Source: Nitrosomonas sp.
GTDB taxonomy: Bacteria > Pseudomonadota > Gammaproteobacteria > Burkholderiales > Nitrosomonadaceae
DNA: 34,165 bases
Assembly: GCA_020446045.1 (NCBI GenBank)
Contig: JAGRFM010000081.1
Coordinates: 1-34,165 of the forward strand
Direction: 5' to 3'
Made by a program: the position numbers and the translations under genes. Below are positions 1 to 34,165 of the stretch, piece after piece; position 1 is the first letter of the stretch, and each line of letters begins with the position of its first letter. The notes under the pieces were generated by a model. It saw nothing but the letters and a program-made list of their open reading frames with translations. It had not been told where the DNA came from and searched no databases.

Positions 1-2
1 TG

Positions 3-44
3 CTGGAAGCTATCGAGAACGATCATGAAAAGCGTATTAAATAA
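3..44 (+). CDS. 3' end of an upstream coding sequence (partial)
   Basis: The frame from base 3 reads LEAIENDHEKRIK and then stop. Its charged, helix-like composition is typical of a protein C-terminus, and it ends 12 bases before the next start. The piece is too short to assign a function. Since the next gene is a response regulator, a signalling partner is possible, but that is a guess. The other frames also stay open briefly, so this call is weak. Confidence 0.35.
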   Translation: MEAIENDHEKRIK

Positions 45-56
45 CATTTTGGCAAT

Positions 57-1274
57 ATGAGCAGTTTACAAAAGATACGCGTTTTACTGTTGGATGATGA
101 TCAATTCATATTGGATTTTGTCAGTGAGTTGCTGAGAGACCTGGGTGTGGATGAAGTGTTGGTTGCTCAGGATGGTATGGCGGGATTAAACGTATTATCC
201 GAACAGGTGGCAGACATCGATCTGCTGATCTGTGATATCGAAATGCCTGAGATGGATGGTATTGAATTTCTGCGTAACATAGCCAGCCAGAATTATTGTG
301 GAAATATTGCGTTGTTTTCAGGAATCGACGCAGATCTGCTCAGAGCTGCGGAGCGATTTGCCAAAGTCAGTGGTTTAAGAGTGCTGGGAACTTTGTCGAA
401 ACCGGTTTCCCTGGGCGCATTGGCAACTATACTTGAACGCGTATCGCATCCCGAACTTCTTTCAGCAGTTAAAAAACCTATACAACCACCTGACGATAGC
501 AAGTTTAATCTTGAAGATGTTCGCAAAGCAATTGTTGATGAAGCATTTGAAGTTTATTATCAACCCAAGGTAACAGTATCGGATGGTAAAATCGTCGGGT
601 TTGAAAGTCTTGCCCGATGGATTCATCCCCATTATGGATTTATTCCGCCGGATCAATTTATACCGCTTATCGAACAAACACCGGGTTTGATTGATGAGTT
701 TACTCAGCTGATTTTGAAAAAATCGGTTAAACAGCTTGCACAGTGGCTGGATCAGGGGCTGGATCTGAAAGCGGCGGTAAATATATCGATGGAAAATTTA
801 AACCGCTATGATTTACCCGAAATTTTTGCCAAGACTGCTCAAGCGTTTAATGTGCCGCTCAAGAAAATCATGCTGGAAATTACAGAGAGTAAACTGAGTA
901 AAGATTATGCATTAAGCCTGGATATTCTGACGCGCTTTAGAATAAAAGGTTTCGGTTTGTCTATCGATGATTTTGGGACCGGTTACGCAACGATGGAAAC
1001 CCTGAACAATTTGCCCTTTACCGAATTGAAGATTGATCGCATGTTTGTCAACGGTGCAGTCAATGATGCTTCGGCACGTGCCATAGTGGAATCGAGTGTA
1101 CGTTTGGCGAAAGAATTCGGGTTGAATATCGTCGCTGAAGGCGTCGAGACCGAGGAAGAACTGGAGCTTATAGGGAAATTGGGTTGTATTGAAGCGCAAG
1201 GCTATTATTTTTCCAAACCGGTGCCAGCCGATGAATTTGTTCAATTAAAATCTTTACATGTTTCGAATCGATAG
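57..1274 (+). CDS. REC-EAL response regulator, c-di-GMP phosphodiesterase
   Basis: A cytoplasmic two-domain protein of 405 residues. The REC domain (about 7-130) has the acidic cluster D13-D15, the phospho-acceptor D60 in CDIEMPEMDG and K115 in LSKP. The EAL domain (about 152-400) has ESLAR (183-187, in place of EALAR), N242, E274 in LEITES, DDFGTGY (304-310), K325 in LKID and E361/E364 in AEGVE. All metal- and substrate-binding positions therefore look intact, and hydrolysis of c-di-GMP to pGpG is expected. The architecture and length match the RocR/VieA-like class of phosphorylation-controlled phosphodiesterases. No HTH is present, so the output is enzymatic. No good Shine-Dalgarno precedes the ATG. 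The cognate kinase is not in view and may lie to the left. Confidence 0.9.
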   Translation: MSSLQKIRVLLLDDDQFILDFVSELLRDLGVDEVLVAQDGMAGLNVLSEQVADIDLLICDIEMPEMDGIEFLRNIASQNYCGNIALFSGIDADLLRAAERFAKVSGLRVLGTLSKPVSLGALATILERVSHPELLSAVKKPIQPPDDSKFNLEDVRKAIVDEAFEVYYQPKVTVSDGKIVGFESLARWIHPHYGFIPPDQFIPLIEQTPGLIDEFTQLILKKSVKQLAQWLDQGLDLKAAVNISMENLNRYDLPEIFAKTAQAFNVPLKKIMLEITESKLSKDYALSLDILTRFRIKGFGLSIDDFGTGYATMETLNNLPFTELKIDRMFVNGAVNDASARAIVESSVRLAKEFGLNIVAEGVETEEELELIGKLGCIEAQGYYFSKPVPADEFVQLKSLHVSNR

Positions 1275-1390
1275 CTTTGTTGCTTTGTTGTACGAGCAAC
1301 GACGTCTTACCCTGCTTGGATATCAATAATTGATACCCGACTCTAATCAAAAAATGTTCTAACCCCCGTAATTTTAATCTTATTTGATCT

Positions 1391-4300
1391 ATGACTATGT
1401 TGGATTCAACATCCCCCAATCGTTCTATCGTACCTTCACCTGATTTTCAATTTAATACGACTGTTTCCGATCTGTATCGGCGTGATGGTTTGTTGAGATT
1501 GGATCAGGAATTTTTGGATTTTTTGAAAGAGGGTGATGCGCCGGTTTATGAAAAACTGCTAGTTGCACGCGAACAACCGGATGCTTTGCAGCCCAAGGAT
1601 GAATCGGCTTTATTAATCGCTGTTGCGCCTTGGCTGGATGATTTTATTGCCAAACTTTTCAATATTGAGTCAGAGATTAAAGTGTTGGCGGCGAAACATC
1701 ATGAACTGGCGCCGCTTTATTTCTGTAAACGGCAGTTCGTGCAGCGCCGCGCCAAAGGCAAAGTAAAACCTGACGAGCTTGCAACGATCAATGGCCTGAC
1801 TTTGGAAAAAGAACTGGAGGCTGAATTCGGGGAACCGTTTTCCGAATTGGTGTTTGCGACGCAGGTTGAGAAATGGATGCAAGACGAAGCTGCGAATGAA
1901 GCGCAGTTAAAAAAGGCGCTGCATTATGCAGCATGGGCCTTGAGAACACCTGAGGGGCAAGCGCATACGCATGACGGCATTTTGTTTAAATCCCCGGCCA
2001 AGCTGAATTTTCAGCACTTGCTCGAACTGGATACCGACGAATCAAAAGGATATCCGTTGCACAAGTTGCATCATTTGAGGCAGCGTGAAGGTTTTGCGTT
2101 GACCGATGAGGGCACCGATTTGGTTGGGGCGCTTGATGAGGCGAATTACTGTATCTGGTGCCACGAGCAGGGTAAGGATTCCTGTTCAAAAGGCCTGAAA
2201 GACAAGCCCAAGTCTGCGGACGAACCTGCGCCGTTTAAAAACAGCGAGCTTGGTGCGTTGTTGGCCGGGTGCCCGCTGGAAGAACGTATTTCGGAATTTC
2301 ATAAACTGAAGACACAAGGAGTGGCCGTTGGCAGTCTGGCGATGATCGTGCTGGATAACCCGATGTGTGCGGGAACCGGGCACCGGATTTGTAACGATTG
2401 TATGAAGTCCTGTATTTATCAAAAGCAGGATCCGGTCGATATCCCGCAGGCAGAAACACGCACCTTGAAAGACGTGTTGGCATTGCCCTGGGGTTATGAA
2501 ATTTACAGCTTGCTGACACGCTGGAATCCATTGAATCTGAAACGTCCCGTACCTAAACCGTTGACAGGTAAAAAAGTGTTGGTTGTCGGTATGGGGCCGG
2601 CGGGTTATACGCTGGCGCATCATTTAATGAACGAAGGTCATACCGTGGTCGGTATCGACGGTCTCAAGATTGAACCGCTGTCGGAAAATCTTTCGGGTGT
2701 CACGATGAAAGGTGAACGTGTGCCTTTTCATGCCGTTTATGATTCCGGAGAATTGGAAGAAAATCTGGATGAACGCATGCCGGGTGGGTTTGGTGGTGTA
2801 GCCGAATATGGTATTACCGTACGCTGGAATAAGAATTTTCTGAAACTGATCCGGCTATTGTTGGAACGCCGGGATCAGTTTGCGCTGTTTGGCGGAATTC
2901 GTTTTGGTGGTACGCTGACAACGGACGATGCATTTGCCATGGGGTTTGACCATGTTGCATTGGCAGCTGGCGCCGGTAAGCCGACGGTGTTAAATCTGCC
3001 GAACGGTTTGGCGCGCGGCGTGCGCGCTGCATCCGATTTTTTGATGGCGCTGCAATTGACGGGTGCCGCACAACGCGATTCGATTGCCAACATGCAGTTG
3101 CGGTTACCGGTTATCGTCATTGGTGGTGGTCTGACTGCCATTGATACGGCGACCGAAGCTTTGGCCTATTATCCGGTGCAGGTCGAGAAATTCCTGCAAC
3201 GTTTTGAACTGCTTGCAGCCGTTCAGGGTGAAGCGGCGATTCGTGCGATCTGGGATGCGGAAGAAACCGAAATAGCTGACGAATTTCTAAAACATGCGCG
3301 TGCGATTCGCGCCGAGCGTGAAGCGGCTGAACGTGAAGGACGTGAAGCGGATATTTTGTCGTTGCTGCAATCCTGGGGTGGAGCCACCATTGCGTATCGC
3401 AAGCGCCTGATTGACAGCCCTTCTTATACATTGAATCATGAAGAAGTCGAAAAAGCGCTCGAGGAAGGCATCTGGTTTGCCGAGGGACTGACACCGACCC
3501 GCGTTAACGTCAATCAATGGGATCATGTGCAATCGGTACAGTTTACCGTGCAAAAGCGCGACGATGAGGGCAACTGGAATAAAACCGGAGAAGTTGAGTT
3601 GTCTGCGCATGCATTGCTTGTTGCAGCCGGAACGCAGCCCAACACCGTGCTGGCGCGGGAAGACGGTGATAAATATAAACTCGATGGACGCTATTTTGCA
3701 GCCTGCGATGAATCGGGCAATCCGGTTAAACCGGCATACGGCAATCCTAAGTCCGGAACGGCTTCGGTTTTGCTCAGCTATTATAAAGATGCGCAGGACG
3801 GTCGTTTCATCAGTTTCTTTGGCGACTTACATCCTTCTTTCTCAGGGAATGTTGTGAAGGCCATGTCGAGTGCGAAACTTGGCTATCCCGTCGTCGATAA
3901 TGTGCTTGGCAAGGTTGCGCCTCGTTCTGATAAATCAACCGAACAGTTTTTTGCATCGTTTAACCAACAATGGCGCCCCATTGTCCACAAGGTTGAACGG
4001 CTGACGCCGAACATTGTTGAGGTGGTGGTCCATGCACCGATGGCTGCGGAACGTTTTCATCCTGGGCAGTTTTATCGCTTCCAGAATTATGCGGCGCTTG
4101 CACCGGTTAAGAACGATACACGGCTGGCGATGGAAGGAATAGCCTTGACTGGCGCTTCGGTAGATATTTCACAAGGATTGGTATCGCTGATTGCACTTGA
4201 AATGGGCGGTTCGGCGGATTTGTGCACCATGCTGAAACCGGGTGAGCCGGTTATTTTAATGGGGCCGACGGGCACACCAACTGAAATCGAATCCGGTGAG

Positions 4301-4930
4301 ACCGTGATACTCGTCGGCGGTGGTCTGGGTAACGCGGTGCTATTCTCTATCGGCGCTGCAGCGCGTGAAGCAGGTTGCAAGGTGCTTTATTTTGCCGGTT
4401 ACAAGAAACTGGTTGACCGATACAAAATGACCGAAATCGAGGCGGCGGCTGACACAGTCGTATGGTGTTGTGACGAAGCGCCCGGTTTCGAGCCAGGTCG
4501 CCCTGGTGATAAACAGTTTGTCGGCAATATTGTTGAGGCTATGATCGCTTATGGCAATGGTCAACTGGGTGAGCAATCGGTGCCGATGAATGAAGCGGAC
4601 CGTATCATCGCCATCGGGTCGGATCGCATGATGGCCGCCGTGGGAGCGGCGCGGCATAACCAGTTGAAGCCTTATCTCAAAGCAGCGCATTTCGCGATCG
4701 GGTCGATCAATTCACCGATGCAGTGCATGATGAAAGAGATCTGCGCGCAGTGTCTCCAGCCGCATAAAGATCCGCAAACGGGTGAAGTGACCTACGTCTT
4801 TTCATGCTTTAACCAGGATCAGCCGCTGGATCTCGTTGACTTCACCGGTCTGGCGTCACGTCTGCGGCAAAACAGTGTGCAGGAAAAATTAACCAGCCGC
4901 TGGATTGATCGTTGCCTCGATCGAGCATGA
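1391..4930 (+). CDS. Fused GltD/NfnB-like and PyrK/NfnA-like Fe-S flavin oxidoreductase
   Basis: A 1179-residue cytoplasmic redox protein. Residues 1-240 are not recognised. A Fer4_20-like Fe-S domain follows, with cysteines at 254, 257, 265, 334, 337 and 341 (for example ICNDCMKSC). Next comes a GltD-like two-dinucleotide fold: FAD motif VVGMGPAG near 400 and NAD(P) motif VIGGGLTAID near 576. From about 860 there is a ferredoxin-reductase/PyrK-like part with HPGQFYRFQN for flavin, LVGGGLG for NAD and a four-cysteine set at 1112, 1118, 1121 and 1139 that suits a 2Fe-2S cluster. This order resembles NfnB followed by NfnA of the electron-bifurcating ferredoxin:NADP transhydrogenase, joined in one chain. 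Bifurcation is inference; a simpler NAD(P)H:acceptor oxidoreductase is possible. A second in-frame ATG lies at 1397 and no clear ribosome site is seen. Confidence 0.8.
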   Translation: MTMLDSTSPNRSIVPSPDFQFNTTVSDLYRRDGLLRLDQEFLDFLKEGDAPVYEKLLVAREQPDALQPKDESALLIAVAPWLDDFIAKLFNIESEIKVLAAKHHELAPLYFCKRQFVQRRAKGKVKPDELATINGLTLEKELEAEFGEPFSELVFATQVEKWMQDEAANEAQLKKALHYAAWALRTPEGQAHTHDGILFKSPAKLNFQHLLELDTDESKGYPLHKLHHLRQREGFALTDEGTDLVGALDEANYCIWCHEQGKDSCSKGLKDKPKSADEPAPFKNSELGALLAGCPLEERISEFHKLKTQGVAVGSLAMIVLDNPMCAGTGHRICNDCMKSCIYQKQDPVDIPQAETRTLKDVLALPWGYEIYSLLTRWNPLNLKRPVPKPLTGKKVLVVGMGPAGYTLAHHLMNEGHTVVGIDGLKIEPLSENLSGVTMKGERVPFHAVYDSGELEENLDERMPGGFGGVAEYGITVRWNKNFLKLIRLLLERRDQFALFGGIRFGGTLTTDDAFAMGFDHVALAAGAGKPTVLNLPNGLARGVRAASDFLMALQLTGAAQRDSIANMQLRLPVIVIGGGLTAIDTATEALAYYPVQVEKFLQRFELLAAVQGEAAIRAIWDAEETEIADEFLKHARAIRAEREAAEREGREADILSLLQSWGGATIAYRKRLIDSPSYTLNHEEVEKALEEGIWFAEGLTPTRVNVNQWDHVQSVQFTVQKRDDEGNWNKTGEVELSAHALLVAAGTQPNTVLAREDGDKYKLDGRYFAACDESGNPVKPAYGNPKSGTASVLLSYYKDAQDGRFISFFGDLHPSFSGNVVKAMSSAKLGYPVVDNVLGKVAPRSDKSTEQFFASFNQQWRPIVHKVERLTPNIVEVVVHAPMAAERFHPGQFYRFQNYAALAPVKNDTRLAMEGIALTGASVDISQGLVSLIALEMGGSADLCTMLKPGEPVILMGPTGTPTEIESGETVILVGGGLGNAVLFSIGAAAREAGCKVLYFAGYKKLVDRYKMTEIEAAADTVVWCCDEAPGFEPGRPGDKQFVGNIVEAMIAYGNGQLGEQSVPMNEADRIIAIGSDRMMAAVGAARHNQLKPYLKAAHFAIGSINSPMQCMMKEICAQCLQPHKDPQTGEVTYVFSCFNQDQPLDLVDFTGLASRLRQNSVQEKLTSRWIDRCLDRA

Positions 4931-4947
4931 CGATTTAATTTAAATCG
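4931..4947. other. 17-bp AT-rich palindrome after the oxidoreductase stop
   Basis: CGATTTAATTTAAATCG begins right after the TGA: a 7-bp stem with a 3-base loop. It could end transcription weakly, but there is no T tract and little GC, so a terminator role is uncertain. Confidence 0.3.
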
Positions 4948-4968
4948 TGAGCCGGTTTGAGTAGAGTG

Positions 4969-5057
4969 GTAGGATGGATAAGCATAGCGCCGCCCACTAC
5001 CGGATTTTCTTTAATTGAATGAATTCCGGCGGACGGCATTTTACTGATCCATCCTGC
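4969..5057. repeat. REP-like inverted repeat pair (GTAGGATGGAT...)
   Basis: GTAGGATGGAT at 4969-4979 is matched in inverted orientation, with one mismatch, by ATCCATCCTGC at 5047-5057. The left part starts with the GTAG tetranucleotide and runs into CGCCGCCCAC, which is the layout of RAYT-associated REP sequences. The inner part carries CCGG-ended arms (5000-5029). It sits between the oxidoreductase and a broken subtilase. A dispersed repeat is likely; only a genome-wide search would prove copy number. Confidence 0.5.
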
Positions 5058-5067
5058 AGGGGCTGGC

Positions 5068-5432
5068 TCATAATTTCAGAGAAAGTTGTTGTATTGCAAG
5101 ACCAGGTACCTTTGCTCCAGTCAGAGGCGTGCCATTAGTATTAGTAACAGAGTACCTATTACCCCTGTATTTTTAAGAGCATCGTATAACGTTGTTGCAT
5201 TTGTTGCATAAAGTACCAGCAGCCTGACAAGCTACTGCAAAAATACCGGCAATATAAGGTGCCGAGAATGACGCTCCACTATTTGGAACAGATGCTCCAT
5301 TATAGTTTAATAACGCCACAGATTCTCCCGGAGCAAAGGTGGAGATATTCGATCCAATTCTAGAGAAGGATGCTTTGGCGTCTTTACCGATAGAGATTAG
5401 CTGATTATTTGTTGCTCCCACTACGAAAGCTT
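5068..5432 (-). pseudogene. S8 subtilase C-terminal fragment, frameshifted and truncated
   Basis: Read on the minus strand from 5432 the frame gives AFVVGATNNQLISIGKD, then the catalytic-serine motif GASFSAPYIAG, as in the GTSxAxP block of subtilisin-like proteases. The frame then breaks near 5215. The next frame gives ATNATTLYDALKNTGVIGT, and a second shift near 5155 restores VTNTNGTPLTGAKVPGL up to a stop at 5068-5070. So only the last third of the protease remains, with two frameshifts. The catalytic Asp and His regions are absent. The 5' break falls exactly at the edge of the REP-flanked element (5433), which suggests interruption by that element. It is non-functional as it stands. Confidence 0.75.
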
Positions 5433-5469
5433 GAGCAAGTAGCCCGGATGCAACTTGTGGAATCCGGGA
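5433..5469 (+). repeat. REP element, left copy (37-bp inverted repeat)
   Basis: Contains GTAG (5439-5442) followed by the imperfect palindrome CCCGGAT...AATCCGGG. The 37 bases are the exact reverse complement of 5772-5808. GTAG plus a palindrome is the hallmark of REP sequences recognised by RAYT transposases. Confidence 0.75.
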
Positions 5470-5527
5470 TGATATGCGGAGTTCACGGACGTAACGTTAT
5501 CATTCGTTATTAGGCAAATGAATGGTG

Positions 5528-5716
5528 CAATATCGACGCAATCGCGTTTTGGGTGGAAGCGATGATATTGATTTTTCACGGCATATTGATTATATCCACT
5601 ATAATCCTGTAAAACATGGTCATATGTAGCAGGTAAGGGACTGGCCTTATTCAAGCTTCCCCCGTTTTGTTGCGAAAAAGATTTATCCATTGAATTGGGG
5701 AAGCGCAAATAATTGA
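5528..5716 (+). pseudogene. RAYT (REP-associated Y1 transposase) C-terminal remnant
   Basis: The plus frame reads QYRRNR, then DFSRHIDYIHYNPVKHGH, the strongly conserved C-terminal block of RAYT / Y1_Tnp proteins. After an in-frame TAG (5627-5629) it continues as QVRDWPYSSFPRF and IYPLNWGS to a stop at 5714-5716, also typical of this family's tail. The segment before 5561 is scrambled compared with the usual QRRFWEH block. The HUH and catalytic tyrosine region is missing. RAYTs are single-strand transposases that act on REP palindromes, and here inverted REP copies flank the fragment on both sides. It is a dead relic. Confidence 0.8.
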
Positions 5717-5771
5717 TAAGTTTGACCAGTATCACTTTGGAGAATAATTTAGCTTAGGGCAGCTTCTATTT

Positions 5772-5808
5772 TCCCGGATTCCACAAGTTGCATCCGGGCT
5801 ACTTGCTC
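5772..5808 (-). repeat. REP element, right copy (37-bp inverted repeat)
   Basis: Exact reverse complement of 5433-5469, with its GTAG on the minus strand at 5799-5802. Together the two copies bound a 376-bp unit holding the RAYT remnant. Confidence 0.75.
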
Positions 5809-5815
5809 TCGCGGA

Positions 5816-5947
5816 TCAAGACCTCATGCGTATTACCAGCTCTTGCTGTTTTGCCGTCAATGGCCCTAATTTCTCTGATAACCAGGGAAATAGAGAACTT
5901 TGTATATTCAACCATGCTTGTGATAAAGTCTCATGTAGCCCGTTCAT
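5816..5947 (-). pseudogene. Transposase N-terminal stub (probable)
   Basis: A 43-codon minus-strand frame begins MNGLHETLSQAWLNIQ, continues with LFPWLSEKLGPLTAKQQELV and then stops just before the REP copy. A short helix followed by a 'LFPWL...GPLTxKQQ' block is what I recall from N-termini of DDE (IS1182/IS5-like) transposases. No catalytic part follows. Its frame also reads upstream of the ATG without an obvious start. The break lies beside the REP element, so the stub was probably cut by the same events that truncated the subtilase on the other side. The family assignment is from memory of the motif and is moderate at best. Confidence 0.45.
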
Positions 5948-6127
5948 TTGCTGATATTCTTGAGTTTTAGGCGATTCAACGTTATCACTTTTGAAGAGGC
6001 TATTTCACTTTTTTGGTCGATCGGGCCAATAATTCGGCTTAATTACCTGATTTTGCAAGTTCCTCTTAAGAGTTTGATTAATAATGTTACATATTGTTTC
6101 TCCTGGTTGAATGGAGAAAGCATCTCA

Positions 6128-6145
6128 ATGAAATACTATCAATAA
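6128..6145 (+). other. Possible five-codon leader (MKYYQ) before the GGDEF-EAL gene
   Basis: GGAGAAAG (6113-6120) is a good ribosome site 7 bases before ATG AAA TAC TAT CAA TAA. The next gene's ATG lies 2 bases after this stop and has no ribosome site of its own, which suits translational coupling. It may equally be chance. Confidence 0.3.
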
Positions 6146-6147
6146 AA

Positions 6148-7842
6148 ATGACTTCATTTTTGCCATTTTCTGATGACTTATCAAAATATCAAGCGTTGAT
6201 AGATTTATTGCCTGTAGCTATTTTTATAAAAGATGCCGAAAGCAAAATATTGTTGATCAACAAAGCATGCGAATTGCAATGGGGATTAAGTTTAAAAAAA
6301 GTGTATGGGACTGATGCCAGCCAATTTTTCCCACCTGAACAAATGGAACAATTCCTCGCCAAGGATCAAGAAGTGTTTATAAATGCAAAACAAGTGGATT
6401 TTGAGGAAATAATTTGGAATTCGACACTTGAGCAAAATCGGTTTGTTCATACATTTAAAAAACCCTTGTATGACAAATCCGGAAAACCATTGTATTTGGT
6501 TGGTATGTCCGTCGATATTACCGAACGCAAGAAAGCGGAGCAGCGCATCACAGAAATGGCGACCCATGATTTGTTAACAGGTTTGCCAAATAGAGCTTTA
6601 TTGAAAGATCGTATCGAACAAGCGCTCGAACATTGTCGTCGTAACCAAAAGCAGGTGGCAGTGTTGTTCATAGATCTGGATCATTTCAAGGTTATCAATG
6701 ACTCACTTGGTCATGATGTGGGTGATTTGTTATTAATGGAGGTCGCGACAAGATTTGTGTCCGTAGTACGTAGTGAAGACACGGTAGTACGCCAAGGCGG
6801 CGATGAGTTTATTATACTGCTGTCCAATCTTGACAATGAATTGGGTGCAGAGGAAGTGGCGTATAAGATAATAGATGTTCTAATTCTGCCTTTTCTAATT
6901 GATGGCAAGGAACTCAACATAAGTTGCAGTATCGGTATTTCTTTGTTTCCAAGCGATGGGGAAAATATTTGGACGTTACTGAAGAATAGTGATATTGCCA
7001 TGTATCATGCCAAGAAGAGCGGCCGTAACAACTTCAAGTTTTTTACACCTGAAATGAACAGGCAGGCAAAAGAACGGCATATCATGGAAGTTGGTTTGCG
7101 TAATGCGCTAAAGCGCAACGAATTGCAGCTTTATTATCAGCCCATTGTTAACGTAGACGGCTCTAAGATGAAAAGTATGGAGGTATTGTTACGCTGGCGG
7201 CATCCCAAAAAAGGACTTGTCTGTCCAAACAAATTCATTCGGGTGGCTGAGGAGACTGGAATGATCGTGCCGATCGGAGAATGGGTGCTACGGCAATCGT
7301 GTTTGCAGATAAAAGCATGGTATCAAAAAGGCTATGAAGTTCCGAGGTTGGCAATCAATCTCTCTGCCATGCAGTTCCGGCAGAAAAACCTGGTTGCATG
7401 CATTGCTGGCATTCTGGATGAAATTGGTTTGGGCGGACATTGTTTAACGCTGGAAATCACCGAAAGCGAATTGATAGAGAACGTTGAGGAAACGATCAGG
7501 ACATTGAAGCAGTTAAGCGCATTGGGAATCGAGATTTCCGTAGATGACTTTGGCACTGGTTACTCTAATCTGAGTTTTCTGAAGCGCTACCAGATCAACA
7601 CGTTAAAAATAGACCATTCATTTGTGCGTGACATTACAACCGATCTAGACGATACTGCAATTATTCATGCTATCATCGCTATGGCGCATAACTTGAATAT
7701 ATACGTTATAGCCGAAGGTGTGGAAACTAATAAGCAGCTTGCTTTCCTGGTCTCGCATGGATGTTCTAGCTTCCAGGGTTTTTATTTCAGCAAGCCACTG
7801 CTGGCTGCGGAAATTGAAAGTAGAATGTTATTGGCAAATTAA
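6148..7842 (+). CDS. PAS-GGDEF-EAL c-di-GMP signalling protein
   Basis: A 564-residue soluble protein from ATG 6148. A PAS sensor domain (about 10-130) ends in the typical DITERKKAE linker. The GGDEF domain has GGDEF intact at 217-221 and an RxxD product-inhibition site (RSED, 208-211) five residues upstream, so diguanylate cyclase activity is possible. The EAL domain starts with EVLLRW (345-350, in place of EALLRW). It keeps NLS, LEITESE, VDDFGTGYS (DDFG from 466), LKID and IAEGVET, so phosphodiesterase activity is possible too. No transmembrane segment is seen, and the PAS domain probably senses a cytoplasmic ligand or redox state. Alternative upstream TTG starts exist (6094) but lack support. 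The gene follows mobile-element debris. Confidence 0.9.
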   Translation: MTSFLPFSDDLSKYQALIDLLPVAIFIKDAESKILLINKACELQWGLSLKKVYGTDASQFFPPEQMEQFLAKDQEVFINAKQVDFEEIIWNSTLEQNRFVHTFKKPLYDKSGKPLYLVGMSVDITERKKAEQRITEMATHDLLTGLPNRALLKDRIEQALEHCRRNQKQVAVLFIDLDHFKVINDSLGHDVGDLLLMEVATRFVSVVRSEDTVVRQGGDEFIILLSNLDNELGAEEVAYKIIDVLILPFLIDGKELNISCSIGISLFPSDGENIWTLLKNSDIAMYHAKKSGRNNFKFFTPEMNRQAKERHIMEVGLRNALKRNELQLYYQPIVNVDGSKMKSMEVLLRWRHPKKGLVCPNKFIRVAEETGMIVPIGEWVLRQSCLQIKAWYQKGYEVPRLAINLSAMQFRQKNLVACIAGILDEIGLGGHCLTLEITESELIENVEETIRTLKQLSALGIEISVDDFGTGYSNLSFLKRYQINTLKIDHSFVRDITTDLDDTAIIHAIIAMAHNLNIYVIAEGVETNKQLAFLVSHGCSSFQGFYFSKPLLAAEIESRMLLAN

Positions 7843-7961
7843 CCTAAAAACCTCAGTTGACCGTTAGAAAGAAGTGCAAACTTGATGAATAAAGATATAC
7901 ATTTCAGGAAAATTCATTACCCTGAATGGTGAGCAACACCATCCAACTGAGGTTTTTTAGG
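7843..7961. repeat. MITE-like element with 18-20 bp terminal inverted repeats
   Basis: CCTAAAAACCTCAGTTGA (7843-7860) is mirrored by TCCAACTGAGGTTTTTTAGG (7942-7961), with one base indel and one mismatch. The unit is about 119 bp and has no coding potential. Inside are nested hairpins: TTCAGG/CCTGAA, and ATGGTG-agcaa-CACCAT (7926-7942). It begins on the base after the GGDEF-EAL stop codon. The right arm ends in a T-rich run, so it may also act as a terminator. I read it as a non-autonomous transposable element or a pair of IS ends. Confidence 0.6.
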
Positions 7962-8186
7962 ATTAATTCTTGTAGAGTACCCAGAATTTTAGAGTTGCCA
8001 CTTTATATATCAACTTTTCCTTTTCCTAAGGAGCGGCGATCAGTTTAAATGAGTAAAAATTTCCAAGCCTGTTATCATCTTCCAATCTCCAACTCTTAGA
8101 GTCCGGCGATCAGTGGCATCAGCGGTAAGTCCAAGAAGAGTGTGGCTCCCCAATTGAGAACAGACTCTAACCTGGAAGGCTGCGGA
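7962..8186. other. Intergenic region with a short direct repeat, no gene seen
   Basis: No coding frame with family features was found. CGGCGATCAGT occurs twice in the same orientation (8034-8044 and 8104-8114). Both neighbouring genes end into this region, and no clear GC-rich hairpin with a T tract is present. Confidence 0.4.
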
Positions 8187-8720
8187 TTAACTGTCAGTTT
8201 CTTCCAGCAGGGTATTTTCTTGCGTGCTGTCGACTAAGGCGCCCATTTTTTCGAGTGCTTTGCGACCCAGCAACATCGGTGTCGAGAAATGGGAGCGGTC
8301 AATCAGGTTGACCATAATTTCATGCTGTTTGTCATCAAAATGGATTTTCATCTCTACAACCGGTCGGGTGTTATGGCTGCTTTTATCGATGCGGTCATTT
8401 GCGCGTTTTTTAATTCTGGCGTGCCGTGCGAGTGGTAGATTGTAGTGATGCGCTTGTTCTAATTCGGGATGCGCAACAATGAATTTGACGTATTCCTGCC
8501 CTTCTTTTTCATACAGCTGAATGTTTCTTGCCGATAGAGAGGCGGTTTCAGCGCCCGTATCCAGCTTGGCGGTTAATGTGACTTGTTTTGCGGCCAATGT
8601 GACGGGTTCCAGATAGCCATAAACCGATTTATTTGCCATACTAGTTAACGGGAAAGAAATAATTGCAGATGTGAATAAAATGACAATTGAAAATTGAAGA
8701 TTTTTTTTGTGTGATTTCAT
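8187..8720 (-). CDS. Secreted retropepsin-like RimK-type zinc protease homologue (PF05618)
   Basis: A 177-residue protein from ATG 8720; an in-frame TTG at 8735 would add five residues. A hydrophobic signal segment (IVILFTSAIISF...) ends near ANKSVYGYLEP. The core has the aspartic-protease-like AKLDTGAETASLSA block and the later MLLGRKALEKMG block. These define the 'ATP-dependent zinc protease' / RimK-associated family, which adopts a retropepsin fold. Export implies a periplasmic role. No rimK is adjacent, so the partner is unknown. The family name over-promises, since catalytic activity is poorly documented. No convincing ribosome site precedes either start. Confidence 0.75.
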   Translation of the reverse strand: MKSHKKNLQFSIVILFTSAIISFPLTSMANKSVYGYLEPVTLAAKQVTLTAKLDTGAETASLSARNIQLYEKEGQEYVKFIVAHPELEQAHHYNLPLARHARIKKRANDRIDKSSHNTRPVVEMKIHFDDKQHEIMVNLIDRSHFSTPMLLGRKALEKMGALVDSTQENTLLEETDS

Positions 8721-8790
8721 AACAGAGTTTTTCAAAATAATATTAATTTTGATGATGTTCAGTTAGTATGATAACCAGAATATGAGTTCC

Positions 8791-9441
8791 CTAACCGACA
8801 GGGATTAGTGGTTTTAGGGTTCTTTTCGTAAAATAAAACAGAATCAATGCGCTGGCAACGGCGGCAAAAAAGCACCATACCGACACAAACGTTGCTGTAT
8901 AGACAAAAAATGCCACGCAAAAGCCAATGAAAATAACAAAACCCGTCAGGTGCAGGTTCCTGAAGCTTGAAATGAGAAATGGCATGCAGGTGGCCAGCAG
9001 GTAGAGCAGTATGACGATCGGATACGCATGAATATCATGGTCGTAATAAATATTGTGATCGATGATTTCTACTGTGACTGGTTTGTGTATCAGGCTGAAA
9101 GCAGTGTATGCTGCTAATGCAAAACCGGCAATGCCTATTAATCCAATGATTTTCTTTCTGAGAATTTCAGTTTCGGCAAAATAAAGCGCCAGGGGTACGT
9201 ACGGCGGCCAAATAACGCCGACAAAAATAGCGTACAGATTACTCAGCCAGAATTGCATCGCCAGATTGTTTTGCAATAGGGCAATCCATAAAAATCCTTC
9301 GGTAGTTTGTTGTGCGGCAAAAATGAAAGGAATCAATGCAACAGGGTAATCTTTTTTTTCTTTGACTTTTGTAATGATGACGCCACCAATCACCAAAAGG
9401 CTGCCGCCTACGATAAAGCTTGCTTCTGCTGAAAAACACAT
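8791..9441 (-). CDS. DUF6629-family integral membrane protein
   Basis: 216 residues with about seven hydrophobic helices. It begins MCFSAEASFIVGG and has AAQQTTEGFLWI near residue 45, both hallmarks of a small family of bacterial membrane proteins annotated as DUF6629. The function is unknown. It is transcribed divergently from the dodecin gene. Helices cover nearly the whole length and only short charged loops (KVKEKKDYP, the YYDHDIHA stretch) leave the membrane. No signal peptide cleavage site is apparent. The protein may bind a small ligand or sense a membrane signal, but nothing in the sequence proves that. Confidence 0.75.
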   Translation of the reverse strand: MCFSAEASFIVGGSLLVIGGVIITKVKEKKDYPVALIPFIFAAQQTTEGFLWIALLQNNLAMQFWLSNLYAIFVGVIWPPYVPLALYFAETEILRKKIIGLIGIAGFALAAYTAFSLIHKPVTVEIIDHNIYYDHDIHAYPIVILLYLLATCMPFLISSFRNLHLTGFVIFIGFCVAFFVYTATFVSVWCFFAAVASALILFYFTKRTLKPLIPVG

Positions 9442-9576
9442 GGTGATTGGAATTCTCGATCCTGAACCTGAAAAATAGAATCCGAAATTCTAACATACTC
9501 TTTGTTTCTGAGAATAATGTGAGGCTACGTGCATAGCGTGATTGGTCAAACCAGTTTAATGGTTGCACAATTTAGG

Positions 9577-9582
9577 TATACT
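9577..9582 (+). promoter_or_regulatory. Possible -10 box for the dodecin gene
   Basis: TATACT lies 32 bases before the dodecin start, with a weak TTTAAT 16 bases upstream of it. This is a plausible sigma-70 promoter, judged by eye only. Confidence 0.3.
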
Positions 9583-9614
9583 GTAGTTTCAATATTTTGA
9601 AGGAGGGAATGAAA

Positions 9615-9824
9615 ATGTCGGAACATATTTATAAAATTCTGGAGCTTACCGGTTCATCAACATCCAGTATGCAAGGTGCGATTGAAAATGCGATTACAAG
9701 AGCATCAAAAACGGTGCAAGACATGCGCTGGTTTGAAGTGATTGAAACACGTGGCCATATTGAGGAAGGAAAAATCAAGCATTGGCAAGTAACGATTAAG
9801 GTTGGTTTTACGCTGCGGGATTAG
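9615..9824 (+). CDS. Dodecin family flavin-binding protein
   Basis: 69 residues, the normal dodecin length. Dodecins form hollow dodecamers that store or buffer flavins in the cytoplasm. The sequence [13 protein letters not shown] leads the fold. W39 in RWFEV and Q58 in HWQVT match the flavin-stacking Trp and hydrogen-bonding Gln, with the same 19-residue spacing as the archaeal pair W36/Q55. The start at 9615 is chosen because AGGAGGG (9601-9607) lies 7 bases upstream; an in-frame ATG at 9609 and TTG at 9597 are too close to or before that site. A weak hairpin (9840-9855) follows the stop. Confidence 0.9.
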
Positions 9825-9839
9825 CGGTTTTGATCAACA

Positions 9840-9855
9840 TCAGCCGTTTGGCTGG
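9840..9855 (+). terminator. Weak hairpin after the dodecin gene
   Basis: TCAGCC-gttt-GGCTGG forms a 6-bp stem (one G-T pair) 15 bases after the dodecin stop and is followed by ATTATTG. Without a proper T run it is at best a weak terminator. Confidence 0.3.
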
Positions 9856-9901
9856 ATTATTGAAGAATAAACAATCATATAAGGGGTATCTCTAAAAACG
9901 A

Positions 9902-10321
9902 ATGCTCTGGATAAAATCTCTACATATCATTTTCATGGTGACCTGGTTCGCCGGCCTGTTTTACCTGCCACGTCTGTTTGTCTATCACGCCATGTGCGAA
10001 GATGCGCCGGGCAAGGAACGCTTCAAAATCATGGAGCGCAAGCTGTATTACGGCATTATGACGCCGGGCGCCGTTTTGACCGTCGTATTTGGTGTCTGGT
10101 TGTGGCTCGGATACGGGTTTGCGGGTGACTGGCTTTATGCCAAACTGGCATTGGTATTGATATTGGTTGTTTATCATTATTATTGCGGTAAGTATGTGAA
10201 AGCGTTCAAATATGATAATAATCAACATGGTCATGTGTTTTATCGCTTTTTCAACGAATTCCCGGTTTTGATTTTATTTGCGGTGGTATTTCTGGTCGTT
10301 ATCAAGCCTGATTTGTTTTAG
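9902..10321 (+). CDS. hemJ: HemJ-type protoporphyrinogen IX oxidase
   Basis: A 139-residue membrane protein with four hydrophobic helices (UPF0093/TIGR00701 family). HemJ oxidises protoporphyrinogen IX to protoporphyrin IX in haem synthesis and is the usual form in many proteobacteria lacking HemG/HemY. The N-terminal LHIIFMVTWFAGLFYLPRLFVYH and the later WLYAKLALV block are characteristic. H8 and K81 occupy the positions of the conserved His/Lys pair associated with haem binding. The gene stands upstream of the ATPase operon on the same strand, 79 bases away, but a functional link is not implied. The start has no strong ribosome site; GGGGTATC is the nearest purine-rich run. Confidence 0.85.
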   Translation: MLWIKSLHIIFMVTWFAGLFYLPRLFVYHAMCEDAPGKERFKIMERKLYYGIMTPGAVLTVVFGVWLWLGYGFAGDWLYAKLALVLILVVYHYYCGKYVKAFKYDNNQHGHVFYRFFNEFPVLILFAVVFLVVIKPDLF

Positions 10322-10397
10322 CGGATTTCTGGTAGAAAAAGGCCGAGTGGAAAGCCCGGTTGAATTCTAATTAGGGGCGTACAACGTGAACGCATGA

Positions 10398-11803
<1,406 letters not shown>

Positions 11804-11804
<1 letters not shown>

Positions 11805-12235
11805 TGTTAATGGTCATGGATTCCCAGGAAAACCAGGCTTGTATGCGGTTGCAGGTCATGTTGCCCACTGAGATTCTGGTGGATGAAAATGTCATTAAAG
11901 TGATTGCCGAGGCGGAGAACGGTTCATTTTGTTTGTTGCCACGGCATATCGATTTTGTTGCTGCACTGGTGCCGGGTATTCTCAGTTTTTATACGCTGGA
12001 TGGCGAAGAACATTTTGCGGCTGTGGATGAAGGTATTCTGGTTAAATGCGGTCGTGAGATTTCAGTGTCCACATTGAACGGTGTTCGTGGAACACACCTG
12101 GGGCAATTGCAAACATTGATCGGTGAGCGTTTTCTGGTACTGGACGAGCATGAACGCAAGGCGAGAACTGCGCTGGCACGGCTGGAAGCCGGCACGTTAC
12201 GTGGCTTTAAGGAATTGCAGGACAAAAGGCAATGA
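11804..12235 (+). CDS. atpC: N-ATPase epsilon subunit
   Basis: 143 residues from the ATG that overlaps the atpD stop (TAATG), which favours translational coupling. In-frame ATGs at 11810 and 11816 are alternatives, and GAAGG at 11796-11800 would suit 11810 best. The beta-sandwich part (MRLQVMLPTEILVDE..., LLPRHIDFVAALVPGIL, FAAVDEGIL) is the family signature, and the C-terminal helical part is rich in charged residues (DEHERKARTALARLEAG). Epsilon links the gamma stalk to the c ring and can inhibit ATP hydrolysis. Gene order atpD-atpC at the start of the operon is diagnostic for N-ATPases. Confidence 0.9.
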
Positions 12236-12262
12236 CGAAATTGCCCGGAGGGCGTCTCTAAA

Positions 12263-12553
12263 ATGAAATACAAACCGGCAGAAAAGCTGGGCGAACAGAT
12301 CGGTTCGCGGGCCAGACGCAAACAAAAGGCGCGGGAACGGGGCGAACGCACAATCTGGTTTGGTTTGGGCATGTTTGGCCTGGTTGGTTGGTCGATAGCG
12401 ATTCCGACTATATTAGGTATTGTTTTGGGGATTTGGCTCGATAACCAGTGGCCCGGCAAGCATTCCTGGACATTGACATTTTTGTTTATTGGCGTTGCGT
12501 TGGGTTGCTTGAACGCCTGGTACTGGGTGAAGCAGGAGAGCAGGCGGCGGTGA
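12263..12553 (+). CDS. atpQ: N-ATPase AtpQ (AtpI-like) membrane subunit
   Basis: 96 residues: a basic, charged N-terminus (about 1-30, RARRKQKARERGER) and two transmembrane helices (about 31-56 and 66-88). This is the AtpI-like 'ATPase gene 1' family (TIGR02230) that occupies the third position in N-ATPase operons. It probably helps c-ring assembly, as AtpI does in ordinary F-ATPases. A ribosome site GGAGG precedes the ATG by 10 bases. It is separated from atpC by 27 bases. Confidence 0.85.
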   Translation: MKYKPAEKLGEQIGSRARRKQKARERGERTIWFGLGMFGLVGWSIAIPTILGIVLGIWLDNQWPGKHSWTLTFLFIGVALGCLNAWYWVKQESRRR

Positions 12554-12588
12554 GGTTTAGTAACCATGGCTGAAAGGAGAAAGCGACT

Positions 12589-12888
12589 ATGCACGATTTG
12601 TTATTTTTAGCCCTGATGTTTGCGGGAGGCATGATTCTGGGCGGGCTCTATTTTTCCGGGCTGTGGTATACGGTGCAACGTATTCAGCAGGAAAAACATC
12701 CTGCTTTCTGGATAATCGCCAGTTTGGTGTTTCGCATGACGTTGTTGCTGATTGCTTTCTATTTCGTTTTAAGCTATGGCAGTTGGGCGCATTTGTTGGC
12801 CGTTCTGGCCGGTTTTATTGTCTTGCGCATGATTACGACACGAAAAATGCGGCAATTGATCCAAACTGCGGCGCATGTTCAGGAGTAA
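12589..12888 (+). CDS. atpR: N-ATPase AtpR membrane subunit
   Basis: 99 residues with three transmembrane helices. AtpR is found only in N-ATPase operons. Its membrane arginines were proposed to pair with the c-subunit carboxylates, and R49 (SLVFRMTLL) lies within the second helix here. AAGGAG lies about 10 bases before ATG. The stop is 5 bases before the atpB start, indicating tight coupling. The role in assembly is from published comparative genomics; nothing more can be read from the sequence. Confidence 0.85.
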   Translation: MHDLLFLALMFAGGMILGGLYFSGLWYTVQRIQQEKHPAFWIIASLVFRMTLLLIAFYFVLSYGSWAHLLAVLAGFIVLRMITTRKMRQLIQTAAHVQE

Positions 12889-12893
12889 CCGAT

Positions 12894-13571
12894 ATGACAA
12901 TCAATCCGGATGAAATGGTTTTCTGGCAATGGGGAATTCTGTCGATCAATGCGACAATCGTTTTCACCTGGCTGGTCATGGCGGTATTGACCCTGATTTC
13001 ATGGCTGGTAACGCGACGTCTGACCAGTGGGCCGGACATGTCGCGCTGGCAGAATCTACTTGAAGTGCTGGTAACCGGTATGCGCGATCAGATTAAGGAA
13101 ATCAGTCACCAGCAGCCAGGCAAGTATCTGCCGTTTGTCGGAACCCTGTTTTTATTTATTGCAATGGCTAATTTGCTGAATGTGGTTCCGGGTTATATGG
13201 CGCCGACTGGGTCGCTGTCAACGACGACCGCCTTGGCTATTTGTGTTTTTGTTGCGGTTCCGTTGTATGGAGTTATGTCAGAAGGGCCGGTAAGTTATCT
13301 GTCCCACTACATCAGGCCGACCGTGTTGATGCTCCCTTTTAATATCATCGGCGAAATTTCGCGTACCATAGCGCTTGCCGTTCGTTTATACGGCAATATC
13401 ATGAGCGGTACGGTTATTGTGGCAATCCTGTTGAGCCTGACACCGTACTTTTTCCCGGTAATCATGCAATTGCTGGGTTTGTTGACAGGTATGATACAGG
13501 CTTATATTTTTGCTATTCTGGCAATGGTTTATATCGCATCGGCAACCTCAACACAGGCCGGTCATCAATAA
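12894..13571 (+). CDS. atpB: N-ATPase a subunit
   Basis: 225 residues, about five or six transmembrane helices. It forms the ion half-channels against the c ring. The block EISRTIALAVRLYGNIMSG contains R164, the essential stator arginine (equivalent to E. coli aR210). The C-terminal helix GMIQAYIFAILAMVYIASA is typical. The start at 12894 is chosen because AGGAG (12881-12885) is 8 bases upstream; the same frame runs open much further upstream through atpR but without family sequence. The protein is shorter than housekeeping a subunits (about 260-290), as usual for N-ATPases. Confidence 0.92.
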   Translation: MTINPDEMVFWQWGILSINATIVFTWLVMAVLTLISWLVTRRLTSGPDMSRWQNLLEVLVTGMRDQIKEISHQQPGKYLPFVGTLFLFIAMANLLNVVPGYMAPTGSLSTTTALAICVFVAVPLYGVMSEGPVSYLSHYIRPTVLMLPFNIIGEISRTIALAVRLYGNIMSGTVIVAILLSLTPYFFPVIMQLLGLLTGMIQAYIFAILAMVYIASATSTQAGHQ

Positions 13572-13609
13572 ATTCAGTATTGCGAATATTACGGAATAAG
13601 GAATCGGAT

Positions 13610-13888
13610 ATGGATAGTATTTCACTCATTGGTATGGTCTCCATCATTATGGCAGGTTTGACCATCGCAATTGGTTCGCTTGGTCCTGCATTTGGCGAGG
13701 CGCGCGCTGTTGCACAAGCACTGAGCGCTATTGCCCAGCAACCGGACGAGGCAACGACGATTACGAGAACCCTGTTTGTCGGGCTTGCAATGATTGAGTC
13801 TACCGCGATTTATTGTTTTGTGGTGACGATGATTTTGATCTTTGCCAATCCTTTCTGGGATTATGTGACAAATACTGCCGGAGGGTAG
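13610..13888 (+). CDS. atpE: N-ATPase c subunit with Na+-binding residues
   Basis: 92 residues, a two-helix hairpin with polar loop AQQPDE. Helix 1 has E30 in PAFGEARA, and helix 2 has E63-S64-T65 and Y68 in IESTAIY. These correspond to Q32, E65, S66, T67 and Y70 of the Ilyobacter tartaricus Na+ site, so the ring is predicted to carry Na+ rather than H+. The double-glutamate pattern is typical of N-ATPases. The start at 13610 follows AAGGA at a good distance; an in-frame TTG-type start at 13580 would add ten residues and is unlikely. Confidence 0.93.
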   Translation: MDSISLIGMVSIIMAGLTIAIGSLGPAFGEARAVAQALSAIAQQPDEATTITRTLFVGLAMIESTAIYCFVVTMILIFANPFWDYVTNTAGG

Positions 13889-13891
13889 TTC

Positions 13892-14710
13892 ATGGATATT
13901 GACTGGATAACGGTTTCAGCGCAAATCATCAATTTTCTGATCCTGGTCTGGTTATTGAAGCGTTTCCTGTATCAGCCAATTATCAGTGCCATGGATCAGC
14001 GTGAGCAACGTATCGCTGAACAGATCGGTGAGGCGGAGATACGTGAACGAAAGGCCGATGAAGCGGCGGCGCAATATCATGAAAAAGCCAGAATGTTGGA
14101 GTTGCAGCGCGACGAAATAATGGCGGAAACGCATCGGCATGCGGTACAACAGAAAAAACAACTGCTGGATGAGGCGCGTGAAGAAGTGGATGAGGTGCGC
14201 GAACATTGGCATCGGCAGGTACAGCTCGAGAAAGCGGAATTTCTTGATGACTTGCGGTGCCAGATGTCAAACGTACTACAAAAGATTGCGCGAAATGCCC
14301 TGACGGATTTGGCTGATGAAGTGCTTGAAGAAAGAATCATTCAAGCATTTCTGAATCAATTGACTGCCCTTGATGATGAATCCCGTCAACGGCTGCTGCA
14401 TGCTGCCGATACATCGGAGCCGGTTCGAGTTATCAGCACATTCACATTGGATACATCAACACGCAGGCATATTACACAAATGATTCATACCCATCTGAAG
14501 GAAGGCATGGTTGTGGAATATGATGAATCGCCGGAATGGTTGTGCGGCGTGGTGCTGAATGTCGGTGAACATCAGTTGGGCTGGAATCTTGCGAAGTATC
14601 TGGAGCAATTGAATGAACAGTTTGAACAAGTTCTGGTAACGACGGCGACTGTTTCACCGTCAACTTCTGCCAAGAAGCTATTTTCGAATGATTTGCACAC
14701 AAAAGGATAA
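13892..14710 (+). CDS. atpF: N-ATPase b subunit, extended (delta-like tail)
   Basis: 272 residues, much longer than the usual 156. One N-terminal membrane helix (IINFLILVWLLKRFLY) is followed by a long charged coiled coil (about 30-140). After about residue 165 comes a globular part with VISTFTLDTSTRRHITQMI and VVEYDESPEWLCGVVLNVG, resembling the C-terminal part of delta subunits. The operon has no atpH (delta), so this tail probably supplies the peripheral-stalk contact with alpha. It lies 3 bases after atpE. The resemblance to delta is by eye and is inference. Confidence 0.88.
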   Translation: MDIDWITVSAQIINFLILVWLLKRFLYQPIISAMDQREQRIAEQIGEAEIRERKADEAAAQYHEKARMLELQRDEIMAETHRHAVQQKKQLLDEAREEVDEVREHWHRQVQLEKAEFLDDLRCQMSNVLQKIARNALTDLADEVLEERIIQAFLNQLTALDDESRQRLLHAADTSEPVRVISTFTLDTSTRRHITQMIHTHLKEGMVVEYDESPEWLCGVVLNVGEHQLGWNLAKYLEQLNEQFEQVLVTTATVSPSTSAKKLFSNDLHTKG

Positions 14711-14714
14711 ATGA

Positions 14715-16232
14715 TTGTTATCGCATTTGCTCGGAGAAACATTTTCGACGTTTAACAAAATCATCGAGCAGCATACGCTGCATTTGCACTTGCAGGAAAC
14801 CGGCAGTGTCATCCATGTAGGGGGTGGAATTGCACGCATCAAAGGTTTACCCGGAATCAAGTCCGAGGAGCTGGTGCGTTTTCCGGGCGGTGTGATGGGG
14901 GTGGCGGTTAATCTCGAACCCCATGAAACGGGCATCATTTTGCTCGGGGACAGTGAGCAATTGACGGCAGGTGAATCGGTTCATGCAACAGGCCGGGAAG
15001 CAGACGTGCCTGTGGGTGATGCATTGCTGGGCCGCGTCATCGATGCGACAGGCCGTGTTCTTGATCGCGGTAAACCGCTCAGTTTCAGCGAGCGATACCC
15101 TGTTGAACGGAACGCACCCGCCATTATAGCGCGTTCACCGGTTACCGTACCGTTGGAGACAGGTATTAAAATTATCGATGCCCTGGTTCCTATTGGACGT
15201 GGGCAGCGCGAATTGATTGTAGGCGACCGGCAGACCGGTAAAACCGCAGTGGCGGTCGATACCATGATCAACCAGCGTGACAAGGATGTTATCTGTATTT
15301 ACTGCGCAATCGGTCAGCGCGGTACCGCTGTAGCGCGTGTCATCAGTACGTTACGCCATCATCAAGCCCTGGACAATACGATTGTCGTCGTGGCTTCCGA
15401 CGATGATCCGCCGGGTTTGCGTTATATCACGCCTTACGCAGCCACATCAATGGGTGAATATTTTGCGGAAAAAGGAAAAGATGTCCTTATCGTGTATGAC
15501 GATTTGACACGGCATGCGCGTGCGTACCGTGAATTGTCGCTATTGCTAAGGCGTCCGCCCGGTCGGGAGGCCTACCCAGGCGATATTTTTTATCTGCATG
15601 CGCGATTGCTGGAGCGGTCAACGCACTGGCATGAGCGCTATGGCGGTGGTTCCTTGACAGCGTTGCCGATCATAGAAACCCAGGCGCAGGATATATCAGC
15701 GTATATTCCGACCAATTTGATTTCCATCACGGATGGGCAAATCTATCTTTCACCGGTACTGTTTCATAAAGGAATTTTACCGGCTATTGATATTGGTAAA
15801 TCGATTTCACGCGTGGGCGGTAAAACCCAGTATCCGGCATTCAGAAATGTTGCGGGTGATTTGCGTTTGTCGTATGCGCAGTTTGAGGAGCTTGAAACCT
15901 TCGCGCGTTTTGCGACCCGTCTGGATGAGGAAACGCGCGCGACAATCGAGCATGGAAAGCGGGTTCGTGAAGTATTGAAACAGGCAGAGCATCAACCGCT
16001 GCGGAGCAGTCAGCAAATGGCGGTATTAAAGGCAGTGAATGCAGGATTGTTTGACCGGCTTCCACTGGACAGTATTGCGGATGTCGAAGCGCTGATTCAA
16101 AAGCAGATACGAATTGATTTGCCGGAATTATGCGAAGCTATGGAGGCGGGAAAAAGATTGACTGAAGAACAGTGGGAACAGGTGCTTGCGCTGGCGCGCA
16201 ATGCGGTATCGACATTTGATCACATACAGTAA
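14715..16232 (+). CDS. atpA: N-ATPase alpha subunit (TTG start)
   Basis: 505 residues. Non-catalytic nucleotide-binding subunit: P-loop GDRQTGKT at 170-177, and SISRVGG with the arginine that reaches the catalytic site. The start is taken as TTG 14715 because AAGGA (14702-14706) lies 8 bases before it. The ATG at 14711 is in another frame and opens only a 14-codon frame. No other ATG in the true frame precedes the family homology ([16 protein letters not shown]). A rare start codon may lower alpha yield relative to its neighbours, or a base may differ from relatives. Confidence 0.93.
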
Positions 16233-16241
16233 CCATAGAAA

Positions 16242-17150
16242 ATGGAATCCCAGGAACAGTTGGCCAGGCAGCTTGAAAGTCTAGAAGATTTGCGGGCTAT
16301 CGTTAAGACTATGAAAGCGTTGTCAGCGGCCAGTGTCAGGCAATATGAGCAGGCGGTCAAAGCATTAACGGGTTATTATCGAACGGTTGAACGCGGTTTG
16401 CATGTGGTTTTGAAAAAAACCGGTTCATTGCCGGTTGGAATCCATCATTCGCATTCGCGGGAACCTTTGAGACTGGGCAGTATCGTTTTTGGGTCGGATC
16501 ACGGGTTGTGCGGGCGGTTTAACGAAGACATTATTGCGTACACCCTGGAACGCATGAAATCGACACCTGCCGACCCGGAGAATCATGTGTTGCTTGCCGT
16601 TGGTGCGCGTGTGGCTGCCGGTCTGGAACATGAAGGTCAGATGGTCGAAGATATTTTTCTGGTTCCGGGTACGGCACTGCAAATTACAAGAACCGTACAG
16701 CAGATTCTGCTCAAAATAGACGAATGGCAGGTGCAAAGCGGTGTGCACTATGTTTATCTGTTTTATAACCGCCATTCGGGCAGCAAAACCTACCGGCCAA
16801 CCGGTTTTGAATTATTGCCTGTCAACTTGCACCGTTTTCACCGGCTGGAGGAAGAAGTGTGGCCTTCCCGCAGTTTGCCCACGTTCAGTATGGATCATGA
16901 TCAATTGTTTACGCGTCTGTTGCGGCAATACCTTTTTGTCACGTTGTTCCGTGCCTGTGCTGAATCGCAGGCCAGCGAACATACCAGCCGATTGTCGGCA
17001 ATGCAATCGGCGCAGCGCAATCTGGATGATCGCCTGGAAGAAGTGACATTGGCTTTCCGCCGTGCTCGTCAGGGTGTGATTACCGCCGAATTGCTCGATC
17101 TGGCCGCTGGTTATGAGGCGATTACAGGCAGCAAGGGCAGGATGGGGTAG
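16242..17150 (+). CDS. atpG: N-ATPase gamma subunit
   Basis: 302 residues. The rotary shaft has its two long terminal helices: the N-terminal LEDLRAIVKTMKALSAASV and the C-terminal SAMQSAQRNLDDRLEEVTL. The central Rossmann-like part includes FGSDHGLCGRFNEDI, the counterpart of the SDRGLCGGFN block. It is the last gene of the N-ATPase set, 9 bases after atpA. A second out-of-strand frame in the same place has no family features. The ribosome site is weak (no clear GGAG). Confidence 0.92.
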   Translation: MESQEQLARQLESLEDLRAIVKTMKALSAASVRQYEQAVKALTGYYRTVERGLHVVLKKTGSLPVGIHHSHSREPLRLGSIVFGSDHGLCGRFNEDIIAYTLERMKSTPADPENHVLLAVGARVAAGLEHEGQMVEDIFLVPGTALQITRTVQQILLKIDEWQVQSGVHYVYLFYNRHSGSKTYRPTGFELLPVNLHRFHRLEEEVWPSRSLPTFSMDHDQLFTRLLRQYLFVTLFRACAESQASEHTSRLSAMQSAQRNLDDRLEEVTLAFRRARQGVITAELLDLAAGYEAITGSKGRMG

Positions 17151-17178
17151 AATTGTCCTTTTGAGTTTTTAGTCTGAT

Positions 17179-18729
<1,551 letters not shown>

Positions 18730-18876
18730 TACAGCATATCAGATCGCTAAAATACCCGGTGTATTGAACTAAGGGCCTGATCCAGGTGAAATGTTTGGGT
18801 GTCGTCTAATTTAGTTTGTTAATTTCCAGGAATGGTATGGTAAGGTTGTGTCTTTTAAAATCAATTGAAATAGCCA

Positions 18877-20004
18877 ATGACCAAAACGAAACGAATAAAT
18901 AAAGATTCAATGACAAACGGGATAAGAAAGCAGTTAGTAGCATGGATTTTGCCGATATGCTTTCTATCGTATGCAGTGAGTGCAAACGCTGAAGAATTTA
19001 TCATTGATGATTTCCTGTTATCGGATACCAGCAAGGAAAAGCGCGTCGGTGAGGCGTATTACCGTGCCGACCAACAATGGATGGTTTATCAGGCGGAAGT
19101 CGCCGATGAGAATCCTTTTTACCAGATTTATCTGAAAAATCTGAGCAACGATCATATTCACCGGGTTTCACCCGGCATCGGTAAGACGACCTGTTCATGG
19201 CTTCATCCAAAACAGGACAAGGTGTTGTTCTCGTCTACGCATGACGATCCCAATGCCCTAAAAAAAATGACCGATGAACTCGAAGAGCGGAAATCGGGGG
19301 AGCGTAAATCCTACGCCTGGGATTACGACGAGTATTACGATATTTACGAAACCGACCTGGAAGGCAATAACATCAAAAATCTGACGAATGCCATGGGATA
19401 TGATGCCGAAGCATCCTGGTCGCCTGACGGTAAATATATTGCCTTTGCTTCCAATCGGCGCGCTTACACAGAAGAATTGACTGAAGAAGAAGCAGAGCTA
19501 TTCAAAAAAGACCCGTCTTCGATGATTGATATTTATATCATGGACGCCGATGGTTCAAACGTGAAAAGGCTCACGCATACCCGTTCGTATGATGGCGGCC
19601 CGTTCTTCAGCCCGGATGGCAAGCGCATCGTGTGGCGGCGTTTTTCTCCGAATGGGCGTGGAGCAGAAGTGTTTACCATGAATATTGACGGTTCCGATCA
19701 GAAGCAAATTACTAATTTGAACGCATTGTCATGGGCGCCGTTTTATCATCCGTCCAATGAATACATTATTTTCTCGACCAACATCCACGGGCACCGCAAT
19801 TTTGAACTGTATATCGTCGATGTGAATGGCGATAAAGAACCGGTGCGCGTGACCAACAGAGCGGGATTCGACGGCTTGCCGGTATTCACGCCGGATGGTA
19901 AATACCTGACCTGGACCAGTGACCGTGTTCCGACCCGGAAAGGCCACCTGTTTCATGGCAAATGGGACCATAAAAAGGCAATGCAAAGCCTGTCATTGAA
20001 TTAA
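18877..20004 (+). CDS. Periplasmic TolB-like beta-propeller (PD40 repeats)
   Basis: 375 residues. A signal peptide ends at AVSANA|EE. An in-frame ATG at 18910 gives a cleaner signal of normal length. Several PD40/WD40-like blades are visible: ASWSPDGKYIAFASNRR, FFSPDGKRIVWRR, FYHPSNEYIIFSTN and VFTPDGKYLTWTSDR. Such propellers bind peptides, sugars or envelope proteins. TolB itself is larger, with an extra N-terminal domain, so this is not tolB, and no tol/pal genes are near. Some relatives are the propeller half of M28 peptidase proteins, but no peptidase domain is present. A terminator follows. Confidence 0.8.
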   Translation: MTKTKRINKDSMTNGIRKQLVAWILPICFLSYAVSANAEEFIIDDFLLSDTSKEKRVGEAYYRADQQWMVYQAEVADENPFYQIYLKNLSNDHIHRVSPGIGKTTCSWLHPKQDKVLFSSTHDDPNALKKMTDELEERKSGERKSYAWDYDEYYDIYETDLEGNNIKNLTNAMGYDAEASWSPDGKYIAFASNRRAYTEELTEEEAELFKKDPSSMIDIYIMDADGSNVKRLTHTRSYDGGPFFSPDGKRIVWRRFSPNGRGAEVFTMNIDGSDQKQITNLNALSWAPFYHPSNEYIIFSTNIHGHRNFELYIVDVNGDKEPVRVTNRAGFDGLPVFTPDGKYLTWTSDRVPTRKGHLFHGKWDHKKAMQSLSLN

Positions 20005-20021
20005 TGCAGTACTGAAAGCGG

Positions 20022-20057
20022 GAAAACACTCGATAAACACGTTCGGGTGTTTTCTTT
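20022..20057 (+). terminator. Rho-independent terminator after the propeller gene
   Basis: GAAAACACTCG (20022-20032) pairs with CGGGTGTTTTC (20044-20054) with one mismatch over an 11-base loop, followed by a T-rich stretch. It lies 18 bases after the stop codon. Confidence 0.7.
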
Positions 20058-20406
20058 ATGTGTCTTTATTTGTATTAGCTCAAATCTGATCTGGCACCCT
20101 GTTAAATTAATCTTGATACGGTCTGATAGACTGCTATCGGCCAAAACCAGCCGGTCAATTATTTCAAAAATATCCTATAATCTGGCGAAAAAAATATGAG
20201 ATGATCAATACTGTCATAATCTTCATAATTGTATACCCCCCCAATTAGAATGATATAAAGTTAGCAAACCTGATAGTAATAACAACTCGGTTGCGATTTA
20301 TGGCAAAAATATGGAAGATTTACGGAAACTGTATAATTACTTGTTATGTGGCTCAGAAATCACCAGGTTTGCTGGCCTTTAAAGAATTCGACCTTGAGGG
20401 GTTTGT
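20058..20406. other. Intergenic region of about 350 bp, no gene seen
   Basis: AT-rich, with a seven-C run (20236-20242) and no family-like coding frame on either strand. It carries the upstream control region of the secreted protein at 20407. No tRNA, riboswitch or repeat was recognised. Confidence 0.5.
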
Positions 20407-21174
20407 ATGAAAAATCGAACTTCCAAACTGTTTTTTACCATTCTGGTTATATTTACGTTTTTACTACCCGCGAATACTGTCGTAGCCAATGTGACGTTTG
20501 AACTGAAGGTAAAGGAGGTAATGGAAGAGCTCCGCGAATGGTTCCGCTCAGGTTGGAAAGTGTGGACAACAGAACAGAAAAATGATTTGAAGGAGAACAT
20601 ACCAAGATTGGTAACGTACTTTTTGCGCATGTCGACACAACTAGATATCTTGGCAGATCGCTTAGATAACTTGAGCATTGATTTTAGCCTGAGTGGTGAT
20701 CCAGAATACCTTGAGAGATTGAGGAAACAAAGAACGGCATGCGAGAAATATCAAAATCGAGATACTCCAATCAGAGGCGAAGATTCGTTTAATTACGATG
20801 CCTTTAGGCAAAATTGCCAGGTGAGGTATTCAAGGGTTATTGACATGGACGAACGACTAACCCTGATTAGGGACGATATCCAAAAAACTGGGAAGCTCCT
20901 CGGTGAAATTGTTGCGCTTACAAACAAAATCGATGTCCACTGGGCAGTAGAAAATGTCAAACTGTCACAAAGAATTTTCGACACAATAGGCTCGCGCAGC
21001 GTTGCACTTGCCGAACTAGAGCTAATATTCTACAACAGCAATCGAGAACAAACTCTAAGCGCCAGTGACATTTGGGGGTTAGTAGTGCGTTTGAGGGAGA
21101 TTTCTAGCAAGACAAAAACTGTTGCGCTGGAAATGGCTGATGTGGTTCTTAACGCATCTCCGCCCACCGAATGA
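20407..21174 (+). CDS. Unrecognised secreted helical protein
   Basis: 255 residues. An N-terminal signal peptide (KLFFTILVIFTFLLPANTVVA) is followed by a mostly helical, heptad-rich protein. One long charged helix spans about 30-60 (EVMEELREWFRSGWKVWTTE) and others lie around 70-90 and 150-185. There are two cysteines (in TACEKY and QNCQVRY), about 26 residues apart, that could form a disulfide. I do not recognise a family. GAGGGG lies about 7 bases before the ATG. Codon choice looks less GC-biased than that of neighbouring core genes, which could mean recent arrival. It is followed by a convergent gene and preceded by a long non-coding stretch. Confidence 0.7.
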   Translation: MKNRTSKLFFTILVIFTFLLPANTVVANVTFELKVKEVMEELREWFRSGWKVWTTEQKNDLKENIPRLVTYFLRMSTQLDILADRLDNLSIDFSLSGDPEYLERLRKQRTACEKYQNRDTPIRGEDSFNYDAFRQNCQVRYSRVIDMDERLTLIRDDIQKTGKLLGEIVALTNKIDVHWAVENVKLSQRIFDTIGSRSVALAELELIFYNSNREQTLSASDIWGLVVRLREISSKTKTVALEMADVVLNASPPTE

Positions 21175-21233
21175 ATCGACCGCTTCGGGTCGAGAGCCGA
21201 CTGTGCTATTTATCGTGCTTATTGAATGGGAGT

Positions 21234-22301
21234 CTAATCCGAAAAAAAACGTTTTTTCTTTTCCTGCTCACTCATGTAGAGTGTTTCATCGGGCTCCATC
21301 GCATGCCCCCATGCCTGGATTTTTGCCCAGGTTGCAGGAAACTGTTCCAGCCGTTTGAAACGTAGCGCCTGTTTTCTGAATTCATTCTTTTTGTTCTGAT
21401 CGTGCAGAATTTTAAAAAGCATTTGCCAGCCAATTTCAGAACGCTTGTTTTTAGACAGAAACGATTCAAGCAATTTAAAGGCTAATTCCGGTTGTCCTTT
21501 TTCTATAAACGATCGGGCATCGGCAATGGCTGAATTTAATGAATTTTTGGCAGTTTGTTTATATTCATTCTGCCGGATCACAATGGTGGCGTCATCTTCC
21601 GAGTCTATACCCTTGGCAGCCTTTTTGAGAGCGGTTAGTTTCTGAAGAGCTGTTGTGGATTTGTTATCGCCTTGATCTTTTTCTATGGGTTCATCGATTT
21701 CTGATAGGTCTAAATCATCAAATTCACTATCGGCTTTTTCACGCTTTCTACGATATATTATCAATGCCAGTAACAAAAAGAGAATGGCCAGTCCGCCCAT
21801 AGCCAAGATTCCGTAATCACCTGACAGGATAGACGATAGAAAATCATGTTCCTGGTGATAGCCGGTTTCGTCCTCAATCACGTTAACCTGGGCCGGTTGT
21901 ATGGGCTGTGGTGCGGGTTGAATAGGTTGAACAGGCTCAGCTTGAGCGGGTACAGGTGCAGTGACTGCGCTTGTCTGCAATGCGGGTTCATTGGCGGATT
22001 GATCGGTATGGATTACGGTGCTTTGCTCAATGCTTGATTTTACCGCCAGGTATTTTTTTTCCAGACGGGCAATACGTTCATCGAGTGCGGCCATGGCCTG
22101 AGCTTCTTGTTCAAAGCTGCGTTCCAAAGCAGTGAGATGTTGCAACAGTTGTTGCACCGTCGCATGATCACCCAGTGGCGGTAATTTTGAAGGCACCGTA
22201 TCGGAAGATACGGTGCCGGAGAATGAAAACAAAACAAAAAAAATCAGAAAAACTTGTTTTGTCAAATGGATTGTCGTTGCTGAAAATTGTTTTGCAAGCA
22301 T
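21234..22301 (-). CDS. FimV-like membrane protein with TPR-type tail
   Basis: 355 residues. An N-terminal hydrophobic segment (VFLIFFVLFSFSG, about 18-30) is followed by a coiled coil (about 46-90, LERSFEQEAQAMAALDERIARLEKK), a Pro/Gln-rich stretch (about 115-140, QPIQPAPQPIQP), a transmembrane helix (about 165-183) and then a basic stop signal RRKRE. An acidic linker leads to a helical tail (about 255-335, ARSFIEKGQPELAFKLLESFLSK) resembling the TPR-like C-terminus of FimV/FimV-like proteins. FimV proteins organise pole-localised machinery such as type IV pili. LysM is not visible, so this is not a complete FimV. The role is inference. The DUF4124 gene lies just upstream on the same strand, 27 bases away. 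Confidence 0.65.
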   Translation of the reverse strand: MLAKQFSATTIHLTKQVFLIFFVLFSFSGTVSSDTVPSKLPPLGDHATVQQLLQHLTALERSFEQEAQAMAALDERIARLEKKYLAVKSSIEQSTVIHTDQSANEPALQTSAVTAPVPAQAEPVQPIQPAPQPIQPAQVNVIEDETGYHQEHDFLSSILSGDYGILAMGGLAILFLLLALIIYRRKREKADSEFDDLDLSEIDEPIEKDQGDNKSTTALQKLTALKKAAKGIDSEDDATIVIRQNEYKQTAKNSLNSAIADARSFIEKGQPELAFKLLESFLSKNKRSEIGWQMLFKILHDQNKKNEFRKQALRFKRLEQFPATWAKIQAWGHAMEPDETLYMSEQEKKKRFFSD

Positions 22302-22328
22302 TAGTGCAGTATAAATTGCTCAAATTGG

Positions 22329-22796
22329 TTATGTACAATATTCTGCAATTGCCTCGTTTGCCTCTTTGATTTTTTGATCTCGTACATTATCGTCCACATA
22401 GGACAAACCACCTTGCCCATCCGGCATCCGTAAACGCGGTGACTCTAAAAATACCCTTAATCGGCTTTGCGCGTCAACACATTTCTGCTTGTTTTCTGCA
22501 ACTTTTGCTTTTTTCTCGGCTTCTTTTTCCATTCGTTCCTGACGGCGTTGATCGTAATCGGCTCTTTCGTCAGCAAGCGTTCTCGGTTTGTTTGCATCTT
22601 CTTCTTCGTCATCTGAAAGAGAAACCGCTGCCAGCGCAGAATGTATTCTTAAGCGTTGCTCTTTTTGCACTTTGGCAGAGAGTGGTGGCTGATCCGAATA
22701 CTGCGTTTTACCGTTTTCATCAATCCATTTGTAAATCTGTGCCTGTGCAGGTATGCACAAAAACATGAATGAAGCCAGGAATACCAAATAACGCAT
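22329..22796 (-). CDS. DUF4124-domain periplasmic protein
   Basis: 155 residues from ATG 22796, which has GGAG 6 bases upstream; an in-frame alternative start at 22844 would extend it by 16 residues without reason. The signal peptide ends at IPAQA|QIYKW. The DUF4124 motif IYKWIDENGKTQYSDQPP is at about 21-40. A charged, coiled-coil C-terminal region follows (about 75-110, RADYDQRRQERMEKEAEKK). DUF4124 proteins are common and functionally unassigned in beta- and gammaproteobacteria. It is probably co-transcribed with the FimV-like gene downstream. Confidence 0.85.
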   Translation of the reverse strand: MRYLVFLASFMFLCIPAQAQIYKWIDENGKTQYSDQPPLSAKVQKEQRLRIHSALAAVSLSDDEEEDANKPRTLADERADYDQRRQERMEKEAEKKAKVAENKQKCVDAQSRLRVFLESPRLRMPDGQGGLSYVDDNVRDQKIKEANEAIAEYCT

Positions 22797-22956
22797 TTTT
22801 TTCTCCAAAAACAATACTATTAAAACTGCAAAAATAAAAAACATCAGTATTACTTACGGTTAAAACAAAAACAAAATAAGCTTTTAAAGGGTAAAAAAGA
22901 GTGGCGTTGATGGTTAAACACTCGCGAATTACTGCAAAAAAAACATAGGATTTGGA

Positions 22957-22962
22957 TATAAT
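22957..22962 (+). promoter_or_regulatory. Possible -10 box for guaB
   Basis: TATAAT 28 bases before the guaB ATG, preceded by GG. No good -35 box is seen at the right distance. Confidence 0.35.
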
Positions 22963-22981
22963 ACCGCTTTGCAAAGAATAG

Positions 22982-24454
<1,473 letters not shown>

Positions 24455-24465
24455 AACCCAATTCC

Positions 24466-26028
24466 ATGCATCAGAAAATCCTAATCCTGGACTTCGGCTC
24501 CCAGTATACACAGCTTATTGCCCGGCGAGTCCGTGAAGCGCATGTTTACTGTGAATTGCATCCCTACGATGTAACCTCAGAATTTATCCAAAACTTTGCG
24601 CCTGAGGGTATTATTCTGTCCGGCGGCCCGGCATCCGTGACCGAAATGGAAACGCCACGTGCTCCGCAGATTGTGTTTGAACTCGGTGTTCCGGTGCTTG
24701 GTATCTGTTATGGCATGCAGACCATGGCGGCGCAACTCGGTGGGCGTGTTGAAAATGCACTGGTACGTGAATTCGGTTATGCGGAAATCCTTCCGAGTGG
24801 AAAGGGCGCGCTATTCAGCGGCATTCAGGATCGTACTGATTCGCATGGCAACTCCATATTGGAAGTCTGGATGAGCCATGGCGATAAAGTTGAATCAGTC
24901 CCGGATGGTTTTGAGGTTATGGCATCCAACGCAGCCGCACCGATTGCGGCCATGGCTGACGATAAACGCCGGTTTTGCGGCATACAGTTCCATCCCGAGG
25001 TTACGCATACGCCACAGGGGAAAGCCATCATTGACCGTTTTGTCCATGAAATATGCAATCTCGGTCATGACTGGAATATGCCTGACTATATTGAGGAAGC
25101 CACCGCGAAAATCCGTTCTGCAGTGGGTAGCGACCAGGTGATCCTCGGTTTATCGGGAGGTGTGGATTCATCTGTCGCAGCCGCTTTGATCCATCGGGCC
25201 ATTGGTGATCAATTGACATGCGTTTTTGTCGATAATGGCTTGTTGCGCGCCAATGAAGCCAAGCAGGTGATGGGTACCTTTGCCAATCATTTGTCGGTGA
25301 AAGTTATTCATGTGGACGCCAGCCGAAATTTCTACAATCAATTGAAAGGGGTTACTGACCCCGAGAATAAACGACGTATTATTGGCCGGGAGTTTGTTGA
25401 AGTATTCCAGGCTGAATCGGCCAAAATAACCGATGCAAAATGGCTCGCGCAGGGCACTATTTACCCGGATGTCATTGAATCGGCAGGCGCCAAAACAAAA
25501 AAGGCCAATACTATCAAGTCGCATCACAATGTCGGCGGCCTTCCGGAAACTCTCCATTTAAAACTGCTTGAACCGTTACGCGAATTGTTCAAGGACGAGG
25601 TTCGCGAACTCGGTCTCGCGCTCGGCTTGCCGCGTGAAATGATCTTCCGTCATCCATTCCCCGGACCTGGACTGGGCGTGCGTATTCTGGGCGAAGTGAA
25701 ATACGAATACGCCGAATTGCTCAGACAGGCGGATAGAATCTTTATCGAGGAATTGCAAAATTCAGGCTGGTATGAAAAAACCTCGCAAGCCTTTGCCGTT
25801 TTTATTCCGGTCAAATCGGTCGGTGTCATGGGTGACGGACGAACCTACGAATATGTTGTCGCCTTGCGGGCAGTCCAGACGCAGGATTTTATGACGGCGA
25901 ACTGGGCTGAACTGCCGTATGCATTGCTGGGCAAAGTATCGAACCGAATCATCAATGAGATACGCGGTATAAACCGGGTCGTCTACGATATTTCAGGAAA
26001 ACCGCCGGCGACGATTGAATGGGAATAA
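24466..26028 (+). CDS. guaA: GMP synthase (glutamine-hydrolysing)
   Basis: 520 residues. It converts XMP to GMP using glutamine and ATP. The class I amidotransferase domain (about 1-200) has the triad C81 (GICYGMQ), H176 and E178 (FHPEV). The ATP pyrophosphatase domain has SGGVDSS at 230-236, and the C-terminal dimerisation domain ends in [17 protein letters not shown]. The gene lies 11 bases after guaB, the standard operon arrangement. The ribosome site is poor (TTCC before ATG), so coupling to guaB is likely. Confidence 0.97.
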
Positions 26029-26065
26029 TTTTTGCGCTTTTTTAACAGCGAGCGTCAAAACGTTA

Positions 26066-28711
26066 TCACCTATTCACATACAACCATCCTCTCCTGATCA
26101 TCCATTTTTCGATTTCAACCACGAAGAACACAATGGAGGCCAATAGTACGCAAATGCCCAGATCGTAAATCGGTAATGGGTCGGTTTTAAAAATGGTGTT
26201 GAATGCTGGCACATAGATTACCATCAGCTGCAACACGACGGTCAGCAATACCGCACCGAGCAATTGCGGGTTACTGAAAAGACCGATCCGGAACAATGAA
26301 TCGCGTTCCGAACGGATGGCCATCACATGGAATAACTGCGCGAAGGTCAGTGTCGTAAACACGGCAGTCTGCCAGTAATCAACGCCGCGAGCCAGCATCC
26401 AGGCTTGTGCACCGATTGAAATGACGCCGATCAGGATACCCACAAACACGATATGCTGCCACATGCCATGGGCAAAAATATTTTCCTCGGGCGGGCGTGG
26501 GCCGCGTTGCATCACTTTACGTTCGGCGGGTTCGGATGCCAATGCCAGACCCGGAAGGCCGTCGGTAACCAGATTAATCCATAAAATGTGGATCGGCAGC
26601 AACGGCAACGGCATGCCCATCAGCATTGCCAGCACCAATGTCCAGATCTCGCCGGAATTGCTGGTCATGGTGTATTTGATGAATTTGCGGATATCGTCAA
26701 ATATACGCCGCCCTTCTTTTACCGCCGCAACAATGGTGGCAAAGTTGTCGTCGAGCAACACCATATCCGCAGCCTCGCGTGCAACATCTGTGCCTTTTTT
26801 TCCCATCGCGACACCGATGCCGGCGCGCTTTAATGCCGGTGCGTCATTGACGCCATCACCCGTCATGGCAACAAACTCACCTTGATCCTGCAGCGCTTTG
26901 ACAATACGGATTTTCTGTTTTGGATCCACGCGTGCGTAAACGCGAATATCACGTACCTGGCTGGCCAGTTCGGTATCGGAAAGCTTTTCCAATTCCTGTC
27001 CGGTAATCACGCGATCCTGTTTGTCCGCGATACCGAGCCGGATGGCTATACTCCCGGCCGTTTCAGGATGATCGCCGGTGATCATGACCGGAACGATACC
27101 CGCCGCACGGCAATCGGCAACTGCCTGCAGAACTTCTTCCCGGGGTGGGTCCATCATGCCGATCAATCCTAAAAACGTCAGATCGGATTCAATGGATGAA
27201 GATGTACAATTCTCTGGAATGGACTTGAATTCCCGCGTTGCGATTGCCAGTACCCGGTAACCCTCAGCAGCCAATTCTTTTGCTTGTTGCAAAACGGTTT
27301 TTTGTTCCCAATCTTGCACGCCCTGTCGCGTCAATTGGTTTTTACACATGGCAAGTATCACTTCGGGCGCACCTTTGGTGAAGCTGATTACAACCGAATG
27401 ATCCTGATGCAACGTCGTCATGCATTTGCGCTGCTCGTCAAATGGTAACTCGGCGACCTGCGGTAGTTGATGCGCCAATGCAGATTTAATATGCCCCGCT
27501 TTTTTTGCAGCCAGCAACAATGCTACTTCGGTTGGGTCCCCCGTTGGAACTGTTTCGTCCCTATTAGCCGGTTGATCTGCGACGGTATTGTTGAGCGCCA
27601 TAGCCTGTCCCAGCCGCTGCCAAAGCATAACCTCATTTTCCTTATCAGGTATTTCATACAACCTGCGTTCATCTGCAAAATACGCTTCCACATGCATTTG
27701 GTTTTGCGTCAGCGTACCCGTTTTGTCCGAGCAGATATAAGTGACTGAACCCAATGTTTCCACTGCCGGCAGCCTGCGTACCAGCGCATTGCGGCGGCTC
27801 AGTTTGCGTGCACCCAACGCAAGTGAAATTGTTACGACAGCGGGAAGTGCTTCTGGAATCGCTGCGACGGCGAGACTGACCGCAGTCAAAAACATTAACA
27901 ATACCGGTTGGTGCTGTAACAGGCCGATAATAAAAATAAGCGTACAAATAACCAGAATGGCCAAAGCCAGCTGCTTTCCGAACCGGGTCAGGCGAATCTG
28001 TAACGGTGTTCTGGCGCTTACTTCTTCCTGAAGCAATTCGGCAATATTACCTATTTCGCTATTCATGCCGGTTGCCACAACAATGCCTTTGCCATGTCCG
28101 CGTGTGACCATGGTACCGTTAAATGCCATGTTACGGCGATCACCAAGGGGTAGCCCGGTGTCGCTTATTACCTCAATAGATTTTGATGCTGCATGCGATT
28201 CACCGGTTAGTGCCGACTCGTTGATTTGCAACTGAACGCTTTCATATAACCGCAAATCAGCCGGAACAATATTTCCCGCTTCCAGTAATACCAGATCGCC
28301 CGGCACTAAACTGGTTGCAGGAATCGATACTGTTTCGCCATCGCGGATGACTGTCGCTTCAGGCGCCGCCATCTTTTGGAGCGCAGCGATGGCGCGCTGC
28401 GCACGGTACTCCTGAATGGTGCCGATAACCGCATTCAGTATGACAATGACGACTATCGCAATGGCATCGCGCAATTCTCCAACCACACCTGACACAATCG
28501 CTGCGGCAAGCAGCACCAGGATCATGAAATCGGTAATTTGCGCAGCAAAAATACGAAAAACGGTGCGTTGCCCGCCCTGTCTGATTTGATTGAGGCCATA
28601 GCGTTCAAGGCGAGCTTCAACTTCTGTTGAACTAAGGCCAGTTGTTAAATCACCACTAAGATCTCGAACCGCCTTTTCTATGGTCGAACTGTACCAGGCT
28701 TCTTTTTGCAT
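26066..28711 (-). CDS. P2A-type (SERCA-like) cation-transporting ATPase
   Basis: 881 residues, ten-helix P-type ATPase. It has TGES (169-172), phosphorylated D329 in CSDKTGTLT, TGDHPET and TGDGVNDAPA. Ion-site residues match the SERCA Ca2+ sites: E287 in PEALP (SERCA PEGLP), N685 and E688 in NSGE, and N713, T716 and D717 in NLVTDGLP, with the same spacing. Ca2+ efflux is therefore the leading prediction, although some bacterial relatives carry Mn2+ or have broader specificity. It converges with guaA. The start at ATG 28711 fits the cation-ATPase N-terminal domain (WYSSTIEKAVRDL). The upstream region is rich in palindromes. Confidence 0.9.
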   Translation of the reverse strand: MQKEAWYSSTIEKAVRDLSGDLTTGLSSTEVEARLERYGLNQIRQGGQRTVFRIFAAQITDFMILVLLAAAIVSGVVGELRDAIAIVVIVILNAVIGTIQEYRAQRAIAALQKMAAPEATVIRDGETVSIPATSLVPGDLVLLEAGNIVPADLRLYESVQLQINESALTGESHAASKSIEVISDTGLPLGDRRNMAFNGTMVTRGHGKGIVVATGMNSEIGNIAELLQEEVSARTPLQIRLTRFGKQLALAILVICTLIFIIGLLQHQPVLLMFLTAVSLAVAAIPEALPAVVTISLALGARKLSRRNALVRRLPAVETLGSVTYICSDKTGTLTQNQMHVEAYFADERRLYEIPDKENEVMLWQRLGQAMALNNTVADQPANRDETVPTGDPTEVALLLAAKKAGHIKSALAHQLPQVAELPFDEQRKCMTTLHQDHSVVISFTKGAPEVILAMCKNQLTRQGVQDWEQKTVLQQAKELAAEGYRVLAIATREFKSIPENCTSSSIESDLTFLGLIGMMDPPREEVLQAVADCRAAGIVPVMITGDHPETAGSIAIRLGIADKQDRVITGQELEKLSDTELASQVRDIRVYARVDPKQKIRIVKALQDQGEFVAMTGDGVNDAPALKRAGIGVAMGKKGTDVAREAADMVLLDDNFATIVAAVKEGRRIFDDIRKFIKYTMTSNSGEIWTLVLAMLMGMPLPLLPIHILWINLVTDGLPGLALASEPAERKVMQRGPRPPEENIFAHGMWQHIVFVGILIGVISIGAQAWMLARGVDYWQTAVFTTLTFAQLFHVMAIRSERDSLFRIGLFSNPQLLGAVLLTVVLQLMVIYVPAFNTIFKTDPLPIYDLGICVLLASIVFFVVEIEKWMIRRGWLYVNR

Positions 28712-28773
28712 GTTATTGGTATTCTATCCATATGATATTGCCGGGTTCAGTGTGAATTTGTCAGTGTACATGA

Positions 28774-28787
28774 CAAGGCGTGCCTTG
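28774..28787. repeat. 14-bp palindrome (CAAGGC-gt-GCCTTG)
   Basis: Inverted repeat in the divergent region between the P-type ATPase and the small gene at 28958. It may be a regulator site or a transcript hairpin. Confidence 0.35.
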
Positions 28788-28807
28788 CAGGAAATAGTCA
28801 TTCAATT

Positions 28808-28829
28808 GCTAAAGTACCGGTACTTTAGC
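28808..28829. promoter_or_regulatory. Perfect 22-bp palindrome, possible operator
   Basis: The half-site GCTAAAGTACC is followed directly by its exact reverse complement, with no loop. A loop-free perfect dyad is more like a dimeric regulator site than a terminator. It lies 97 bases upstream of the ATPase start and 129 bases before the ATG at 28958. Confidence 0.5.
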
Positions 28830-28860
28830 GGCTGTAGAAATTCATTGAAATCTTTCGTTG

Positions 28861-28921
28861 TAATCACCCAAAACAAACAAGATAAGCTAAAATTCATGCT
28901 GTCCTACAGTTTGGGTGATTA
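28861..28921. promoter_or_regulatory. Paired 12-bp inverted sites (TAATCACCCAAA / TTTGGGTGATTA)
   Basis: Exact inverted arms at 28861-28872 and 28910-28921, 37 bases apart, just before the gene at 28958. They could be two sites for a looping regulator or a large stem in a leader transcript. Confidence 0.45.
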
Positions 28922-28957
28922 ACAGTTAAATAATATTTTGTATCAAAACAAAACACA

Positions 28958-29260
28958 ATGACAGATTTAAAATACGCCGGCATTGAGAAAGACGAAAACA
29001 ACGGCTTAACGCATCTGGGCCGTATCGTCCGGGATGCCTGGGTGTTCGGGATTCTGCCTGAAACGGAAACCTGTGCAGGATGGAATCATGCGCAGATGCA
29101 AAATTTATACGAAAAAGTATATGCGGCATGGGAGCCTTATGCACATCTGCCCAGCCGTTTGCCGGAAGCATTGCAACAACGTCACGCTCAGATTTATAGT
29201 CAGGCGATATCATCCGCAAAAGCAAAAGGCTGGGATCCCGAACTGAAAGATGACGATTGA
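28958..29260 (+). CDS. Small unrecognised soluble protein
   Basis: 100 residues, no signal or membrane segment. It is acidic overall and rich in Trp, Tyr and His (DAWVFGILPETETCAGW, YEKVYAAWEPYAHLP). The length and regular composition make it look like a genuine cytoplasmic protein, but I do not recognise a domain. It is preceded by a region with several palindromes, so it may be regulated. Its stop codon abuts the stop of the convergent gene at 29261 (TGA immediately followed by TCA on the same strand). No clear ribosome site precedes the ATG. Confidence 0.65.
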   Translation: MTDLKYAGIEKDENNGLTHLGRIVRDAWVFGILPETETCAGWNHAQMQNLYEKVYAAWEPYAHLPSRLPEALQQRHAQIYSQAISSAKAKGWDPELKDDD

Positions 29261-29674
29261 TCAGCGTTTGTTATTTGATCGCCGGAACGGGATAATATGC
29301 GTCGTACTTTTGATCGGTGTTTTATCCGCTAATGCACGTAACGCCAGTGGAAATTCGCTTTGTAGCCGGGTCATGATTGTTTCAGAATTGTCCCGATAAT
29401 AGACTGCTTCGTAGGTAACCGGTTGATCAAGCGCCTCTCGATCATGCCGTTTGAAATTCTGCCAGGCGATATCGACCCAGCATTTGCGTTCGCCATCGAT
29501 AAAAACAAACTCTTCCGTATCGATAATCGCCATATACTGCATGCTGCGGATGGGAACAAACAATGGCTGACCTTCGCAGCGCGCCAGCTGCGTGATAGCC
29601 AGATTATAAATACTTGCCGGTAACTGCCGCGAATTCCGGCTTATTTCCTCATCACGGTAACAGGTGATTTCCAT
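29261..29674 (-). CDS. Unrecognised soluble protein, possibly a regulatory or binding protein
   Basis: 137 residues, no signal peptide. The central part (about 45-90) alternates short strands (MQYMAIIDTEEFVFIDGERKC, a beta-hairpin look) with charged turns; the end is basic (IIPFRRSNNKR). I cannot assign a family. It ends exactly where the gene at 28958 ends, from the opposite strand, and it is transcribed divergently from the NRAMP-like transporter (132 bases between starts). An ATG with modest upstream purines begins the frame. The frame is uninterrupted and its composition fits a real gene. Confidence 0.6.
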   Translation of the reverse strand: MEITCYRDEEISRNSRQLPASIYNLAITQLARCEGQPLFVPIRSMQYMAIIDTEEFVFIDGERKCWVDIAWQNFKRHDREALDQPVTYEAVYYRDNSETIMTRLQSEFPLALRALADKTPIKSTTHIIPFRRSNNKR

Positions 29675-29806
29675 AATGACTGGTAAGATTCTAGAAAAAT
29701 GATTTTTATATTCTGCTGAAATACTTTTTTTGCATATCCATCGATACGCTATAGCCTATAGAATATACAAAAAAGTTATTTTTCGGAATCCAACAATACA
29801 AATCAA

Positions 29807-31090
29807 ATGATGACCCAAAACAGTTTTTTCAATAATCTCCTTTCAAAACTGGGGCCGGGATTGCTCTATGCCGGTGCGGCAGTCGGCGTGTCCCATCTCG
29901 TGCAATCCACGCGTGCCGGCGGTATGTTCGGGTTCGATCTGCTTATCGCTATTGTCATCATACACCTGATTAAATACCCGTTCTTTGAATTCGGTTCACG
30001 ATACACGGCGGCGACCGGGAAAAATATTCTGCACGGCTATTACAAGCTGGGTAGCTGGGCGGTATGGATTTACCTGTTGATGACCATTGCAACCATGCTC
30101 ATCGTTCAGGCTGCGGTAACGGTTGTCACCGCCGGATTGTTTACCCATATTTTTGGATTTGAAGAACTGGGTGGTTATGAACCGCAAGTTGTCGATGCGA
30201 TTATCAGCAGCCTGATCTTGCTGATCTGTTTTACGCTGCTGGTCAGTGGGCGTTATGCGCTGCTGGACAAACTGATGAAAATTATCATTCTGATTTTATC
30301 GGTAACGACGATTGCCGCCGTTATCGCTTTGCTGCTTGACAATCCCGGACATTACGCTTCCGGCACACTTCATTTTGACATTTCAGATACCGTTCATCTG
30401 CTGTTTCTTGCTGCATTTCTGGGGTGGATGCCAGCACCCATCGAAATTTCCGTCTGGCATTCGGTCTGGACAGAAAGTAAAAACGAAACAGATGGCAAGG
30501 TTGCCAGTATGAAAGACACGTTGTTTGATTTTCGTGTTGGTTTTATTGGCACCGCGTTTCTGGCGGTGTGCTTTCTGTCTATCGGTGCATTGGTGATGTA
30601 TGGCAGCGGTGTCGAATTCAAGACTGGCGGAGCGGCATTTGCGGAACAGCTGCTGGATATGTATAAACAGGCGCTCGGTGATTGGGCCTATCCGATTGTT
30701 GCCGTTGCCGCACTCACTACGATGTTCAGCACCACCCTGACTTTGCTGGACGCTTTTCCACGCACCATCGCTATGTCGCTCGAATGCCTTGCACCACAAA
30801 AATTCGAGCACCGTAAGAACAAATCCATTTATATCTTTTGGCTCCTCACCACGATTGCAGGAACGCTTTTATTGTTGTTCTTTTTTACGCCGTCCATGAG
30901 CGAAATGGTCAAAGTCGCCACGGTGATTGCCTTTGTAGCCGCCCCTGTGCTGGCAATACTCAATACACTGGTGATGTTTGACAAATCGATACCCGAATCT
31001 TATCGACCTGGGAGGTTGATGCTTATCTGGTGTGTTCTGGGCCTGATGATATTGATTGGCTGCTCGATCGGTTATTTGTTATTGATGTAG
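29807..31090 (+). CDS. NRAMP-superfamily transporter lacking the DPGN and MPH motifs
   Basis: 427 residues, about eleven membrane helices with the NRAMP fold pattern. It starts LGPGLLYAGAAVGVSHLVQS, where canonical members have GPGxxxxIAYIDPGN: DPGN is replaced by GVSH at 27-30. In helix 6 GWMPAPIEISVWHS (from 206) stands where MPHN/MPHxxFLHS occurs. With both metal-ligand motifs altered, Mn2+/Fe2+ transport cannot be assumed. Diverged relatives include Mg2+-selective NRMTs and members with no known substrate. It is sometimes labelled simply 'Nramp family divalent metal transporter'. The start has no clear ribosome site; two ATGs are adjacent. It is divergent from the gene at 29261-29674. Confidence 0.8.
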   Translation: MMTQNSFFNNLLSKLGPGLLYAGAAVGVSHLVQSTRAGGMFGFDLLIAIVIIHLIKYPFFEFGSRYTAATGKNILHGYYKLGSWAVWIYLLMTIATMLIVQAAVTVVTAGLFTHIFGFEELGGYEPQVVDAIISSLILLICFTLLVSGRYALLDKLMKIIILILSVTTIAAVIALLLDNPGHYASGTLHFDISDTVHLLFLAAFLGWMPAPIEISVWHSVWTESKNETDGKVASMKDTLFDFRVGFIGTAFLAVCFLSIGALVMYGSGVEFKTGGAAFAEQLLDMYKQALGDWAYPIVAVAALTTMFSTTLTLLDAFPRTIAMSLECLAPQKFEHRKNKSIYIFWLLTTIAGTLLLLFFFTPSMSEMVKVATVIAFVAAPVLAILNTLVMFDKSIPESYRPGRLMLIWCVLGLMILIGCSIGYLLLM

Positions 31091-31326
31091 TGCTGTATTT
31101 TCATTCAGGCTGCATGAATCAAAAGAGGAACGTCAAGAAAATTGCTTCACCCAAATGCTGAACTGCATTATGATATTTGTATTGAAATGGATTTGTTGGC
31201 AGTGTTGTAATTTGTTGTATCGCCCTTTTGTTACACTCTATTGTCTTGCTCTGAATCAGAGCGCTCCAAGTATCATCCATGTGGGGCTTTTAGGATGAAA
31301 AATCAAACCGAGTTGCCTAGAAAACA

Positions 31327-32010
31327 ATGATTTATAAATTAGTAGGTCTTTTTAAAGCGTTTGGATTCCCGGTCGGATTATATTATTTGATAGACAGAAT
31401 TTTATCCAAAATATCACCAGATTTAAGATTGCTAAGTTATGATTTTGTGGTACAGCCAATCGTTCCAGGCCCTCTTTTGCCCAAGACTTTTGTTAAAAAA
31501 TTAGAAATCCGCGAGATAACAAAAGGAGACCCGGAAGTTGAGCGTATGCCCGTCAGGCCAGATATAAAACAATCCAGATTTGATCAGAATGCAACTTGCT
31601 TGGGTGCATTTAAAAAAGATGTTGCGATTGCTTATATGTGGTTTTGTTTTCGTTCATATCAAGAAGACGAGTTTCGCTGCAATTTTGTTTTAATGCCGCC
31701 AGAAGAATCAGTATTTGATTTTGATTTCTATGTCTACCCTGAACATAGGTTGGGTATCGCGTTTTTAGGATTGTGGAATGGTGCAAATGAATATCTTTAT
31801 AACAAAGGAATAAAATATACGTTTAGCCGTATTACGAGGACAAATATCGCATCAGCAAGAGCCCATAAAAAACTGGGAATGAAAAAAATTGGAAGTGCAG
31901 TCATTCTGAAAATTGGCAGTATTGAAGTGATGTTGAGTACGATTAGCCCGCGTTTCCATATATCAGCAAGCGAAAAAAATAGAGTCAATATCCTTCTTAG
32001 GCCAAAATAA
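31327..32010 (+). CDS. GNAT-family acyltransferase near an exosortase locus
   Basis: 227 residues, cytoplasmic. The N-terminal 60 residues are not conserved by eye; the GNAT core runs from about 95 to 200. DFDFYVYPEHRLGIAFLGLW is the acetyl-CoA-binding strand-loop (R-x-x-G-x-A), and TFSRITRTNIASARAHKKLGM is the typical 'N-x-x-S-x-x-x-x-x-K-L-G' helix. Small acyltransferases like this occur in exosortase-A exopolysaccharide clusters, and the convergent hydrolase genes agree with that. The substrate is unknown. Upstream, 236 bp contain one small stem (GCTCTG-aat-CAGAGC, 31248-31262) without a T tract. Confidence 0.75.
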   Translation: MIYKLVGLFKAFGFPVGLYYLIDRILSKISPDLRLLSYDFVVQPIVPGPLLPKTFVKKLEIREITKGDPEVERMPVRPDIKQSRFDQNATCLGAFKKDVAIAYMWFCFRSYQEDEFRCNFVLMPPEESVFDFDFYVYPEHRLGIAFLGLWNGANEYLYNKGIKYTFSRITRTNIASARAHKKLGMKKIGSAVILKIGSIEVMLSTISPRFHISASEKNRVNILLRPK

Positions 32011-32026
32011 CAATCGTAAAAAATTT

Positions 32027-32899
32027 TTACCGTCCTGATTGCAGCCACTCAAGCGTCCATTCAGCAACTTGGTCGCGCCATGCGCGTTTTGAATAGGTAT
32101 GATTTGCATCAGCCAATTCATATGTCATTACTCTGGGTTCGTTCATAAGAGCCTGCCATGCTCGAGAGTTTTTTACGGCATCTCTGAATTCATTTGCGGT
32201 GATATCGTCTCCGCTTAAGATAAAGAGTAAAGGGCCCTTGTAAGCATTTAAACCTGCATACATTCGTTCTGGTAGCGGGCTGGATTCGGCATCTGGTTGA
32301 AAAGATTTGTTTTTATTTTTTTTGGAATTACTAAAACCAAAAATTGTGATAATCATTGAAGCGAGGGATTTTATTGATTTTATGACATCAAATTTGCCTT
32401 GAATAACTTTTACCCAAAAATTCCGTTCGAATAGGCGTGAAAAATAATAGTGTTTTATATATGTTTTGGCCATACCCGAATCAGTTCTAACCCAGGGATT
32501 TAGCAGCACCAAACCACTTATACGGTTATCTGTATGCGCATAGAAGGAAGCCGCCGATGCAGCATCACACAATCCCCAGATGGCAATGTCATTTAAGCCA
32601 GTCACTTGATCAAAAAATTCATCTATAGCAGCTCGAATATCATCTTCAATCGACTCAAAAGTATGCGTCTCACCATCGCTATCACCCATGCCGCGGTAAT
32701 CAAACCGCATAACCGGTATTCCTTTTCGCGCCAGATAACGTCCTAACAAAACAAATTGGCGATGACTGCCCACGCGATATTGTGGCCCGCCAACAACAAT
32801 CAGTATGCCGCGTTTAGAATATGTTGCCGGCAGATGTATAATTCCATAAGCATTATCTTTCTTGATGCGGAAACATACTGGAATTTCTTCAATAATCAT
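32027..32899 (-). CDS. Exosortase A system-associated hydrolase 1
   Basis: 290 residues, alpha/beta-hydrolase fold (TIGR03100-like). It has GGPQYRVGSHRQF (37-49), FDYRGMGDSDG, and the nucleophile elbow WGLCDAAS with Cys at 111 in place of Ser. Likely partners are an acidic residue at D231/D232 (LSGDDITANE) and H267 (DANHTYS). The family travels with exosortase A, acyl carrier and acyl-CoA ligase genes in exopolysaccharide clusters; its reaction is not known. The ATG overlaps the stop of hydrolase 2 by 4 bases (ATGA), so the pair is translationally coupled. It ends close to the GNAT gene from the opposite strand. Confidence 0.88.
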   Translation of the reverse strand: MIIEEIPVCFRIKKDNAYGIIHLPATYSKRGILIVVGGPQYRVGSHRQFVLLGRYLARKGIPVMRFDYRGMGDSDGETHTFESIEDDIRAAIDEFFDQVTGLNDIAIWGLCDAASAASFYAHTDNRISGLVLLNPWVRTDSGMAKTYIKHYYFSRLFERNFWVKVIQGKFDVIKSIKSLASMIITIFGFSNSKKNKNKSFQPDAESSPLPERMYAGLNAYKGPLLFILSGDDITANEFRDAVKNSRAWQALMNEPRVMTYELADANHTYSKRAWRDQVAEWTLEWLQSGR

Positions 32900-33762
32900 T
32901 CAGTTATCCACTGATTGCAAAAAACATTCACCGTTGCATCTATTAGCTTGGGTACTACAAAGATTTCCTGCGATGACCAAAATGGCACGCCGACCACACG
33001 ATCCGTAGTGACATTTAGCCCTTGCTGATGCCAGCTATTTAGAACCTGCTTGCTTGCGGGTAAAAAATCACGTCCTTCTTCTGTCACCAATTCTATCCAA
33101 TGAACTCGCTTTATGGCGGAAGTCAATAATGTTTGTAGACGCAATACATCCAAGGATTTGAATAAAGCGAGTGATAGCTCATAGCCTGCCACTTCGAATG
33201 TCTGATCGTTTTCAAGTAGATCACTCATTTCACGCTTTGTTTCTTTATTTTGTGTATCCTCCATTAGGTTGGCCGCAAACCGCAAACGTAAAAATTGCTT
33301 CATCATGACATTGCCGCTTGTTACTGGTTGCCAAAGTACAGCAATATCAAATTCATCCGATAATTCTTTGGCGCAGTATAATCCGAGTAACGCGCCAAAA
33401 CGTAACCCTAAGATACCAATCTTCTTTGCACCATTTTGTTTCATATATTCGATACATGACGCAACATTATCTTTCCAGATTTCTAATCTGGCTTCTGAAA
33501 AATCACCTTCACTATCTCCGGTGCCATACAAATCAAAAATTAGTACATCAAATCCAAGCGCAGAAAGCCTGTGAGCCAGCAGCGTATACGTACGGCGGGA
33601 TTTATTCATTTCTTCTGTAAAAGGAGGAATAAGCACTATGCCGACATGAATCGAGCTTTTAATTTTTGCGGGGTAATGTAGACAAAAAATACGCCCCGCA
33701 ACACTTTCTAAAAAAAAGGGGAGAGCACATGAATTACTGTTTTCTTCTTTTGTTTGACTCAT
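32896..33762 (-). CDS. Exosortase A system-associated hydrolase 2
   Basis: 288 residues from ATG 33762 (a longer in-frame start at 33876 is not supported by family length). TIGR03101-like alpha/beta-hydrolase fold. PPFTEEMNKSRR (46-57) is the family signature, FDLYGTGDSEGDF follows, and the elbow GLRFGALLGL has Arg (R121) where a catalytic Ser is expected. It may therefore be a non-catalytic or unusual hydrolase, as is general in this family. It is the upstream gene of a coupled pair with hydrolase 1. GGCGGTG before the ATG is a weak ribosome site. Confidence 0.85.
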   Translation of the reverse strand: MSQTKEENSNSCALPFFLESVAGRIFCLHYPAKIKSSIHVGIVLIPPFTEEMNKSRRTYTLLAHRLSALGFDVLIFDLYGTGDSEGDFSEARLEIWKDNVASCIEYMKQNGAKKIGILGLRFGALLGLYCAKELSDEFDIAVLWQPVTSGNVMMKQFLRLRFAANLMEDTQNKETKREMSDLLENDQTFEVAGYELSLALFKSLDVLRLQTLLTSAIKRVHWIELVTEEGRDFLPASKQVLNSWHQQGLNVTTDRVVGVPFWSSQEIFVVPKLIDATVNVFCNQWITE

Positions 33763-34048
33763 ATTCACACCGCCTGGGAACCAGTCGAATTTAAGGGTAA
33801 TCAAGTTCGCCATTGGATAACGGCTCGTTTTTCTACTTGGCTCATAGCGATTGTTTGAATCCGGTGGTTCCTGCAAATTTGTCGACTGATAGGGTTACAT
33901 AATTGCATATTACCTCTTTTCTTCACTCAAAAGCGAGAAGTTCTACTAGCATTAATTTTTCATATAGCGATCATGTGAACAAGGTTAAAGCCGGTATGTG
34001 TGTGCGATGAAATAGCACCACTAGTATACAATCTTCCTCAAATAACCG
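33763..34048. other. Region upstream of hydrolase 2, no gene seen
   Basis: About 286 bp, AT-rich, with no coding frame that looks real beyond a weak in-frame extension of hydrolase 2 to 33876. It probably contains the hydrolase promoter. Confidence 0.45.
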
Positions 34049-34165
34049 TTATTGTCCAGGATCTAATCGTGATTTTTCGCCGGTTGTTGTATCATAAAGC
34101 CCGTAGTGCATTAAGGTTTTTGAAGTCATGGCATTAACATGCTGTTTTACAAAACAAAATAATAA
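34049..34165 (-). CDS. 3' end of a minus-strand reading frame (partial)
   Basis: The frame enters from the window edge and reads FCFVKQHVNAMTSKTLMHYG, then LYDTTTGEKSRLDPGQ to a TAA at 34049-34051. Its soluble, mixed composition looks like a protein C-terminus. It is not recognised, but from its position it may be another gene of the exosortase-linked locus. An alternative plus-strand frame (ATG 34128) is less convincing. Confidence 0.35.
   Translation of the reverse strand, partial: LLFCFVKQHVNAMTSKTLMHYGLYDTTTGEKSRLDPGQ

Follow-up and report, generated by a model that had tools for sequence, protein, structure and literature searches.

A fused Nfn-like protein of Nitrosomonas as a possible NADPH:ferredoxin oxidoreductase

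A siroheme sulfite reductase unaccompanied by CysJ is found in many bacteria, and its electron feed is often only assumed. The window analysed here, a stretch of 34,165 nucleotides from a Nitrosomonas sp. contig (JAGRFM010000081.1), encodes a protein in which both halves of an Nfn-like electron-transfer system are joined in one chain, which raises the question of what such a protein does in an ammonia oxidiser. Our preferred answer, to which we give a probability of roughly 0.55, is that of an Nfn-type NADPH:ferredoxin oxidoreductase whose reduced ferredoxin would serve sulfite reductase among other enzymes. The architecture, fold, conserved ligand residues and gene clustering are established directly; cofactors, ferredoxin partner, direction and client are inferred.

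Pfam, NCBIfam and PDB sequence searches, together with the fold, place an NfnB/GltD-like unit before an NfnA/PyrK-like one (Table 1; inner domain borders are approximate and were set by us), which bears out the earlier note's description of a one-chain Nfn-like system in this order. A chance open reading frame was rejected, homologues being found throughout. Structure prediction and superposition on NfnAB, as that note had proposed, gave an AlphaFold model (pLDDT 87, pTM 0.88) to which both Nfn subunits matched among solved structures. Target-normalised Foldseek TM scores ranged from 0.75 to 0.79 for NfnL chains (5vj7_A, 5jca_L, 5jfc_L, 4ylf_B) and from 0.78 to 0.85 for NfnS chains (4ylf_A 0.82), at 18-24% identity in the alignments. 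The two folds by which an Nfn is recognised, an NfnB fold with FAD and NADP domains and an NfnA fold with a putative second FAD, are thus both predicted by the model. A helical insert of about 65 residues (about 595-660), judged from sequence and model, is carried by the NfnB-like unit.

Table 1. Features of the fused gene and its upstream neighbour in the window.
Feature	Position	Strand	Basis and remarks
Response regulator with EAL domain, directly upstream of the fused gene	57..1274	+	NCBIfam; locus of relative G006
Fused Nfn-like oxidoreductase	1391..4930	+	ATG start, 1179 aa, no internal stop; ORF, NCBIfam, fold
Helical N-terminal domain, conserved, residues 1-245	1391..2125	+	AF2, Pfam, Foldseek, 36-row alignment
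Cys254/257/265/294/334/337/341 and Glu355, predicted ligands of two [4Fe-4S] clusters as in NfnB, residues 254-355	2150..2455	+	Invariant in 60 rows; weak Fer4_20 match; second half aligned to 5jca_L, 5vj7_A
GltD/NfnB-like FAD and NADP unit, residues 390-850	2558..3940	+	PF07992; Foldseek 5vj7_A, 5jca_L, 4ylf_B
Arg478, candidate N5 arginine of the NfnB flavin	2822..2824	+	Aligns with residue 201 of Pyrococcus NfnL (5jca_L)
PyrK/NfnA-like FAD, NAD, [2Fe-2S] unit, residues 860-1179	3968..4927	+	Foldseek 5jca_S TMt 0.85; NCBIfam, PDB sequence search
Cys1112-x5-Cys1118-x2-Cys1121-x17-Cys1139, predicted all-Cys [2Fe-2S] site	4724..4807	+	Sequence; invariant in 60 rows

The family is covered by the NCBIfam model NF005128 (PRK06567), which has the same architecture including the N-terminal domain: its position 3 aligns with residue 4 of a distant member (L118). 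The window protein scores 785.9 bits, below the curated cut-off of 1072, and aligns in three stretches, the best being residues 31-732 on model positions 14-693. The model fits a 1031-residue form with a degraded NAD motif (L195, 2271.9 bits). The NfnSL-type fusion models NF009414 and NF009415 gave 118.6 and 94 bits against curated values of 1103 and 1519. The name of NF005128 and the shared GltD-like fold would make the protein a glutamate synthase small subunit or polyprenylphenol hydroxylase, a reading that we consider very improbable: the NfnL chains of the PDB match better than GltD chains in Foldseek, and genome G000 has a separate frame of 509 codons on contig C202, probably the true GltD, that is 34% identical across residues 285-420. 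A second, NfnA-like flavin unit, whose lack would have spoken for such a family according to the earlier note, is present, and on this ground a plain GltD was rejected. The N-terminal extension, called unrecognised in that note, is so only in part, since NF005128 includes it; its roughly 245 residues matched nothing in Pfam at E values up to 1, and the fold, modelled alone by AF2 with a pLDDT of 87.8 (residues 1-246), has no match among solved structures (best Foldseek E 4.2).

The predicted cofactor sites were followed in a 60-row alignment, of which the window protein is one row, and in a wider, divergent one. Rather than the six N-terminal cysteines counted before, seven invariant cysteines and Glu355 appear as putative ligands. 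Their spacing (x2, x7, x28, then x2, x3) differs from that of the Nfn motifs RCx2Cx4Cx3CPV and GRVCPQExQCx3Cx13Gx2ER, as given in PMC6405883, so that these are not matched literally even though all eight residues are present; the third and fourth cysteines are separated by x28 where Nfn has x3. Arg478, whose counterpart in 5jca_L we take to be the N5 arginine of the bifurcating FAD, does not vary in the 60 rows and is found throughout the divergent alignment; Thr920, likewise constant in the former, is Ser in some rows of the latter. The Nfn motif DGTGMCGxCRx10CV, with its Asp ligand, is absent from the predicted [2Fe-2S] site; the fused protein has Cys where Nfn has Asp, in a region whose residues 1108-1117 are modelled with pLDDT below 50. 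The C-terminal four-Cys set, the possible loss of which in close homologues the earlier note had raised, is kept in 60/60 rows.

These sites bear on whether the protein is a true bifurcating Nfn, oxidising NADPH at the NfnB flavin and sending one electron through the NfnA unit to NAD+ and the other to ferredoxin, or running in reverse as in anaerobes. Both flavin units, the putative [4Fe-4S] ligands including Glu355, Arg478 and, in the 60 rows, the NAD motif GGGLG are kept, as this reading would predict. However, the motif is degraded in L194-L197, L030/L123, L029/L122, L131, L209 and L213 of the divergent alignment; L208 has an altered form and L200-L204 lack it, while the putative [4Fe-4S] ligands and Arg478 are kept. 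Moreover, according to PMC6405883 the [2Fe-2S] cluster of Nfn owes its high potential to the Asp ligand, in whose place Cys stands here. Both the all-Cys site and the fact that some branches have lost the NAD motif argue against a canonical Nfn reaction, and we regard bifurcation as rather unlikely. Slightly less likely still is its extension to ordinary aerobes, in which the family would split NADPH electrons to drive low-potential FdxA and would be the missing source for CysJ-less sulfite reductase and for ferredoxin-dependent steps such as heme A synthesis.

The fused form itself is not new, and it is not rare. Strong matches (E <1e-60) occur in 46/61 close-relative genomes, a few being contig-end fragments, and 3 further genomes among the 49 tallied have weak partial matches only. 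Hundreds of other genomes also carry the gene; it occurs in 85 of 300 genomes of the order and in 71 of 105 of a distant small-genome order (that of genome G123). The reading of the host as an ammonia oxidiser agrees with the gene's presence, at 9106-12108 in both cases, in G019 of the same genus and in the Nitrosomonas sp. record JAJFJK010000080.1. One homologue sits on an Acidithiobacillus caldus plasmid; used as a query against a phage collection, it found no match. The family already has an NCBI model, and B-before-A Nfn fusions were described in 2019 (PMC6405883). A literature search on PRK06567 found no papers. The family is widespread and uncharacterised, and its gene context is new as far as literature searches go.

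That context links the gene to sulfate assimilation. Both in Nitrosomonas and in the G123 order it stands after cysI-cysH-cysD-cysN. Of 36 genomes of the genus with the fused gene (G008 and G015 being counted by contig-end fragments of it), 25 have a NIR_SIR gene no more than 12 kb upstream in the same orientation; in the other 11 it is near but divergent (3), on another contig (6), far (1) or absent (1). In the window's genome the cys cluster is on contig C123, which ends 412 bases beyond cysN, and the window's contig begins with the EAL regulator whose homologue separates cysN from the fused gene in the single-contig relative G006. Genes for the pnt transhydrogenase, not present in the window, follow the fused gene in several Nitrosomonas loci. 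In the G123 order, cysN is just upstream on the same strand in 21/30 extracted loci, and the 21 carriers without a cysJ-like match include 14 in which cysI precedes the fused gene in the same orientation, whereas the 6 with such a match include none (counted by hand; Fisher p 0.006).

Such clustering, in one order found only where no cysJ-like match was present, might indicate a dedicated redox subunit that replaces CysJ by direct contact with sulfite reductase, without ferredoxin. However, no NIR_SIR match was found in 44 of the 71 carriers of the G123 order, so that sulfite reduction cannot be the sole job, and in other lineages the gene adjoins fdxA; we hold direct contact to be improbable. 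A plain replacement of CysJ was rejected because of the same 44 carriers and because cysJ above the curated cut-off coexists with the fused gene in four members of the genus (G001, G021, G035, G036); a fifth, G018, has a two-piece cysJ-like match. Eight genomes of the G123 order, four of them at least 90% complete, have NIR_SIR with neither cysJ nor the fused gene, indicating that other donors exist. Statistically, cysJ and the fused gene do not significantly avoid each other, with p 0.16 for the order and p 0.09 and 0.38 for the phylum sample.

Ferredoxin itself enters through fdxA, which precedes the fused gene by 15-131 bp on the same strand in 15/249 distinct loci and lies 3.6-4.0 kb upstream in another 9; 24 of the 26 distinct loci with an fdxA match have it upstream on the same strand. 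Genome-wide counts in the G123 order (FdxA in 67/71 genomes with the fused gene, 23/34 without) say little, because 71/74 well-completed genomes have FdxA. A divergently adjacent ctaA occurs in 36/249 distinct loci. In 14 rows, corresponding to 13 distinct places, there are parts of an AprA-like flavoprotein cluster (GntR, flavoprotein, 4Fe-4S protein, HEAT protein, fdxA, ABC transporter, fused gene), loosely arranged in L059 and in one case on the A. caldus plasmid. None of the three contexts (cys, fdxA, ctaA) was seen at 134/249 distinct loci, many with just 1.5 kb of flank. The AprA-like and ctaA neighbourhoods could mean that the protein is a donor mainly for that flavoprotein system or for heme A synthase CtaA, with the cys linkage secondary. 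Yet both neighbourhoods are confined to certain lineages, ctaA stands in divergent orientation and one order accounts for 27 of its 36 loci (L113 among them), which leaves this reading with little likelihood.

We return to the NADPH:ferredoxin oxidoreductase. NADPH would reduce the FAD of the NfnB unit, and electrons would then pass over the two predicted [4Fe-4S] clusters to a ferredoxin, for which FdxA is the most likely candidate. The NfnA unit, with its putative FAD and [2Fe-2S] site and, in most members, an NAD motif, may be a second electron port. A main client in Nitrosomonas would be CysI, the sulfite reductase whose gene belongs to the preceding cluster. The gene context suggests expenditure of NADPH to provide sulfite reductase and other clients with reduced ferredoxin. 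Of the two products of a new route suggested by the earlier note, NADPH or reduced ferredoxin, the gene context favours the latter, whereas NADPH would be consumed.

Its conserved proximity to cysI-cysH-cysD-cysN in some lineages, and to fdxA in others, marks the protein as a testable candidate donor. PMC6405883 names one acidobacterium as the only aerobe known with an Nfn homologue. If the present family is counted as Nfn-like, the range of aerobes would widen to ammonia oxidisers, Azospirillum and others.

In its proposed role the fused protein resembles CysJ, in that electrons would pass from NADPH to CysI. The architecture differs, CysJ, the flavoprotein subunit of NADPH sulfite reductase, being a diflavin FAD/FMN protein without iron-sulfur clusters. 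Among the NfnABC/StnABC structures, 9bov_A was the first-ranked Foldseek hit and 9n5u and 8oh5 also matched, with a sequence match in the GltD-like region; these are multisubunit complexes with other domains. A fused Nfn of 'pattern C', reported from Mobiluncus curtisii and some Proteobacteria, has the NfnA features at the C terminus, as here, but by its description (PMC6405883) exceeds the clostridial fusion (2,274 bp gene) by around 200 residues, whereas the window protein exceeds it by about 420. With the Nfn of Thermotoga (4YLF/4YRY) and Pyrococcus (5JCA/5JFC), and with 5VJ7, the window protein shares the two subunit folds, the putative [4Fe-4S] Cys and Glu residues, the aligned Arg and the FAD and NAD(P) motifs, and differs in its single B-A chain, its 245-residue N-terminal domain and its insert.

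The fused Nfn-like gene is a single open frame of 1179 codons (see table). In Pfam searches, Pyr_redox_2 matched residues 394-774 above cut-off and Fer4_20 matched residues 292-355 weakly, under cut-off. The top NCBIfam model was NF005128 (PRK06567, named 'putative bifunctional glutamate synthase subunit beta/2-polyprenylphenol hydroxylase'), at 785.9 bits and thus below its cut-off of 1072, and the NfnSL-type models NF009414 and NF009415 scored 118.6 and 94 bits. A PDB sequence search returned NfnL, NfnS, PyrK and GltD chains. An AlphaFold2 model (pLDDT 87.3, pTM 0.88) was obtained from a 60-row alignment of the window protein and 59 homologues at 60-83% identity to it. Against this model, Foldseek matched NfnL chains 5vj7_A, 5jca_L, 5jfc_L and 4ylf_B (TMt 0.75-0.79), NfnS chains 5jca_S, 4ylf_A and 4yry_C (TMt 0.78-0.85), and GltD chains (TMt 0.70-0.73). 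Since NfnL and NfnS chains both match, both Nfn units are present, NfnB before NfnA, as an earlier note had proposed. The N-terminal 246 residues, modelled alone, are largely helical (pLDDT 87.8), and a PDB fold search with them gave no match (best E 4.2).

Features discussed, with coordinates
Feature	Sequence	Position	Strand	Remarks
Response regulator-EAL, c-di-GMP protein	window	57-1274		flanks the fused gene
Fused Nfn-like oxidoreductase	window	1391-4930	+	
GGDEF-EAL, c-di-GMP protein	window	6094-7842		flanks the fused gene on the other side
HemJ-type protoporphyrinogen oxidase	window	9902-10321		137.8 bits, just under curated cut-off (138.05)
Alternate (N-type) F1F0 ATPase cluster	window	10401-17150		TIGR03166, 03306, 03321, 03324, 03323 above cut-offs; beta subunit TIGR03305 slightly under
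DUF934 protein	L033	4182-4712		between cysI and cysH
AprA-like flavoprotein cluster	L056	1609-13471		whole or partial here and in L064, L073, L280-L285, L303, L313, L217

Invariant in 60/60 rows of the alignment were Cys254, 257, 265, 294, 334, 337 and 341 with Glu355, Arg478, the GxGxxG and GGGLT motifs, GGGLG (976-980), and Cys1112, 1118, 1121 and 1139; the C-terminal four-Cys set named in the earlier note is thus retained in these homologues. In a wider, script-made alignment that takes in divergent and reduced forms, the seven Cys and Glu355 were kept in every row except L162, a fragment in which the first four ligand positions are absent, and Arg478 was present in all rows. There, the NAD motif was degraded in L194-L197, L030/L123, L029/L122, L131, L209 and L213, altered in L208, and absent from L200-L204, and the C-terminal Cys were absent or partial in L149, L158 and L204, all truncated by contig ends, as well as in L202, which has only 636 residues. 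The reduced forms (L194-L197, L200-L203) comprise proteins of about 1031-1076 residues without the NAD motif and shorter ones of 636-904 residues that retain the [4Fe-4S] ligands and Arg478.

The gene was found in 36/37 genomes of the window's genus, with a strong match in 46 of 61 close relatives (49 tallied, three of them weak only), in 85/300 genomes of its order, and in 17/398 of a phylum sample. It was also present in 71/105 genomes of a distant order of small genomes, that of G123 (70/105 with a second query), and in 71/76 of another order, that of G198. At least 565 places were confirmed; among the 80 best of these, record titles name Nitrosomonas, Nitrosovibrio, Gallionella, Nitrotoga, Azospirillum, Rhodospirillales, Bryobacterales and Planctomycetota, among others, although many are MAGs and possibly mislabelled. 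One occurrence is on a plasmid, Acidithiobacillus caldus pTcM1.

The usual order in Nitrosomonadaceae, with variation, is cysB (opposite strand), cysI, DUF934, cysH, cysD, cysN and the fused gene, often followed by pntAA-pntAB-pntB; pnt genes are absent from the window. Scoring by coordinates the best sulfite/nitrite reductase domain (NIR_SIR) place per genome, we found that it precedes the fused gene in the same orientation, at no more than 12 kb, in 25 of the 36 genus genomes that have this gene (G008 and G015 via a contig-end fragment of it), and that it is near but divergent in three, which have cysJI, on separate contigs in six, far in one, and absent from one. The window's genome is among the six: cysB to cysN lie on a contig of 16,491 bases (C123), ending 412 bases past the cysN match. 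The window contig opens with the EAL response regulator. In the single-contig relative G006, a homologue of it sits between cysN and the fused gene, but the approximately 2.5 kb, including another regulator, that separate this homologue from cysN there were not found in the two contig ends; for the window's organism, linkage to the cys genes is thus probable rather than established. A homologue of the EAL response regulator also lies between cys genes and the fused gene in locus L033. Among the 30 best-scoring loci from the 71 positive genomes of G123's order, cysN is immediately upstream on the same strand in 21, with alignment ends from 18 bp overlapping to 803 bp apart. CysH, CysD and CysN of L118, L109 and L121 share 33-45% identity with their Nitrosomonas counterparts. 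L066 (cysI) is an additional cys-linked case outside both groups, as is L109 unless it is a member of that order.

This context raises the possibility that the fused protein substitutes for CysJ, the flavoprotein subunit of NADPH sulfite reductase. In G123's order, NIR_SIR occurs in 42/105 genomes; with cysJ-like genes scored at E <1e-70 (13 genomes, none over the curated cut-off; G533, at E 8e-5, scored as none), 21 of the 42 have the fused gene only, six both, seven cysJ only and eight neither, showing no significant opposition (p 0.16). By hand count, cysI lies upstream on the same strand in 14/21 genomes with the fused gene only vs 0/6 with both (p 0.006, which is optimistic as the genomes are related), and in 6/6 of the latter the cysJ-like gene adjoins the NIR_SIR gene. 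In the phylum sample (same handles for cysJ as for the fused gene, as far as listed), cysJ exceeded the cut-off in 0/17 genomes with the fused gene vs 59/381 without (p 0.09; confounded by class), and at E 1e-100 in 2/17 vs 89/381 (p 0.38). Against substitution, four genus members carry both the fused gene and cysJ over cut-off, and 44 of the 71 positive genomes of G123's order have no NIR_SIR; a general ferredoxin reductase role would also account for the gene in such small genomes.

Two further contexts recur among 249 distinct loci (central 300 bases unshared; open frames called by a simple script), a biased sample of best-match loci and whole orders that we picked. In 15 of them the ferredoxin gene fdxA precedes the fused gene on the same strand at 15-131 bp, and in nine at 3.6-4.0 kb (distances between alignment ends); it is placed elsewhere in L082 and L123. 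In those nine, fdxA is part of a cluster that recurs, whole or partial, with parts of it present in 14 rows representing 13 distinct places (judged by length, L064 and L300 share a contig), in the order GntR, AprA-like flavoprotein (PRK08275), 4Fe-4S protein, HEAT protein, fdxA, ABC transporter with NMT1-type binding protein, GBBH-like_N protein and the fused gene; on pTcM1 (L217), where fdxA exceeds the NF045490 cut-off, the transporter genes are downstream on the opposite strand. In G123's order fdxA occurs in 67/71 positive genomes, yet it is near-universal there, so this adds little. The heme A synthase gene ctaA (PF02628 in three proteins scanned) is a divergent neighbour in 36 loci, 27 of them from G198's order; L081, L084, L087, L113 and L248-L276 have this arrangement. 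Mitochondrial Cox15 requires ferredoxin. At most 134 loci show none of the three contexts, an upper bound given that many flanks span only 1.5 kb, and 12 more were too short. We found no description of these contexts in the open-access literature searched.

Common to the sulfate, fdxA and ctaA contexts is ferredoxin or a likely ferredoxin user. Taken with the Nfn architecture, these contexts make NADPH:FdxA oxidoreduction the favoured function of the fused protein, which may or may not also boost one electron by bifurcation. The model is uncertain at the [2Fe-2S] site, where residues 1108-1117 have pLDDT under 50. According to section 8 of PMC6405883, this site in Nfn has an Asp ligand; in contrast, the corresponding position in the fused protein is a Cys, with x5 spacing.
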